Below the pieces are notes generated by a model that was not told the origin of the DNA, did not search any database, and was given only the letters and a program-made list of their open reading frames with translations. The position numbers and the translations under genes are program-made. Below, piece by piece: positions 1 to 64,000 of a stretch of DNA of 64,000 nucleotides (position 1 is its first letter; each line of letters begins with the position of its first letter). The stretch comes from Sphaerochaeta globosa str. Buddy (GTDB taxonomy: Bacteria > Spirochaetota > Spirochaetia > Sphaerochaetales > Sphaerochaetaceae), in NCBI RefSeq assembly GCF_000190435.1, contig NC_015152.1, positions 1,060,458 to 1,124,457 of the forward strand, given 5' to 3'.

Positions 1-2
1 CC

Positions 3-1139
3 AATGAAATTCTATGTTCCACCATCGGTCTTGATTCCGATGGCACTGCATACTATCGCCCAACCGAAAAACCGCTGTATACGCTGAGCCGATCGGATGA
101 GATGTGGGAGACCTTGGTTGCCGCTGCACATCGCAAGCCATGCAACCTGGAGGAAGGCCCCCTGTTGGATTGCTTTGTCGTGCAGACTGAACCGGACCTG
201 CAGCTCTTGCTTGTCGCCCACCATTTGGTAGGCGATGGCCTTTCCATGGCCCTCTTCGTGCAGGATGTCATGAAAGCCCTCGCAGGCTCTCCTTTGGTGT
301 TCAAACCGCTGTCCCTTCTTTCTTCTGATTCTGTCGGTGATTCACGCAACCTGAATCCTGTGACGCGTTTTCTTCTTGATAGGCAAAATCGTTTATGGAG
401 GAAAACAGGCAAGGCTTTTTCCTATGCCGATTACCAACGCATGGTTCACTCCTATTGGACTGACCGAGGAATACACATCGCTAGTCAGAATATGCACGGA
501 GAAACCCTTGAAAAGCTGCTTCATTTCGCTAAAACCCACAAACTGACGCTCAATAGCATCATTTCCACTGCCCTGTTCAAGGTGAAAGGTGAGAAGGCAA
601 AGCTGGGAATAGCTGCGAGTATTCGTCCTGATGGCTACCAAGGGATGGGAAATTATGCCTCGGGCATCTCTGTACACTATTCGTACAAAAGCTCCAAGGA
701 CTTTACTGAGAATGCCCAAACCATTCAGAGGCTCATTCAGAAGAAAACCCAGAACGACGATGCAAAGTACTTCCTGCTGCGATTTCTCCAAGCCCTCGAT
801 CCCACCCTTATCGATGCAGCTTATTTCGCCGCCTATGATGGGTATGACAACCCCATTGCCAAGAGAATGCAAAGCATGTTTGGCTACCATGGAAAGCCCA
901 CTCAGATCGGGCTTTCCAATCTGATGGTGCTTCCCATCGGGGCTCAGTACGGTCCGTATCGACTCTCGCGTTTCTGCTTCATACCCCCTCTGGTTCCCAA
1001 CAACGATACCATTGTGGGAGTAGCTACGCTTGGCATGTCCATGGAGCTTTCCCTAATTGGTTCACAAAGCGAGTCGTTGGATGAGATCAAAACGACACTT
1101 GAACGGGTTGTGCAGGAACTGGTGGACCTTGTCAGGTGA
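3..1139 (+). CDS. Stand-alone condensation-domain acyltransferase-like protein (5' truncated)
   Basis: The frame is open to the left edge of the window, so the start lies outside it; about 378 residues are visible and end at a TGA. The sequence carries the HHxxxDG active-site motif of condensation-type acyltransferases (HHLVGDG, encoded near 219-239), preceded by the family-typical EEGPLLDCFVV stretch. Such enzymes (NRPS condensation domains, wax-ester and alcohol acyltransferases) use the second His to promote acyl transfer to an amine or alcohol. No carrier-protein or adenylation domain is visible, so it looks like a free-standing enzyme acting on a small acceptor or acyl-CoA. The substrate cannot be inferred, and upstream genes that might define a pathway are outside the window. 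Confidence 0.75.
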   Translation, partial: NEILCSTIGLDSDGTAYYRPTEKPLYTLSRSDEMWETLVAAAHRKPCNLEEGPLLDCFVVQTEPDLQLLLVAHHLVGDGLSMALFVQDVMKALAGSPLVFKPLSLLSSDSVGDSRNLNPVTRFLLDRQNRLWRKTGKAFSYADYQRMVHSYWTDRGIHIASQNMHGETLEKLLHFAKTHKLTLNSIISTALFKVKGEKAKLGIAASIRPDGYQGMGNYASGISVHYSYKSSKDFTENAQTIQRLIQKKTQNDDAKYFLLRFLQALDPTLIDAAYFAAYDGYDNPIAKRMQSMFGYHGKPTQIGLSNLMVLPIGAQYGPYRLSRFCFIPPLVPNNDTIVGVATLGMSMELSLIGSQSESLDEIKTTLERVVQELVDLVR

Positions 1140-1236
1140 GATTGGTCTTCCTGATGAAAAGTGGAAATGTTTCTTAATGTTTCCTTAAGGTAGTACATAA
1201 TTACTTTATATAGCAGAAAATATGATTGCTCAAGGC

Positions 1237-1265
1237 TTGAGTGTTACTTCATTGTTGAGTATTCT
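1237..1265 (+). promoter_or_regulatory. Candidate sigma70-type promoter for the DUF1508 gene
   Basis: TTGAGT and TATTCT hexamers are separated by 17 bases and lie about 30 bases upstream of the start at 1294. Both hexamers match the consensus at 4 of 6 positions, so this is only a plausible candidate. Confidence 0.3.
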
Positions 1266-1293
1266 TTTTACATAACAACAAAAGGAGAAAACT

Positions 1294-1680
1294 ATGCCTG
1301 GAAAATTTGTGATCACCAAAACACCGAAAGGATTTTTCCGTTTCAGCTTGCAGGCTGCTAACTATCAGACTGTACTCACCAGCAAGAATTACTCATCCCT
1401 GGCAACCTGCCGCGATGGAGTGGAAACTATCAAAAAGAATGCCCTTGCACCTGTAGAGGACCAGACCGTGAAGAATACCGAGGCCTTGAAGTATCCAAAG
1501 TATGAGGTCTATTTCGACACTGCTGGAAAGTACCGCTATCGCCTGCTTGCCTCAAATGGCCAGAACGTTGCCATGGCTGAAGATGGCTATGCTACCAAAT
1601 CAGGATGCCTCAACGGTATCGATGCGATCAGCCGAGCAGCGGTCGATGCCACTGTCGATGAGAGCGCTCTGGAACAATAA
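1294..1680 (+). CDS. DUF1508 (YegP-like) tandem-repeat protein
   Basis: A 128-residue protein built from two similar halves. Residues about 1-55 hold GKFVITKTPKGFFRFSLQA and residues about 65-120 hold YEVYFDTAGKYRYRLLAS, each followed by a conserved segment ending in GI(E/D)xI-type sequence. This is the two-repeat arrangement of the DUF1508/YegP family, small cytoplasmic proteins whose biochemical role is not firmly known. A good ribosome-binding site (AAAAGGAGAAA) supports the start. It is a single-gene unit, followed directly by a strong hairpin terminator and preceded by a candidate promoter. No signal peptide or membrane segment is present. Confidence 0.85.
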   Translation: MPGKFVITKTPKGFFRFSLQAANYQTVLTSKNYSSLATCRDGVETIKKNALAPVEDQTVKNTEALKYPKYEVYFDTAGKYRYRLLASNGQNVAMAEDGYATKSGCLNGIDAISRAAVDATVDESALEQ

Positions 1681-1696
1681 ACTGATTACATTGCAT

Positions 1697-1730
1697 AAAG
1701 CCCGCCTGTGTTGTAACGGCGGGCTTTCTT
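1697..1730 (+). terminator. Rho-independent terminator after the DUF1508 gene
   Basis: A 10-bp perfect stem, AAAGCCCGCC (1697-1706) pairing with GGCGGGCTTT (1718-1727), with an 11-base loop, running into TCTT. It lies 16 bases after the DUF1508 stop. Confidence 0.8.
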
Positions 1731-1782
1731 AACTCTTTATCTTGCAATTCTCTTTTGTTATGCCCATAATGCCTAGCTGTAT

Positions 1783-2829
1783 ATGAAATACCGCAAACCC
1801 AAACATCACTTGCTTTTCATAAGCATGATTCTCATTATAAGTCTCTCATCCTGCACCAAGCGCCCCGTCGAGCCACAAGCCCAAAGTTTCTTGATGCTTG
1901 GCACGGTATGTAAAATCACCATCTATGACAAACCCACTGAAGAGGCGTTCAAGGCTGCCTTTGCAAGGCTTAGGGAAATTGAGCAGAAAATGACACTGCA
2001 TTCCGCATCCAGTGAAATTGCCTTGATCAACCACAGTTCCGGCATCGAGTCGGTTGCAGTTTCCGAGGATACCTTTGCCGTCATCAAGAAGGCAGTGGAA
2101 ATTGCCCAGGCAAGTGGTGGTGCGTTTGATCCAACCATCGGGCCGTTGGTCCAAGCATGGGATATTGGCGGAGACAACCCCAGACGACCTTCACAGGAAG
2201 AAATAGACGCGTTGCTGCCGTTGGTGGACTACCGTCAGGTTGTCCTGAAAGAACAGGACCGATCGGTCTTTCTCAAGAAAAAGGGTATGGTCCTTGATTT
2301 GGGGGGCATTGCCAAAGGCTATGCCGCCGACCAAGCAGCTCTTGTGCTTCGGTCTTTTGGTGTCGAGCAAGCGATTGTCAACCTCGGGGGCAATGTGTTG
2401 GTGTTGGGTCGTAAACCCGATGGAAACCTGTGGCGAATCGGCGTGCAAGACCCCGAGCAGGACAGGGGAGCCTATGCGATTATCGTTCAACTTCAAGACA
2501 CATCGCTGGTCACCAGCGGTCCGTATGAGCGATTCCTCATTATTGAAGGGGAAACCTATCACCATATTCTGGACACCAAAACCGGATATCCGGTCGATTC
2601 TGATTTCACCAGTGCCAGCATCATCACCCACAGCTCGTTGCTTGCCGATGCACTTTCCACCAGCGTGTATGCCTTGGGGTATGAGAAGGGTATGGTCCTG
2701 ATCAATTCCTTCGAAGGGGTGGAGGCAATTTTCTTCACCGAGGACCATGAGATTCTCCAAAGTGACGGCGTGAAACAGGGCTTGGTGACGTTCAGTGTCA
2801 CCAACCAAGCTTATCGCATCCAGAACTAG
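1783..2829 (+). CDS. apbE: ApbE-family FAD:protein FMN transferase, lipoprotein
   Basis: ApbE enzymes move FMN from FAD onto a Thr of target flavoproteins such as NqrB, NqrC and RnfG on the outer face of the inner membrane. The 348-residue protein has a lipoprotein signal ending in LSSC (Cys24). It shows the family signatures [14 protein letters not shown] and [10 protein letters not shown] around residues 170-205, TSGPYERF and [11 protein letters not shown] around 245-265, and a C-terminal [12 protein letters not shown] motif. Length and motif order match full-length ApbE. The start has no clear Shine-Dalgarno sequence, and a candidate -10 (CATAAT, 1765-1770) lies only 12 bases upstream, so translation may be nearly leaderless. 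No flavoprotein target gene is adjacent. Confidence 0.9.
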
Positions 2830-2875
2830 GGTCGTCATCTTGCCCATAAGGATTGGGAGCTTCTACACTGGCATT

Positions 2876-3409
2876 ATGAAAAACCATCGAGTATTCCTGA
2901 TCCTTTGTGTCCTCTTGACCGTAGGGTCTTTTGTTCTGTTTGCTTCAGACTACGACCGAGGTATCGGTGCCCAAATCGGTCGGCTCTCGGGTGGAGGCCT
3001 CAGTTTTTATCAAGAGCTGAATGCTGTTAGTGCCTTGCAGGCGACTGTTGGCCTGTCACTCAGCTCCTATCCGGGTTATACCTCGTATTTTGACTACGGA
3101 CTTGGTGTCGAGTACCAGAAAACGTTCTTTTCTTCGTCCTATCAGGATTGGTTTGAAACTGATCTCTACTGGTTTGTCGGACTCAATCATGGTGGGTCGG
3201 CAAGCTGGGATGGCTCTGGCATACAAAGTCCCTTTACTCCATCCATCGGCTTTGGTGCAGGCTTCGGAGTGGAACCTGTCTTTCTCAGTCATCTATCGGT
3301 TCCTGTATCCTTTGGGTATGGGGTGTTTTATACTGCAGAAGGCTCAACATTTGTAGATATGCTCGATATTGCATTTCTTGCCCAAATCGGAGTGAGATAT
3401 CGCTACTGA
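2876..3409 (+). CDS. Small exported beta-barrel-like protein
   Basis: A 177-residue protein with an N-terminal signal peptide (MKNHRVFLILCVLLTVGSFVLFA, probably cleaved after the Ala near residue 24). The rest alternates aromatic and glycine-rich strands (YTSYFDYGLGVEYQ, VPVSFGYGVFYT) and ends in YRY, as in small outer-membrane barrels. The ATG at 2876 was preferred over an upstream in-frame codon at 2795, because the latter would overlap apbE and bury the signal peptide. It follows apbE by 46 bases and may be co-transcribed. No specific function is recognised. A gene of the same length and style lies at 6518-7051. Confidence 0.6.
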   Translation: MKNHRVFLILCVLLTVGSFVLFASDYDRGIGAQIGRLSGGGLSFYQELNAVSALQATVGLSLSSYPGYTSYFDYGLGVEYQKTFFSSSYQDWFETDLYWFVGLNHGGSASWDGSGIQSPFTPSIGFGAGFGVEPVFLSHLSVPVSFGYGVFYTAEGSTFVDMLDIAFLAQIGVRYRY

Positions 3410-3556
3410 CCAAAAGGGCGAGACAGTCTTCCAGTTTTTTGATATCATTCTAAGGAATTCATCATATCGGTAATAAGGTCTTGAATAATTGCTGATATTG
3501 GTAGTTAATTTGGGTAAAAATATTCGTAATTAGCAATTTTCCGATTGGAGGATTAT

Positions 3557-4801
3557 ATGACCGGTACACAACAGGAAATTTCCTACATTGTTCGTGAGCC
3601 ACACGAAAAAAACGTTGAATTGGCTACGAAACTCTTTTCCATGAAGCATGCACATTGCGCCCGACGTTTCCATAAGCAAATGCCTGGGTATCGGATGAGC
3701 CCCTTGCAGGGGCTGCCCAACCTTGCCACCATGTTCGGGGTGGGAGGCATTTGGACCAAGGATGAGTCCAGCCGCCTGCAACTGAACAGCTTCAAGGTGC
3801 TTGGAGGGTCCTTTGCTCTGTATCGGTATCTGCAAAAGCAACTCGGCATTCTTGGAGAGGATACTCCCTTTGCCTACCTGGCCAGCGATGAAGTCAAGGA
3901 GAAAGTGGGAAACCTCATTTTCGCCAGTGCCACCGACGGTAACCATGGCCGTGGCATTGCATGGGCGGCCAAGCGCCTGGGCTTCAAGTGCGTTATTTAC
4001 GTCCACTCCGAAACCAGCGTTAGGCGCATAGATGCCATCAAGAGCAATGGTGCAAAAGTGGTCGTAATCGACGGCAACTATGACGATGCAGTACGTCAGG
4101 TAGCCATCGATGCTGAGAAGAATGGCTGGACCATCATCAGCGACACCAGCTGGGACAACTACACTGAGATTCCTACCTGGATCATGCAAGGCTACCTTAC
4201 CCTGCTTGCGGAAGCTCAGGAACAGTTCAGCGGGGTTGGTATCGTCAAGCCGACCCACCTCTTCATCCAAGCCGGTGTAGGTGCTCTTGCCGCATCGGTC
4301 ATCGGATTCTATCATGCCCTGTTCGGCCAGAATGCTCCGAAGTGCATCGTGGTGGAGCCTGACCAAGCCCCCTGTATTTATGAGAGTGCCTTAGCCAATG
4401 ACGGACAACCCCATACCGTTACGGGTGCCCTCGATACCATTATGGCAGGACTTGCCTGTGGTGATCCCAGCCCCATAGCTTGGGAAGTTCTGAAAGAGGA
4501 TGCTGATGCATTCATCAAAGTGCCCGACTACATTGCAGCCAAAGGAATGAGAATGTATGCAACCCCGCTCAATGGAGACCCGTTCATCATCAGCGGTGAG
4601 AGTGGGGCAGTCACCCTTGGAGCGTTTGCCTCCATTATGCAATATCCCGAGCTTAAGGAGCTGAAGGATGCCTTGGGACTGAATAAGGAGAGTCAGGTGC
4701 TTTTCATCAACACTGAAGGCAATACCGATCCCGTTCACTTCCGCCAGATTATCTGGGAGGGTGCGAACCCGGTGCCCAAGCAGTATTGGATCAACTTGTA
4801 A
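3557..4801 (+). CDS. dpaL: Diaminopropionate ammonia-lyase
   Basis: A fold-type II PLP enzyme that breaks 2,3-diaminopropionate (and D/L-serine less well) into pyruvate and ammonia. The 414-residue length is close to E. coli DpaL/YgeX. The PLP lysine is Lys80 in LNSFKVLGG, and the phosphate-binding and active-site stretches SATDGNHGRGIAWAA and ESGAVTLGAFA are clear. The ATG at 3557 has a GGAGG ribosome site 5 bases upstream, which overrides the TTG at 3545. The gene is convergent with the symporter at 4879-6324 and shares a hairpin terminator with it. That partner could import the amino-acid substrate, but this is inference. Confidence 0.9.
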   Translation: MTGTQQEISYIVREPHEKNVELATKLFSMKHAHCARRFHKQMPGYRMSPLQGLPNLATMFGVGGIWTKDESSRLQLNSFKVLGGSFALYRYLQKQLGILGEDTPFAYLASDEVKEKVGNLIFASATDGNHGRGIAWAAKRLGFKCVIYVHSETSVRRIDAIKSNGAKVVVIDGNYDDAVRQVAIDAEKNGWTIISDTSWDNYTEIPTWIMQGYLTLLAEAQEQFSGVGIVKPTHLFIQAGVGALAASVIGFYHALFGQNAPKCIVVEPDQAPCIYESALANDGQPHTVTGALDTIMAGLACGDPSPIAWEVLKEDADAFIKVPDYIAAKGMRMYATPLNGDPFIISGESGAVTLGAFASIMQYPELKELKDALGLNKESQVLFINTEGNTDPVHFRQIIWEGANPVPKQYWINL

Positions 4802-4827
4802 AAGCGTTTTTATGATTGGAAAGAGAG

Positions 4828-4857
4828 AGAGCCGTCGCACACAATGCGACGGCTCTT
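4828..4857. terminator. Bidirectional hairpin terminator between dpaL and the symporter gene
   Basis: A perfect 12-bp stem (4828-4839 with 4845-4856) and a 5-base loop, placed 27 bases after the dpaL stop and 22 bases from the end of the convergent symporter gene. It is flanked by an A/G run on one side and TCTT on the other, so it can serve both genes. Confidence 0.7.
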
Positions 4858-4878
4858 CGCTGTAGTTGGCTATACCTA

Positions 4879-6324
4879 TCAGTCCTCTTCGTACAAGAGC
4901 TCCAGCGTCTCTTTCTTTGGAGGCATGATCAGTGAGAATACATAGAAGGCAATAAGACTTATGAGAAGTGCAGGGATGATATTGTTTACCGTGGGGATGG
5001 ACGGAAGCACCTTGGTATCCATCAAAAAGAAGACAACGCTGCCGATCAGGATCGAAGCGATGCTTCCTGCACTGGAGGCTTTCTTCCAGAAGTGGCCCAT
5101 CACATAGGGAATGAACGTACCGGCAGCCCTGAGGGTGAACGAGAAGGCCAAGAGGGTGAGGATGTTGTTGGCGTACAGCGCTGTAACCAAGCTGAAAAGG
5201 GCAACGATGACCATGGCAATTTTCGTTACCATCATCACTTCCTTGTCCTTGGCTCCCTTGCGGATGAAAATCTTGTACAGGTCGTTGCCGAAAATCGAGC
5301 CTGCGCCCAGCAGATCACTGTCAGCCGAACTCATTGTTGCACTGATAATACCGGCAAACAGGATGCCGGTGACAACCGCAGGCATGGTAGCAACAGCCAA
5401 TGCAGGCAGTGCATACCGGGTGTTGGTCTTGAGTGCACCGACAACACTGGGATCGAGCAGATTCTGGTTGAACAGACTGAGCATTGCCAAGCCAAGAATT
5501 ACCGGGATGAAGGCAAACACGAAATTAACGATTGCAGCAATGATCGAACCTTGCACTGCAGCCTTTCCGTCACGGGCGGCGTAGTAGCGGGATACCGCTT
5601 CCTGACCGACTGAGAACGTGGCAACGTACATAATGACAAAACCTGCTATCTGACCCCAACCGCCTATTCCCTTGGTTAGGCTGAAATGTTCTGCCGGGAC
5701 AGTCTGTTTGATCGTAGCCCAACCGCCAGCAAGATTCAGTGCGAACGGAATGGCAATGGCCATCCCAAATACGATGAGAAAGACTTGCACAAAGTCGGTA
5801 AGTGTTACCGACCAGAGGCCTCCCATGACCGCATAGACCGTGATGACGAGCGTGACAATGATCAGACTGGTCGTGTAGTCCAGACCCAGCATGACCTCCA
5901 GAATGGAAGCGGAGGCCTTGAACTGGCCGGCAGTCAAGCCGACAAGGGCGGCCATCATAACTATGGCGCTGAACCCACCCGAAAACTTGTCATACCTGCG
6001 TCTGAAATACTCCGGGACTGTCTTAACCGCAGAGGATCGAAACTTCGGGGCAAGCGGGATGAGGATCATGAAGGCAATTCCCATGGCAATAATATACCAG
6101 GAAGCACTCATACCCCAAGAGCCGTATGCATTGGCAACAACTCCCAATGAGCTGCCACCACCGATTTCAGTTGCTGCAAGGGTTCCTGCCATCAACAGAG
6201 GACCCAGCCGTCTTCCCGCCACCATGAAGTCGGTATTGGTACTAATCTTCTTGGAAGAGTAGAAACCAATCGCAAGCATCAAGAGCATGTACAATACTAC
6301 GATGAGAACAATAGTAACATTCAT
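4879..6324 (-). CDS. Sodium:solute symporter (SSS family)
   Basis: A 481-residue polytopic inner-membrane protein with about 13 predicted hydrophobic helices. It carries SSS hallmarks: an N-terminal helix followed by TDFMVAGRRLGP, TATEIGG-type sequence (AATEIGGGSSLG), the PEYFRRRY loop near residue 105 and the GxxxGxxS motif AGIISATMSSADSDLLGAG near residue 320. SSS transporters use the sodium gradient to take up organic solutes such as amino acids, pantothenate, proline or sugars. The substrate is not determined by sequence alone. Its convergent neighbour is diaminopropionate ammonia-lyase, so an amino-acid substrate is possible. Upstream lies an A+T-rich region with an 8-bp dyad. Confidence 0.85.
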   Translation of the reverse strand: MNVTIVLIVVLYMLLMLAIGFYSSKKISTNTDFMVAGRRLGPLLMAGTLAATEIGGGSSLGVVANAYGSWGMSASWYIIAMGIAFMILIPLAPKFRSSAVKTVPEYFRRRYDKFSGGFSAIVMMAALVGLTAGQFKASASILEVMLGLDYTTSLIIVTLVITVYAVMGGLWSVTLTDFVQVFLIVFGMAIAIPFALNLAGGWATIKQTVPAEHFSLTKGIGGWGQIAGFVIMYVATFSVGQEAVSRYYAARDGKAAVQGSIIAAIVNFVFAFIPVILGLAMLSLFNQNLLDPSVVGALKTNTRYALPALAVATMPAVVTGILFAGIISATMSSADSDLLGAGSIFGNDLYKIFIRKGAKDKEVMMVTKIAMVIVALFSLVTALYANNILTLLAFSFTLRAAGTFIPYVMGHFWKKASSAGSIASILIGSVVFFLMDTKVLPSIPTVNNIIPALLISLIAFYVFSLIMPPKKETLELLYEED

Positions 6325-6420
6325 AGCTGCTTACTCCTTACTACGTGTATACAGTAGTATCTCGCCAGAGCTTGAATTTTGTCAATTAAAATAATGTAAT
6401 CCAAAATCTATACTAAAAAA

Positions 6421-6459
6421 ACTGCAATATAGACTAATAATAAAGCCAATAATTGCAGT
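6421..6459. promoter_or_regulatory. Candidate operator dyad upstream of the symporter gene
   Basis: Perfect 8-bp inverted repeats ACTGCAAT (6421-6428) and ATTGCAGT (6452-6459), separated by 23 A+T-rich bases. They lie about 100 bases upstream of the symporter start, where a regulator could act. No regulator is identified. Confidence 0.3.
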
Positions 6460-6517
6460 ATAGGGTAATAAAATTACAGATAATGATGGATGTATGAGGT
6501 TTTAGTTGATTCTCCTC

Positions 6518-7051
6518 CTAGAAAGAATACAACACCCCGACGGTGGAGGTTACCAGGCCCATCAACGGCAGGAAGGCATCGAACACAAATCCTCCCGTGA
6601 AGATTTCATCATCCTCAACATACCCATAGGCCATGATAGGCACATTCAGCGTCAAGGTAAGTCCGAAATTCTTATTGGGAACCCAGTATTCGCCTTTGAG
6701 TACAGGTCCAGCCAAGCCGAAGATGATCGGTTGGAAATTGGTAAATGCAGTGGTTCCAATTCCAACCTTGATATCAAAATTCTCACTCAGTGAAAATGCC
6801 TGGCTCACATCGGCAGTCAACGTAGCGACATCAACAAACGCATCATCAGCGCCTCCTACGGTACCGATATATGCAATTCCCAATGGATACCCAATTCCTG
6901 CCTGTAGGTACAGCGATCCCAATCCTACATCCACGACCACGCCTGAGGCGGCAAATCCCAACTGGGCTCCTACAGCCACACTACTCGGACGGGCAGTCAG
7001 CGAACCAACAGTTAGTAAGAGTATGAGAACTACAAGCATAATTCGTTTCAT
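6518..7051 (-). CDS. Small exported beta-barrel-like protein
   Basis: A 177-residue protein with a signal peptide (MKRIMLVVLILLLTVGSLTARP). The mature part has alternating hydrophobic and glycine residues (VGAQLGFAASGVVVDVGLG, LYLQAGIGYPLG) and ends in a terminal Phe (VGVLYSF), the usual mark of a barrel recognised by the BAM complex. It resembles the product of 2876-3409 in length and design. No specific family is recognised. It stands alone between the symporter and the response-regulator genes, with a 13-bp palindrome in its upstream region. Confidence 0.6.
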   Translation of the reverse strand: MKRIMLVVLILLLTVGSLTARPSSVAVGAQLGFAASGVVVDVGLGSLYLQAGIGYPLGIAYIGTVGGADDAFVDVATLTADVSQAFSLSENFDIKVGIGTTAFTNFQPIIFGLAGPVLKGEYWVPNKNFGLTLTLNVPIMAYGYVEDDEIFTGGFVFDAFLPLMGLVTSTVGVLYSF

Positions 7052-7093
7052 AGGCAGCCTCCCTGGCTATAAGGTATAACAACTGAATTGCCG

Positions 7094-7106
7094 AATTGTG
7101 ACAATT
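7094..7106. promoter_or_regulatory. 13-bp palindrome, candidate operator
   Basis: AATTGT-G-ACAATT is a perfect palindrome around one central base. It is located 43 bases upstream of the barrel gene start at 7051 and just beyond the end of the response-regulator gene. It is suitable for a dimeric regulator or a weak hairpin. Confidence 0.3.
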
Positions 7107-7118
7107 ATAGAAATATGA

Positions 7119-7778
7119 CTAGTGGTATTGAATCGTATTGGCAAGACGGATGATCTCAAACCGATCCTTCACTTCGAGCTTTGAGTAGATGGTGCTGATG
7201 TTGTTTCTCACCGTCTGCTCAGCCAACAGCAGACGGTCGGCGATCTGCTGATTATCGAAGCCGGTGGCAATGAGTCCGAAGATTTCCTTTTCCCGATCGG
7301 TGAGGGTGTCGAACCACTCGAAACGGCTGGAGACCTCGGGAATCTTTGGACTGGTGCCGTCGTACATGGCGTTGATAAGCTTGGTGGCAATTTTGGGTGA
7401 GATTTGCACCAAGCCGGAGTGAAGAGCCCGGATTGCGGCAATGAGCTCGGTGGGGGAAATATCCTTGAGCAGGTACCCTGAAGAGCCGATACGTAATGCC
7501 TCGCGCACATATTCATCCTCATCGTAGGTGGAAAGCATGACAATCTTTATTGCTCTATGTTCTTGCAGAATTCTCTTGGTTGCCACCACCCCGGTAATAT
7601 CGGGGAGGTGGACATCCATGAGGATTACATCCGGTTCAAGTTCGTCGGCCATTGCTATTGCACTGCTGCCATTCTTGGCAATGCCGACAACTTGAAAGTC
7701 ATCGGTATAGTTTTCCAGACTCATGCGCAGGCTCTCCACAAAGAGAGGTTGGTCATCAACCAAGAGAATTCGTATCAT
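7119..7778 (-). CDS. NarL/FixJ-family response regulator
   Basis: A 219-residue two-domain regulator. The receiver domain (residues 1-120) has the acidic pair Asp8-Asp9, phosphoacceptor Asp55 (ILMDVHLP) and the conserved Lys in YLLKD. The C-terminal LuxR-type helix-turn-helix (about 155-215) contains LTDREKEIFGLIATG and ADRLLLAEQTVRNNIS. It overlaps the 3' end of the histidine-kinase gene by 23 bases, so the two are translated from one transcript and form a cognate pair. The pair is divergent from the sugar ABC/lacZ operon starting at 9211, which suggests, but does not prove, that it controls that operon. Confidence 0.9.
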   Translation of the reverse strand: MIRILLVDDQPLFVESLRMSLENYTDDFQVVGIAKNGSSAIAMADELEPDVILMDVHLPDITGVVATKRILQEHRAIKIVMLSTYDEDEYVREALRIGSSGYLLKDISPTELIAAIRALHSGLVQISPKIATKLINAMYDGTSPKIPEVSSRFEWFDTLTDREKEIFGLIATGFDNQQIADRLLLAEQTVRNNISTIYSKLEVKDRFEIIRLANTIQYH

Positions 7779-9063
7779 CGGTCTGCTCCTTCAAAAGTGG
7801 AATGGTTACAGTAAGTTGGAAGCCTCCCTCCGGAGCGTTTTCTGCTCTCACCACACCACCCAGTCTGCTGATTCTCTCTTCCATACCGGCAAGGCCGATT
7901 CCTTTGATGATTTTCTTCGCACCGGTTCCGTTGTCCAGAATGATTACCTGCACCGAATCCTCAACTATCCAAAAAAGAATGCGTACGCAGGTTGCGTGAC
8001 CGTGCCGAAGGGCATTGGTAAGGCCTTCTTGTACGATTCGGTAGAGGATCAAGTCAAGTTCATCACCAAAGGTTGCATCGAGGTTTCCACTCTCAATTTC
8101 CACTTGTACTCCGGTGGTACTCTCAAAGATTTTCTTGATTTTATAAATTGCACGCATGCCGACTTCCCGTTCGGTATCCGACTTGCGCAGCAAATGGAGA
8201 GCCCTTCGGGTTTCCACCAAACCCTCCTGGGCTTGGGATCGTGCAGCACTGCACATCTCGCTGGTCTGATCGCTGTTCCGGCAGCCTGAGGCAATGATGG
8301 CATCCATCATGGCTATGATATTGGTGAACATATAACCGCTGATATCGTGTATTTCCCGAGAAATTCGATAACGTTCCTTCTTTGCAGCTTCCAATTCAGC
8401 AGTCCTTGCATAACTTTGCAAGCTCTGGCTGAAAATGGTGAGTTTGGTAATGGTGGTGTTGAGAATCTCTATCTGAGCCTTGGCTTTCTCATGCAGCGCA
8501 TGGTAATGCCGTAGCGCAATTTGCAGGTACCCAGAAGAGAGAAGTATTGCCAACAAAGCGACCAGCTCTTCGACTTCAATGGGTCGCAGCTGTGGGTTGA
8601 GGTCGTTCTCTCCCAAGAAAGGAGGCAATAGCTGCAAAGAAAGTGCACCCAAAGCCAGCAAGATGGGAACGATTAGGTTGTACGGGTGACTTACGTGCGA
8701 GAGCAGTACCGTCTGCAGCGTGAGATACAGAAGAAGACGGATGGTCAAAAAATCATTCAGCGAATAATCGAGAACCAACAGAGCGGTACTGCACAGAAAA
8801 CAGAGCAGTAAAATTCCCAAAAGATGATTGGTATTCGACAGCAGGATAATACACAGCGAATAGAAGAGGAAGAAGAAGAAAAAGGTACGGTAGAACTCAT
8901 AGGGCCGGGTACTGGTTCCCCCGTCGATTCCATAGGTAATGATGAACAAGGCAAGAGCGAGAACAAGCAACAGTACTATATATGCCTGAAAGACATAGTC
9001 GAATTGCCTTTTTGTGTTCAGCACTTTCTTGACTCCCCTGATCGTCACTATACCATACACCAA
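7756..9063 (-). CDS. NarL-type sensor histidine kinase (HisKA_3)
   Basis: A membrane sensor of up to 435 residues. The N-terminal half has about six hydrophobic helices (residues 24-190) and no sizeable extracytoplasmic domain. A short coiled coil follows, then the HisKA_3 dimerisation box with phosphoacceptor His239 (RISREIHDISG), and an HATPase_c domain with the N-box ELDLILYRIVQEGLTNALRH and the G-box GIGLAGMEERI. A GTG at 9024 (codon 14) is preceded at 8 bases by AGGGGAG and is a credible alternative to the ATG at 9063. The stimulus is likely sensed within or near the membrane. It is the partner of the response regulator with which it overlaps. Confidence 0.88.
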   Translation of the reverse strand: MVYGIVTIRGVKKVLNTKRQFDYVFQAYIVLLLVLALALFIITYGIDGGTSTRPYEFYRTFFFFFLFYSLCIILLSNTNHLLGILLLCFLCSTALLVLDYSLNDFLTIRLLLYLTLQTVLLSHVSHPYNLIVPILLALGALSLQLLPPFLGENDLNPQLRPIEVEELVALLAILLSSGYLQIALRHYHALHEKAKAQIEILNTTITKLTIFSQSLQSYARTAELEAAKKERYRISREIHDISGYMFTNIIAMMDAIIASGCRNSDQTSEMCSAARSQAQEGLVETRRALHLLRKSDTEREVGMRAIYKIKKIFESTTGVQVEIESGNLDATFGDELDLILYRIVQEGLTNALRHGHATCVRILFWIVEDSVQVIILDNGTGAKKIIKGIGLAGMEERISRLGGVVRAENAPEGGFQLTVTIPLLKEQTDDTNSLG

Positions 9064-9210
9064 AGGATGGTCGGTACATTTGTACTATCCAAACTAGTGG
9101 AAATACGACTTTTCAGTATTTCTGTCCCTTTTGTTCACCTGAAGTGGAGCATATCATACAATTGTAGAAAAAGTAGCAAACTTGTTCTAGAAACACAAGG
9201 AGGAAATGGT

Positions 9211-10512
9211 ATGAAAAAGACCATGTGTGTTGTTTTGGCACTTTTGTTGGTCGTCTCGTCTCTTGCATTTGCAGGTGGCAAGGCTGAGAGTGCTCCAGTG
9301 GCAGTGGACCCGAATGCTCCCGTAACTCTTACGGTATGGTGTTGGGACCCAATGTTTAATATCTTTGCGATGAATGAAGCAGCGAAGATCTATGCTGTCG
9401 ACCATCCCAATGTAACGGTCAACGTGGTGGAGACCCCTTGGAATGACCTGCAGCAGAAGCTTATCACCAGCTTGTCCGCAAATGCTGCCTCAAACCTTCC
9501 GGACATTATCCTGATGCAGGACAACGCCATCCAGAAGAACGTCATGACCTATCCAGAAGCCTATGTAACGCTTAATGGGAAAATGGATCTCTCCCAGTTT
9601 GCCCAATTCAAGGTAGATGTAGGGACCATCGATGGTAAGCAGTACGGTGTCCCGTTTGACAATGGAGCCACCGGCACATTCCTCAGAAGGGACATTGTTG
9701 AGAAAGCTGGTCTGAAAGTCAGCGACTTCAACGACATCACGTGGGAACGCTTCATCGAGCTTGGCAAAATCGTCAAGCAGAAGACCGGTATTGCTATGAT
9801 TTCCACCGTTGCCAACGAACCCGATTTCCCGATGCTGATGCTCCAGAGTGCTGGGACTTGGATGTTTGATGATGCAGGAAAAGCCTACATCAAAGACAAC
9901 AAAGTCCTGAAAGAAGCCCTACGCGTCACCAAGGAAATGGTTGAAAGTGGCGTCTGTATTCTCGTTCCCGATTGGAACGCCTATATTGCAACCCTGAACA
10001 ACGGGACCGTAGCTTCCACCATCAACGGCTGCTGGATCAGCGGTTCGATTCAGGCGGAGAAGAGCCAGAATGGCAAATGGGCAGTAACCAATACGCCCAG
10101 ATTCGCCAACATTTCCAGTTCCGTCAACTATTCCAGCCAGGGTGGATCAGGTTGGATGGTCATGGCCAACTCCAAGCAGGCCGATGTAGCCATCGACTTC
10201 CTGGCAAAGACCTTCGGTGGAAGCGTAGCGCTCTATGAGACCATTCTTCCTGCAAGCGGTGCTATCGCAACATGGTTGCCTGCCGCCAAGAGCCCGGTAT
10301 ATTCCACTCCCATCGAGTTCTTCGGTGGTCAGAAGATTTACGAGGACCTGGTCAACTATGCAGGTAAGGTTCCCAACGTTAAATATGGTGTATTCAACTA
10401 CGAAGCCCGCGATGCCATTGCCCGCGCGTTGAGTGAAGTCATGCAGGGTGGAGACATTGATGCCGCCCTTGCAACTGCACAGAAGAACGTAGAATTCTTG
10501 ATGAGCGAGTAG
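9211..10512 (+). CDS. Sugar ABC transporter solute-binding protein (CUT1 type)
   Basis: A 433-residue family-1 extracellular solute-binding protein. The signal peptide (MKKTMCVVLALLLVVSSLAFA) is followed by GGKAES and then PVTLTVWCWDPMFN, the usual first strand of carbohydrate-binding proteins. Later come NLPDIILMQD and a QGGSGWMVMANSKQ stretch typical of sugar binders. The start at 9211 has an AAGGAGGAAA ribosome site; an in-frame extension back to 8824 would run through the divergent kinase gene. It heads an operon with two permeases and lacZ, so a beta-galactoside is the expected ligand. No ATPase gene is present, so a shared ATPase encoded elsewhere is implied. Confidence 0.88.
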   Translation: MKKTMCVVLALLLVVSSLAFAGGKAESAPVAVDPNAPVTLTVWCWDPMFNIFAMNEAAKIYAVDHPNVTVNVVETPWNDLQQKLITSLSANAASNLPDIILMQDNAIQKNVMTYPEAYVTLNGKMDLSQFAQFKVDVGTIDGKQYGVPFDNGATGTFLRRDIVEKAGLKVSDFNDITWERFIELGKIVKQKTGIAMISTVANEPDFPMLMLQSAGTWMFDDAGKAYIKDNKVLKEALRVTKEMVESGVCILVPDWNAYIATLNNGTVASTINGCWISGSIQAEKSQNGKWAVTNTPRFANISSSVNYSSQGGSGWMVMANSKQADVAIDFLAKTFGGSVALYETILPASGAIATWLPAAKSPVYSTPIEFFGGQKIYEDLVNYAGKVPNVKYGVFNYEARDAIARALSEVMQGGDIDAALATAQKNVEFLMSE

Positions 10513-10529
10513 GAATCAACTAACGCATG

Positions 10530-10562
10530 CTCCGATACCGCTGTATACTGGCGGTACCGGAG
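10530..10562 (+). terminator. Intercistronic hairpin after the solute-binding-protein gene
   Basis: A 12-position stem (10530-10541 with 10551-10562, one A-C mismatch) and a 9-base loop, followed by TGTTTTG. It lies between the binding-protein gene and its first permease. Such hairpins usually cause partial termination or protect the upstream mRNA, giving excess binding protein. Confidence 0.55.
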
Positions 10563-10596
10563 TGTTTTGTTTGTGCATCGAAGAAGGGAAAGCATC

Positions 10597-11475
10597 ATGG
10601 CAAAGACATCACTGACAAAGAAAATCAACCTGTTTGGCTGGTTGTTTGTCATACCCGCAGCACTCTTTATTTTTATTCTGAATTTTTTTCCAATGATCAG
10701 CGCATTCCTGCTTTCCCTTCAGTCGGGGAGGGGGAATAATCTAAAATTCGCCGGGCTTAAGAATTATGCCCGCCTTTTTGAGGATGAGATGTTCCTTACC
10801 TCGGTGGGAAATGTCATCACCTACCTGGTGATCCAGGTTCCCATCATGCTTCTGTTGGCGCTCGTGCTTGCTTCGATGCTCAACGATCCGAAACTTAAGG
10901 GCAAGGGTATTTTCCGAACCCTTATTTTCCTGCCGTGTGCGACCAGCTTGGTCTCCTCGGCCATGATTTTCAAATCGTTCTTTTCCATCGATGGGATTGT
11001 GAATACCACACTCATCTCACTCGGTTTTCTCGAAGGCCCCATGAGCTGGTTGACCCATCCAGTCTGGGCCAAATTCGTCATCATCCTGACTATTACTTGG
11101 CGTTGGACCGGTTACAACACCGTATTCTATCTGGCAGGGCTGCAAAACATTGACCGTAGTGTGTATGAGGCTGCACGCATCGATGGAGCCTCAGCGTCCC
11201 GCCAATTCTTCAACATAACCATTCCACTGCTCAAACCAGTGATCCTGTTGACCACCATCATGTCCACCAATGGTACCCTGCAACTCTTCGACGAGGTGCG
11301 TAACATCACCAATGGAGGTCCGGGCATTGCGACGCTGTCCATCAGCCAATATATTTACAACCTCTCTTTCATGTATAATCCGCAGTTCGGCTATGCCGCT
11401 GCTGTGTCGTACGCAATTCTGGTTATGGTGGCTGTGCTTTCCTTCATCCAGATTAAAGTGGGGGACAAGCGATGA
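10597..11475 (+). CDS. Sugar ABC transporter permease 1 (MalF/UgpA type)
   Basis: A 292-residue inner-membrane permease with six hydrophobic helices. The cytoplasmic EAA loop that contacts the ATPase is visible near residues 190-215 (SVYEAARIDGASASRQFFNITIPLL). The ATG at 10597 has an AAGAAGGGA site upstream and was chosen over the earlier frame start at 10567. It is the second gene of the beta-galactoside-type importer operon and overlaps the next permease gene by 4 bases. Confidence 0.88.
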   Translation: MAKTSLTKKINLFGWLFVIPAALFIFILNFFPMISAFLLSLQSGRGNNLKFAGLKNYARLFEDEMFLTSVGNVITYLVIQVPIMLLLALVLASMLNDPKLKGKGIFRTLIFLPCATSLVSSAMIFKSFFSIDGIVNTTLISLGFLEGPMSWLTHPVWAKFVIILTITWRWTGYNTVFYLAGLQNIDRSVYEAARIDGASASRQFFNITIPLLKPVILLTTIMSTNGTLQLFDEVRNITNGGPGIATLSISQYIYNLSFMYNPQFGYAAAVSYAILVMVAVLSFIQIKVGDKR

Positions 11476-12284
11476 AAAAAATGAAAGTGTCAAAAATCGG
11501 AGCCTACGTGTTTCTTTCCATTATCTGTCTCTTCTCGGTATTCCCTTTCTATTTCATGATTGTCAGCTCGACCAACATGAGTGTGGATATTATCAAAGGA
11601 AGGCTTTTCTTTGGCACCCATCTGTTCGAGAATATCAAAACGCTTGCCTCCACCGTACGGTTGGGCAATGCTTTTTGGAACTCCATGCGCAATGCCTTGG
11701 CCAACACGGTGGTAAGCCTTTTGATTTGTTCGTTGGCCGGTTATGGCTTTCAGATTTATCGCGATAAGGGAAAGGACACCCTGATGGGGTTGTTGCTGCT
11801 TTCCATGATGGTTCCCTTTGCCGCCCTGATAGTTCCGCTGTTCCGCCTCTTCAGCCAAGCGAAGTTGCTGGATACGACCATCGGATTCATTCTTCCGACT
11901 ATCTCAACCGCTTTCTTGATTTTCTTCTTCCGCCAGAGTGCCGAGTCATTCCCCTTGGAAACCGTGCAGGCGGCCCGTGTGGACGGGCTGGGAGAGGTGG
12001 GGATTTTCTTCAGGATTTTTGTTCCGATTATGGCTCCGACGTTTGCAGCCGCTGCCATTGTTACCTTCATGGCAGCCTGGAACAATTATCTCTGGCCCTT
12101 GATTATCATGCAAAGTCAGGACAGTCAGACCATGCCCCTGCTTATCACAGGCCTCACCGCCGGCTATACTACAGACTATGGAATCCTGATGCTTTCGGTA
12201 ACCATCACGACCCTACCCACCCTGATCCTTTTCTTCACCCAGCAGAAGCGGTTTGTCGAGGGTGTTTTGGGTTCAGTCAAATAA
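11472..12284 (+). CDS. Sugar ABC transporter permease 2 (MalG/UgpE type)
   Basis: A 270-residue permease with six predicted membrane helices and the EAA loop LETVQAARVDGLGEVGIFF followed by IFVPIMAP near residues 160-190. The start overlaps the stop of the upstream permease in an ATGA arrangement, so the two are translationally coupled. Together they form the membrane channel of the importer whose binding protein is encoded at 9211. LacZ follows after 18 bases. Confidence 0.88.
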   Translation: MKKMKVSKIGAYVFLSIICLFSVFPFYFMIVSSTNMSVDIIKGRLFFGTHLFENIKTLASTVRLGNAFWNSMRNALANTVVSLLICSLAGYGFQIYRDKGKDTLMGLLLLSMMVPFAALIVPLFRLFSQAKLLDTTIGFILPTISTAFLIFFFRQSAESFPLETVQAARVDGLGEVGIFFRIFVPIMAPTFAAAAIVTFMAAWNNYLWPLIIMQSQDSQTMPLLITGLTAGYTTDYGILMLSVTITTLPTLILFFTQQKRFVEGVLGSVK

Positions 12285-15449
<3,165 letters not shown>

Positions 15450-15455
15450 AGACTT

Positions 15456-15481
15456 GCATCCTGCCCCAAAAGGCAGGATGC
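15456..15481 (+). terminator. Hairpin at the end of the lacZ operon
   Basis: A perfect 10-bp stem GCATCCTGCC (15456-15465) with GGCAGGATGC (15472-15481) and a 6-base loop, starting 6 bases after the lacZ stop. No T-run follows, so it may only partly stop transcription before the peroxidase gene at 15505. Confidence 0.55.
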
Positions 15482-15504
15482 TGTACGTAAGAGAGGAACA
15501 GACC

Positions 15505-16050
15505 ATGCAACTATACGATATAACGGTTTCAGCAATGGATGGAAAAGCAGTCCAGCTTTCTGTGTTTCAGGGCAAGGTCCTATTGATCATCAATACTGCG
15601 ACCCACTGTGGCTTCACTCCCCAATATGACGAGCTGGAAAAACTCTATAAGCAGTACAAGGACCAAGGTCTGGAAATTCTCGACTTCCCCTGCAACCAGT
15701 TCAAGGAACAGGCACCGGGCAGTATCGAGGAGATCAACCAGTTCTGTTCGCTCAATTTCGGCACCACCTTCAAGCGGTTTGCAAAATTGGAGGTCAATGG
15801 GGAGTATGAACACCCTCTGTTTACGTTCCTTAAATCCAAGAAAGGCTTTGCCGGCTTCAATCCTTTGCATGAGAAGAGTGCCCGCCTTACTGAGCGCATG
15901 CGTGCAGCAGACCCTGAGTTTGAGAAGGATAGTTCGATCAAATGGAACTTCACCAAGTTTCTCATCGACCGCAGCGGTGTAGTGGTTGAGCGCTTTGAGC
16001 CGACTACGTTCATGAGTGAGATCGAAGAGAAGGTGAAGGCTTTACTGTGA
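15505..16050 (+). CDS. Glutathione peroxidase-family thiol peroxidase (copy 1)
   Basis: A 181-residue cytoplasmic peroxidase that reduces hydroperoxides, in bacteria usually with thioredoxin. The catalytic tetrad is visible: Cys35 (NTATHCGFTPQY, Cys in place of selenocysteine), Gln65 (FPCNQF), Trp147 and Asn148 (KWNFTKFLIDRSG). The start at 15505 gives the normal family length; the frame upstream overlaps lacZ. A paralogue of identical length lies at 19260-19805, beyond the Fic gene and a decayed transposase. It follows lacZ across a hairpin and may be partly co-transcribed with it. Confidence 0.92.
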   Translation: MQLYDITVSAMDGKAVQLSVFQGKVLLIINTATHCGFTPQYDELEKLYKQYKDQGLEILDFPCNQFKEQAPGSIEEINQFCSLNFGTTFKRFAKLEVNGEYEHPLFTFLKSKKGFAGFNPLHEKSARLTERMRAADPEFEKDSSIKWNFTKFLIDRSGVVVERFEPTTFMSEIEEKVKALL

Positions 16051-16082
16051 TGGTCCTGCCTGTTACCGGGTACATTGCATAG

Positions 16083-17498
16083 TTATTCAACAAAGAGTTG
16101 GGCGTATAGTTGCTCGAAAGTGTCAATCTGGGTTTGTGATAGAGCATGAAATTCTTTTTCTTGTGCCCGTTTGGACAGTTTTCCTACGTTTTGTGATAGA
16201 AAATTGTAAAGCAGGAATACAGTAGTGTCGGGCATTTCGATACCATCTTGTACTGTTTTTCTGAATGTATCATAGCGCACAAGAAAGTGTGCCTCTTCAG
16301 GGAGGTCATGCTCTATTGTTTCCTTGACACACCGATAGAGAAAGACAGCGTGCTCAGTGGCATCAAAGTAACGGTAATAGTCGATGGTATCATTGAGAAC
16401 CTGTACAGTATAATCTTTCGTTGCTTTCCATTTGATGAAGGGTAGAATTGCTAGTGAATAGCTTCTTAAGACTGCTCCATATTCAGTTATTCGGTGTAAC
16501 ATCGAACTTGACACTGGAAATATCATACCTGGGGGGTTATACCCATTTTCTGCCAGAATATAATGGATAAGGTACCGATGAACACGTCCATTCCCATCCA
16601 CAAATGGGTGGATATAGACAAATCCAAAAGCAATTGCGGTAGCAGCACAGACAGGGTCTAATTGATGTGTGACTTTTTTGCTATATGCAACCAATCCACG
16701 TATCAAGGAATCAATATCCTCATTCTTTGCGCTGATATGTTCCACAATAGGTATTCCTGAGTCTCTATCATGTTCACCAATAAAGCCACCTGAATCCCTA
16801 TACCCAATTTTCACAAAACGGCTGTTTCCGATTACAATGTTTTGAAGACGGACAAGTTCTTCATTGGTGATGGGTGACTTCCCGGCTTCACGAATCGCAT
16901 TGCCCCATCGCATGATTCTATCGTGGGGAGGCGTTTCATTTTCAATGGCAAAACTTGCTTGTGAATCTTTCAAAAGGAGAAATGCAGCAGCACGGGCAAC
17001 TACATCCTTGGGACTATTCGACGAAATGAGAAGGGCTTTCTCTTTGAGATTCATGGAGATGTATGCATCTAATTCCTCGGTTCGTCGTATGAGAGGGCAA
17101 AAATCCGGAGTTCCTGGCAGATTGTTTACAACTCGATGTCGCTTTGATTTCTCCCCAGTTACAGCCAACTGCTGCAGAGGATCAAGAACATGTACATAGT
17201 TACCGCTTTGTGCATCGCTCAGATCGAGGAGTGTTCCCATCAACCATTCATAGAGGAACCAAATTCGTCTGCTATAGGCTCCCGTTATTGATTCCTGAAC
17301 CATCTTCCGTATTTCGTCCGGTTCAAGTAGTTCGAATAATTTCTTGAGAACACCTAAATCAACACCTTCATATTTTAATGCAAAAGCAAGATGTCCTTTT
17401 ACGGAATTTTCCGGCTGATGCCTAGGCGTGAGCAGATGCCAACCATTCTCTTTTACAATGGAGGCTCTTGCAAAATAGCAAATGCCTGATATTTTCAT
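16083..17498 (-). CDS. Fic-domain AMP-transferase-like protein
   Basis: A 471-residue protein with the complete Fic active-site motif HPFVDGNGRVHR at residues 297-308, which in characterised Fic enzymes binds ATP and transfers AMP to a hydroxyl side chain of a target. The inhibitory helix motif (S/T)xxxE(G/N) is present upstream as S182-FAI-E186-N187, so self-inhibition through Glu186 is expected. The first 150 residues and the last 150 match no family I recognise and may provide oligomer or target contacts. No antitoxin-size gene is adjacent. It is convergent with the first peroxidase gene and divergent from the decayed transposase. The ribosome site is weak. It was probably acquired horizontally. 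Confidence 0.85.
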   Translation of the reverse strand: MKISGICYFARASIVKENGWHLLTPRHQPENSVKGHLAFALKYEGVDLGVLKKLFELLEPDEIRKMVQESITGAYSRRIWFLYEWLMGTLLDLSDAQSGNYVHVLDPLQQLAVTGEKSKRHRVVNNLPGTPDFCPLIRRTEELDAYISMNLKEKALLISSNSPKDVVARAAAFLLLKDSQASFAIENETPPHDRIMRWGNAIREAGKSPITNEELVRLQNIVIGNSRFVKIGYRDSGGFIGEHDRDSGIPIVEHISAKNEDIDSLIRGLVAYSKKVTHQLDPVCAATAIAFGFVYIHPFVDGNGRVHRYLIHYILAENGYNPPGMIFPVSSSMLHRITEYGAVLRSYSLAILPFIKWKATKDYTVQVLNDTIDYYRYFDATEHAVFLYRCVKETIEHDLPEEAHFLVRYDTFRKTVQDGIEMPDTTVFLLYNFLSQNVGKLSKRAQEKEFHALSQTQIDTFEQLYAQLFVE

Positions 17499-17575
17499 TC
17501 TTCTGAGCTACTTGAGGCAGCTTCAGAAGCTCATCCTTGCTGCAAACAAGCACGTTATTTGGATATTTGTATAGA

Positions 17576-17640
17576 AATGGACCTGACAATCCTTTATAAT
17601 ATGATTAACTACAAACAATTAGAAGGAGAGCAGGTCCATT
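17576..17640. repeat. 10-bp inverted repeat in front of the decayed transposase
   Basis: AATGGACCTG (17576-17585) and CAGGTCCATT (17631-17640) are perfect inverted copies 45 bases apart. They frame the leader of the transposase pseudogene and include its likely start region. They may be part of the element's left end or a leader hairpin. No matching right end was found immediately after 18746. Confidence 0.5.
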
Positions 17641-18746
17641 AAAAGCATAGCAGAAATCCTCGGCGGTTGCCAGATGGTATTCGGTATTTCTTTCGACATC
17701 CAAGAGGTTTTCGAAGGGTATGTGACCGCCGAACACCGTACGTTCATCCAGATGCTGCAGGTGCTAGAGGAATTCCTGCCGGCGTGCGACGGCAAGGCAA
17801 GCCTGCTTGGGCGCAAAGGCTATGATGAGACGGCGATGATCCGTTCGGCCCTGGCCAAGCAGTTTTTCAAGATTCCCACCGTCACCTCGCTTCGCAACCG
17901 CCTGCTCAGCGATCCGTCGCTGCGGCAGGTCTGCGGGTTCACCTCCGTACCGAGTGAGGCCACCTTCAGCAGGAAATTTGGCATCCATGCACGCCAAAAA
18001 CTCATGGAGAAGGCGCTGGGCCCCCTGGTAAGCTCTATCTGGACGGCCGCATCGTGGGTCATGTCAGCCGGGACTCCACAGCCATCGAGGCGCGCGAGAA
18101 GGCCGTGAACCAGAAGAAGGAAGTAATCCCGAGGGGGAAACCCGGCAGGCCCAGGAAAGGCTCTGAGTCGAAAACCAAGAAGCAAAACGTTCTGCAGAAG
18201 CAACTTGGCCAGACTGCCGAACAGCAGTTCGAGGAATTGACTCCCCAGTGCAGCTGGGGAGCAAGCGCAACAGCAGGGGCAACCGCAACTATGGAAAGGC
18301 TACAAGCTCACCTGGATGTCACGCACAGCGGCATCCCGTTCAGCACCATCGTCACGGGTGCCAACGTACATGACAGCCAAGCGGCGATTCCCTTGGAGCG
18401 GATGACCGGGCAGCGGATCAAACACCTGTACTCGCTGATGGACAGCGCCTACGATGCAAAGCCCATCAAGGACTTCATCATCGGAAACGGCAGGATGCCC
18501 ATCATCGACCCGAACAAGCGGCGCAAGCAGCAACGGGTCCTCTCCCCCTCTGAAAAGCAGCGGTTCAGGATCCGTTCGACCGTGGAGAGGTCCAACTCCC
18601 ACCTGAAGGATTGGCTTATTCCGCCGAAGATCATGGTCAGGGGGACGGAGAAGGTCTCCCACTGCCTGATGACCGGCGTGCTGTGCCTTGCTGCAATCAA
18701 GATACTGCAGTATTGCATCCTGCCGGGCATCCAGAAAACTGCGTAA
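17638..18746 (+). pseudogene. DDE transposase (IS4/IS5 superfamily), broken by several frameshifts
   Basis: Two reading frames together encode one transposase of about 370 residues. The first (to about 18029) has VPSEATFSRKFG; the second (from about 18030) has the catalytic pieces GHVSRDSTAIEAREKA, YSLMDSAYDA and RSTVERSNSHLKD. The frames are joined by a missing base near 18028. Inside the second frame, residues between CSWG and HLDV are scrambled: reading with single missing bases near 18258, 18293 and 18308 restores SKRNSRGNRNY, then KGYKL, then HLDV as in the family. The three losses cancel out, so the frame stays open. An AAGGAG site lies 9 bases upstream of an ATT, not an ATG. The copy is almost certainly inactive. 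Confidence 0.85.
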
Positions 18747-19177
18747 CACCACAAAGAGCAATGATGCATTAGCCTATCGTGGGGTAGGTGTGTCTTCTTG
18801 CACTCGATTATCGATGGACCGGGCGTATTTACTCGTTTGAAGCCCTTGATTGGACGGTTCGCTCCTCTTAATCAATGGTATTAGTATCGTCGGATGGATT
18901 CAATTTCTCAATGAATCCTCATTTTGCAAGAGCCTCAATGGTGTGCTTCGTTCCAATTGCTATTTTTATTATAGGAAATGGGCAAGGAAGGTTGTATGCA
19001 TCGATAAGGGCTGCATATCCGACCGGGGTGCCCCTTTCGGGAAGTGTGAATTCATGAAAAACGATTACTGGACCTGAAAAACGATTATATTCATGCCTTT
19101 TTATGAAAAATCATTACATTTTTCTTGCAGTGAATATGCATACATGTGAGAGATAGGGAAAATTCATACTATAACAC
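18747..19177. other. Intergenic stretch without a convincing gene
   Basis: About 430 bases between the transposase pseudogene and the promoter of the second peroxidase. Two overlapping short plus-strand frames (18850-19077 and 18875-19057, 75 and 60 codons) have no ribosome site or recognisable family. The stretch probably holds remnants of mobile DNA plus the direct repeats at 19055-19116. Confidence 0.6.
19055..19116 (+). repeat. Three direct copies of a 13-base motif upstream of the second peroxidase
   Basis: TGAAAAACGATTA occurs exactly at 19055-19067 and 19075-19087 (20-base period). A third copy with two changes, TGAAAAATCATTA, lies at 19104-19116. They sit about 60-120 bases upstream of a strong promoter and could be activator or repressor sites. 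Chance in A-rich DNA cannot be excluded. Confidence 0.5.
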
Positions 19178-19206
19178 TTGACAAATTATATGGTGGTGAG
19201 TAGTAT
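19178..19206 (+). promoter_or_regulatory. Strong sigma70-type promoter of the second peroxidase gene
   Basis: A consensus -35 (TTGACA, 19178-19183), a 17-base spacer and TAGTAT (19201-19206) as the -10. It is about 50 bases upstream of the ATG at 19260, which has an AAAAGGAGGAG ribosome site. Confidence 0.75.
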
Positions 19207-19259
19207 AGAAATATAAGTTGTGAAAAATTAAATAGTAAACGATATAAAAGGAGGAGCAC

Positions 19260-19805
19260 ATGAGTGTATATGATTACACCGTACGCGGAAGAAAAGGAGA
19301 GGAAGTAAAACTCTCCACCTATAAGGGCAACGTGCTCTTGATCGTAAATACTGCAACTCAGTGTGGGTTTACCCCCGAATACACTGAGCTTGAGAAATTG
19401 TATGAAGCATACAGGGCGAAGGGCTTTGAGATCTTGGACTTCCCCTGCAACCAGTTCGATGGGCAAGCTCCTGAGTCGATTGAGGAGATCCACGAAATCT
19501 GTACGCTGAAGTTCGGTACCCAGTTTCCCCAGTTCGGGAAGGTTGATGTCAACGGTGAAGGTGCAATCCCGTTGTACAAATACCTGAAGGACAAGAAGGG
19601 ATTCGCAGGGTTCGACATGAGCCACAAGATCGCCCCCATTCTTGATGGAATCCTGCGCAAAGCAAACCCTGAATATGAGAAGAGCAGTGAGATCAAGTGG
19701 AACTTTACCAAGTTCCTCATTGACCGCAACGGTGAAGTTGTTTCCCGTTTTGAACCTTCTTACGACCTGGGCAAGGTAGCCAAGGCCATCGAGAAACTTT
19801 TGTAA
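19260..19805 (+). CDS. Glutathione peroxidase-family thiol peroxidase (copy 2)
   Basis: 181 residues, the same length as the product of 15505-16050, with Cys35 (NTATQCGFTPEY), Gln65 (FPCNQF), Trp147 and Asn148 all conserved. Unlike copy 1 it has its own near-consensus promoter, a very good ribosome site and a rho-independent terminator, so it forms a strongly expressed single-gene unit. The two copies share most of the catalytic core but differ elsewhere (for example GFAGFDMSHK here, GFAGFNPLHE in copy 1), so the duplication is not recent. Confidence 0.93.
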   Translation: MSVYDYTVRGRKGEEVKLSTYKGNVLLIVNTATQCGFTPEYTELEKLYEAYRAKGFEILDFPCNQFDGQAPESIEEIHEICTLKFGTQFPQFGKVDVNGEGAIPLYKYLKDKKGFAGFDMSHKIAPILDGILRKANPEYEKSSEIKWNFTKFLIDRNGEVVSRFEPSYDLGKVAKAIEKLL

Positions 19806-19838
19806 CACTCCAAACACACACAGTAAATCTCCATTTTT

Positions 19839-19875
19839 CGACGTTGCCTTTGCCAGAGGGCAGCGTCGATTTTTT
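19839..19875 (+). terminator. Rho-independent terminator of the second peroxidase gene
   Basis: A stem formed by CGACGTTGCCT (19839-19849) and its near-complement ending at 19868 (one G-U pair and one bulge), followed by six T residues (19870-19875). Confidence 0.8.
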
Positions 19876-19877
19876 GC

Positions 19878-20552
19878 TCATCGTTCCAGCTCTGCATAGA
19901 GTAGTGTTGCACAATAGATCAGCCTAGCCATATCCTTCTCACCAATCTTGCCTTTGAACAGGAGTAACCTTTCATTCGCCTCAGCAACAGCCTGTACCAA
20001 AGGTTTCGGTTTAGCGTTAGAGATCTCTTGAACTGAGGCATACCCACCCTCAAACAACAGACATGCAAAGAGAGGACTCACCCATTGTATGCGGGAAAGG
20101 TCGCATAGGCACGCCAGGGAGGTAAGTGCCTCCATTCCTACTCCCAGCTTGGAGGAAAGGACCTCCCGCTCCTTTTTCAGGTGTGCTGCATTCCAGTAGG
20201 AAAAACTATCGCCGAGCCCTATCGCTTGCAGCGCTGCAAGAGGACCTGCCTCCTGGTTTGCATATTCTATAAGCCGCACCGGTTTTGGCAGGCAGCCATT
20301 GAGCACGCGATTCAGCAACTTCAGATAGCCACTTTCGATACTGCTCTCCTTGCTGAGTTTTTCGATTGCTTTAGCATTGCCAAGTCGAGCTCTCAGCTCG
20401 GCGAGTGTAGTAATTCCCAAGGAGTGGATTTTCAGAAAGTTCTCGTCCAGGGCCTCTCTGAGTGAAAGGTGACTGGGGATGAGGTTTTCCTCACTCAGGC
20501 GATGTTTCAGAAAATGGAGATCAAGCTTTGAGAAATCCAAATAGTAGCCCAT
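19878..20552 (-). CDS. DUF4332-like helix-hairpin-helix protein
   Basis: A 224-residue soluble protein. The pattern LGITTLAELRARLGNAKAIE, then LSKESSIESGYLKLLNRVLNG, resembles the DUF4332 helix-hairpin-helix repeats, and a second similar part lies in residues 130-205 (LGVGMEALTSLACLCDLSRI, then GGYASVQEISNA). Such folds bind DNA or partner proteins, but the role of this family is unknown. The start at 20552 (MGYYLDFSKL) has GGGAGG six bases upstream and is preferred to the in-frame ATG at 20597. It is divergent from the NamZ/NagZ operon and shares a 135-base control region with it. Confidence 0.6.
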   Translation of the reverse strand: MGYYLDFSKLDLHFLKHRLSEENLIPSHLSLREALDENFLKIHSLGITTLAELRARLGNAKAIEKLSKESSIESGYLKLLNRVLNGCLPKPVRLIEYANQEAGPLAALQAIGLGDSFSYWNAAHLKKEREVLSSKLGVGMEALTSLACLCDLSRIQWVSPLFACLLFEGGYASVQEISNAKPKPLVQAVAEANERLLLFKGKIGEKDMARLIYCATLLYAELER

Positions 20553-20687
20553 GAGAAACCTCCCTGTATAAGGTTTGGTATACAGTAGGTTCAGCATCTG
20601 GACAAGAGTTCCTGCGTGGTATCATGCTTGCTTGAGCTTGCTCAGAGCACGGTTGTGGTCTAGGATGGCTGAAGGGGGAAGTCTGCA

Positions 20688-21803
20688 ATGGTGTCTGGTT
20701 TGGATAGGGCTTTGGAAGCACTGGGTGGCATGCACCTGGGAAGTAAGCGTTTGGGGCTGGTAACCAATGCTGCGAGTTTTACAGCAGACTTTCAGTCCTC
20801 GAAATCCTACCTCTGCAAGAACCTTCCGATTACCGACCTCTTCGCCCCCGAGCATGGACTTGGCTCCTTCGTTGCAGATGGGAAGGAAGTTGCTGACCAG
20901 CGTGATAGTGAAACCGGTTTGGTTGTACACAGCCTCTATGGCAGTGATGGTGGCAAGGTTGACGCTGCAGTATGTGCTGATCTCGATTACCTTATATTCG
21001 ACATCCAGGATGTAGGACTTAGGTTCTATACCTACATAGCAACGCTTAGGCAGCTGCTTGAGCTTGGCAAGCCTTTGATAGTCCTGGACCGACCCAATCC
21101 CTTGGGAGGCTTGGTGGTCGAAGGACCGATTCTTGAGAGTCGTCTTGAGAGTTTTGTCGGACCCAGCGGTCTTCCTGTCCGGTATGGCCTGACAATCGGG
21201 GAGCTTGCCTTTTGGATGCAGAGTCAGTATGGCTATACGGGTGAACTCTCTCTCGTTGAGCTTTCAGGCTACAAACGCTCTGATCTTTGGCTGGATACTG
21301 CTCAGCCCTGGATTATGACAAGTCCCGCCCTTTCCCATTTGCAGGGAGTGTTCCTGTATGCAGGGTTTTGCATGCTTGAGGGAACCAATCTCAGTGAGGG
21401 AAGGGGAACCAGTGCTCCCTTTGAAGTGTTTGGAGCACCTTTCATAGATTCCTACCGCCTCTCTGCTGAGGTCGGAAAACTAGGATTGCAAGGCGTCGTC
21501 TTTACTCCGGTTTCATTCGTCCCCAGCCAAAGCAAGTATCAAGGACAACTCTGTCACGGCCTGTATGCACACATTCTGGATTACCATCTGCTGCGCCCCT
21601 TCAGTGTCTGTCTGCGGGTGCTTTCCATAATCCAGAGGATGTATCCAAACGCGCTTACCTTCAATGCACATTTTTCTAAGCTTGCAGGCTTCGGATCGGA
21701 AGCGGTTTGGGACGACAAGCTTGCTGCAGTATTGCAGAAAGCGGAACAAGAATCACAAACTTTCATGAAACAGAAGAGGAGCTTTGAACGATATGGGAAT
21801 TGA
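20688..21803 (+). CDS. namZ: Exo-beta-N-acetylmuramidase (NamZ, DUF1343)
   Basis: A 371-residue DUF1343/NamZ protein. Characterised members remove N-acetylmuramic acid from the non-reducing end of peptidoglycan fragments. Family marks are APEHGLGS near residue 50, DYLIFDIQDVGLRFYTYI near 100, LDRPNPLGG near 130 and EGTNLSEGRGTSAPFE near 235. No signal peptide is visible, so it should act on fragments in the cytoplasm, unlike the secreted Bacillus version. A GGGGGA site precedes the ATG. The stop overlaps the NagZ start by 11 bases, and a GNAT gene follows, forming one operon. Confidence 0.88.
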   Translation: MVSGLDRALEALGGMHLGSKRLGLVTNAASFTADFQSSKSYLCKNLPITDLFAPEHGLGSFVADGKEVADQRDSETGLVVHSLYGSDGGKVDAAVCADLDYLIFDIQDVGLRFYTYIATLRQLLELGKPLIVLDRPNPLGGLVVEGPILESRLESFVGPSGLPVRYGLTIGELAFWMQSQYGYTGELSLVELSGYKRSDLWLDTAQPWIMTSPALSHLQGVFLYAGFCMLEGTNLSEGRGTSAPFEVFGAPFIDSYRLSAEVGKLGLQGVVFTPVSFVPSQSKYQGQLCHGLYAHILDYHLLRPFSVCLRVLSIIQRMYPNALTFNAHFSKLAGFGSEAVWDDKLAAVLQKAEQESQTFMKQKRSFERYGN

Positions 21804-23340
21804 GAGACGCAGTATGATCGGGCAGCATTTGGTATGCGGCTTTGACGGAATCGAGATGGATGAGCCCTTCATTGAAGCAGTCCGACGATACAAAATTGGT
21901 AATGTCATACTTTTTGCCCGTAATATTGCGAACAAGGAGCAGCTCTTCCAACTATGCCGAGATATTGAAGACTTGGTACAAAAAGAGTGTGGGCATCCTG
22001 CCTTCATTACCATCGACCAAGAGGGCGGTATGGTTACCAGACTCTCAAGCGATTGTACCAATGTTCCGTCTGCAATGGCTGTTGCTGCCACCGGTAAAAC
22101 GCAGTCGGCTTTTGAAGCCGGCCTGATTACAGCAAAGGAACTCAGAGCCCTCGGGGTTACTGTAAATTTTGCTCCCTGTCTGGATGTGAATAGCAATCCT
22201 CGCAATCCGGTGATCGGGGTAAGAAGTTATGGCGATACCAGTGACGTGGTCTCCTCCTTTGGCCTTTCCATGATCGAAGGATTACAAAGCGGGGGAGTGA
22301 TGGCCGTAGCCAAACACTTTCCCGGCCATGGCGATACCCACTTGGACAGTCATGTGGCACTTCCTGTTGTTGACCGGACGCGTGAGGAATTGGAAATGCA
22401 CCTCGCTCCCTTCAAGCAAGCAGTGGTTGGAGGTGTGATGGGAATCATGACCAGTCACATCCTGTTTCCCCGGCTTGAAAATTCCAACGTACCGGCTACC
22501 ATGAGTCACAGCATCATAACAGGTTTGCTGCGTACAGAATTGGGATTCAAAGGCCTTATCTTCAGTGATTGCATGGAAATGGATGCTATCGCCAAGCACT
22601 ACGGAACCGTAAAGGGAGCTGTTTCTGCTTTGCAGGCTGGTGTCGATCTGGTCTGCATCAGTCACCATGTCGGACTTGGTTGTGAAGCTGTAGAAGCGGT
22701 GGAGGCAGCCTTGGAGGCCGGAACGTTGAGTGAAGAAGAGCTGGAGCTCTCGACACAGAATATCCTTTTAGCCAAAGCCATGCTTGCCCAAGAAATGAGG
22801 CCTCCTCTTTCGGTGGTCAACTGCTTGGAACATCAGAAAAAGAATGCGAGATTGCACCAGAGGAGCCTTACCTTGGTGCATGATGCTCCCTTCGAACTGG
22901 GCAGCAATCCCTGCTTCATAGGACCTCCCTGTTTTCGGGCAACCAATGTTTCCAACGATGAAGAGGCTTTGCTTTTCGCCCCTGTAATGGCGGCATTGCT
23001 TGGAGGGGCGGCTATTGTCACCACCGAGAATCCCGACAGCGAAGAGATCAAGCGGATCTCAGGGCAGATCGAAAGTTTTTCGTCAGTAGTCTGTGCAACC
23101 TACAATGGCCATATCTATGCGGGGCAAATCGAGTTGGTCGATTCCCTGGCCAAGTCAAAGCCGGTGCTCTGTATTGCACTACGCAATCCGTATGACTTGG
23201 GCTTGGTGAAGTCTCCTGTCCGCAGCATTGCTGCCTATGCCTATACCAAGGATGTGTTCGAGGCGTTGGCCACCATGCTCATAGGTAATCGTACACTGCA
23301 GGGGAAACTCAGCGTTTCGTTAGGAGGTATTCATGCCTGA
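21793..23340 (+). CDS. nagZ: Beta-N-acetylhexosaminidase, glycoside hydrolase family 3
   Basis: NagZ releases N-acetylglucosamine from muropeptides during cell-wall recycling. The 515-residue protein has the GH3 catalytic domain with TIDQEGGMVTRL, the signature KHFPGHGDTHLDSH and nucleophile region FSDCMEMDAI (residues about 255-265). A GH3 C-terminal domain follows (about 340-515, with ALRNPYDLG), as in the two-domain Bacillus enzyme and unlike the 341-residue E. coli one. The ATG at 21793 is favoured over a TTG at 21784, which is too close to the GAGGAG site. No signal peptide is seen. The position between namZ and a GNAT gene supports sequential cleavage of MurNAc-GlcNAc chains. Confidence 0.92.
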   Translation: MGIERRSMIGQHLVCGFDGIEMDEPFIEAVRRYKIGNVILFARNIANKEQLFQLCRDIEDLVQKECGHPAFITIDQEGGMVTRLSSDCTNVPSAMAVAATGKTQSAFEAGLITAKELRALGVTVNFAPCLDVNSNPRNPVIGVRSYGDTSDVVSSFGLSMIEGLQSGGVMAVAKHFPGHGDTHLDSHVALPVVDRTREELEMHLAPFKQAVVGGVMGIMTSHILFPRLENSNVPATMSHSIITGLLRTELGFKGLIFSDCMEMDAIAKHYGTVKGAVSALQAGVDLVCISHHVGLGCEAVEAVEAALEAGTLSEEELELSTQNILLAKAMLAQEMRPPLSVVNCLEHQKKNARLHQRSLTLVHDAPFELGSNPCFIGPPCFRATNVSNDEEALLFAPVMAALLGGAAIVTTENPDSEEIKRISGQIESFSSVVCATYNGHIYAGQIELVDSLAKSKPVLCIALRNPYDLGLVKSPVRSIAAYAYTKDVFEALATMLIGNRTLQGKLSVSLGGIHA

Positions 23341-23812
23341 TATGCTGGTCAAACTCTATGATCTTCCTTCTAGCCGGCAGGTCATCTCTGACTTGGCAGA
23401 GCAAGGGATTTCAATTCAACGGGCAATGGCACCGGATAAAGTCCGCGTTCTCACCTGGATTGGTGAGAAATCCTCCCTTGCAGCCCAAGGCGAGGCGGAT
23501 GTCTGCTTTTCCCGCAATCCCATCTCCCTCTTTCTGGCTGTACAGGACAAGCAAATTCTCGGGTATGCCTGCTACAACGCAACCGCGTTGGACTTCTTTG
23601 GACCGACAAGGGTCCTCGATAGCATGCAAGGCAAGGGCCTCGGGAAGGCTTTGTTGCTGCGTTCGTTGGAAGCACTCAGGGATGAAGGGTATGCGTATGC
23701 CATTATCGGGGGAGTCGGGCCGGCAGCCTTCTATGAGAAGTGCGTGCATGCCAGCCTGATCGAAGGATCGACACCCGGTATCTACAGGCACTTTTTGGGT
23801 GCGCGCAGCTGA
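23333..23812 (+). CDS. GNAT-family N-acetyltransferase
   Basis: A 159-residue acetyltransferase fold. The acetyl-CoA pyrophosphate loop QGKGLGKALL (R/Q-x-x-G-x-G/A) is near residues 100-110, after the beta-strand pair LFLAVQDKQILGYACYN. The start overlaps the nagZ stop by 8 bases and has an AGGAGG site. Being last in the murein-recycling operon, it may acetylate an amino sugar or peptide released there, but the acceptor is unknown. Confidence 0.8.
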   Translation: MPDMLVKLYDLPSSRQVISDLAEQGISIQRAMAPDKVRVLTWIGEKSSLAAQGEADVCFSRNPISLFLAVQDKQILGYACYNATALDFFGPTRVLDSMQGKGLGKALLLRSLEALRDEGYAYAIIGGVGPAAFYEKCVHASLIEGSTPGIYRHFLGARS

Positions 23813-23869
23813 GTGGATAAGACTAAAAAATATTTTCAGTTTGATTTCTAGTTTCAGTAAAAAATATTG

Positions 23870-23899
23870 TTGCGAGTTGCTTGGTTTGGTGCATATACT
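23870..23899 (+). promoter_or_regulatory. Candidate promoter of the second CUT1 importer operon
   Basis: TTGCGA (23870-23875), an 18-base spacer and TATACT (23894-23899), located 109 bases upstream of the binding-protein start. The same spacing and -10 are found at 53851-53880. Confidence 0.5.
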
Positions 23900-24008
23900 A
23901 TACAAGTGGTGTACACCTGCTGTTACTTGCACCCTCGTTGACCTGTGCACCTTAGGTAGTTCGAAATCACCGTTTTACGGTTGTTTCTAATACAAAAGGA
24001 GGGGCACT

Positions 24009-25547
24009 ATGAAGAAAACCCTGTTGGTTGCTCTGTTGGTGTTGGTCTTTCTGTCGTTCTCGCTTTTTGCGGCGGGAGTAAAGGAAACCTCAAGCGGCCC
24101 AATTGCATTTTCCGTTTTTTATTCGGACAATGCCACCCTGCCGTTCAAGGGCGATTGGTTGACAGTCACTGAAGTTCAGAAACGAGTGAATGCCAAGGTA
24201 GAGTTCGAAATCATCCCGATCGTGGATTATCAGACGAAGGTCTCACTGGCCTTGAATACCGGGACCAATGCACCCGATGTAATTCTTTACCAGTCCACAA
24301 AAGGTGAGAATGCCGCCCTTTCACTCAATGGCGCGGTTGTCCCCATCAGCGATTACGAGGCTTGGACTCCCAATTTCAATGCACGCGTCAAGGAATTCGG
24401 TCTTGAGGACGATGTTGCATCACTCAAGCTCAAGGATGGCAAACGGTATTTCCTGCCAGCTTTGTTTGATGTTCCTTTCTATGATGGCGGCTTGATTTTG
24501 CGTGAAGACCTTTTGAAGAAGTACAACCTCTCTGCTCCGAAGACATTTGAGGACCTGTATCAGGTGCTGAAGGTATTCAAGCAGCACAACCCAACTTCCT
24601 ATCCGTTGACAATTCTTGCAGGACCGCGTGTGCTCTATCGCATGACCATGCCTTCCTGGGGCATCAGCTTGGGCAAGAATGGTGCAAGCGGAAGCAATAC
24701 CCTCAGTTGGGATTATGCAAACAAACGGTACTTTGCAGGTGCTATCAGCGAACAGTACAAGAGCTACATCACCTATATGCACAAGCTCTATGCTGAAGGC
24801 TTGCTCGACCCGGAGATGGCCGAACCCATCGACGGGGATCGCTGGACGCAAAAACTTGCCACCGGCAAGGCCATGGCCAGCTATGCGTATTATGACCAGC
24901 TCGGCGGAGTGACGGCTAACAGTACCATCGACGGCTTCAAGCTGCAGATGTATCCGGCCCTCGCCGGCCCAGAGGGTGCTCACCACCAGCCCAAGAGCAA
25001 GACCGGGTCGGGCATCCTGTTCCCGATCAAGACTGCCAAGCGCGCTGATTTCGAGCAGCTGGTCAGGACTGTGGATGAGATGTTCTTCTCCGAGGAGAAC
25101 GCCAAGCTCTGGTGCCTGGGCGTTGAAGGGACCACCTATACCACGCAGAACGGCAAGGTTGTCTTTGTCGACGAGATTCGCAACTCCAGTGAAGGCATTT
25201 ATAAGAGCCTGCAGGTCAAGTACGGCTGCGGCAGTGATGTAACACAGATGGTATGGGTCAATGCCCGTGAGATGACCAAATACGACGAGAACTATGCCCG
25301 CATCAATGCCGAGGTTGAGGCGATGGGGGATGTCATTCAGGCTATTCCTCCCACTCCCAAGTTCGACGATCGGATGGCCGAGGAAGCAGGAACGCTGCAA
25401 ACTCCGCTTTTTGATGCCTTTGAGCGGTGGAACTCAGCCTTCTTGACCGGCAGCAAGAGCATTGAGAAGGATTGGGACGCTTATGTCAAGGAAATGAAGA
25501 ATCTTGGCATTGAGAAGTTCACTGAATTGTACAACGCCAACCTGTAA
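24009..25547 (+). CDS. Extracellular solute-binding protein (LplA/YtcQ-like)
   Basis: A 512-residue binding protein of the large carbohydrate/oligosaccharide type associated with LplB- and LplC-like permeases. The signal peptide (MKKTLLVALLVLVFLSFSLFA) is followed by AGVKETSS. The mature part has WLTVTEVQKRVNAKVEF, NAPDVILYQ and KDGKRYFLPALFD, all usual for this family. The length exceeds that of simple sugar binders and fits oligosaccharide or uronide ligands. It is the first gene of a three-gene operon with no ATPase. The ATG is preceded by AAAAGGAGG. Confidence 0.87.
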   Translation: MKKTLLVALLVLVFLSFSLFAAGVKETSSGPIAFSVFYSDNATLPFKGDWLTVTEVQKRVNAKVEFEIIPIVDYQTKVSLALNTGTNAPDVILYQSTKGENAALSLNGAVVPISDYEAWTPNFNARVKEFGLEDDVASLKLKDGKRYFLPALFDVPFYDGGLILREDLLKKYNLSAPKTFEDLYQVLKVFKQHNPTSYPLTILAGPRVLYRMTMPSWGISLGKNGASGSNTLSWDYANKRYFAGAISEQYKSYITYMHKLYAEGLLDPEMAEPIDGDRWTQKLATGKAMASYAYYDQLGGVTANSTIDGFKLQMYPALAGPEGAHHQPKSKTGSGILFPIKTAKRADFEQLVRTVDEMFFSEENAKLWCLGVEGTTYTTQNGKVVFVDEIRNSSEGIYKSLQVKYGCGSDVTQMVWVNAREMTKYDENYARINAEVEAMGDVIQAIPPTPKFDDRMAEEAGTLQTPLFDAFERWNSAFLTGSKSIEKDWDAYVKEMKNLGIEKFTELYNANL

Positions 25548-25566
25548 ATAGTTTTGGAGGGTCTTG

Positions 25567-26490
25567 ATGAAGCAAGGGAAACAGCTGCAAAAGGGATCGT
25601 ATGTTGCACGGTATTGGCAACTGTATGCCATGATGGTGCTTCCCTTGCTCTATTTCTTGGTGTTCAAGTATGTTCCCATGCTTGGCAGCGTCCTGGCCTT
25701 CCGGCGATACCGTCCGGGAATGGGTCCGTTTGGAACCGAGTGGGTAGGGTTAACCTACTTCTCTCGGTTCTGGTCGGACCCTGCATTCTGGAGAGCGTTT
25801 CGCAACACCCTGGTCTTGAGTCTTTTGAATCTGGTGGTGAACTTTCCCATTCCCATTCTGTTCGCCATCCTGCTCAACGAAGTGCACATCCTCCCGTTCA
25901 AGAAGGTGGTGCAGACTGTATCCTACATGCCACGCTTCATCTCGACGGTGGTGGTGATAGCCATCCTCGGGGAACTGCTTTCCCCCTCGAGCGGAATCAT
26001 CAACATTCTGCGTCAGCAGGTGTTCTCCAAGGAAGCACTGTATTTCATGAATGAGGCCCGCTTCTTTCGGGTGATTTACATCCTGGTAGACACCTGGCAG
26101 TATACCGGTTGGACGGCCATCATATACCTTGCCGCCATTACGGCCATACCGGCCGAACTGTACGAGGCTGCCACCATCGATGGAGCTAGCCGAACCCAGC
26201 AAATTTTTTATGTCACCATCCCTTCCATTATGCCTACCATCATGGTAATGCTGATCATCAGTGTGGGAAGGCTTCTCTCCCTGGGTTTTGAGAAGGTCCT
26301 TTTATTGTATACTCCGGACAACAGCATGGTAAGTGACATCATCGATACCTTGGTCTATCGAACAGGGCTTGCCAATCAGAACTACTCCTATGCAACTGCA
26401 ATCGGGCTGTTCAGCGGCATTATCGGAGTCATTCTGGTTTCTTCTTCCAATGCTTTGAGCAAAAAGCTTACCGGGGAGGGTATTTACTAG
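25567..26490 (+). CDS. Sugar ABC transporter permease (LplB-like)
   Basis: A 307-residue permease with six hydrophobic helices. The EAA loop ELYEAATIDGASRTQQIFYV and TIPSIMP lies near residues 195-225, and the N terminus LYAMMVLPLLYFLVFKYVPM is characteristic of the LplB/YtcP group. The ATG at 25567 lies 5 bases after TGGAGGG; a TTG just before it is too close to that site. Only 19 bases separate it from the binding-protein gene, and the next permease follows after 1 base. Confidence 0.88.
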   Translation: MKQGKQLQKGSYVARYWQLYAMMVLPLLYFLVFKYVPMLGSVLAFRRYRPGMGPFGTEWVGLTYFSRFWSDPAFWRAFRNTLVLSLLNLVVNFPIPILFAILLNEVHILPFKKVVQTVSYMPRFISTVVVIAILGELLSPSSGIINILRQQVFSKEALYFMNEARFFRVIYILVDTWQYTGWTAIIYLAAITAIPAELYEAATIDGASRTQQIFYVTIPSIMPTIMVMLIISVGRLLSLGFEKVLLLYTPDNSMVSDIIDTLVYRTGLANQNYSYATAIGLFSGIIGVILVSSSNALSKKLTGEGIY

Positions 26491-26491
26491 G

Positions 26492-27361
26492 ATGAAAACC
26501 TATAGAACCCCATCCTCGCTCTTCTTTTCGTTTGTGGTGTACCTGGTAATGGTACTCTCCCTGGCTGTCTGCCTCATTCCCTTTCTCTATATGCTCTCCC
26601 TCTCCATATCGAGTCCGAAAGCGATCATCAACAATGAGGTTTTTCTCATACCAAAAGGGTTGAACCTGCAATCCTACATCCAGATTTTTACCTATCCCAA
26701 CTTCTTCAAGGCCTATGGCAATACATTCTTCTATACGTTTGCAGGGACGGCAATCAGTCTGATGCTCATGATTTTGTTCGCCTATCCATTGAGCAAGACC
26801 CGCCTTAAGGGTGTGAAATTTGTTATGCGTCTGGTCATTTTCTCGATGTTTTTCTCAGGCGGGCTGATCCCCAACTACTTACTAGTATCGTACCTTGGGT
26901 TGACCAATACACGGCTGGCAATGCTTATTCCGTTTGCCATCAATCAGTTCAATCTGATTTTACTGATCAACTTTTTCAAGTCGATTCCCCTGGACTTGGA
27001 GGAAGCGGCGATTATCGACGGTCTCGACTACAAGGGCATCCTGGTGCTCATCATCTTGCCGCTTTCCACAGCCGCCCTGGCTACCGTCGGCCTGTATACA
27101 GCGGTGTTCTTTTGGAACGAATGGTTTCACGGTCTCATCTACCTCAAAAGCAGCCAATTTCCGGTCATGCTCTTTTTGCGCAATATTGTGACCGGCACCA
27201 GCATGGTCGGCGATGCTGCAGGATCGGGGGACAAGAGTACGATTGCCATTTCAATAAAGAGTGCAGTGATTATTACCAGTACGCTTCCCATTATTATTCT
27301 CTATCCCTTCCTTCAGCGTTATTTCGTCAAAGGTGTCATGATCGGGGCAGTGAAAGGATAG
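26492..27361 (+). CDS. Sugar ABC transporter permease (LplC-like)
   Basis: A 289-residue permease with six hydrophobic helices and the EAA-type loop DLEEAAIIDGLDYKGILV near residues 165-185, followed by LPLSTAALATVGLY. It completes the membrane pair of the importer that starts at 24009. The ATPase must come from another locus. Its 3' end overlaps the convergent LacI-family gene by 26 bases, so the two transcripts are antisense at their ends. Confidence 0.88.
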   Translation: MKTYRTPSSLFFSFVVYLVMVLSLAVCLIPFLYMLSLSISSPKAIINNEVFLIPKGLNLQSYIQIFTYPNFFKAYGNTFFYTFAGTAISLMLMILFAYPLSKTRLKGVKFVMRLVIFSMFFSGGLIPNYLLVSYLGLTNTRLAMLIPFAINQFNLILLINFFKSIPLDLEEAAIIDGLDYKGILVLIILPLSTAALATVGLYTAVFFWNEWFHGLIYLKSSQFPVMLFLRNIVTGTSMVGDAAGSGDKSTIAISIKSAVIITSTLPIIILYPFLQRYFVKGVMIGAVKG

Positions 27362-28358
27362 AAGAGGGTTTCTGGGTAGTCTCCCGTACGATAAGCTCGG
27401 TATCCATGTACATGCTGGAGATGGGGATGAGCTCCCCGCTGATACGCTTGATGAGCATTTCACAACTGAGGAGCCCCAGTTGGAACTTTGGTTGGTTTAC
27501 CGTGGTGATGGAAGGCGTGCACATGGTGGAGAGTTCGATATTGTCGAAGCCGACAATGGCGATATCCTTGGGAACCTCCAAACCAGATCTTCTGACCGCC
27601 TTTATTGCAGCTGCAGCGTAGACATCGCTGGAGGCAAAGAAGGCATCGGGCCGCTGGTCAGAGTTGAGCAGCTGGAACGCTGCAGACACCGCCATATCGT
27701 AGCTTATCTCCTGGAGTTGGATGATAATCTCAGGATCCTTCTTGATGGATGCCTGCTCAAGAGCTTGCAGATAGCCCTTAAGCCTGTCCTGTGCATACTT
27801 ATACTCCAAGGGTCCATTTATGAAGGCTATCCGTTTTCTTCCTAGGGAAATAAGGTACTCCACGGCATTACGGGCTGCGGATACATCGTCGATGGTAACG
27901 AAGGGAATATCCATGTTGCTGATGCATTCACAACATTGGACCATCGGGATGAAGGCGCTGAGCTTGAGTAGGGTTGTGCGATTGATGCAGTTGGTGGTTA
28001 TTAAACCGGCAGCATTTGTTTTTTTCAACAAATCTGTAAAAGTGTCATAGGATTTTTCATCGATTGGATCTTCATTGACCAACATGTTGTATCCGTTGCG
28101 CTGGGCGGCAGCCTTTGCCCCTTGGATGATGAGGCTGTAGAAAGGGTTGTCCAGGCTGGGGATGTTGAAGATGATCAGGTCGTTGGATTTGGAGCCTATA
28201 GCCTCGAGGCTGGAGGTATCGAATCCAAGGGCTTTCATCGCGTCTATCACCATCTTGCGTGTTTCCTCACGAACATTCGGGCTGTTGTTGATGACTCTAC
28301 TGATGGTGGCAATAGAGATGCCTGAGAGTTCGGAGATGGCCGAGTAGGTTATTTTTTT
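27336..28358 (-). pseudogene. LacI-family transcriptional regulator, 5' end cut off by an IS element
   Basis: The remaining part encodes a full helix-turn-helix (ITYSAISELSGISIATISRV) followed by a periplasmic-binding-like sensor domain (IIFNIPSLDNPFY to QPKFQLG), the usual LacI/PurR layout. The ATG, ribosome site and first codons lie on the far side of the IS1595-type element, at 29553-29575. Removing the element and one target copy restores a perfect frame beginning MAAAPKKITYS, about 340 residues in all. What is left starts in frame right after the transposase stop codon, with only non-standard starts such as CTG (28375) available. In the intact layout it was divergent from the ribose-type operon at 29806 and probably its repressor. 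Confidence 0.88.
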
Positions 28359-28383
28359 AAACCCTCTTTTGCACAGTGTTGGT
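28351..28383 (+). repeat. Left target duplication and terminal inverted repeat of the IS element
   Basis: Bases 28351-28358 (ATTTTTTT) are the left copy of the 8-base target duplication. Bases 28359-28383 are the left terminal repeat, starting AAACCCTC and ending GTGTTGGT, and are a perfect inverted copy of 29528-29552. Confidence 0.93.
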
Positions 28384-29552
28384 CGCCAACTGCAAATAGA
28401 GCGTTAGTTTGAGTATTTCTCTCTGTAACTGAGCGAAATAGGGTTTTCGAAAACCCTGTTGAGTAGAGTTTCAATCTTTTTGTACGGGTCGTTGGGAGGA
28501 TTGACAATAAAAGCAAAGAGGTTCAAGTAATCAGAGAGATTGGCTCTGTCAAAACCGGAATGCGAGTTCAGGAACTGCTTGAGCTGTCGACAGCGCTGGT
28601 TGATTTCGTTCATTGGATTTTCCTTGTCAGGCAAGCCTTTGAGCGACTTCGAGCTATGAGCTTCACTCACCAAGTGCAGGTCTTTCACCAGACTGTCATG
28701 GCTTTTCTCTCTATCATGGACAAGGGTTGTCCCTGGCTCGATATGATGAAGGAATGCCTCCAACGTTTTCTTGGAGGATGTCTTTCCGTTCCCCTCGATG
28801 GTACAGAAAACATGGCCGGAGAGATCGCATCCTATCCCCATGCAGATCTGGTTTCGTGATAGACCACGATACTGCAGCCCATCCTCCTTCATCTGGATAT
28901 CTTCTTTCCTCAGCTTGTAGAAGGTCTCATCGATGTAAGCTTTTCCCCTGAGAACAATAGTATCTTGGTATCCCCTGAGTGTAAGGCAGAGTTTGGATGT
29001 CCAGTAATTCGTTGTTGTGTCGCTGTTTCTGTTTGATTTCGATACTGAGTTGAAGCTCTGCATCCTGAACAAGCCGAGCAGATAATCCACCCATTCGCTT
29101 ATGGGTATCTTGTGGTTGTCGAATATGGTGCCCGTTGTGACCGTGAAAGTCCTTTCGCAATCCGAACACCGGTAACGTCTGACATGGTTGCTCGTGAATC
29201 CGTATTTCTGGATCTTGAGGCTCTGGCAATACCGGCACTCCTGGGGTGCATAGGAGTTGAGAAGCTCACTTTCTTCGGTGTCCGAAATTGAGGGATGCTT
29301 CTTCTTGTAGTTGGACAGATTGATTGCATCAATGAATGATTGCAACGGGGTCGCATCGTCCTTGCCGGTCCAGGGTGTCTCCTTCCTGGATGAAGTGATA
29401 TGCTTGGGCATTGTGGTAGTCCTAAGCATTGGGAGAACAATGGGCAGGGACTACCACATCTTCTGCTCCATCGCCCTCTCAATGCCTTATTACCTTACCA
29501 CTAATTTCAATATTTTGCTAACAGTTTACCAACACTGTGCAAAAGAGGGTTT
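28359..29552 (-). mobile_element. IS1595-type insertion sequence, complete
   Basis: A 1194-bp element with perfect 25-bp terminal inverted repeats, one transposase gene and an 8-bp direct target duplication. The last is the duplication length typical of the IS1595 family. The element lies inside the 5' end of a LacI-family gene, with its transposase in the same orientation as that gene. Perfect ends and an intact transposase point to a recent insertion. The target is a run of T residues, so the duplication itself is of low complexity, but the exact rejoining of the LacI reading frame confirms the boundaries. Confidence 0.93.
28404..29429 (-). CDS. IS1595-family transposase with N-terminal zinc ribbon
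   Basis: A 341-residue transposase. An N-terminal zinc ribbon (CRYCQSLKIQKYG followed by YRCSDCERTF, residues about 65-95) precedes the ISXO2-like DDE domain. Acidic residues appear in AYIDETFYKL and LVHDREKSH, and the domain ends with QLKQFLNSHSGF. The length fits active family members, and no frameshift is seen. An in-frame ATG at 29411, preceded by TAGGA, is an alternative start. Its stop codon is followed in the same frame by the LacI remnant. Confidence 0.9.
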   Translation of the reverse strand: MLRTTTMPKHITSSRKETPWTGKDDATPLQSFIDAINLSNYKKKHPSISDTEESELLNSYAPQECRYCQSLKIQKYGFTSNHVRRYRCSDCERTFTVTTGTIFDNHKIPISEWVDYLLGLFRMQSFNSVSKSNRNSDTTTNYWTSKLCLTLRGYQDTIVLRGKAYIDETFYKLRKEDIQMKEDGLQYRGLSRNQICMGIGCDLSGHVFCTIEGNGKTSSKKTLEAFLHHIEPGTTLVHDREKSHDSLVKDLHLVSEAHSSKSLKGLPDKENPMNEINQRCRQLKQFLNSHSGFDRANLSDYLNLFAFIVNPPNDPYKKIETLLNRVFENPISLSYREKYSN

Positions 29553-29560
29553 ATTTTTTT
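29528..29560 (+). repeat. Right terminal inverted repeat and target duplication of the IS element
   Basis: Bases 29528-29552 are the right terminal repeat, a perfect inverted copy of 28359-28383. Bases 29553-29560 (ATTTTTTT) are the second copy of the 8-base target duplication. Confidence 0.93.
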
Positions 29561-29575
29561 TGGTGCTGCTGCCAT
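29553..29575 (-). pseudogene. Detached 5' tip of the LacI-family regulator gene
   Basis: It contains the original start codon (29573-29575) and the codons for MAAAPKK, with an AGAGGT ribosome site just upstream (29579 onward on the minus strand). The IS element separates it from the remaining codons at 27336-28358. Confidence 0.85.
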
Positions 29576-29640
29576 GGATGTACCTCTACTTCCACTATAG
29601 AATCAGTTTTGCGGTGGAGCAAGCAAAATTTGAAAAAGCA

Positions 29641-29654
29641 TGAAAAAATTTTCA
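29641..29654. promoter_or_regulatory. Candidate operator between the LacI-type gene and the ribose-type operon
   Basis: TGAAAA-AA-TTTTCA has 6-bp inverted arms and lies in the divergent control region, about 75 bases upstream of the -35 of the operon. The size is right for a LacI-family site, but the sequence is A+T-rich and simple. Confidence 0.3.
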
Positions 29655-29730
29655 GATTATGAAATAAAATCTCAGTAGTAGGACAGAAATTGCCTAAATA
29701 GTAGGTATATTTACAATATTACGAAAAAAG

Positions 29731-29758
29731 TTGACAGATTTTCAGAAAGATTTATACT
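29731..29758 (+). promoter_or_regulatory. Promoter of the ribose-type ABC operon
   Basis: TTGACA (29731-29736), a 16-base spacer and TATACT (29753-29758), about 48 bases upstream of the binding-protein start. The matches are 6/6 and 5/6. Confidence 0.75.
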
Positions 29759-29805
29759 AAGTGCAACACAGGCATCGAAGATCTTGAGCCTGTAGGAGGT
29801 TTGTA

Positions 29806-30813
29806 ATGAAAAAGGTATTGGTACTCCTTCTTGTCCTGCTGGTTGCAACCAGCGTCGTGTTTGCACAGGGCTCCAAGGAAGCTGGTGCAAAGAAGCAGTT
29901 GATGGGAGTTGTAACCCCCAGCGCTGACCATGGATTCACCGCAGAGTCAATCCGCCACAGTGAAGCCCAGGTCAAGGCACTCTCAGCACAGTACGGTTTT
30001 GACTACCGCTTCATGACGGCAGCCGAAAGTAGTGAACAGAGCAATGCTGTTGAAACCATTCTCGGCATGAAACCCGATGTACTGGTCCTCTGGCCGGTCA
30101 ACGGTGATGAGCTGCGCAGTGTAGCCCAGTCGGTAATGGACAGTAAGGTTCCCTTGATCGTCTACGACCGTTTCATCCCCGGCCTCGCTCCCGATGCCGA
30201 GATCAGCGGCGACAACGTAGCTATCGGTGAAGGTGCTGGACGATATTTCAATGAGTATTTCAAGGAAGACCTGGCCAAGGGCAAGGTAAACTACCTCGAA
30301 TTCAAGGGTGACAGCTCCACCGTTCCTATGGAACGCACCAATGGATTCCTCTCCACTGCAAGTCCCAACTTCAATCTGGTGCAATCCTTTGTTACCAACT
30401 GGAGTCAGCAGACTGCCATGGAGCAGATGGAAAGCTTCCTGAATACCAAGAGCAAGGCTGAAATCGAATCCATCAAGGCAATCTGGACCCACGATGATGA
30501 AATTGTCTTCGGTATTGTCGAAGCTCTGAAGAACTATCATGGAAATGCAAAGATCAACATCCGTCTGATTAACGGCGTCTCTGGTGGTGAAGGGTTCATG
30601 AATCTCTTTGAGAACTCCGGTTTGGCCGGCGTCGATTTCATGACCTACACATTCTCCCCGTCCATGGTCCGCGATGCCATCGACCTTGGTCTGAAGGTGT
30701 TGCAGGGCGAGAAGCTCGAGAAGAACTACAAGGTTCCTACCGAGATGATCGACAAGACCAACTACAAGACCTATATGCAGGGTAAGTTGTACACGGTACG
30801 CTATAGCCTGTAA
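29806..30813 (+). CDS. Ribose-type sugar-binding protein (Peripla_BP_4)
   Basis: A 335-residue periplasmic binding protein of the CUT2 class (RbsB/XylF type). The signal peptide (MKKVLVLLLVLLVATSVVFA) is followed by QGSKEAG. The mature part shows the fold markers LMGVVTPSADHGF, KPDVLVLWPVNGDEL, VPLIVYDRFIPG and IKAIWTHDDEIVFG, typical of monosaccharide binders. It is the first gene of an operon with RbsA-like, RbsC-like, oxidoreductase and isomerase genes. It has a near-consensus promoter and a GTAGGAGG ribosome site. The ligand is unknown, though the two enzymes suggest an uncommon sugar or inositol-like compound. Confidence 0.88.
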   Translation: MKKVLVLLLVLLVATSVVFAQGSKEAGAKKQLMGVVTPSADHGFTAESIRHSEAQVKALSAQYGFDYRFMTAAESSEQSNAVETILGMKPDVLVLWPVNGDELRSVAQSVMDSKVPLIVYDRFIPGLAPDAEISGDNVAIGEGAGRYFNEYFKEDLAKGKVNYLEFKGDSSTVPMERTNGFLSTASPNFNLVQSFVTNWSQQTAMEQMESFLNTKSKAEIESIKAIWTHDDEIVFGIVEALKNYHGNAKINIRLINGVSGGEGFMNLFENSGLAGVDFMTYTFSPSMVRDAIDLGLKVLQGEKLEKNYKVPTEMIDKTNYKTYMQGKLYTVRYSL

Positions 30814-30831
30814 GGGTTTGAATTTTCAATG

Positions 30832-30875
30832 GATGTGCCCTCTGGAGGCTGGATTTCCGGTCTCCTCTGGGCATC
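30832..30875 (+). terminator. Intercistronic hairpin after the ribose-type binding-protein gene
   Basis: GATG and CCC segments at 30832-30840 pair with GGGCATC (30869-30875) with a small bulge, and GGAG and CTCC can pair inside. It lies between the binding-protein gene and the ATPase gene and probably lowers downstream expression. Confidence 0.4.
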
Positions 30876-30899
30876 TCTTGTATAGGTAGGGAGACTGTT

Positions 30900-32402
30900 A
30901 TGATCCTTGAGATGAAGAACATATCGAAGTCGTTTGGAGCGGTTGAGGCCTTGAAGGATGTCTCCTTCACGGTCCATAGCAAAGAGATCCACGGTCTGCT
31001 TGGTGAGAATGGAGCCGGAAAAACGACTTTGATGAACATCCTAGCCGGAACATTCGGTCCTGATGCAGGAACGATTGAAATCGATGGGAACATCGTCGAG
31101 GGCATGAGCCCTAAAAAAGCTGCAGAACTGAAGATTCGCTTTATTCACCAGGAGTTGAATCTGTGCAACGACTTAACGGTTTTTCAGAATATGTTCCTCG
31201 GTGAAGAATATACAAAACAACGGTGGAAAGTCGACAAAAAGAGGGAGATGGAGCACGCCCAGAAGGTGCTCGATTCAATGAACAGCGGCATCGATGCGCA
31301 CACAATCGTCTGTGAGCTCGATACCGCACAAAAGCAAATGGTCGAAATTGCCAGGGCGCTGTTGTTTTCCAGTGAACTCATCATTATGGATGAGCCGACG
31401 ACCGCTTTGAACAACCGGGAAATAGAGAAGCTGTTCTCCATTATGCAGCGCCTCAAGGCCGAGGGAGTTTCTTTTATCTATATTTCTCATAAAATGCCGG
31501 AAATTTTCAGTATTTGCGACCGTTTTACTGTTCTCCGCGATGGGACATTCATCAAAAGCGGTTTGATCAAGGATATTGATGAGCATCAGGCAACTGAGCT
31601 GCTCATTGGAAAAAGCTTTGTGCAGGCGCATATCAAGGATGGTATTGCCGCAAGCATCACCGAAGAAGTGGTGCTGAAAGCCAGAGGCTTGACGGGTCAA
31701 AGTTTCCGCAATGTCTCGTTTGACCTCCACCGTGGTGAGATTCTGGTCTGCACCGGTTTGCAAGGTTCAGGAACCGATGAACTGGCTACTTCTCTGTTTG
31801 GAGCATCCAACTTGGAAGCCGGCATGCTTGAAAGACCCGACGGTCCGCTGGCAATGCATGATATCAAGGCTGTGATGAAACGGGGGATCGCCATGGTTCC
31901 CCGCAACCGAAAGGAGCGGGGTATCCTGCCGGATTTGAGTATCAGAAACAACAACTCCCTTTCTTTCTATGTTGCCAAGCATAAGGGTTTGTTTGTCACT
32001 ATGCGTGAGGAAAAGGAGCGCTTCGATGCAAGCCAAAAGCGCTTGGGAATAAAAGTAGGCAGTGATTTGGATGCCATCACTTCCCTCTCGGGAGGGAATC
32101 AACAGAAGGTGATTCTCAGCCGATGGCTCGAGATCGATGCCGATGTCTACATCATGGATAATCCAACCCAAGGCATTGATGTAGGTGCCAAATTCTCCAT
32201 CTACACATTGATTGTGGAATTGGCCGCCCAGGGAAAGGGTGTCATTGTTTTCACTAGTGAATATCCGGAAATCCACCAGCTGGCGGATCGCTGTCTCGTT
32301 CTCTACAAGGGATCGACAGCGGCTGTGCTTAGCCGTGATGAGATTTCCGAGGCCGCCATCATGGAATATTCGACCGGAACCAGAAAGGAGGAGCTCAATT
32401 GA
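30900..32402 (+). CDS. Ribose-type ABC transporter ATPase, two nucleotide-binding domains (RbsA/MglA-like)
   Basis: A 500-residue double ATPase. Domain 1 has Walker A GENGAGKTTLMNIL near residue 37 and Walker B LIIMDEPTTAL near 160, with a divergent signature region (LDTAQKQ in place of LS-type sequence). Domain 2 has the usual degenerate Walker A (GLQGSGTDEL near 288), a clear signature SLSGGNQQKVILSRWL near 398 and Walker B VYIMDNPTQGIDVG. This asymmetry is normal in CUT2 ATPases. The start codon has a GTAGGGAG-like site. Its stop overlaps the TTG start of the permease gene. Confidence 0.92.
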   Translation: MILEMKNISKSFGAVEALKDVSFTVHSKEIHGLLGENGAGKTTLMNILAGTFGPDAGTIEIDGNIVEGMSPKKAAELKIRFIHQELNLCNDLTVFQNMFLGEEYTKQRWKVDKKREMEHAQKVLDSMNSGIDAHTIVCELDTAQKQMVEIARALLFSSELIIMDEPTTALNNREIEKLFSIMQRLKAEGVSFIYISHKMPEIFSICDRFTVLRDGTFIKSGLIKDIDEHQATELLIGKSFVQAHIKDGIAASITEEVVLKARGLTGQSFRNVSFDLHRGEILVCTGLQGSGTDELATSLFGASNLEAGMLERPDGPLAMHDIKAVMKRGIAMVPRNRKERGILPDLSIRNNNSLSFYVAKHKGLFVTMREEKERFDASQKRLGIKVGSDLDAITSLSGGNQQKVILSRWLEIDADVYIMDNPTQGIDVGAKFSIYTLIVELAAQGKGVIVFTSEYPEIHQLADRCLVLYKGSTAAVLSRDEISEAAIMEYSTGTRKEELN

Positions 32403-33376
32403 ATGGTTTGACGCTATCGAAGAAGCAGGTGCGGGACACCTGGAGAAATATTACCGGCAACTACAGCCATTGGTTGAGTTTTGTTTTATTGTTGTTGGTG
32501 GCTGTCATTGTCAGTCCCTCCTTTTTGACATGGAACAATATCACCAACCAATTCGTACAAGGGACTATCGTTGGCATTTGTGCAATGGGTATGAGCCTGA
32601 TCATCTCAGCGGGGATGATTGATTTGTCAGTTGGGTCCACCGTTGCCCTGATCAGCGGATTCGGGGTGATGGTGCTTAATTCCACCCACTCCATTGTTCT
32701 GGCATTTCTCTTCTGTCTGGGAGCAGGAATCCTGGCTGGCTTAATCAACGGTCTGCTTGTGACCAAGGGACGAATCGCCCCCTTTATTGTAACCCTTGCC
32801 ACTATGAGTGCCTGGCGCAGCGTGATCAACCAGATGGGACAGGGCGGTCCTTTCACCGTTGACAAGGACATGTATGCACCGTTCCGTGCCATTGCCGCCG
32901 GTCGTATTCTTTCGATTCCTCATCTGATGGTGTTCCTGATTCTCATAACCGTACTTACCGGTCTCATTATGTCCAAGACAAAATTCGGTACCTATGTGTA
33001 TGCCGTTGGTTCGAACCAGCAGGCAGCTCGTTTGAGTGGTATCAATGTGAATCGTGTCAAAACCCTCATTTTTACCTATGCAGGATTGCTCTATGGGTTG
33101 GCGGCCTTCTTACTTGCAAGCCGGTTGACCTCCATTCAAGCGGCAAGTGCTGGAATGGGGTATGAGATGGATGCCATTGCCGCCGTTGCCATCGGAGGGA
33201 CGAGCATGGATGGCGGCCGGGGGAAAATCATCGGCACGTTCCTCGGAGTGTTGATGTTGAGAATCATCAATACAGTCTTGATCATGGCCAATGTGCCTCC
33301 ATTCCTCAACGGTTTGGTCACCGGTGTCATCATCATTGTCGCAGTGCTTGCACAGAGCAACAAGAAGGGAAAATAG
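32399..33376 (+). CDS. Ribose-type ABC transporter permease (RbsC-like)
   Basis: A 325-residue permease with 8-10 hydrophobic helices. It carries the CUT2 permease signature GMSLIISAGMIDLSVGS near residues 65-80 and the cytoplasmic stretch YAVGSNQQAARLSGINV near 200. A TTG start at 32399 is well supported by AAGGAGG seven bases upstream and overlaps the ATPase stop. It completes the importer encoded from 29806. Confidence 0.9.
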   Translation: MNGLTLSKKQVRDTWRNITGNYSHWLSFVLLLLVAVIVSPSFLTWNNITNQFVQGTIVGICAMGMSLIISAGMIDLSVGSTVALISGFGVMVLNSTHSIVLAFLFCLGAGILAGLINGLLVTKGRIAPFIVTLATMSAWRSVINQMGQGGPFTVDKDMYAPFRAIAAGRILSIPHLMVFLILITVLTGLIMSKTKFGTYVYAVGSNQQAARLSGINVNRVKTLIFTYAGLLYGLAAFLLASRLTSIQAASAGMGYEMDAIAAVAIGGTSMDGGRGKIIGTFLGVLMLRIINTVLIMANVPPFLNGLVTGVIIIVAVLAQSNKKGK

Positions 33377-33386
33377 GAGAAGAGCC

Positions 33387-34463
33387 ATGCAGATTGGAAT
33401 AGTTGGAGCCGGTGGAATGGCCGCCTATCATGTGAAGGGTTTTATTGCTGCAGGAGCTGATGTAGTTGCTGTCGCCGATTCCGATGAAGGGCGTGCCCGA
33501 CGGTTTGCAGACCAGTATGGAATACCGCATACCTATCCAAGCTTGCAGGCCATGCTTGATCAGATGCCGTTGCTTGATGCAGTTTCCATCGTAACCCCGA
33601 ATAAATTTCATGCACCGCTGACCATACAAGCCCTTGAGGCAGGCAAGCATGTGTATTGCGAGAAACCGCCGGCCCGCAATGCCAAGGAAATGCTTCTGAT
33701 GTATGAAGCAGCCCAAAAGGCAAACAAACATTTGATGTTTGGTTTCAACAACCGTTGCCGACCTGAAAGCCAGGTGATGTATCGGTATATCGAGAATGGA
33801 GACGTAGGCAGGATCAACTCAGCGCAGGCAACGTGGATCCGCAGAGCGGGTATCCCTGGATTCGGCGGGTGGTTCACCGACAAGGATCTCTCAGGCGGCG
33901 GACCGGTAATCGACCTGTTGCATATGATCGATCTCGCGCTCTCGTTCATGGGTTATCCAGAACCGAAGTCGGTGCTTGGTGTCACCTTTGATGATTTCAT
34001 GGGAAATCCGGCATTCAAGGGGCCTTGGGGTATCGCCGACGGCAACGGTAAAACGAATGTGGAGACAGCCTGTCATGCCATGGTTACCTTCAAGGACGGT
34101 CAGTCCTTGATGATCCGCAACTCATGGGCTGAGATGAATGAGCGTGAAGTGGTTTCTGTGACCTTCCAGGGCAGTAAGGCTGGAGGAAAGGTGGAACGTC
34201 TGTTTGGTATCGATGGTATGGATGAAACCAGTTGTGATACCGCCATGCTCTTCACAGAGGAGTACGGTAGGCAGGTGAATCGAAAGATTCTGGTACAGAA
34301 GGATGAAACCATGGGCAGGGTGGCCAATGCCGTCAATTTTGTCCAGAGCATCACAGAAGGGAAAAAACCGATGAACACACCAGCTGAGGCTTTAATCCTG
34401 ATGCGTATCACCGATGCCATCTATATGAGCAGCGAAACCGGTGAGTGTGTACAGTTTGAATAA
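33387..34463 (+). CDS. Gfo/Idh/MocA-family NAD(P)-dependent oxidoreductase
   Basis: 358 residues. The N-terminal Rossmann fold has GIVGAGGMAAYHVKGF, and the catalytic stretch VYCEKPPARNAKEM holds the family Lys of EKP near residue 94. A C-terminal alpha/beta substrate domain follows, with DLLHMIDLALSFMG. Members oxidise or reduce sugars and inositols at a ring hydroxyl. The start at 33387 follows the permease by 10 bases and has a TAGGAGAAGAG site. Together with the isomerase encoded next it likely performs the first steps on the imported sugar. Confidence 0.88.
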   Translation: MQIGIVGAGGMAAYHVKGFIAAGADVVAVADSDEGRARRFADQYGIPHTYPSLQAMLDQMPLLDAVSIVTPNKFHAPLTIQALEAGKHVYCEKPPARNAKEMLLMYEAAQKANKHLMFGFNNRCRPESQVMYRYIENGDVGRINSAQATWIRRAGIPGFGGWFTDKDLSGGGPVIDLLHMIDLALSFMGYPEPKSVLGVTFDDFMGNPAFKGPWGIADGNGKTNVETACHAMVTFKDGQSLMIRNSWAEMNEREVVSVTFQGSKAGGKVERLFGIDGMDETSCDTAMLFTEEYGRQVNRKILVQKDETMGRVANAVNFVQSITEGKKPMNTPAEALILMRITDAIYMSSETGECVQFE

Positions 34464-34476
34464 GAGGGGAGAGAAT

Positions 34477-35466
34477 ATGAGTCGTTTGGTTACCTTGGCT
34501 TCAGGCCAATTCGGGGATTTGCCGTTGGAAGACCTCTGCCGTCTTGCAAAAGATATGGGCTACGAGGGGCTTGAGCTTGCCACCCATGCACATTTTGATG
34601 TGCAGAAAGCTTTGCATGATCCTTCCTACCTTCCTATGGTGCAGGAAACTCTGAACCGATATGGTCTTGCCTGTAAGGCGATCAGCGCCCATTTGACCGG
34701 CCAATGTGTCTGTGATGTCTGGGACGAGCGTCTGGATGGATTTGCCCCTTCCCATTTGGCCGGCAAGCCTGAAGCGATCAGGGCTTGGGCCATCGAGGAA
34801 ATGAAGGATACCGCTCGTGCTGCCCAACAGTTTGGGGTTTCTGTGGTGAATGGATTTACCGGATCTCCCATCTGGGCTCGTTGGTACTCCTATCCGCAAA
34901 CCAGCGATGCAATGATTGAGGCGGGTTTTCAGCTCGTTCATGACCTATGGACCCCGATTTTCGATGTATTTGATGCGTGTGATGTGCGCTTTGCCTTGGA
35001 GGTGCATCCCACTGAAATCGCCTTCGATTGGTATACAACCGAACGGCTGTTCAAACTTTTCAACTACCGGAAAACCCTTGGACTCAATTTTGATCCAAGT
35101 CATCTGGTTTGGCAGGGAGTGGATGAGGTAGGGTTCGCAAGGGATTTTGCGAATCGGATTTACCACGTTCATATGAAGGATGTAAAGCTAAAAAGCAATC
35201 CCCGAGCAGGGATCCTGGGCTCGTTCCTTCCCTTCGGCGATACGCGTCGAAGCTGGGATTTTGTTTCCGTTGGGCATGGAAATGTGGATTTTGATGGGAT
35301 TATCCGAGAACTCAACCGCGCCGGCTATACGGGACCACTGTCGGTGGAGTGGGAGGATTCAGGTATGGACAGGGTTTTCGGAGCTACCGAGAGCTGTGCC
35401 TACGTGAAGAAAATAAATTTTAGTAGTTCCTCGATTGCCTTCGATGCAGCCCTGAAAACCCAGTAA
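34477..35466 (+). CDS. Sugar phosphate isomerase/epimerase (xylose-isomerase-like TIM barrel)
   Basis: A 329-residue AP_endonuc_2 family TIM barrel. Likely metal ligands fall in LEVHPTEIAFDW, LNFDPSHLVW, YHVHMKDVKL and LSVEWEDSGMD, in the order expected for this family. Such proteins interconvert keto and aldo sugars or epimers, often beside Gfo/Idh/MocA oxidoreductases. The ATG at 34477 has a GAGGGGAGAG site, and the gene follows the oxidoreductase after 13 bases. A long A+T-rich hairpin marks the end of the operon. Confidence 0.85.
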   Translation: MSRLVTLASGQFGDLPLEDLCRLAKDMGYEGLELATHAHFDVQKALHDPSYLPMVQETLNRYGLACKAISAHLTGQCVCDVWDERLDGFAPSHLAGKPEAIRAWAIEEMKDTARAAQQFGVSVVNGFTGSPIWARWYSYPQTSDAMIEAGFQLVHDLWTPIFDVFDACDVRFALEVHPTEIAFDWYTTERLFKLFNYRKTLGLNFDPSHLVWQGVDEVGFARDFANRIYHVHMKDVKLKSNPRAGILGSFLPFGDTRRSWDFVSVGHGNVDFDGIIRELNRAGYTGPLSVEWEDSGMDRVFGATESCAYVKKINFSSSSIAFDAALKTQ

Positions 35467-35479
35467 TCATGCGATATTT

Positions 35480-35516
35480 GTCTATTTATATGCAATAAAC
35501 CTGCATATAAATAGAC
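35480..35516. terminator. A+T-rich 15-bp hairpin after the ribose-type operon
   Basis: GTCTATTTATATGCA (35480-35494) pairs perfectly with 35502-35516 across a 7-base loop, 13 bases after the isomerase stop. It has no G+C-rich core and no T-run, so it is unusual as a terminator and could equally be an operator for ilvE. Confidence 0.5.
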
Positions 35517-35591
35517 GAAATGCATACGAAGTTGTACAATGCCCCCTAATATAAGTCACACAAGGGTCTTCTGCGGCCGAAGGAACATCGT

Positions 35592-36617
35592 ATGGAAAAG
35601 AAGAACATTGATTGGGGCAGTCTTGGATTCAGCTATACCAAGACCGATAGCCGGTATGTCTCGTACTGGAAAGATAACCAGTGGGATGACGGAGCAATGG
35701 TTGAAGATGCCAATGTAACCATCAACGAGAGCGCAGGGGTTCTACAATATGCCCAGACCTGTTTCGAAGGCCTAAAAGCATATACCACCATCGATGGAAA
35801 GGTAGTTGCCTTTCGTCCCGATCTCAATGCCCAACGCATGTACGATACCGCTCACAGGCTTCTGATGCCTCCGTTCCCCCATGATCGCTTCATCGATGCC
35901 CTGGATAAACTGGTGAAAGCCAATCTTGCATTTGTTCCTCCCTATGGCAGTGGAGCAACGCTCTATATTCGTCCGTACCTTTTTGGCAGTGGTCCTGTTA
36001 TCGGTGTTGCCCCGGCTCCTGAATATACCTTCAGAATGTTCTGTACTCCTGTCGGTCCGTATTTCAAGAGTGGAATCAAGCCACTGAAGTTGCAGGTAAG
36101 CGAATTCGACCGGGCAGCCCCGCGTGGTACCGGCCACATAAAGGGTGGGCTGAACTATGCCATGAGCCTGTATGCAGGACATGAAGCGCACAAGAATGGA
36201 TTTGCCGAGAACCTCTACCTCGATGCAGCAACGCAGAGTTTCGTTGAGGAGACGGGTGGGGCGAACTTCATTTTTGTGACCAAGGACAACAAGGTGGTAA
36301 CCCCCAAGAGTCCTTCCATCCTGCCATCCATCACCCGTCGTTCACTGATGTATGTTGCCAAGGAAATTCTCCACCTCGAGACCGAGGAGCGTCCGGTTCC
36401 ACTTGATGAAGTTGCTGAATTTGCTGAAGGAGGGCTGTGCGGCACTGCTGCAGTCATCTCTCCCATCGGCTCGATTACCACCAAAAAGGGAGTAATCTAC
36501 CTACCCAGCGGCATGGAGAAGATGGGTCCTATCACCCAAAAGCTGTACGATACACTCACAGGTATCCAAATGGGAAGACTCGAAGCCCCCGAGGGCTGGA
36601 TTCACACCATCGCATAA
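35592..36617 (+). CDS. ilvE: Branched-chain amino-acid aminotransferase (class IV)
   Basis: A 341-residue fold-type IV PLP enzyme that transaminates leucine, isoleucine and valine with 2-oxoglutarate. Markers are the N-terminal QYAQTCFEGLKAY, the phosphate and substrate region YIRPYLFGSG near residue 125, the PLP lysine in GHIKGGLNYA near 196, and EETGGANFIFV with CGTAAVISPIG in the C-terminal half. It resembles the eukaryote-like BCAT group of about 340-360 residues rather than the 300-residue E. coli IlvE. It is a single-gene unit with its own terminator. Confidence 0.92.
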   Translation: MEKKNIDWGSLGFSYTKTDSRYVSYWKDNQWDDGAMVEDANVTINESAGVLQYAQTCFEGLKAYTTIDGKVVAFRPDLNAQRMYDTAHRLLMPPFPHDRFIDALDKLVKANLAFVPPYGSGATLYIRPYLFGSGPVIGVAPAPEYTFRMFCTPVGPYFKSGIKPLKLQVSEFDRAAPRGTGHIKGGLNYAMSLYAGHEAHKNGFAENLYLDAATQSFVEETGGANFIFVTKDNKVVTPKSPSILPSITRRSLMYVAKEILHLETEERPVPLDEVAEFAEGGLCGTAAVISPIGSITTKKGVIYLPSGMEKMGPITQKLYDTLTGIQMGRLEAPEGWIHTIA

Positions 36618-36637
36618 GTATCATTACTATGGCAGAG

Positions 36638-36662
36638 CATCCCGCCCGAAAGGCGGGATGTT
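36638..36662 (+). terminator. Terminator after ilvE
   Basis: A perfect 9-bp stem CATCCCGCC (36638-36646) with GGCGGGATG (36652-36660) and a CGAAA loop, followed by TTCTG. Confidence 0.7.
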
Positions 36663-36767
36663 CTGTATGGTAGCTTCTCCTTGATAGCAGTCTTCTTGCT
36701 TCAGTACGTACCTCTCCTTTCTTTACTGTCAAAGCAGGTTGCAGTACAGTAGGGCAAGGAGTGTGTC

Positions 36768-39422
36768 ATGGTTCGTATGAAAGTTCTGCTATTTGCGCTT
36801 CTTCTAGCAACCAGTTCGCTGTTTGCTTCTTCATATCAGCAGATTACGACCGAACACACGCAAATCATCTTCGAAGCGTATGATTACCTCTATGCACAGG
36901 AAGTAGCAGCGTTTGCTGATGAGGTGTTTGAAGAACTTACAGGTTTTCTTGCACATACTCCTAACGACCCGGTACCTGTGGTGATAACGAGCAAGACCGC
37001 TTGGGCGAACGGGTACTATATCAACTTCCCCTCCGCAGTCTACCTGTATGTAACCAGCCCTGACGACCGCTTCATCGGTTCAAGAACCCAGTATTGGCTC
37101 AGAAGTCTCTTCATTCATGAGTTGACCCATTACATCCACCTCACCAGCGCTGTCGGGCCGGCAAAATTCCTGAGGTTCCTCGGACCTGAGATTACGGCCA
37201 TGAGTACGGCCTTTATGCCCGGCTGGTGGATCGAAGGTGTCACCACCTATGCCGAGACGGCCTTTGTTTCCAGTGGGGGAAGAGGCGACTCCCTGCCGTT
37301 TGCACGAATTTACCAGACATCCTTGGCGCAAGACTCGATGTGGTCACTCACCCAAGGCGCCTACAACGGTCCCTTCAACCCCTCCGATCGTATCTATGTC
37401 ACCGGATATGTGATGATCGATTATCTGTCCCGTCACTACGGCCTTTCAGCTTTTGCCGAAATCAACCGTCGCTTTGCAGCGCTTCCCTTCTTTGGGCTCA
37501 CGCCTGCTTTTAAGAAAGTAACCGGACACTCAGCGAAGGAAATCTTCTCCTTTGCATTGCAGGAGAGGGAAAAGGTTTCCCTTTCCTTGGATGGTCTTAT
37601 TGCAAAACCCATCCAAGGCGATCGGTTCCTTCCCGCGTCCACTTCGATTGGACTGATAGGCTTTGTGCAAAGTCCCGACGAGGGAAGGGCCGTCTATCGC
37701 TACACAGAGGATGGAAGTACTGAGAAATTATTGGAACTGAGTCTGGATGGAGGCTCTGCCCTCTCGTTTGCACAAGATTCAGCCGTGTTCTCCTCGCTTT
37801 GGGCGGACGCAACCCATCCATCCTCCCTCTCCTTGGCCTCTGTCAGTTACAGCGATCTGTACTTGCTCGATCTTGCAAGTCTCAAGGCCAGGCGGCTTAC
37901 CCATGAACAGCGGTTGGTGCAGCCTGCCATAAGCCGCGATGGTTCGCGCATTGTTGCCAGCAGTGTCAACGGCAGCTTCTATGATTTGGTTGAGCTGGAT
38001 GACGATACCTTGGAAATTACAACGCTGGCATCACAAGAGCGGGTGAGTTTTCTCCAACCGGCATTGAATCATGATGGATCGGCTGTTGTGTATGTAGCCA
38101 TGGAACAAGGCAATTCCTCACTGTACCTGCTAGAGGAGGGAAAGAAACCTTTGCTGCTTGTAGGTCCCACTGCTGATGAACTGCGTTCACCTAGGTTTAC
38201 CGACAATGATTCCTCGGTTCTCTTTATCAAGGAGCTGCAGCTCTATCAGTATCGTTTGGATACCGGTGAGATACACCTCGTGCATACCGACCCCGTCGGA
38301 ATCTACAACGCCTCCTTGGTAGGGCATGAGCTTTTCTATGAAACGTATACAGCACAGGGTTTCGCTGTTAAGAAGGTTGAACTGAAAAACCCAAGCATTG
38401 AACAGGTTACCTTTCGGGCACCTCTTGCCGGTGAAGGGGTTGTAGCTTCTGTTACGTATCCAAAAGCCGCCTATTATGACAGCTTGCAATTCAATATTGC
38501 CCTACCGTTTCCCTTCGTGGAGGCGAATCAGTTCCAGCCTGGAGTCTGGTTTCATACTACCAGCCTGCTGAGAAAACAAAGCCTCATCGGTAGCGTCGGG
38601 TGGTCGATACGGGGAGCAAAGCCGGTAACCGATCTGACCTATACCTATACTGCCGGCTCTTATGCAGTAGCTTTAGGCCTTGAACTGAACACGTATCTCT
38701 CCGCATATGGCTCCTATGTAAGCTATGCATATTCTGCCTTACAGTTCCCCCTCATTTCTCATACTACATACTATTCCTTTGAAGTCTTGAACCTGCAACC
38801 GCAACTCTCCCTTGCATGGAATGAGAGTGGATTTGTTGCAACCGGTGCGTTATTGCTTGGGTACGGAAAGCAGACCCGCAATGAGCGTACCGCCGACTTT
38901 TTTGGACCGCCTTCCTTCTCTGTAAGCGGGGGTGTCATGGTTCAAAGCAACACGCTTGAACCGGTTCCTTTCCTTTCAACTGATACGCAGGTACGGCTTT
39001 TCGATTCCTCAGCCATGCTTCATTTTGGCTTGGACGTAATCGGCACCACTTCTTTGAATGTCAGTGGTAACTTTACCTTGTTTTCCTTCACCCCGATGCA
39101 GGATGGAAATGTGAAACTTCGGCTCTCAACTTCATTCCGGTTCCCATTGGGTTTGTTGGATATTCCCATTCCGTACGGTGGCCTTACCGGTGTTGGATTG
39201 GAACTGATAGCCCAGAGTGCTTGGTATCTGAATGCTGAAGCCTTGGTTTGGGAAGGTGCAACAGCTCTCGCCGCCCGCCTGACCAGCAATGCAATACTGG
39301 GTGGTTCCTCGGTTGCATTCAGACCCTTCGCCCAGTTTGCCTATCTTTTAGGTCCCGGGCTTTGGCAGTTTTCCCTGGGCTTGGATGGACAAACACTCTT
39401 CGAAAGTTTTTCCTTTAGGTGA
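36768..39422 (+). CDS. Exported zinc-metalloprotease-like protein with beta-propeller and barrel-like C terminus
   Basis: An 884-residue exported protein (signal peptide within MKVLLFALLLATSSLFAS). Residues about 20-240 contain FIHELTHYIHL near 118-128, an HExxH zinc site, and a downstream WWIEGVTTYAET whose Glu fits the third ligand of gluzincin (peptidase MA/M1-like) enzymes. Residues about 270-560 carry repeated YLLDLASLKARRLTHEQ- and ISRDGSRIVASS-type segments typical of TolB/WD40-like propellers. The last 300 residues are strand-rich with many Tyr, Ser and Gly, and the chain ends in FESFSFR; this suggests an outer-membrane barrel. The full combination is not one I recognise. It is convergent with the next gene, with an 8-base overlap. 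Confidence 0.7.
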   Translation: MVRMKVLLFALLLATSSLFASSYQQITTEHTQIIFEAYDYLYAQEVAAFADEVFEELTGFLAHTPNDPVPVVITSKTAWANGYYINFPSAVYLYVTSPDDRFIGSRTQYWLRSLFIHELTHYIHLTSAVGPAKFLRFLGPEITAMSTAFMPGWWIEGVTTYAETAFVSSGGRGDSLPFARIYQTSLAQDSMWSLTQGAYNGPFNPSDRIYVTGYVMIDYLSRHYGLSAFAEINRRFAALPFFGLTPAFKKVTGHSAKEIFSFALQEREKVSLSLDGLIAKPIQGDRFLPASTSIGLIGFVQSPDEGRAVYRYTEDGSTEKLLELSLDGGSALSFAQDSAVFSSLWADATHPSSLSLASVSYSDLYLLDLASLKARRLTHEQRLVQPAISRDGSRIVASSVNGSFYDLVELDDDTLEITTLASQERVSFLQPALNHDGSAVVYVAMEQGNSSLYLLEEGKKPLLLVGPTADELRSPRFTDNDSSVLFIKELQLYQYRLDTGEIHLVHTDPVGIYNASLVGHELFYETYTAQGFAVKKVELKNPSIEQVTFRAPLAGEGVVASVTYPKAAYYDSLQFNIALPFPFVEANQFQPGVWFHTTSLLRKQSLIGSVGWSIRGAKPVTDLTYTYTAGSYAVALGLELNTYLSAYGSYVSYAYSALQFPLISHTTYYSFEVLNLQPQLSLAWNESGFVATGALLLGYGKQTRNERTADFFGPPSFSVSGGVMVQSNTLEPVPFLSTDTQVRLFDSSAMLHFGLDVIGTTSLNVSGNFTLFSFTPMQDGNVKLRLSTSFRFPLGLLDIPIPYGGLTGVGLELIAQSAWYLNAEALVWEGATALAARLTSNAILGGSSVAFRPFAQFAYLLGPGLWQFSLGLDGQTLFESFSFR

Positions 39423-40722
39423 GGTCGTGATCGATATCGAGCACGATGCCGGCCATGAGAATCCAGGGTCCGGTATGTGGCTCAAAATATGCAATTGCAG
39501 GATTCTCCCTGAGTGAATCAGTACCGAACACATAGTGCAGACTCACTGCCAAGCGCGGATGGTAGCTCGTATTTCCTATAACCCACCACCGCTGAGTCCC
39601 AATCCTTACTCCGGTTTCGATTCCAATACTCGGCCTGACTTCTTCCACCAAGGTGGTAGTGAAGTTCTGTTGCAGATTGAACCGCCACAGTCCCGCCAGT
39701 GTTTTTACGTAAGGATCGAACATGGATGTCTCCCGTTCATAGAGGAAGCGATACCCCAACAGCCAGGACCCGAGATTCATCCGGTCGTTTTGGTCCTCCC
39801 AGTGATTGAGCATGGGCCCATTGGTATGCCGGGTCTCAAAACTGACGGAGCCGAAGGAAAAGGCTATCAAGCGGTTCTGATGGCCTTCCATATTGTACAG
39901 GACGCCGCTGGTGAACGTGAAATCGGTTTGTTGATAGGTTTTTGAGTAGGATAGAGCAAGGGGGTTGATGCCGAAAGATCCATAGGAGAAACCCGATTGC
40001 AGAAAGGAATAGAAGGATGTCTCCAGCAGGCCTCCATCATAGCTAAACGATAGCCTCAATCCCTCATACCGCTCTTTTTGAATGACTTGGCTGGTATCGA
40101 TACCCTCTATGTCCTTAGCCAGATACCCAAGTCGTACCGTAAGCAGGGAAGCATAGGAGAGAAACATGTTGGCTTGAAGGCTTTGCTCCCAAGCATGAAC
40201 ATACGAGTAGCCCAGTTCCAAGCCCAACAATGCGTGTCCATAGAGCCATCCCCCTTGTATGCGCAACGAAAGCAGTGGGTGGAGTCTGAACTGGTCATCG
40301 TAGTAGACGAGATTGACATGATCGCGGCTGATGAGGCTGTGGAAGCTGGTTTGAATATTCTGCATTCCCAAATTCCCGGCAAGCAACATGCCAGCTGATC
40401 CAACTACGGATATACCGATTCTCTTCGATACAGGGAAGAGGAATGGATAGGAGGCGCTGATTTGAATTTCATCATGGCGCAGATTGCTTTCGATACGATC
40501 GGTAAAGGCTTTGGCTTCTGCGTTGAGGACCAAGTTGTTGCTGAAAGTCACCGCTGTATACCCGCCAAACGAGTGTCCATCATCTTGATTGTACCCCAAT
40601 CCCATGGTGTACCAGTCGTTGCCGCTTCCCACCGAAAGTGAGGTTACAGAGAGAGCAAAGGCAGGCGTTGATAATGTGATGAGGAGTGCAAGGAGGAGGG
40701 CCTCAGCTTTTTTGTGCAAGCT
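39415..40722 (-). CDS. Outer-membrane beta-barrel-like protein
   Basis: About 435 residues. A hydrophobic signal (LLLALLITLSTPAFA) is followed by strand-like repeats such as YTMGLGYNQDDGHSFGGYTAV and LRLSFSYDGGLLETSFYSFL. The start is uncertain: an ATG at 40767 would place about 15 unlikely residues before the signal, while TTG codons at 40728 or 40722 give a normal signal peptide. It overlaps the end of the ABC-F gene by about 20 bases and is probably co-transcribed with it. No specific family is recognised. Confidence 0.55.
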   Translation of the reverse strand, partial: SLHKKAEALLLALLITLSTPAFALSVTSLSVGSGNDWYTMGLGYNQDDGHSFGGYTAVTFSNNLVLNAEAKAFTDRIESNLRHDEIQISASYPFLFPVSKRIGISVVGSAGMLLAGNLGMQNIQTSFHSLISRDHVNLVYYDDQFRLHPLLSLRIQGGWLYGHALLGLELGYSYVHAWEQSLQANMFLSYASLLTVRLGYLAKDIEGIDTSQVIQKERYEGLRLSFSYDGGLLETSFYSFLQSGFSYGSFGINPLALSYSKTYQQTDFTFTSGVLYNMEGHQNRLIAFSFGSVSFETRHTNGPMLNHWEDQNDRMNLGSWLLGYRFLYERETSMFDPYVKTLAGLWRFNLQQNFTTTLVEEVRPSIGIETGVRIGTQRWWVIGNTSYHPRLAVSLHYVFGTDSLRENPAIAYFEPHTGPWILMAGIVLDIDHDLT

Positions 40723-42562
40723 CAAGCCAGCGATCTTCCAAACGTGCAAGTTCAGTACGTAGTGCATGGTATTTCTCTGTCCGCTCAGCGAGCGTTCCCT
40801 CTTTGGTTGGTTGTGCTAGAGCAAAACTTGCTTCCAAGGCTGCCAGTTGCTGTTGCATTGCTTCAATAGTAGATTCGATGTGCTCGAATTCTTTTTGTTC
40901 CCGAAAACTCAAACCCTTCTTTTCGCTTCTTTTGTTCTGTACCGAAGGGGCGAGAGCGGTGGGGGCGGCTTTCACGATTTTCTCTTTTTCCTGATCGCGC
41001 CACTGGCTGTAGCGCATGGTCTCATAGGTAACCGATCCATCATCGGCTAGGATGAACAGCTCGTCACAGGTGAGATCGAGAAATGCACGGTCGTGGCTGA
41101 CGATAAGCGTACAGCCTGCGAAGTCTTGGATATATTGTTCCAGATTCTCCATGGTAGGAAGGTCCAGGTCGTTTGTCGGTTCGTCCAGAAGCAGGAAGTT
41201 TGGATTGGAAAGCAGTCTGGAAACCAAGTACAGTCTCCGTTTCTCTCCCCCTGAAAGACTTGCAATGCTTTGGCGGTGCATGGATGCAGGAAACCCGAAA
41301 AGCTCAAGGAATTTGGCCGCACTTACAATTTGGTTGGGGCCCAATACCACTTGTTCGGCAATATCCTCAACGAATTCGAGGATAATCTTGTCACTTACCA
41401 GAGCCCTGCCGCCTTGGTCATAATAGGCAAAAACGGTATTTATTCCGATATCCAAACTTCCTTCATCGGGCGTCAGATATCCGCATAACAGGTCGAGCAG
41501 CGTTGACTTGCCGCTTCCATTTGGTCCTACCACCCCGATCCGTGCTCCCTTGATGAAGGAAAATGAGAAGTCCTTGATCACTACATTCTCATCGTATCGT
41601 TTGCTAAGGTGCTTTGCCTCAAGGATTTTCTTCCCCATACGACGGGAGTGCGAACTGAAACTACGCATCTCTTCATCTGCGATTGAACTCTGACTGCTAA
41701 GCAAAGCTTCAATGCGGTCCTTCCTTCCACTATCCTTGCCGGTACGGGCCTTCGGGCCGCGCTTTAACCATTCAAGTTCCCGTCTGAGTATGGTCTTGAT
41801 TTTGTCCTGTTCTTTTTGCAGCCGTTCAAGTCGTTCTTCCCTGCGCTCAAGGTATGAGGAGAATGAGCCGGGATGAAGAAAAACGGATCCGCTGTCCATT
41901 TCCAGGATTGCAGAACATACGGCATCCAAGAAGTAGCGGTCGTGAGTGACCAGTATTATGGTTGCATTGCTGTTTTTCAGATATTGCTCCAACCATTCAA
42001 TGGTTTGGATATCCAAATGGTTGGTTGGTTCATCGAGCAGGAGCATGGTAGGCTTGGCGCAGAGGACCCGGGCGAGGGCAACCTTTTTCTGCATTCCGCC
42101 TGAGAGGTTGGACATGGTTTGGCCTTGAACATCGTACAGGCCGAGTTCTCCCAACAATGATTGGTAATCGTTCTCGAGATTCCATCCACCAACCAACTCC
42201 ATCTGCTCGGTGAGATGGGCTAGAAGTGCTTCGTTGTGTTCGCTCTCCAAGGCTTTGTGATAGGCGCGGTAGGTTTCGATGCGCTTTCCCTGCCCGTAAT
42301 GGAGGTAGCTTGCAACCGTGTCATTCTCTTCGAATTGCACGCCTTGTTCGAGCATAACCAAATCAGTGCCATTTTTCATGGCGATAGTACCGTTATCGGG
42401 GACGATTGAACCGGCGATGAGTTTGAGAAAGGTGGATTTTCCTTGTCCGTTGCGGCCGATGAGGGCCACATGATCGCCTTCCTCCAAGCCAAAACTCACC
42501 CCTTCAAAGAGGGGTTCATCCTTCAGGGTCTTGGAGACAGCTTCCAGTGAGAGTACATTCAT
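40703..42562 (-). CDS. ABC-F family ATPase (Uup-like)
   Basis: A 619-residue soluble protein with two ABC domains and no membrane segment. Walker A motifs are GRNGQGKST (near residue 37) and GPNGSGKST (near 346). Signatures are LSGGMQKKVALARVL and LSGGEKRRLYLVSRLL, with Walker B LLLDEPTNHLD and LLLDEPTNDLD. The linker between domains holds the charged helix RREERLERLQKEQDKIKTI, and a C-terminal coiled coil (residues about 545-615) matches the Uup subgroup. ABC-F proteins act on the ribosome or on DNA-linked processes rather than in transport. Confidence 0.93.
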   Translation of the reverse strand: MNVLSLEAVSKTLKDEPLFEGVSFGLEEGDHVALIGRNGQGKSTFLKLIAGSIVPDNGTIAMKNGTDLVMLEQGVQFEENDTVASYLHYGQGKRIETYRAYHKALESEHNEALLAHLTEQMELVGGWNLENDYQSLLGELGLYDVQGQTMSNLSGGMQKKVALARVLCAKPTMLLLDEPTNHLDIQTIEWLEQYLKNSNATIILVTHDRYFLDAVCSAILEMDSGSVFLHPGSFSSYLERREERLERLQKEQDKIKTILRRELEWLKRGPKARTGKDSGRKDRIEALLSSQSSIADEEMRSFSSHSRRMGKKILEAKHLSKRYDENVVIKDFSFSFIKGARIGVVGPNGSGKSTLLDLLCGYLTPDEGSLDIGINTVFAYYDQGGRALVSDKIILEFVEDIAEQVVLGPNQIVSAAKFLELFGFPASMHRQSIASLSGGEKRRLYLVSRLLSNPNFLLLDEPTNDLDLPTMENLEQYIQDFAGCTLIVSHDRAFLDLTCDELFILADDGSVTYETMRYSQWRDQEKEKIVKAAPTALAPSVQNKRSEKKGLSFREQKEFEHIESTIEAMQQQLAALEASFALAQPTKEGTLAERTEKYHALRTELARLEDRWLELAQKS

Positions 42563-42603
42563 ACGTTGAGCGTAGCGAAAAGCGGGGCTCTAGGCAAGCT
42601 GTA

Positions 42604-43515
42604 TCACGCTGCCAGAAAGAGCACGGCAACCCCGGCGATGGAGAGGAATGTGCCCGCCAAACTCGATGCTGTCAGGCGTTTGTGCAGGATGAAATAATCG
42701 AATGGAAGCAAAAGGATCGGCGTGACTTGGGTGATGGTGGTTACAATTCCTACCGGGGCAAGCGTAAACGCCTTCATTTGACTGGACATGCCCAGTACCG
42801 GACCTGCAAAGGCAGCCATTACCAACAACAGGAGGTAGCGGCGGTTGGATAAGACTTTGAAGTGCTGAACAGCATTCCTCTTATACAGGAAATTAAAAAT
42901 AATAAAACAGGCAAGTCCTCCCAAATTACGAAGCAGGTTGGTGGAGATGGGGCCTGTTTCATCAAGAGCGAATTTTGCCAATAAGAAGGATAGTGATTGC
43001 AAAGCGGAGCCCAGAATTGCATAGATGAACCCTTTGGTTTTTGTGTCGTGCTCCTCTTTGGCAACCTTGGTACGGGCATCCAGCAATACGATTAAGGCAA
43101 TGCCGGAGATGGTGATGAAGATTCCAAGGATTTGGATCAGATTCAACCGCTCATCAAACAGTAAAAACCCGAAGAAAGCGGTAACGACGGGGGAGAGGGT
43201 CATGATCACCATGGATTCCCTCGCTCCGAGCAGAATATATGCCTTGAATAGAAGCATGTCGGTGAAGAAGTACCCGATCGCTCCACTTGCAAGCAGGAAG
43301 AGGTAGGTACGCGCGCTGAGTGAGGTGGGGAACCAACTTCCCTCCACCCAGTATGCGAGCAGGAAGATCATGGGAAGGGCAATCCACATCCTGACATGGG
43401 CGACAGCATCCGAGCCGACTTTTGCTCCGATATGACGGTAGATGATTGAGTTTTGTGCCCAACAGGCAGCAGTCAAAAGGGCTAAGAGCTGCCCTACGAC
43501 AAGGTTGTGTTCCAT
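42604..43515 (-). CDS. EamA/DMT-superfamily transporter
   Basis: A 303-residue membrane protein with ten hydrophobic helices in two EamA repeats (about 10-140 and 160-300). The repeat ends VTAFFGFLLFDERLNLIQILG and LLLPFDYFILHKRLTASSLAG are characteristic. Family members export amino acids or metabolites; the substrate is unknown. The ATG at 43515 lacks a clear ribosome site, and a TTG at 43554 is an alternative. It lies between the ABC-F gene and the RND pump operon on the same strand. Confidence 0.82.
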   Translation of the reverse strand: MEHNLVVGQLLALLTAACWAQNSIIYRHIGAKVGSDAVAHVRMWIALPMIFLLAYWVEGSWFPTSLSARTYLFLLASGAIGYFFTDMLLFKAYILLGARESMVIMTLSPVVTAFFGFLLFDERLNLIQILGIFITISGIALIVLLDARTKVAKEEHDTKTKGFIYAILGSALQSLSFLLAKFALDETGPISTNLLRNLGGLACFIIFNFLYKRNAVQHFKVLSNRRYLLLLVMAAFAGPVLGMSSQMKAFTLAPVGIVTTITQVTPILLLPFDYFILHKRLTASSLAGTFLSIAGVAVLFLAA

Positions 43516-43559
43516 GATGGGCCAAACAGTATCATAAAGGCTTTGGTTAGGCAATGAAA

Positions 43560-43583
43560 GGCATGCCCCTTTCGAGGCATGCC
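43560..43583 (-). terminator. Hairpin after the RND efflux operon
   Basis: GGCATGCC (43560-43567 and 43576-43583), a self-complementary octamer repeated around an 8-base loop, gives an 8-bp stem 31 bases beyond the RND gene stop on the minus strand. Confidence 0.6.
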
Positions 43584-43614
43584 AACGAACGTTTGGAGAG
43601 AACGTCTTGAAGAA

Positions 43615-46600
43615 CTATTTCCCCTCCTTGTCAAACACTGCAAGTTGGTTTGCAAGGCTATTGGGATCAAAGAATCGCTTCTCCCTGCGTTTGTTGAAAA
43701 GTGAATACAAACTAGGGGAGAGAAAGAGAGTCAGAAAACTTGCAGTCACCAACCCCCCGATGAAGGTAAGGGCGATAGGTTGCATCATTTCAGCACCCTC
43801 ACCAGGGAAGAAAGCAAGCGGAACAAGCCCGAGAACCGTGGTGAACGTGGTCATCAAAATTGGTCTGAGCCGTGTTCGGGCTGCAGTGAGGCAGGCCTCC
43901 TTGACCGGCATTTTCTGCCTGACCAGTTGGTTGATGGAGTCGACCAGTACAATACCGTTGTTGACCACTACTCCGATCAAGGCAACAATACCGACTACCG
44001 AGAAAAGCGTGAATGCTTGGTCGGTGATGATGTGAATAAAGATAACACCGATGAGCAGCAGCGGTATGGTTGCAAAAATGATGAAAGGATCAACCAAAGA
44101 TTCAAATTGTGCTGCCATAACTACAAAGACCAGTACCAAGGCAAGCAGGACAATGATGACCAACGTTGAGCCATACTCGGTGAGTTGTTGCATGTCACCG
44201 CCTTGGCTTACCTTAACACCATCAGCAACCAACAGATGCTGATCAAGGGCCGCTTGGATCTTCTGTTGGACCACATCGGCAGTATACCCCTCACCGAGGT
44301 TGGCTGTGACATGGTTGACACGTACCTTATTCTCGCGTGTGATCGATGCAGGGGCTGTAGACGTAGAGAAGGTGGCAAAACTGTCCAAATGGACACTGCC
44401 GCCCTTGCTGCTTACCAAGAGGTTCCCAAGATCACTGATGGATGCATACTTTGCACTGTCCATGGAAACCACCACAGCATAGGATTGGTCGACGTTCATG
44501 GTGGTGATGGTGGTTGCTGTTGACCCTGCAAGCGCTGATGAGAGCGTGGAAACAACCTCGTTTACCGAGATGCCCAACTCATCCATCAGCTGGTTATTGA
44601 GTTCTACGCTGACCTTCGGGGATCCATTGGATAGGTCGGTTGCAACATTGGTGGCTTCGGGGACGAAGGAGGAAATGATGGTGGCAATCTCATTCACCGT
44701 TTGGGTAAGCGTCGTCGTATCGGATCCGCTCACATTGATGTTGATGGGGCTGCTGCTCATCGGACCTCTGCCTCCCCCGAATGTCCAGGATGCAGAGGGG
44801 TTGGTTGCCAAGAGGGGCGTAATCAATTGCTTGACTTCATTGGCCGTATAGTGCTGCTGAGTGATATCAGGGAGGCCAATTTCTATTGAACCCGTATTGG
44901 AGGTTCCCACCTGAACCATGATTTGGGAGTATGCCTCAGAGGGCAACTCTTCCATCAGGAGCTCTTGGATCCTGAACAGTTCCTCTCGGCTTGCCTCCTT
45001 GGTTGTTCCACTGGGCAGAGTGAGAGAAAGCGTGACAGTATCGTCTGCATTCATTTGCGGGGTGAGGTTCATTCCGATGCCGTCGAAGAACTGAAGGCTG
45101 AAGATAAGCAGCAATACCAGTAGCACGATAAGCAGAAATCGGTGTCGCAGAAAGTATGAGAGAACGTGTGCGTACGCCTGCTCCAGCTTGGCTTCCACTC
45201 TGACGTAGAAGTCATCGATATAGCGAAGGACCTTCCATTTCAGCGGTTTCTGTATCCGGGTATCGAGACGAAGGATACTACCGCTGAGTGCCGGAACCAA
45301 GGTCAGTGCGACGAGGAGCGAAGCAAACAAGGCAATACATACGGTGAGGATCAAATCCTGGAACATGATGCCAATCATCTGCAATTGGTTTTTATAGATG
45401 AAGAGCGGGAGAAATACGCAGATGGTGGTCAGCGTTGAGGCAAGGATTGCCGTACTCATGTTCTGACTTCCCAGTATCGCCGATGCAGCGCTGCTGTGCT
45501 TCGCCTCACGATATTTGTAGGTATTCTCAAGGATGATGATCGAGGCATCCACGATCATACCGATGCCTAAGATCAACCCGCTCATGCTCATGCTGTTGAT
45601 GGTGATGCCCATCAGTGACATCATCATCAAGGTGAAGAAGATTGAGATCGGCATCGATAGACTGATAATCAAGGTAGCCTTGATGTTCCTCAGAAACAGG
45701 AATATCACCAATGCAGCCAGCACGACACCCTGGATGGCGCTCTTGTATACCTCCGACAGGGTGGAGGAGATCATAGTTGTCGAGTCCTGCTGAATCACCA
45801 GCTTGATGCCGTCCGGCAACTGGCTTTGGATAACTGCCAATTGTAGCTGTACGCTGTTGGCAACAGTGGCGGCATTGCTGTCCGATGCATTGGAGAGGCT
45901 GAGTGTGACAACAGGAGAACCGTCGAGGTACTGTTCATTGAAACCTGTTTCCAACGATTCTGCTACAGTTCCAATATCATCGATTCGGATAGGAACTCCA
46001 TCGATGGTCGTTACCACTGTTTCCCTGATGGTCGTCAGGTCGGTAAACCGTTCATCCAGGGTGATGGAGTAGTCGATGAGGTTTTGGGTGATGGTTCCCA
46101 CTTTACCCTGGACATTGCGTAGGGCGAGTGCATTCTTTACTTCTGAAAGGGTCAGGTCATACGCTTCAAGGCGAATGGGATCGATGACAACTTGAATCTG
46201 GGTGTCTCCGGCTCCCCTGACCTCGACTTGGCTGACTCCTTCGACTCGTAACAACAAGGGAGAGATGGTATCTTCGGCTAGTTGTTTCAACGTCTGCTCA
46301 TCCAGTGAACCGCTGAGCATCAGGCGCATGAAGGTTGAGGAGGAGGACATATCAAAGCGCATAACCGAGGGAGTTTCCGCCCAGCTGGGCAGTTGTCTGG
46401 TTACTCTGCTTAACAGGGATTCCAGGCTGCTCGATGCCTCATCGAGGTCGGTTCCGTAGGCAAATTCCAGCATGACCATCGATCTACCGTCCGATGACTG
46501 GCTGGTGATGCTCTCAAGGCTCTCAAGTGATCCAACGGTATTTTCAATGATTTTCGTTACTTGTTGTTCGACCTCCTCGGGACCTGCGTCACCGGTTTCC

Positions 46601-46746
46601 ACCATGACGGAGAGAACAGGCATCTCCACTGAAGGATAGAGTGCAATATCCAGGTCCTTGAGAAATAAAAGAGAAATGAGTAGCAATAAGAGGTAGATCA
46701 TGCTGATCAATACCGGTCTTCGTACAGAAAGTTCGCTCAGTTTCAT
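43615..46746 (-). CDS. RND-family efflux pump, inner-membrane subunit
   Basis: A 1043-residue AcrB/MexB-type (HAE1) proton-driven exporter. The N terminus KLSELSVRRPVLISMIYLLLL is followed by ALYPSVEMPVLSVMVETGDAGPEEVEQQV, the standard first periplasmic segment. Twelve membrane helices are arranged as 1+5+1+5, with the proton-relay region in helix 4 (SGLILGIGMIVDASIIILEN). The internal duplication is visible. The gene overlaps the adaptor gene by 4 bases and is last in the operon. Drugs, metals, lipids or peptides could be substrates. Confidence 0.93.
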   Translation of the reverse strand: MKLSELSVRRPVLISMIYLLLLLISLLFLKDLDIALYPSVEMPVLSVMVETGDAGPEEVEQQVTKIIENTVGSLESLESITSQSSDGRSMVMLEFAYGTDLDEASSSLESLLSRVTRQLPSWAETPSVMRFDMSSSSTFMRLMLSGSLDEQTLKQLAEDTISPLLLRVEGVSQVEVRGAGDTQIQVVIDPIRLEAYDLTLSEVKNALALRNVQGKVGTITQNLIDYSITLDERFTDLTTIRETVVTTIDGVPIRIDDIGTVAESLETGFNEQYLDGSPVVTLSLSNASDSNAATVANSVQLQLAVIQSQLPDGIKLVIQQDSTTMISSTLSEVYKSAIQGVVLAALVIFLFLRNIKATLIISLSMPISIFFTLMMMSLMGITINSMSMSGLILGIGMIVDASIIILENTYKYREAKHSSAASAILGSQNMSTAILASTLTTICVFLPLFIYKNQLQMIGIMFQDLILTVCIALFASLLVALTLVPALSGSILRLDTRIQKPLKWKVLRYIDDFYVRVEAKLEQAYAHVLSYFLRHRFLLIVLLVLLLIFSLQFFDGIGMNLTPQMNADDTVTLSLTLPSGTTKEASREELFRIQELLMEELPSEAYSQIMVQVGTSNTGSIEIGLPDITQQHYTANEVKQLITPLLATNPSASWTFGGGRGPMSSSPININVSGSDTTTLTQTVNEIATIISSFVPEATNVATDLSNGSPKVSVELNNQLMDELGISVNEVVSTLSSALAGSTATTITTMNVDQSYAVVVSMDSAKYASISDLGNLLVSSKGGSVHLDSFATFSTSTAPASITRENKVRVNHVTANLGEGYTADVVQQKIQAALDQHLLVADGVKVSQGGDMQQLTEYGSTLVIIVLLALVLVFVVMAAQFESLVDPFIIFATIPLLLIGVIFIHIITDQAFTLFSVVGIVALIGVVVNNGIVLVDSINQLVRQKMPVKEACLTAARTRLRPILMTTFTTVLGLVPLAFFPGEGAEMMQPIALTFIGGLVTASFLTLFLSPSLYSLFNKRREKRFFDPNSLANQLAVFDKEGK

Positions 46747-47684
46747 ACCTGCTCCTCGATGACGGAAATTCGGCTTCCCTCAACCACTGATCCAGCTGTA
46801 ATAAGCTGTTCTCCTCCAAACAGTCCGCTGGTCACTACACTGTGGTTGTCATCGGAGACGGAAATGGTCACAGCCACCCGCTTTGCCATGCCTTCTTCAG
46901 CTATATAGACCACCGGCTCGCCGAGATAGGTGGTGACGGCATCACTGGGTATAACCAATACATTTTCTAGCTTTTCGGTTATGAGGGTTACCGAAACAAA
47001 CATTCCTTCCTTGAAACGAGTGTCCTGCGTTTGGGGGGTAAGGGTGACCTTGACCGTTCGATTCGAGGTATTTACTTGGGTGCCGATCTGGGAAACGAGA
47101 GCTGTATGGTTTTCATTCGGCCAGGCAGCAGTGGTGAACGTTGCCTCAAGACCGGTATGAAGGCTGGACAGATACCGCTCCGACAGGGCTGTCTCTATTA
47201 CAAGGTCCCCGGTTTTCCCGATGGTGGCAAGTGTTGTCCCATTGGCTACCTGCTGGCCGACATAGGCTGATACAGAGTAAACAACTCCATCCATAACGCT
47301 GGTGATGGTGGTACTTTTATAGATGCTGCCTGCTGTAGAGGGGTCGATTACTAAAAGAGGGTCACCCTTGGCTATCGCTTGTCCTTCTTTTACCAGAACC
47401 TCGGTCACTTTACCGCTAAGGGTGCTGTTCACCGACACTGCATCGCGTTCACTGGTCAATTCGCCGCCTAAGGTGGTTGTTCGGGTAAAGGTGGCATGGG
47501 TGACTTCCTGGACGGCTACATTGACAACGGAGGCTTCGCTTGATCGCGCCATCATACCTCCAAAATTCGTTGCAGATTCGGATGTGTTGCCGGCAAAACG
47601 TAGGATAATGACCGCACTCAGAACAATACAGATCAGTAGCAGGATGATGGTGGTGATGCGTTCCAGCATTGATAATGATTTCAT
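46743..47684 (-). CDS. RND efflux periplasmic adaptor (HlyD/AcrA family)
   Basis: A 313-residue membrane-fusion protein. An N-terminal anchor (IILLLICIVLSAVIILRFA) replaces the lipid anchor found in AcrA. The biotinyl-lipoyl-like domain (LSGKVTEVLVKEGQAIAKGDPLL, then VYSVSAYVGQQVANGTTLA) is interrupted by a very short hairpin rather than the long coiled coil of AcrA. A beta-barrel and a membrane-proximal domain follow (DAVTTYLGEPVVYIAEEG). It links the TolC-like channel and the RND pump encoded on either side. Confidence 0.9.
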   Translation of the reverse strand: MKSLSMLERITTIILLLICIVLSAVIILRFAGNTSESATNFGGMMARSSEASVVNVAVQEVTHATFTRTTTLGGELTSERDAVSVNSTLSGKVTEVLVKEGQAIAKGDPLLVIDPSTAGSIYKSTTITSVMDGVVYSVSAYVGQQVANGTTLATIGKTGDLVIETALSERYLSSLHTGLEATFTTAAWPNENHTALVSQIGTQVNTSNRTVKVTLTPQTQDTRFKEGMFVSVTLITEKLENVLVIPSDAVTTYLGEPVVYIAEEGMAKRVAVTISVSDDNHSVVTSGLFGGEQLITAGSVVEGSRISVIEEQV

Positions 47685-47695
47685 GTGATGATTCC

Positions 47696-48958
47696 TTATT
47701 CGTTGATGATGGTATTTATGTCGGTTTCCAAAAGGTAAGCCAGATTGTAGAGTGCTACGGTGTAGTCGACTTTCTGTTGCAGAATGGAAAGCTGGACGTT
47801 CTGCTGCTGTTGTTCACTCTCTTGCAAGGTAAGATAGGGGACCTCCCCTGCCTCATAGGAGGCAAGCGTCAGATTGTAGGTCTCATCGGCCACTTTTTGG
47901 TACTCGAGCAGGTACTCAAGATTAGCTTTGATCTGCAAAAGACTCTGGTAGAGTGTTTGTACTTCCTGTTGTATGTCCTTAATCCCTTGCTCCAGGGTGT
48001 TTTTGGCAAGGGTGATATCCTTCTGCAGATTCTCCAAGGTGACTTGAGCGCTGGAGTTGGGCAGATAGGGATCGAGGGAAAAGGAAACAGAGACAGAGAC
48101 TTTTGTGGTGTCACGGATTTGTGAGCTGCTGGTGGATAGGGAGCCTGAGAAGGAAGTTGATGCATTCATCGCAACGACAGGGGAGGCACTTGATGCTCGT
48201 ACCTTTTTCAGTGCAAGCTCGGCCTGTTCCACCTGGTAGCTGAGCTGTTTGATGGATGTGGTGCTAAGCGAGAGTTCCTGCAGAAATTCCAAATTTTTGA
48301 GATCCCTGACTTCCATGAGCTCATCAGAGGTTCCCTCGATTTCGTAGCCGATTAACCTTTGGAGTGCTTGTTTAGCAGTTTCAAAGTCGTTATTTCTGCT
48401 CTCTACGGTGAGTTTGGCTTGAAAGAGGGCCAGCTTTGCCTGACTGACTGCAAGTGTGTTGGCTTTGCCATTATCGAATTGTGCTTGGATAGCGGCATTC
48501 GATATACTTTTCTGTTCATAGTCCAGTAGCTGCTGATCATAGGCAAGTTCGGCTGCCGTTACATTCCAATATGTTTGTGTTACCTGCGCTTTCAGGTTTT
48601 GTATGCTGGTGCCAAAGGCTGTTTGGGCGGTTTTGGCAAGCAACGTATTGGATGCTTTTGTGTAGCGATCTGAGCTGGAGAGCGAAAACGAAACGGACGC
48701 CGTAGGTGTTATGAGTGCATTGCTTTCCTGATCCAGGAGACTTATTGAAGCCGATGCGCCCACCGAGAGATCGATTGAAGGCAGATAACTGTTTATATTG
48801 GCTTTGTTTAGTTGTTTTTCCAAGGTAATCTTGGCATTCTGGGCAATACTGTTGGTGGCTTGTGCACTTTGTAAGGCTTCTTGCAGGGTAAGTTGTTGGG
48901 CAAAAAGTGGAGTTCCAAGCAATAATGCTAAAAGGAACGTGATTCGTATCCGTGACAT
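47696..48958 (-). CDS. TolC-family outer-membrane efflux protein
   Basis: A 420-residue protein with signal peptide MSRIRITFLLALLLGTPLFAQ, then QLTLQEALQSAQATN, the classical first helix of the TolC fold. The long amphipathic helices occur in two copies (about 25-200 and 230-410). A GAGGAG site lies 8 bases before the ATG. It is the first gene of a tripartite efflux operon in the order outer-membrane channel, adaptor, pump, and is divergent from the FAD-dependent dehydrogenase gene. Confidence 0.9.
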   Translation of the reverse strand: MSRIRITFLLALLLGTPLFAQQLTLQEALQSAQATNSIAQNAKITLEKQLNKANINSYLPSIDLSVGASASISLLDQESNALITPTASVSFSLSSSDRYTKASNTLLAKTAQTAFGTSIQNLKAQVTQTYWNVTAAELAYDQQLLDYEQKSISNAAIQAQFDNGKANTLAVSQAKLALFQAKLTVESRNNDFETAKQALQRLIGYEIEGTSDELMEVRDLKNLEFLQELSLSTTSIKQLSYQVEQAELALKKVRASSASPVVAMNASTSFSGSLSTSSSQIRDTTKVSVSVSFSLDPYLPNSSAQVTLENLQKDITLAKNTLEQGIKDIQQEVQTLYQSLLQIKANLEYLLEYQKVADETYNLTLASYEAGEVPYLTLQESEQQQQNVQLSILQQKVDYTVALYNLAYLLETDINTIINE

Positions 48959-49073
48959 GTAGGTGTCTCCTCATTGGTTTGTATGCCGAAACGGTATGCT
49001 TCCAATATGTACGGTTAGCCAAGAGTATATGGATAGTCCTAGGAGGAATATGAAGTTTTGAAGGAGTACTTCA

Positions 49074-50663
49074 TTGACCCTACTAGAGCAGGGCAGATAC
49101 AATACGGATATGCAAATTGATATCAACCTTAGGCTGTCTCCCCAGGAGGCCGCCGATACTTCCGTTCTTACACAAGCTGCTGCCAAACAAGCAGGCATTC
49201 CTGTCCGTGACATTGGCAATGTCCGCATACTCAGGCGCAGCATCGATGCCCGTCGTCGACCCGTTGTTGTAGACCTGCAAATCAGGCTCTCCTCATCAGG
49301 CGAGGATGTTCCCTTTGAAGAGGTAACCTACCAGAATGTCGGCGAGGCAAAGAGTGTCATCGTTGTCGGAGCTGGCCCGGCTGGGCTGTTCGCGTCCCTC
49401 AGGCTTCTGGAACTGGGATTAAAGCCCGTTCTTTTGGAGCGTGGATTGGATGTGCACCAGCGCAAGAAGGACCTTGCCGGCTTGGTCCGTACCGGCATTG
49501 TGGACACAGAGAGCAATTACAGCTTTGGCGAAGGTGGAGCCGGGGCTTTCAGCGATGGCAAGCTCTATACACGCGCCACCAAACGTGGTGATGTTTCCAA
49601 GGTGCTGAACCAGCTGTGCCAGCATGGTGCAGACTTGGATATTCTGTGTGATGCCCACCCACATATCGGCAGCAATAAACTGCCCCAAGTGATCGAAGCG
49701 ATTCGCAATACGATTCTCTCCCACGGAGGGGAGATTCATTTCCAAAGCAAGGTAGTCGCGTTGCTGAGAAAAGGTTTTACGGTCGAAGGGGTGCAAACTT
49801 CTGATGGTGCAACCTATTTTGGACCCGTGATTCTTGCTACCGGCCATAGCGCCCGTGATATGTATCGGTATCTTCATGCCGAGGGTATTGCCGTAGAGAG
49901 CAAAGCGATGGCTATGGGCGTGCGCCTTGAGCATAAGCAGCACCTGATCGACCAGATGCAATACAAGCAGGAAGAGGGCCGGGGCTTATACCTGCCTGCA
50001 GCTGAATACTCCTTTGTCCATCAAGTGGAGGGCAGGGGCGTCTACTCGTTCTGCATGTGCCCGGGCGGCTTTGTGATTCCTGCGGCAACCGAAGCCGGAC
50101 AGCAGGTGGTCAATGGAATGAGTGCCTCAGACCGAAAAGGCGAGTTTGCAAATAGCGGTATGGTGGTTGAACTGCACCCAGAGGATCTTCCTTCTGACAA
50201 GTTCAGTGGGCCTTTGGCGATGCTGGAGTTCCAGGAAGCCTTGGAGAGGCGAAGCTTCGCCTATGCGAATCAGAGCATTAAGGCTCCGGCTCAGCGCATG
50301 GTGGATTTTGTCAAGCATGTCCGCTCAAAGGACCTTTGTGAAACCTCGTACCTCCCTGGTTTGGTGAATGCTGATCTGCACGCTCTCTTCCCGGCCTTCA
50401 TCTCAACGCGTCTCGCTCTCGCTTTTGAAGCCTTCGGAAAGAAAGCCTCACGGTTCTTGACCAACGATGCGCTTTTATTGGCGGCAGAAACCAGAACGAG
50501 CAGTCCTGTTCGGATTCCCCGGGATACTGAAAGCAAAATGCATCCCGAATATACCGGTCTTTTCCCCTGTGGCGAGGGTGCCGGGTATGCAGGTGGCATT
50601 GTCAGTGCTGCTATGGATGGGGTTTCTTCTGCCGATGGGGTGAAGGCGTACCTTGGATGCTGA
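49074..50663 (+). CDS. FAD-dependent dehydrogenase (COG2509-like)
   Basis: About 529 residues. After a short N-terminal domain (NLRLSPQEAADTSVLTQAA) the Rossmann fold VIVVGAGPAGLFASLRLLELG binds FAD. ESNYSFGEGGAGAFSDGKLYTR, PHIGSNKLPQV and the C-terminal FPCGEGAGYAGGIVSAA are characteristic of this family of predicted NAD(P)/FAD dehydrogenases. The reaction is unknown. The TTG at 49074 has AAGGAG seven bases upstream; the ATG at 49110 has a weaker site but matches where relatives begin. The next gene overlaps the stop by 7 bases. Confidence 0.82.
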   Translation: MTLLEQGRYNTDMQIDINLRLSPQEAADTSVLTQAAAKQAGIPVRDIGNVRILRRSIDARRRPVVVDLQIRLSSSGEDVPFEEVTYQNVGEAKSVIVVGAGPAGLFASLRLLELGLKPVLLERGLDVHQRKKDLAGLVRTGIVDTESNYSFGEGGAGAFSDGKLYTRATKRGDVSKVLNQLCQHGADLDILCDAHPHIGSNKLPQVIEAIRNTILSHGGEIHFQSKVVALLRKGFTVEGVQTSDGATYFGPVILATGHSARDMYRYLHAEGIAVESKAMAMGVRLEHKQHLIDQMQYKQEEGRGLYLPAAEYSFVHQVEGRGVYSFCMCPGGFVIPAATEAGQQVVNGMSASDRKGEFANSGMVVELHPEDLPSDKFSGPLAMLEFQEALERRSFAYANQSIKAPAQRMVDFVKHVRSKDLCETSYLPGLVNADLHALFPAFISTRLALAFEAFGKKASRFLTNDALLLAAETRTSSPVRIPRDTESKMHPEYTGLFPCGEGAGYAGGIVSAAMDGVSSADGVKAYLGC

Positions 50664-51160
50664 AGGGCTTTGCACCCATCCATACAGCGAATAGCTCTGT
50701 CTTGATTCTCGGGACCGGCCCGAGTGTGGTTTCCAGCCTGAAGCAACAATACTACGGCCATGAACGCAATGCGTTCTGGCCGATTATGGCTTCCATACTT
50801 GCCGGTCCGATTGAGAATTATGAGCAGAAGTGGGATTTGCTTCTTGCAAACGATATCGCCTTGTGGGATGTGCTTGCCCAATTCGAGAGGAAGGGCTCGG
50901 CCGACTCGGCCTATACTGAGGTGATTGCCAATGATCTTAGGCAGTTCATCGATGAACATACCCAGTTGAGAATCATTCTGTTCAACGGAAAGAAAGCGGC
51001 AGACTTGTATCGCCGCCTCATCGGGTATTACCCTGTCACCGTTCAGTTTGAGACCCTGCCTTCCACCAGTCCTGCCTATACTTTGGACATTGGACAGAAG
51101 CTAAAGCTGTGGAGGGAAGCGATAATCCATCCAATACAGAGTCTGCAAAAAGAAAGTTAA
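50657..51160 (+). CDS. Hypoxanthine-DNA (deoxyinosine) glycosylase, uracil-DNA glycosylase superfamily
   Basis: A 167-residue UDG-superfamily enzyme expected to remove deaminated purines from DNA. It has the family N-terminal motif LILGTGPSVVSSLKQQYYGH followed by RNAFWPIM, the segment NDIALWDVLAQFERKGSADS, and the C-terminal LPSTSPAYT that closes the active site in this group. The size is normal. It overlaps the dehydrogenase stop, so the two are translationally coupled although no functional link is obvious. Confidence 0.82.
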   Translation: MLKGFAPIHTANSSVLILGTGPSVVSSLKQQYYGHERNAFWPIMASILAGPIENYEQKWDLLLANDIALWDVLAQFERKGSADSAYTEVIANDLRQFIDEHTQLRIILFNGKKAADLYRRLIGYYPVTVQFETLPSTSPAYTLDIGQKLKLWREAIIHPIQSLQKES

Positions 51161-51190
51161 AGAAAAGCAAAAAAGCAAAAAAGAAAAAGG

Positions 51191-51219
51191 ATGACAAATT
51201 TCTCTAGCCTTATTACAAT
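51191..51219 (+). promoter_or_regulatory. Promoter of the DeoR-led sugar operon
   Basis: ATGACA (51191-51196), a 17-base spacer and TACAAT (51214-51219), both 5/6 matches, 33 bases upstream of the DeoR-family start. It lies after an A-rich tract (51158-51190). Confidence 0.65.
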
Positions 51220-51252
51220 ACAGGTATTCGTGTTTGTTGGTAAGGAGAGGCC

Positions 51253-52017
51253 ATGAATCCTGGAGCTAGGAAAAAAGAGATTCTTTCGGTGCTTGTTCGG
51301 GATGGGTCTGTGCAAGTAATAGATCTTGCTCGTTTGTTGGATGTCTCAAAGGTTACCATCCGTAGCGATTTGGATGAATTGGAGACAAAAGGCCTGCTGG
51401 TGCGAACACATGGCGGTGCTGTCACTGCAGAGGCATCGGGCAGTTCCCGATTCATCTCTCAAACCATCAACGAATTTACCGTGCAGAAGATGGCGATTGC
51501 CAAACTTGCGTCAACATTTATTAAAAGTGGTCAGTCAATCATTATCGATAATGGTAGTACTACGTTGCACATAGCCCAATTTATTGCTGATTTGCCTATT
51601 ACAGTTACTACCAGCTCCTTATTGGTTATGCAGGAATTGATGCATGCTGAAAAGGTTGATCTCTTGATGGCTGGTGGAATTTTAAGAAGGCCTTCGATGG
51701 GACTTATGGGAAATTTCTCAAAAGAGTTCTATCGACAAATCCATGCTGATTGGTGTTTCCTTGGTGCTGCCGGGTATTCTGCAAAGCATGGCGTATATTG
51801 TACGAACCTTATTGAAGCCGATACCAAGCAAACGATGATCCAAAGTGCCTCTAAGGTTTGCCTTTTGGTGGATAGTTCGAAGATGGAACATCTTTCTCTT
51901 GCAAAAGTATGTGATTGGCCTGCTATACACTACCTTATAACCGATGCCATTTCAGATGAAATTCGGACAATTATTGAAAGCCACGGAGTAAAAATCTTGG
52001 TAGTGGATGAGTCTTGA
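51253..52017 (+). CDS. DeoR-family transcriptional regulator
   Basis: 254 residues. The N-terminal winged helix (RKKEILSVLVRDGSVQVIDLA, LLDVSKVTIRSDLDELETKG, LLVRTHGGAV) is diagnostic of DeoR proteins. The C-terminal DeoRC sensor domain has IIIDNGSTTLHIAQFI and CLLVDSSKMEHLSLAKVC, which bind phosphorylated sugars in the family. It is the first gene of the operon reaching 60757, so autoregulation and control by a sugar-phosphate intermediate are expected. An AAGGAGAGG site precedes the ATG. Confidence 0.9.
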   Translation: MNPGARKKEILSVLVRDGSVQVIDLARLLDVSKVTIRSDLDELETKGLLVRTHGGAVTAEASGSSRFISQTINEFTVQKMAIAKLASTFIKSGQSIIIDNGSTTLHIAQFIADLPITVTTSSLLVMQELMHAEKVDLLMAGGILRRPSMGLMGNFSKEFYRQIHADWCFLGAAGYSAKHGVYCTNLIEADTKQTMIQSASKVCLLVDSSKMEHLSLAKVCDWPAIHYLITDAISDEIRTIIESHGVKILVVDES

Positions 52018-52019
52018 CT

Positions 52020-52940
52020 ATGCAAAAACAGGTAATGTCTCTCGTTGGGTTTTCTTCTGCATCTGAAATTGCAGCATATAAAACTGAATTTCCCTCTATG
52101 TATTATGAGCTCTCCTATAAAATGAGCAAGCAACTCCTATCTGAAGTTCGTCCGATGCTTGCTGGCTGCATTGCATCGGTACATGCTTGTTGTCCTTCGC
52201 TCCCCATTTTTCCCAATTTTGGGAGTCTCGACCCGGCTGTTCTTGCTGAAAGCTATGATGCCATTCTCCAGAGCTTTGAAACCGCACGTTCTTGTAAAGC
52301 GGATATTGTGGTCCTTCATCCCGGCTATGTCTGTGATTCGTCGATGCCCTCGGCAAACGCGGCCAGAAAAAAATTGCTCGATGCTCCTTCCTTTTCACCA
52401 TATATAGTGCATGCTGATGGTGCCATTTGTGGTCCTGACTACCCAAAACAGGAAGTGTATCGTTCCCATGCTACCCAGGCTTTCAAAGAGCTTAAAAACG
52501 TTGCACAGCTTGCCAAGTCATATGGTGTCAAGTTGGCCGTCGAAAACCTGAATCCACGCGTAGGATATCTCTTTCAGACTCCCCAAGAGATGGAACAGCT
52601 AGCTGAGCTCGATGATGTATATCTCTGTCTCGATGTTGGCCACTTATGGATATCCAGTTTTGTCTATGGCTTTCCCTATTTGCCAGCCATCCAACGGATT
52701 CTTGCAACCCAAAAGGTGGTTAACTGTCATTTGCACAGCAATGCTACGAATGCACATGTCCAACATTATTCGGACGACCATCATACATTCGATAAATATG
52801 GGTTTCCAGCCCACCAAGTACTTGAACTCTTGTTAACATCCGACGCCAACCTGGTATTGGAAATGGTGGAGGATTTTGGGTATAACACGCGCTATCTTCT
52901 TCAGCAAATTACAGGAATTCAACACGGTGATGAGGAGTAG
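52020..52940 (+). CDS. Sugar phosphate isomerase/epimerase (AP_endonuc_2 TIM barrel)
   Basis: 306 residues. The TIM-barrel metal-ligand segments are VVLHPGYVCDSS, LAVENLNPRVGYLF, LCLDVGHLWISS, VVNCHLHSNATNAH and LVLEMVED, as in the xylose-isomerase-like superfamily. A TTG at 52014 overlapping the DeoR stop is an alternative start. Its place in the operon suggests it isomerises or epimerises the incoming sugar. It is only distantly like the other isomerase encoded at 34477. Confidence 0.83.
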   Translation: MQKQVMSLVGFSSASEIAAYKTEFPSMYYELSYKMSKQLLSEVRPMLAGCIASVHACCPSLPIFPNFGSLDPAVLAESYDAILQSFETARSCKADIVVLHPGYVCDSSMPSANAARKKLLDAPSFSPYIVHADGAICGPDYPKQEVYRSHATQAFKELKNVAQLAKSYGVKLAVENLNPRVGYLFQTPQEMEQLAELDDVYLCLDVGHLWISSFVYGFPYLPAIQRILATQKVVNCHLHSNATNAHVQHYSDDHHTFDKYGFPAHQVLELLLTSDANLVLEMVEDFGYNTRYLLQQITGIQHGDEE

Positions 52941-52943
52941 TGG

Positions 52944-53774
52944 ATGCAAGTAGTAGAGCAATTGTGTATTGGAAAAAGAGGAAAGGTTGATTTGTGTGAG
53001 GATGGCGTGTTTGCCAATGAGCACTTTGGAGCCGTCATTGATGGGTGTACCAGCCGTTTATCATTGGTTCCTTCAGAACGAAGCAGCGGGCTTATCGCCA
53101 AGGAGTGCCTTCTTGCAACCCTTTCTACAATGGATCCCGAGGTAACGATGGTGCAAGCGTTTCATGCTCTGAATGCGTCAATACTCTCTTGGTATCAGAT
53201 GCAAGGTCTTGAAGATACAGCGTTCACCAATCCTGCAAAGCGCTGTTCGGCATATATTGCTATTGTAAGCAGATACCATAGGCAAGTGTGGGTTCTTGGC
53301 GATTGCCAGGCATTGGTCGATTCTGTGCTGACGACGCGACATAAGGCCATTGATACGCTTATGGAAGATGTTCGTACTCTCTTGGTCGAACATGCGCTGA
53401 TGCAGGGGAAAACGGCAGATTACCTCTTGGCAAATCCTCAGGAGATTCAAGGAAAACTCGATGATTTGATGCAATTGCAACCTACGTTTCAAAATTCAGA
53501 TAATCCGTCTCATTTTGCATATGCCGTTTTGGATGGTTTCTTTTCTGATTATGAGCAAGTACAGATTGTTGTTCTACCCGATACTTCGACCGAAGTCGTG
53601 TTGGCCAGTGATGGATATCCACACCTTTTTCCAACCTTGGCCCAGACGGAAGATGCACTGGAACACCAATTGACCCATGATCCCTTGATGATTTCCACTT
53701 GCAGGGCGACAAAACCCCTCATCGCAGGAAATCTATCGTTTGACGATAGAAGTTTTTTGCGTATTATTGTCTAA
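52944..53774 (+). CDS. PP2C-like phosphatase-fold protein
   Basis: A 276-residue protein that I assign to the PP2C fold from the order of four short motifs: CEDGVFANEHFGAVIDG near residues 18-35, WVLGDCQALVDS near 115, VVLASDGYPHLF near 223 and FDDRSFLRIIV at the C terminus. In PP2C phosphatases these Asp residues hold two metal ions. All four positions are retained, but the protein is otherwise divergent. It lies 3 bases after the isomerase gene and 161 bases before the binding-protein gene. A role in dephosphorylating a sugar phosphate or a regulatory protein is speculative. Confidence 0.6.
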   Translation: MQVVEQLCIGKRGKVDLCEDGVFANEHFGAVIDGCTSRLSLVPSERSSGLIAKECLLATLSTMDPEVTMVQAFHALNASILSWYQMQGLEDTAFTNPAKRCSAYIAIVSRYHRQVWVLGDCQALVDSVLTTRHKAIDTLMEDVRTLLVEHALMQGKTADYLLANPQEIQGKLDDLMQLQPTFQNSDNPSHFAYAVLDGFFSDYEQVQIVVLPDTSTEVVLASDGYPHLFPTLAQTEDALEHQLTHDPLMISTCRATKPLIAGNLSFDDRSFLRIIV

Positions 53775-53850
53775 AATTGCTGTCTTTGGAAAAATATCTA
53801 TAAAAGAAAAGTTGATATACGCTAATAGATAAAAAAAGAAAAAATAAAAC

Positions 53851-53880
53851 TTGCGTTTTCTTTCATGTCGTACATATACT
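53851..53880 (+). promoter_or_regulatory. Candidate internal promoter before the FbpA/AfuA-like gene
   Basis: TTGCGT (53851-53856), an 18-base spacer and TATACT (53875-53880), 55 bases before the binding-protein start. The -10 is good and the -35 weak. Confidence 0.45.
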
Positions 53881-53935
53881 ATGGAAAATTTACTTTCTTG
53901 GTTTCAAGAACGTACCAACACATAGGAGGCATGGT

Positions 53936-54922
53936 ATGAAAAAAGCACTTATTGTTTTGTTCACTTTGATTCTCTTTTTCAATCCCTTGTTTGCACAAGG
54001 TGCAAGTGAAGAGAAAAAAGTTGACAAGCTCACCATCTGGAGTGGAGCCAGTGAGGATGAGGCCGAAGCTCTCGTAAAGAAGTTCAACGAGAAACAACCT
54101 GGAATTACGGTAAGCATCATTCGGGCTGGTTCTGGAGAATTGGTGAATCGTCTCTATTCTGAGCAGCCGAAACCTGATGGAGACATTCTCTTGATGGTTG
54201 CGAAGGAAAACATGGAACTAGCCTATGATTTCCTAGCCCCGTATAAGTCAGTCAATCATGCAAAGATTGATGTCTCAGTACGCGATAGCGCAGATGTACC
54301 GAGATTCTACGGGTCCTCAATGCCGCTTCAGGCAATTATGGTAAATACCAATCTTCTTAAGAGTTCCGATTATCCGAAATCCTGGGCAGATCTCGTTGAT
54401 CCCCGCTATAAAGGTGAAATCATTTTGGCCAATCCGGCTCTTTCCGGCTCTGCATACGCTCAGGTGTATATGCTACACAAGCTGTATGGAAATGAGTTCT
54501 TGGCAAAGCTCGCCAAGAATGCAGTGTTCACAGCAAGTTCCACAGCAGGTCCTGAATCTGTTGCCCGCGGAGAATATGCCATCACTGTCACCGGTGAGTC
54601 CAATATCGGAAAATACATTGGTGAAGGTTCCCCAGTTACCTATGTATATCCTTCAGAGGGAACTGGTGCGCGCTTTGATGCTACCGGTATCATTGCAAAC
54701 GGACCCAATCCCGAGGCTGCCGAATTGTTCATGGACTTTATCACCAGCTTGGAAGCTTACGAGATTATTCGTTCGACTCGTAACAGAAGAGTCGTGACAA
54801 CCGAGCTTCCTGGTCCTGCAAATTTGCCTGCGCTCAGCGAAATCAAGTTGTTCCCCTATGATGATCTTGAAGCAAAGAACATCAAGGAAACCTTGATCAA
54901 CGATTTCTCGAATATGATGTAA
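53936..54922 (+). CDS. FbpA/AfuA-type solute-binding protein
   Basis: A 328-residue binding protein. The signal peptide (MKKALIVLFTLILFFNPLFA) is followed by QGASEEK. The mature part has KLTIWSGASEDEAEALVKKF, PKSWADLVDPRYKGEIILANPALSG and GIIANGPNPEAAELFMDFI, all typical of COG1840, the family of iron, phosphonate and hexose-phosphate (AfuA) binders. I could not assign the two-tyrosine ligand pair of ferric-ion binders from this sequence. The surrounding sugar enzymes make a sugar or sugar-phosphate ligand more likely than iron. Start: GGAGGCATGGT precedes the ATG. Confidence 0.85.
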   Translation: MKKALIVLFTLILFFNPLFAQGASEEKKVDKLTIWSGASEDEAEALVKKFNEKQPGITVSIIRAGSGELVNRLYSEQPKPDGDILLMVAKENMELAYDFLAPYKSVNHAKIDVSVRDSADVPRFYGSSMPLQAIMVNTNLLKSSDYPKSWADLVDPRYKGEIILANPALSGSAYAQVYMLHKLYGNEFLAKLAKNAVFTASSTAGPESVARGEYAITVTGESNIGKYIGEGSPVTYVYPSEGTGARFDATGIIANGPNPEAAELFMDFITSLEAYEIIRSTRNRRVVTTELPGPANLPALSEIKLFPYDDLEAKNIKETLINDFSNMM

Positions 54923-54928
54923 TGCACA

Positions 54929-54958
54929 TTCCTGCCTGGGTTTTACCCCAGGCAGGAA
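54929..54958 (+). terminator. Intercistronic hairpin after the FbpA/AfuA-like gene
   Basis: A perfect 12-bp stem (54929-54940 with 54947-54958) with a 6-base loop, starting 7 bases after the stop, with no T-run. It is well placed to stabilise the binding-protein mRNA relative to the downstream genes. Confidence 0.6.
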
Positions 54959-54990
54959 CAGTTAAGAATCTACAGGAGTACCTACCAATC

Positions 54991-56109
54991 ATGAGTCTGA
55001 ACCTGACATATACACACGTGAATAAAATCTTTGGGGAACAGTCAAAGAATCCCGTACATGCTTTGAAGGATGTTTCCTTTGCTATCGAACCCGGTGAACT
55101 CTTTTGTCTTCTTGGTCCTTCCGGGTGTGGTAAAACCACGCTATTGCGTTCGACGGCCGGCTTGGAGTCGATTACTGATGGTCAGATACTCTATGGCGAT
55201 AAGGATATGACCCTTATCCCTCCCTTCAGAAGAAATATCGGCATGGTATTCCAGAGTTTTGCTTTATATCCTCATATGAATATTTTTGAGAACGTAGCCT
55301 ATGGGTTGCGTGTCAGGAAAACACCCGATGACATCGTCAGAAAGAAAGTAACCGAAGTAATGGAGTTGGTCGGACTTACCGAGGAATTGAAACGGAATCC
55401 TTCTCCCACCGGGCTCTCCGGTGGACAGCAGCAGCGTGTAGCGATTGCACGCGCTCTCGTCTATGATCCAGATATTCTGTTGCTTGATGAGCCGCTTGCC
55501 AATTTGGATGCCAAACTTCGCCGATACATGAGGGCGGAAATTCGAAGAATCCAAAAAGCTACCAACATTACTACCATTTTTGTTACTCATGACCAGGAAG
55601 AAGCGATGGCTATCGGCGACAGGCTTGCTGTGTTACGCAAGGGTGTAGTCGAACAGATTGGTTCTTCCAATGAGCTCTATACCCGGCCGAACAATGCGTT
55701 TGTATCCAATTTCATTGGAAAAATGAATTTCTTTAATGCAAAGCTGACAGGCCAAGGAAAAGCTACCATCGAAGGTACCCAAACCGAAATCTCAGTCCAT
55801 CCGGAAAATGTTCGATTCAGTACCAACAAGGGTGTCGCGAATGGATCTTCCGTTCTACTTGGTGCGCGCCCCGAACAGTTGGAGATCTGCAAGGAAAGAA
55901 CATCGGAAGGAATCAGGGGCACTGTTCAGATAATTCAGCATCTGGGGCAGTTTGTACGGTATGAAGTAGTCTTGGATGCGAGCGTCAGCGAAGTCTCTAT
56001 GGAAATTGATATGCCCTATATGGTAGAGGGTGTTTTTGAGCGTGATTCAGTATATGTAAAAGTGAAAGAAGGTTTGCCGTTCCTGTTCCTGCCGGAGGTT
56101 CGAAACTAA
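54991..56109 (+). CDS. FbpC/AfuC-type ABC transporter ATPase
   Basis: A 372-residue ATPase with Walker A GPSGCGKTT (42-50), Q-loop MVFQSFALYPHM, signature GLSGGQQQRVAIARAL, Walker B ILLLDEPLANLD and switch His in FVTHDQEEA. The C-terminal 130 residues form a TOBE-type regulatory domain. The start at 54991 has a CAGGAG site and follows the hairpin after the binding-protein gene. It overlaps the permease start by one base. This is the only importer besides the ribose-type one with its own ATPase gene in the window. Confidence 0.9.
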   Translation: MSLNLTYTHVNKIFGEQSKNPVHALKDVSFAIEPGELFCLLGPSGCGKTTLLRSTAGLESITDGQILYGDKDMTLIPPFRRNIGMVFQSFALYPHMNIFENVAYGLRVRKTPDDIVRKKVTEVMELVGLTEELKRNPSPTGLSGGQQQRVAIARALVYDPDILLLDEPLANLDAKLRRYMRAEIRRIQKATNITTIFVTHDQEEAMAIGDRLAVLRKGVVEQIGSSNELYTRPNNAFVSNFIGKMNFFNAKLTGQGKATIEGTQTEISVHPENVRFSTNKGVANGSSVLLGARPEQLEICKERTSEGIRGTVQIIQHLGQFVRYEVVLDASVSEVSMEIDMPYMVEGVFERDSVYVKVKEGLPFLFLPEVRN

Positions 56110-57854
56110 TGAAAACAACGAATTCAGCACCTCCAATCAACATAAAGGGGAGTGAAGAGAAAAACTTGAAGAAATTTTTGCAAAAAGATTTCACTCCCTA
56201 TCTTGTTTTTGCAATTCCCCTTGCCTTCATGGCAATTTTTCTCGTCTACCCGATGGTGGTTACCATGCTCAGGGCATTCATGCCTTCAGGTAACAAACTG
56301 GTACTGGGAAACTTCTCTCTGCAGGGATTCACCAAGTTTTTTGAAAGTGCGATGTACCAAAAAGCATTGCTAAACTCTTTCATCGTAAGTCTTGCTGTAA
56401 CATTTTTCTGTGTTTTGATCGGTGTTCCCATGGGTTATTTTGTTGCTCGTGTGAAAATGCCCTGTAAGAATCTCATGCTGAGTTTAGGTATTCTCCCAAT
56501 TATTATGCCTTCCTTCGTAGGCGCATTTACCTGGGTCATACTACTGGGCAGGCAAGGGGTTGTTCGTCACTTCCTCAATTTCATAGTTACTCCTCTGGGC
56601 ATAGAAATTCCGACAATCTATGGTATGTTCGGTATGATTCTCTGTATGACTCTTACGTATTATCCGTTTGTATTCCAGTTATCCTATGGCGCTTTTGCTT
56701 CCGCAAACTCGTTGTTGGAAGAAGCCGGAATGTTGATGGGAGCCGGACGATGGCATATTTTTAAAACCATTACCTTCCCCTTGATTCTTCCCAGCCTTGG
56801 CGCCGGAGCCCTTTTGGTTTTTGTCAGGGCAATCGGGAACTTCGGTATTCCCGCAATTATCGGTGGAGACAAGTACGTACTTCCTACCTTGATTTATTTC
56901 CGGGTCAATGGGTTTTGGGATCTCAATGGTGCTGCATCGATTGCCGTGGTCAATGTATTGATTACAGCTTTGGTCTTGTATCTCCAAAAAAGGGTAATCA
57001 ATAGACACGAGTATGAGACAATTTCAGCGACCCACTCAGAAATAAAGCTGCATGAGGGCAAGGGTATCAGAATTATTGCCATAGTGTATTGCGTCATTAT
57101 CCTTGTGGTCTCTCTCCTGCCTCAGATTACCATCATCGTGATGTCATTTTTTGAGAAGTGGGTAGGACTTTTCCCTGAGGGATTCACGTTCAGAAACTAT
57201 CTTCGTATCCCTCAATACTCCAACAAGGAGCTCTTCAATACATTCTACCTTTCCATTCTAGCAACGGGATTGGCCGCGATTTTGGGAAGTCTCATTGCCT
57301 ATATTACAGAAAGGAAGAAGCCCAAGGGAGCGGCTTTGCTCGATTTGTCGATCATGGCTCCTTTCATCCTTCCTGGAACCGTTGTATCGGTTGCATTGCT
57401 TTCGGCTTTCAGCGGTAGCAGTCTGATTAAGTTGACTGGTACCTATACCATCATCGTGATCTCCTATATGGTTCGCCGCACGCCGTATGTATACCGTTCC
57501 GTAGCGGCCAGCCTTTCGCAATTGAATCCTTCTCTTGAAGAAGCCTCCACAATTGCAGGAGCAAACTGGTTCTATACGTTCCGCAGGGTCAGCGTACCTC
57601 TTATTATGCCTGCGATTATCAGTGGATCCATTCTCACGCTCACTACGTTGTTGCAGGAATTGAGTACTACTATTCTGCTGTACAGTTCACGAACGAGAAC
57701 CGTTCCAATCCAGATTTATGGTGCTGTAGCTGATGGTAAACTCGGAGAAGCAAGCGCGCTCTCGGTAATTTTGTTGGTAGTCGTATTCGGCATAGTCTAC
57801 CTGATGAATCATAAGCAAGGTAAATCCATTGCTTCAAGTTTCAAAATGGGTTGA
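56109..57854 (+). CDS. Fused ABC transporter permease (FbpB/AfuB type)
   Basis: A 581-residue inner-membrane protein with about 12 helices and two permease halves. EAA loops appear as LEEAGMLMGAGRWHIFKTI with TFPLILP (near 205-235) and LEEASTIAGANWFYTFRRV with SVPLIMP (near 480-505). Such fusions are the rule in the iron/phosphonate/hexose-phosphate class and rare in CUT1 sugar importers. The start overlaps the ATPase stop by one base. A G+C-rich hairpin follows the stop. Confidence 0.9.
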   Translation: MKTTNSAPPINIKGSEEKNLKKFLQKDFTPYLVFAIPLAFMAIFLVYPMVVTMLRAFMPSGNKLVLGNFSLQGFTKFFESAMYQKALLNSFIVSLAVTFFCVLIGVPMGYFVARVKMPCKNLMLSLGILPIIMPSFVGAFTWVILLGRQGVVRHFLNFIVTPLGIEIPTIYGMFGMILCMTLTYYPFVFQLSYGAFASANSLLEEAGMLMGAGRWHIFKTITFPLILPSLGAGALLVFVRAIGNFGIPAIIGGDKYVLPTLIYFRVNGFWDLNGAASIAVVNVLITALVLYLQKRVINRHEYETISATHSEIKLHEGKGIRIIAIVYCVIILVVSLLPQITIIVMSFFEKWVGLFPEGFTFRNYLRIPQYSNKELFNTFYLSILATGLAAILGSLIAYITERKKPKGAALLDLSIMAPFILPGTVVSVALLSAFSGSSLIKLTGTYTIIVISYMVRRTPYVYRSVAASLSQLNPSLEEASTIAGANWFYTFRRVSVPLIMPAIISGSILTLTTLLQELSTTILLYSSRTRTVPIQIYGAVADGKLGEASALSVILLVVVFGIVYLMNHKQGKSIASSFKMG

Positions 57855-57861
57855 CCCGTAC

Positions 57862-57891
57862 CTTGGTACCGGAGACATCTCCGGTACCAAG
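57862..57891 (+). terminator. Intercistronic hairpin between permease and epimerase genes
   Basis: A perfect 12-bp stem (57862-57873 with 57880-57891) and a 6-base loop, located 8 bases after the permease stop. No T-run follows, and the next gene begins 13 bases later. Confidence 0.55.
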
Positions 57892-57903
57892 CTAGGAAGT
57901 AAT

Positions 57904-59169
57904 ATGAATAACGATTTCCAATGGTTCAAGGACCATCTACAGTCTCAGGTTCTCCCGTTTTGGGAAACCGCCTTTGATGATGCATACGGTGGTGTCTTTA
58001 CGTGTTATACAAATGATGGGAAGCAAAGGGTTTCAGAAGATAAATTCACGTGGTCACAAGGAAGAATGTTGTGGTGTCTATCGTTTCTCTTGGGTCATGC
58101 TCAGTGCTCAGAGGGAATTGATGACGCCACCCTTCTGCAATACAGAAAACGTTGCGATGCCTTATTCCATTTGCTGAACGAGAAGGCTCTATTGCCCGGC
58201 GAGGATGAAGTCTGTGCTTTTTTGCTCGATCGGAAGGGAAATCCAAAAAAGACCGGTTCTCATGACAGTCTGTATACCAGTATGTATGCCGATTGTTTTG
58301 TGATCATGGGATTCGCCCGCTATGCCCTGCTTGTAGAAAGCCAAGATATTGCCCGTACAGCTCTCGGCATCTATACAAAAATGCAGCAAGTCATGGCAAG
58401 GGGAATTATCAGGACTGAACCCTATCCACTTCCCCCCGGCACTAGTGCTCAATCGATTTCCATGATTATCTGCAACACAGCACATGAGCTGGCTTTAGCG
58501 CTTCAGCAGCTGGGGATACCTGAAGCTTCCCGGGTCAGGATGGATGCCCAATCGGCGGCACATTCAGTTCTCCAGGTATTTGCAGACAATCAAACCATGC
58601 AAATTCGTGAGGTGGTCTATCAAGATACGCACAAAAATATGGATTTACTGGCCCGACATCGCAATCCCGGACATGCAATAGAATGTATGTGGTTCTGTCT
58701 TGATGCCCTTGGTGACGAATACAGAGAGGTTCTTTCTGCATTTGTCCTATCGTCATTGGAACTGGGATGGGACAAAGAATGGGGAGGCTTGTTTCGCTAT
58801 GTGGATACTGATGGGGGAGAACCGAAAGGGGAGTGTGATGGCTCCGCATTCTCTCAGTTGGTTGCATCCACATGGGAATTGAAATTATGGTGGCCGCATG
58901 TGGAAGCCCTGTATGCCTGCTCACGTTTTTATCAAGCTACCAAAGATGAACGTTTCTTTGTTTGGTATGAGCGCTTGAAACAGTACACCTATACCACCTT
59001 TCCTTCTGACAAGGGGGAAGAGTGGATTCAGATTCGAACGCGGATCGGTATACCCCTGGAGCGTGTAGTCGCTCTGCCGGTAAAAGATCCTTATCATATT
59101 CTGCGTATGCATTTGCTTATGCTGAATATGAAAACAGATTATTCCAAGGAAATCGACCATGAGGTATGA
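57904..59169 (+). CDS. N-acylglucosamine 2-epimerase (AGE) family protein
   Basis: A 421-residue (alpha/alpha)6-barrel protein. Family marks are LPFWETAFDDAYGGVFTCY, the SQGRMLWCLSFLLG segment, RHRNPGHAIECMWF with the catalytic-type His of NPGHxxE, and WDKEWGGLFRYVDTDG. Members epimerise or isomerise free sugars (GlcNAc/ManNAc, glucose/mannose, mannose/fructose, cellobiose). The start at 57904 has an AGGAAG site. It overlaps the phosphohexomutase start by 11 bases, so both act in one pathway, probably mannose- or hexosamine-like sugars. Confidence 0.87.
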   Translation: MNNDFQWFKDHLQSQVLPFWETAFDDAYGGVFTCYTNDGKQRVSEDKFTWSQGRMLWCLSFLLGHAQCSEGIDDATLLQYRKRCDALFHLLNEKALLPGEDEVCAFLLDRKGNPKKTGSHDSLYTSMYADCFVIMGFARYALLVESQDIARTALGIYTKMQQVMARGIIRTEPYPLPPGTSAQSISMIICNTAHELALALQQLGIPEASRVRMDAQSAAHSVLQVFADNQTMQIREVVYQDTHKNMDLLARHRNPGHAIECMWFCLDALGDEYREVLSAFVLSSLELGWDKEWGGLFRYVDTDGGEPKGECDGSAFSQLVASTWELKLWWPHVEALYACSRFYQATKDERFFVWYERLKQYTYTTFPSDKGEEWIQIRTRIGIPLERVVALPVKDPYHILRMHLLMLNMKTDYSKEIDHEV

Positions 59170-60757
59170 AGAATTATCGGAAATAGAACGAAAAGCTCTG
59201 AACACGAGTATGTTCAAAGCCTATGATATCAGAACTAAAAGTGCAGAACTCCATGCTCCTTTGATGGTCCGTCTCGTCAAGGCCATTGGGAGGTACTTTA
59301 TCGAGGTCTTGCAGGTGTCTTCTGTGGTTGTTGGAAGGGATGCCCGACTGGCCGCTCCTGCTTTGCTCGAGCTTGCCATAGAGGTGTTTGCTGACTTGGG
59401 GTTGAATATTATCGTCAATCCATTGCAAATTTCCACATGTCAGTTTTATTTCAGCTGCATGCAAAACCCTGAGTCAGCGGCAGTCATGTTTACTGCAAGC
59501 CACAATCCAGGAACCTATATTGGCATGAAATTGATGGCCCCCGGCCTTCAGACTTTAGCAATGGATAGTGGTCCTAAAGGTGGCATAACCTGTATCCGGG
59601 AATTCTATTGCGAGGATGACAGATCGATACCTTCTGCGAAGAGCAGAGGTTCTGTGAAGGTACATCGGTACCTGGATGCTTTTATTTCATATTCCCTGAA
59701 ATTGGCCGGGCTTGAGAAAGACTCCCTAAAAGGTACTTCCATTCTTATTGATTACCTGTGTGGAGCTGCTGGTACAGAGGTTACCGAGGCGTTGCAGTAT
59801 GCAGGTGCAACCGTGCGTGCAAGGAATCTGATTCCCGACGGCAGATTTCCGGCAGGAGATCCAAATCCCATCATTGCCCAAAGTATCAAGCCTACATGGG
59901 ATATGATGAAAAGTGGCAACTATGATTTTGGCTTCTGCTTTGATGGGGATGGTGATCGCATGGATATCATGACCAAGGAAGGGGAACAAATTACCCCTTC
60001 TTTCAATCTCTCCATCCTGATACCTCAAATTACCGATTTTTTCAAGAAAGTCCATGCAAGTGGGTTTTTTGGAACATGCGCTTGGGACCCTCATATGTAT
60101 TACGATGTCAAAGCAAATCCTCTTTCCGTTGTGTATCAAGCAAAATGTGGCATTGGGGTTCATATCATCCGAAATGGACATTCGTTCATCAAGGAGGCAC
60201 TCCGAAAGAATCTCAAGCAGCAATATCTTGTTGCCAGCGAAGAATCAGCACATTATTATATGAATTTCCCGTTCAATTTGGACGACTATTCACAAGGTTT
60301 TGCTGCAACAGAAAATACCTTGTATTTCACCTTGCTTACCGCAAAAGTGTGGGCGGCTTCTCCCCAGCTCTATACCCAAGCCTTGCAACGGCAACAGAGC
60401 ATTTTCAGAGAAAGGGAGTGGCCTTGTCATTTCTTCTCGGATGAGTATTTGGAACCTGTCGTGAATGAAGTGGAAGACTTGTTCCGCAATCAAAGTTTGA
60501 AGGTTTTTACGGCAATGGAAGATGGCAGCAGTCTGGATGCAACGCTTATGCGCTACGGTCTTGCCGAGCACATTGATGCAAAAACGGACTTGGGTGGCGA
60601 TTGGCTTCAGATAGCCCAAAGAATCAGCCGAAGTGAAGAGGGAATGGCTCGTTGGGAAGTTGCGTCCAGCAGCGATCAGCGATGCAAGCAAGCAGTTGCA
60701 CAAATAAAGGGCATTACCGATCGATTTGTCAAAGCGGACCTAGCGGTCTACGAATGA
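59159..60757 (+). CDS. Phosphomannomutase/phosphoglucomutase family protein
   Basis: A 532-residue alpha-D-phosphohexomutase that interconverts sugar-1- and sugar-6-phosphates. The phosphoserine is Ser114 in FTASHNPGTY, and the metal loop is FDGDGDRMD (261-269). GEQITPSFNLSILI and ASEESAHYYMNF form the sugar-binding loops, and a C-terminal phosphate-binding domain follows. It is somewhat longer than the usual 450-460 residues. It overlaps the AGE-family gene and is the last intact gene before the nagA remnant. Confidence 0.88.
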   Translation: MRYEELSEIERKALNTSMFKAYDIRTKSAELHAPLMVRLVKAIGRYFIEVLQVSSVVVGRDARLAAPALLELAIEVFADLGLNIIVNPLQISTCQFYFSCMQNPESAAVMFTASHNPGTYIGMKLMAPGLQTLAMDSGPKGGITCIREFYCEDDRSIPSAKSRGSVKVHRYLDAFISYSLKLAGLEKDSLKGTSILIDYLCGAAGTEVTEALQYAGATVRARNLIPDGRFPAGDPNPIIAQSIKPTWDMMKSGNYDFGFCFDGDGDRMDIMTKEGEQITPSFNLSILIPQITDFFKKVHASGFFGTCAWDPHMYYDVKANPLSVVYQAKCGIGVHIIRNGHSFIKEALRKNLKQQYLVASEESAHYYMNFPFNLDDYSQGFAATENTLYFTLLTAKVWAASPQLYTQALQRQQSIFREREWPCHFFSDEYLEPVVNEVEDLFRNQSLKVFTAMEDGSSLDATLMRYGLAEHIDAKTDLGGDWLQIAQRISRSEEGMARWEVASSSDQRCKQAVAQIKGITDRFVKADLAVYE

Positions 60758-60764
60758 ATTGTAG

Positions 60765-60923
60765 GAGGGTCTGGCATATGCTCACCCTGCTTCACCGGCA
60801 GCTTCGCCACGTGCGACCGGCTCGCTTGCTGTGGGCAAGCAGGCCGACCTTGTGATCTTCGATGAGGGAATCGATGTCAAGCGTGTCTTTGTCAGCGGGA
60901 TGGAAGTGCCCGTTAGGAACTGA
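60765..60923 (+). pseudogene. nagA: C-terminal remnant of nagA (N-acetylglucosamine-6-phosphate deacetylase)
   Basis: About 50 codons ending at a TGA (60921-60923), including ASPAASPRATGSLAVGKQADL and then VIFDEGIDVKRVFVSGMEV. This is the conserved C terminus of NagA, where the chain returns to the small beta domain. No upstream part of the gene exists in the window: the sequence passes directly into the phosphohexomutase gene. The remnant lies 28 bases before nagB, the normal nagA-nagB order, so it looks like the stump left when other DNA replaced most of nagA. Confidence 0.82.
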
Positions 60924-60951
60924 ACATACCAACTATGATTGAGGAGCGAAT

Positions 60952-61695
60952 ATGAGTATTACCATCACGATTGCGCAAAACCCGCAGGAGCTGGGAAAGC
61001 GGGCAGCCAAGAAGATAGCCGAACTGCTATGCGAGGCGATAGCCCAGAGGGGGGAGGCGAGGATCATCCTGTCCACGGGGGCGAGCCAGTTCGAAACCAT
61101 GGAGGCCCTGACGGCCGAGGATGTCGACTGGGCCAAGGTGGAGATGTTCCACCTGGACGAGTATGTCGCCCTGAGCGAGAGCCACATCGCGAGCTTTCGC
61201 AGGTACCTCAAGGAGCGCTTCGTCTCCAAGGTCGGGCTGAAGGCTGCCCACTTCGTGAACGGGGAGGGGGATGTGCAGAAGAACATCGCCGCCCTTAGTG
61301 CAGAGCTGAGAAGCAAGACGGTGGACGTGGGTGTCATCGGCATCGGGGAGAACGGGCACATCGCCTTCAACGACCCTCCGGCGGACTTTGAGACCGAGCA
61401 GGCCTACAAGGTGGTGGAGCTGGACGGCCGCTGCAAGCAGCAGCAGGTGGGCGAGGGATGGTTCCGCAGCATCCAGGATGTGCCGGTACAGGCGATCACC
61501 ATGTGCCCCAGGCAGATCCTGTCTGCAAGGCACATCGTCTCCTCGGTCCCGCATGCGGTAAAGGCTGAGGCGGTGTACAACACCCTCACCAAGGCAGTGG
61601 ATCCGATGGTTCCTGCTACCTTGCTGAAAACCCATGCGGACTGGAATTTGTTTATCGATTATTACTCTGCTTCCAAGTTGGTGCCTCTGACATAA
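60952..61695 (+). CDS. nagB: Glucosamine-6-phosphate deaminase
   Basis: A 247-residue NagB that converts glucosamine-6-phosphate to fructose-6-phosphate and ammonia. Visible motifs are STGASQFETMEAL (phosphate loop), FHLDEYVALSESHIASFRRYL with the catalytic Asp, and GVIGIGENGHIAFNDPP with the catalytic Glu and His. A GAGGAG site precedes the ATG. The gene is visibly richer in G+C than the block 51.2-60.8 kb. With nagA truncated here, deacetylation must be done by an enzyme encoded elsewhere if GlcNAc is used. Confidence 0.93.
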   Translation: MSITITIAQNPQELGKRAAKKIAELLCEAIAQRGEARIILSTGASQFETMEALTAEDVDWAKVEMFHLDEYVALSESHIASFRRYLKERFVSKVGLKAAHFVNGEGDVQKNIAALSAELRSKTVDVGVIGIGENGHIAFNDPPADFETEQAYKVVELDGRCKQQQVGEGWFRSIQDVPVQAITMCPRQILSARHIVSSVPHAVKAEAVYNTLTKAVDPMVPATLLKTHADWNLFIDYYSASKLVPLT

Positions 61696-61713
61696 TCTAT
61701 TAATCGAATCAAA

Positions 61714-61747
61714 AACTCTTGGAATGTAGCAATATATTCCAAGAGTT
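61714..61747 (+). terminator. Hairpin after nagB
   Basis: A perfect 12-bp stem AACTCTTGGAAT (61714-61725) with ATTCCAAGAGTT (61736-61747) and a 10-base loop, 19 bases after the nagB stop. Confidence 0.6.
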
Positions 61748-61839
61748 GCGTGCATTCAAGCTTCCTCCCCCACCATAGCTGTGGTATCCTTACCCCATAG
61801 TGATTCATCCTCCTTTGGGGTGTGAGTAAGGGAGAAGCA

Positions 61840-64000
61840 ATGGTCTTTCAAGGCAAGTCGCCCAAGCGCATTCTTCGCTTGATGCTCCTTATTGTCCTTC
61901 CACTTGCGGTGGTATGTTTCACCCTGCTTCTCGGTTATGAACAATCCGTCATAGCACAGGCCTCCCTGAAACTGCAGGCAGAACAGCAGCGAGGGACACT
62001 CATCATTACAAACCAGATAGAATCGGTGTTCTCCCAGTATGTCTCCGATCTCTTGGTTGTCTATAATTCGAATGAATTCTCTCGCTATGCCCAAGAACCA
62101 AATGAGGCTACTCTCTTGGATTTTGCCAGGCTTTTTGTCCGTATTACGACCCAGAAAGAGTATATTTACCACCAGCGATTCATTGACACCCAAGGAAAAG
62201 AACGTATTCAGGTGGATAGGAATCCCGGTAGTTTCATTACACTGGCTAGTGATGAGGAGCTACAGGACCTTGGAAAGAGTGAACTCTTTCTCCGAACTCG
62301 CAATCTTGCTCCCAGGGTGCTCTATATATCCAAAGTGTTCGATGAGGATGGTGTGTACGGCACAAGCAATTCCCTTATCACCCTCGCCCTTCCTGCATAC
62401 CGGGGATCGGTGTTTTTAGGAATTGTAGCCATCGATTTTGATGCATGTTTCATGCTCTCCTTTTTGAAAGACTATCAGTCAACCTTGGATAAGGATCTTG
62501 GTTTTGTCCTCATCGATGCGCAGGGAACCGTGGTTTTGAGCGGCCAGGGTGATTGTACCGAGCTCTATGCCACCGATAGGAATCTCTATGCTGAGGTACC
62601 GAATCTGCTTACCGCCTTGTATGCATCAGATCAGGGAACCAGCATTATTGGGAAATCGGTATATACTCATCAGGCGATCTATCCCAGAACCAGCGAGCGT
62701 CTCTCCTGGACGCCTGGAAGGGTTCGGCTCTGGACGTTGGTCAGCACGTATGAAATTGCCGAAGTTCCCCACCTGACTCATGAGTTCCTGCTCTCCCATG
62801 ACTCCGTGAAATATGCAATCACTGCATTGGTATTCATACTAGGAAGCCTCTTGGTTGTTTTCTATCAGATTCGTGTCGGGGATAAGCAGCAAATGCGAAT
62901 AAGTTCCTTGGTTGCCGATTATGCAACCAACGGCATTGTTGTTTGTGATGCAAAGGGAAATATCACCTTTTGCAACGAAGCATTTGAGGAACTTTCAGGA
63001 TACCAGCAGAATGAACTCATCGGAAAGAGTTCTTTTAAGCTGCGACAGGATTTACAGGTAGTCGCTCACACGCGCCAACAGATGGAAGAGCACCCGGCAT
63101 GGGTGTTCCATCGTTCTGGAAACAAATTTTTGACCAGCCTTTCGATAACGCACCTCTATACGCGACAGAATAAACGCGAGCATACCGTTGAGGTGTACAG
63201 CCCTTCGCGATGGACACCTTCGGATATCAATCAGCTCTGTGAGTTGGCCAATCACGATCCTTCGCAATGCTTCTCCACAATTTTTTCCTTGGTCAGCGAA
63301 GGAAAGTCAGTTTCCTGTCTTTGCATCAAAGTGCAGAACAGCAAAGAAATCGGCATGCAGCTCAATCAAAGTGAACGCGTCAAATTTTCTCTTAATTTTG
63401 CTTCCACGCTCTCAAATCTGCTTGGTTCGACACTAGCAGTGCATGCGTTCTCATTTGATTCTTATTTTGTCTTTCTTAAGGATTGTGAACTTAACGAATC
63501 CCTATCCAAGAAAATGCAATTGCTGATAAATGCTTTCCAAGAGCCTTTCAATACCTTGGATATCCGCCTGGACTGTGGAGCTTCCAACTATCCATCCACA
63601 TCCTCCAATGTATTCGACCTTTTGGTGGATGCCTATCTGGCAAGCCAGATGGGAGAGAAACTAAAGTCTGCGCGACCAGTATTCTATACAAGCGAGGTTC
63701 GCAAGCAGTTTCAACGACAGACTGCCATTCGGGAAGCGCTCGTCGGTGTCTTCAATACAGACCAAATCAAACTGTTTTATCAGGCGCAACTCTCCGTGCA
63801 GACAGGACTGATAATTGGCGCCGAAGCTTTGATTCGCTGGGAAAGTCCCACACTGGGTACCATTCGACCAGATGAGTTTTTGCCCATACTCCAGGAACAG
63901 CAACAGCTGGACCAGTTGGGACGGTTTGTCATTACCCAGTCCATCCAATTCATGAGTCAAAATCTTGAGTATCTGCAAACAAATTGCCCCAATTTCTCCT
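61840..64000 (+). CDS. Membrane sensor with PAS, degenerate GGDEF and EAL domains (3' truncated)
   Basis: 720 residues are visible and the frame runs off the window. The layout is membrane helix 1 (about 9-32), an extracytoplasmic Cache-like sensor (about 35-320, with RFIDTQGKERIQVDR), helix 2 (325-345), a PAS domain (about 355-460, with NGIVVCDAKGNITFCNEAF), a GGDEF-like domain (about 465-590), and an EAL domain from about 610 with its EAL motif at 662-664 (GAEALIRW). In the GGDEF-like domain the active-site loop reads SFDSY (538-542), so it cannot be a normal diguanylate cyclase. The protein probably breaks down cyclic di-GMP under control of an external ligand. A GGGAGAAG site precedes the ATG. 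Confidence 0.88.
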   Translation, partial: MVFQGKSPKRILRLMLLIVLPLAVVCFTLLLGYEQSVIAQASLKLQAEQQRGTLIITNQIESVFSQYVSDLLVVYNSNEFSRYAQEPNEATLLDFARLFVRITTQKEYIYHQRFIDTQGKERIQVDRNPGSFITLASDEELQDLGKSELFLRTRNLAPRVLYISKVFDEDGVYGTSNSLITLALPAYRGSVFLGIVAIDFDACFMLSFLKDYQSTLDKDLGFVLIDAQGTVVLSGQGDCTELYATDRNLYAEVPNLLTALYASDQGTSIIGKSVYTHQAIYPRTSERLSWTPGRVRLWTLVSTYEIAEVPHLTHEFLLSHDSVKYAITALVFILGSLLVVFYQIRVGDKQQMRISSLVADYATNGIVVCDAKGNITFCNEAFEELSGYQQNELIGKSSFKLRQDLQVVAHTRQQMEEHPAWVFHRSGNKFLTSLSITHLYTRQNKREHTVEVYSPSRWTPSDINQLCELANHDPSQCFSTIFSLVSEGKSVSCLCIKVQNSKEIGMQLNQSERVKFSLNFASTLSNLLGSTLAVHAFSFDSYFVFLKDCELNESLSKKMQLLINAFQEPFNTLDIRLDCGASNYPSTSSNVFDLLVDAYLASQMGEKLKSARPVFYTSEVRKQFQRQTAIREALVGVFNTDQIKLFYQAQLSVQTGLIIGAEALIRWESPTLGTIRPDEFLPILQEQQQLDQLGRFVITQSIQFMSQNLEYLQTNCPNFS

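Follow-up and report, generated by a model that had tools for sequence, protein, structure and literature searches.

A zinc protease domain, a TolB-like propeller and a predicted Omp85-type barrel in one exported chain of Sphaerochaeta globosa

Results

We found that a single gene of Sphaerochaeta globosa str. Buddy joins a gluzincin-type zinc protease domain, a TolB-like β-propeller and a predicted outer-membrane barrel of Omp85 type in one exported chain. Motif conservation, sequence profiles and predicted folds all bear out this three-part fusion, which the initial annotation had proposed, and we regard it as real. We put the probability at about 0.5 that the protein is an outer-membrane-anchored zinc metalloprotease that faces the periplasm and serves in quality control or processing.

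The gene and its product

The window, that is, the whole stretch of 64,000 nucleotides that was analysed, carries the gene as one intact open reading frame of 884 amino acids with an ATG start (36768-39422, + strand), the same extent as in the initial annotation. The gene is present in a single copy in the single-contig genome of 3,316,466 bases (3.32 Mb). Because orthologues of the same length occur in 24 of the 25 Sphaerochaeta congeners searched and in 68 of 100 relatives, stop-free in nearly all, we take the reading frame to be a real gene. The protein, here called P0001, gave on its own no Pfam or NCBIfam match above cut-off. The features discussed below are as follows:

36756..36761 (+): ribosome-binding site AAGGAG, by sequence, about 7 nt upstream of the ATG
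36768..36827 (+): predicted Sec signal peptide, residues 1-20 (MVRMKVLLFALLLATSSLFA), by sequence; the N termini of relatives are hydrophobic too
36828..37583 (+): gluzincin (Peptidase MA-like) zinc protease domain, residues 21-272, by profile A4, PF13485 and conservation
37116..37130 (+): HELTH, with H117 and H121 as putative zinc ligands and E118 as putative catalytic glutamate; invariant
37233..37238 (+): E156-G157, putative third zinc ligand in the gluzincin pattern; invariant
37254..37283 (+): E163 ... G171-R172, family signature past the zinc site; absent from the HELVHAFQ sister group
37584..38402 (+): six-bladed TolB-like β-propeller, residues 273-545, by profile matches and predicted fold
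38463..39401 (+): Omp85-like 16-strand outer-membrane barrel, residues ~566-878, by predicted fold and by PF01103 via intermediates
39045..39110 (+): hairpin β11-β12, the place of Omp85 loop 6; RG(Y/F) is missing in P0001 and present in some relatives
39135..39161 (+): FRFPLGLLD, residues 790-798, aligning with EYRFPLIQFD, which follows loop 6 in relatives with RGY intact
39415..40767 (-): facing gene for an exported strand-rich (barrel-like) protein of a genus-limited family, by ORF features in the sequence

In three family members (L006, L024 and L054), one in-frame stop divides the gene into two neighbouring reading frames, the front one holding protease and propeller and the back one the barrel; these could be pseudogenes or sequencing errors.

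Protease domain

The HELTH motif at residues 117-121 and the downstream WWIEG (E156), on which the earlier assignment had relied, are both found in the chain. An alignment of 40 members (A2), with identities as low as 15%, shows no variation at seven residues of this region (H117, E118, H121, E156, G157, E163 and R172). Over 78 aligned sequences, the eight key sites read HEHEGEGR in 75 and HEHEGEAR in one; the other two proved to be mis-included non-members, which leaves 76 verified relatives, and HExxH with its downstream glutamate is intact in all 76. One sequence at first taken as a relative (L076) lacks a zinc site and was dropped; it is not in the 40 rows of A2.

In the PDB, a profile of the protease domain by itself (A4) matched ColG, a collagenase of clostridia (1.1e-7), and, at 8e-4, a cold-active aminopeptidase; we take both to be gluzincins. 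P0001 scores 15.6 bits against PF13485 (Peptidase_MA_2), below the curated cut-off of 32.4, a cut-off that the sister proteins L151, L154, L159, L162 and L163 pass. The protease is also the best-conserved domain of the chain, with a mean pairwise identity of 59%; the propeller has 41% and the barrel 37%. By its sequence pattern, then, the domain is a zinc protease of gluzincin type, and it is probably active. In the full-chain structure model the protease part reaches a pLDDT of only ~40-60, too uncertain to judge zinc geometry, and this would leave room for a dead gluzincin fold that acts only as a binding platform. We consider such a loss of activity highly improbable, because the zinc-site residues are invariant over the 40 members and are the most strictly kept in the whole chain.

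TolB-like propeller

The TolB-like repeats noted earlier are borne out both by sequence profiles and by the fold. The family profile matched TolB structures in the PDB at 1e-19, and the propeller model superimposes on TolB (2hqs) with a VIA Z of 21.8 and an rmsd of 2.9 over 235 residues. Propeller fold and sequence similarity are thus common to TolB and P0001; the match to TIGR02800 is significant (6.8e-8) but reaches 31.9 bits, far under the equivalog cut-off of 343.15, which rules out that the propeller is TolB itself. A search of the S. globosa genome for other TolB-like propellers found none.

Outer-membrane barrel

The C terminus had been described as strand-rich and barrel-like. Predicted alone, residues 560-884 form a barrel of 16 strands with a pLDDT of 83.7 and a pTM of 0.78; the C terminus is no soluble domain. 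When the barrel alone was compared with Foldseek, the best 50 matches all belonged to the Omp85 superfamily. The VIA Z of the barrel was 19.4 with Fusobacterium BamA (FnBamA), 19.2 with CdiB, 19.1 with FhaC and 18 with TamA, while the best unrelated barrel among the matches listed, CymA, had a Z of 16.1. A viral structure library gave one unnamed low-identity match at 3e-4, which added little.

P0001 itself has no match to PF01103 (Omp85) or to the POTRA families, the place before the barrel being occupied by propeller and protease, and profile-profile comparison (hhalign) found no match between its barrel and the BamA barrels of spirochaetes. These results, together with the Z of 16 attained by barrels of the CymA type, would suit an unrelated 16-strand, porin-like barrel with no Omp85 descent. 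We judge this very unlikely, because Omp85 proteins head the fold ranking and because a chain of sequence matches leads from P0001 to members that carry LRGYPAG...EYRFPL and score above the PF01103 cut-off. Over most of the barrel's length, a profile built only from Spirochaetia barrels matched L146 (3.4e-13), L144 (9e-10), L104 (6.4e-8), L105 and L148, the five ranging from 3e-13 to 1.5e-6; neither BamA nor shuffled controls were matched. The PF01103 cut-off is 24 bits; L104 scores 24.4 bits and L144 scores 31.9 bits, and in a whole-genome search seven family ORFs also score above it. The zinc site is kept in the intermediates (L104, L144 and others), almost all of which also carry the loop-6 motif, for example LRGYPAG...LEYRFPLIQFD. 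They close the sequence gap between the P0001 barrel and PF01103.

The loop-6 motif itself, (V/I/L)RG(F/Y), is absent from P0001 and from most Spirochaetia members; 5 of the 78 members in the alignment carry it, as do 5 of the 6 outside relatives that are closest (L144-L149). On fold prediction and sequence, the P0001 barrel is best described as a divergent barrel of apparent Omp85 descent that has lost the RGY motif of loop 6. The same observation bears on whether the barrel could be a channel, with the protease trimming incoming or outgoing peptides as they pass, in nutrition or secretion. The translocators FhaC and CdiB are among the best fold matches, and Sphaerochaeta are fermenters, which may be counted in favour of a nutritional role; however, P0001 and most Spirochaetia members no longer have the RGY that is typical of Omp85 proteins working as translocators, and there is no conserved linked substrate gene, so that we hold a channel to be quite unlikely.

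Distribution and sister group

The survey of spirochaete genomes that had been suggested was carried out with the 40-member family profile, which found matches in 192 of 247 Spirochaetota genomes and in 101 of 115 genera; 192 is an upper estimate for the fused architecture, since some matches may be to the propeller only. The family profile found no match in a group of small genomes in several contigs, probably Borreliaceae (f19), and the role is thus not universal in spirochaetes. A tblastn search of plasmids and a search of PHROGs also gave no match.

Elsewhere in the phylum, a further group of ORFs (L150-L163) shows the zinc site as HELVHAFQY...WxxEGMAEY. Six of these were scanned with Pfam: L151, L154, L159, L162 and L163 pass the cut-offs of PF13485 (Peptidase_MA_2), PF07676 (PD40) and PF01103 (Omp85) together, whereas L157 passes only two of these. 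This HELVHAFQ-type subfamily of Peptidase_MA_2-PD40-Omp85 proteins (L151, L154, L159, L162 and L163) appears to have no dedicated family model. Because these sister proteins share the domain order of P0001, the architecture is recognisable and recurrent, and is no peculiarity of one genome.

The counterpart in Treponema pallidum

In a T. pallidum genome (G145), the minus strand carries a family ORF that is 3,159 bases long with its stop codon and that adjoins a gene recognised by eye as mutL:

L094:2589-5744 (-): counterpart of TP0304, gluzincin site intact

Because its length, strand and relative position agree with those of TP0304 (coordinates 321084-317926; PMC1386717), we identify the ORF as TP0304; a coordinate offset of ~1.2 kb from that report is taken to reflect a different assembly. 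It matches the family profile at 1.7e-70 over protease and propeller, with HELTH...FTEG...E...GR intact. Its C terminus is strand-rich by eye and had no match to the P0001 barrel, and we therefore claim kinship for protease and propeller only. This C terminus also bears an insertion rich in Cys, Gly and Asn (CLCANGGGNGNCCGNNGGQQCCACNGQGANG). TP0304 has been reported as variable in short repeats (PMC2408589; PMC10499264) and has been added as a target beside predicted outer-membrane proteins and listed among loci of high sequence variability (PMC12482175). In these papers it figures only as a variable gene, without a function; the present assignment gives this gene of the syphilis agent a testable biochemical identity.

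Membrane side

The initial annotation had suggested that the protease might be surface-anchored. A type Vd-like display, in which protease and propeller pass through or beside the barrel and cut host or environmental proteins, has several points in its favour: zinc proteases are common on surfaces, the closest solved relatives by sequence are secreted collagenases, TP0304 is among high-variability loci (PMC12482175), and PlpD, an Omp85 protein with an N-terminal enzyme, was originally described as a secreted patatin, as reviewed in PMC11116518. The same paper reports that experiments later placed the PlpD enzyme in the periplasm, and that in the Omp85 proteins studied the parts preceding the barrel are periplasmic (PMC11116518). 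Moreover, propeller and protease are folded domains without a β-helix, and the protease is the best-conserved domain, which would be unusual for a domain on the surface.

The barrel hairpins give a further indication. The outer loops are the most variable parts of outer-membrane proteins. Among 26 close relatives, the odd hairpins hold most of the length variation (one-sided Mann-Whitney p 0.04) and have a higher mean residue entropy than the even ones; the wider set departs from this pattern, its most variable hairpin being an even one (12-13). Since the odd hairpins would lie outside if the N terminus were periplasmic, their greater variation favours a periplasmic N terminus. An Omp85-type barrel preceded by N-terminal domains and variability in the putative outer hairpins thus make surface anchoring less likely than the initial annotation implied. 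We regard surface display as unlikely, and conclude with modest confidence, from sequence and by analogy with other Omp85 proteins, that the protease probably faces the periplasm.

Neighbouring genes

As was noted at the outset, the next gene (39415-40767, - strand) faces the protease gene and looks like one for an exported strand-rich protein: the two lie tail to tail, and their ORFs overlap by 8 nt. The facing gene has no Pfam or NCBIfam match. It is found at the same place in nearly all congeners, and past the genus it is unlinked or absent; some congeners (G007, G011, G015 and G022) carry two tandem copies of this family. We considered a functional link between the two genes and rejected it, because neighbour clustering found no neighbour recurrent past the genus and indicates no pathway; the facing gene is a genus-level neighbour and no conserved partner.

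Elsewhere in the window, an ORF at 28404-29429 (-) resembles a transposase, begins with a CxxC zinc ribbon and probably belongs to an insertion sequence, and 43615-48958 (-) looks like a tripartite efflux operon for an RND pump, a membrane-fusion protein and a TolC-like protein.

Discussion

Our best guess is that P0001 takes part in the quality control or processing of exported and outer-membrane proteins. After Sec export, the C-terminal 16-strand barrel of presumed Omp85 origin would insert in the outer membrane, and the propeller and the gluzincin domain, substituting for POTRA domains, would hang into the periplasm. The propeller could be a platform for docking or for substrate selection at the barrel mouth, where the zinc site (H117, H121 and E156, with E118 as the base) would cleave proteins. 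Quality control or processing of exported proteins would be a fitting task for a periplasmic protease that is tethered at the outer membrane and has a docking propeller, although we infer both the periplasmic side and the substrates. The earlier suggestion of an envelope-assembly factor would be compatible with this picture.

In E. coli a comparable job is split among BAM-linked parts that are not fused, such as the protease BepA and the propeller protein BamB. The S. globosa genome has its own BamA, and a search for M48 proteases of the BepA type (PF01435) found none in P0001 or anywhere in the genome. We tentatively propose, as a possibility that we still consider doubtful, that most spirochaetes, T. 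pallidum with TP0304 among them, carry an unrecognised single-chain envelope protease that replaces BepA-, BamB- and BamA-like parts: the zinc site would have been kept and the translocase motif of the barrel lost, turning an assembly or translocation machine into a membrane-anchored protease. Because a single gene is conserved through most of Spirochaetota with its protease site untouched, the protein is probably important to the spirochaete envelope, and it bears on an envelope biogenesis that is poorly known.

It is instructive to compare P0001 with the known systems that share its parts. Clostridial collagenase G, an M9 gluzincin, has the zinc-site region of the protease domain in common with P0001 and is a secreted collagenase; we know of no such propeller-barrel fusion in it. 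E. coli BepA, BamB and BamA also bring a periplasmic zinc protease and a propeller to an Omp85 barrel, but the analogy is one of role only: the three are separate proteins, and BepA belongs to M48, unlike the gluzincin type of P0001. PlpD (patatin-Omp85, formerly type Vd) resembles P0001 in having an N-terminal enzyme on an Omp85 barrel; it carries a patatin lipase and one POTRA where P0001 has a gluzincin domain and a propeller (PMC11116518), and a Pfam search of P0001 for a patatin domain gave no match.

The sister proteins of the phylum (for example L151, L154 and L159) have the same three domains in the same order and the same HExxH...EG site. They differ in being of the HELVHAFQ...EGMAEY type, without the E163...GR signature of the P0001 family; some retain RGY, and those scanned retain Pfam-level similarity to Omp85, unlike P0001.

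The closest described type is the WD40-Omp85 subfamily, which has a TolB-like propeller and was described in 2014 (Heinz & Lithgow, PMC4104836). By its description, it has, like P0001, a TolB-like propeller ahead of an Omp85 barrel and no POTRA; the differences are that the text consulted mentions no peptidase before the propeller and no spirochaetes, and that P0001 has lost the Omp85 sequence signature in its barrel (PMC4104836). The suggestion that the protein might be of a kind not yet described thus holds in part. WD40-Omp85 fusions were already catalogued in 2014, and the sister proteins pass the Pfam models for Peptidase_MA_2, PD40 and Omp85; a peptidase ahead of the propeller is mentioned in the consulted text of neither PMC4104836 nor PMC11116518. 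Omp85 proteins with enzymes or propellers instead of POTRA domains have been named but barely studied, and in 2024 WD40-Omp85 was still listed among the subfamilies not well characterised (PMC11116518). As judged by description, the architecture fits, and P0001 appears to be a divergent, POTRA-less variant of this little-studied WD40-Omp85 type.
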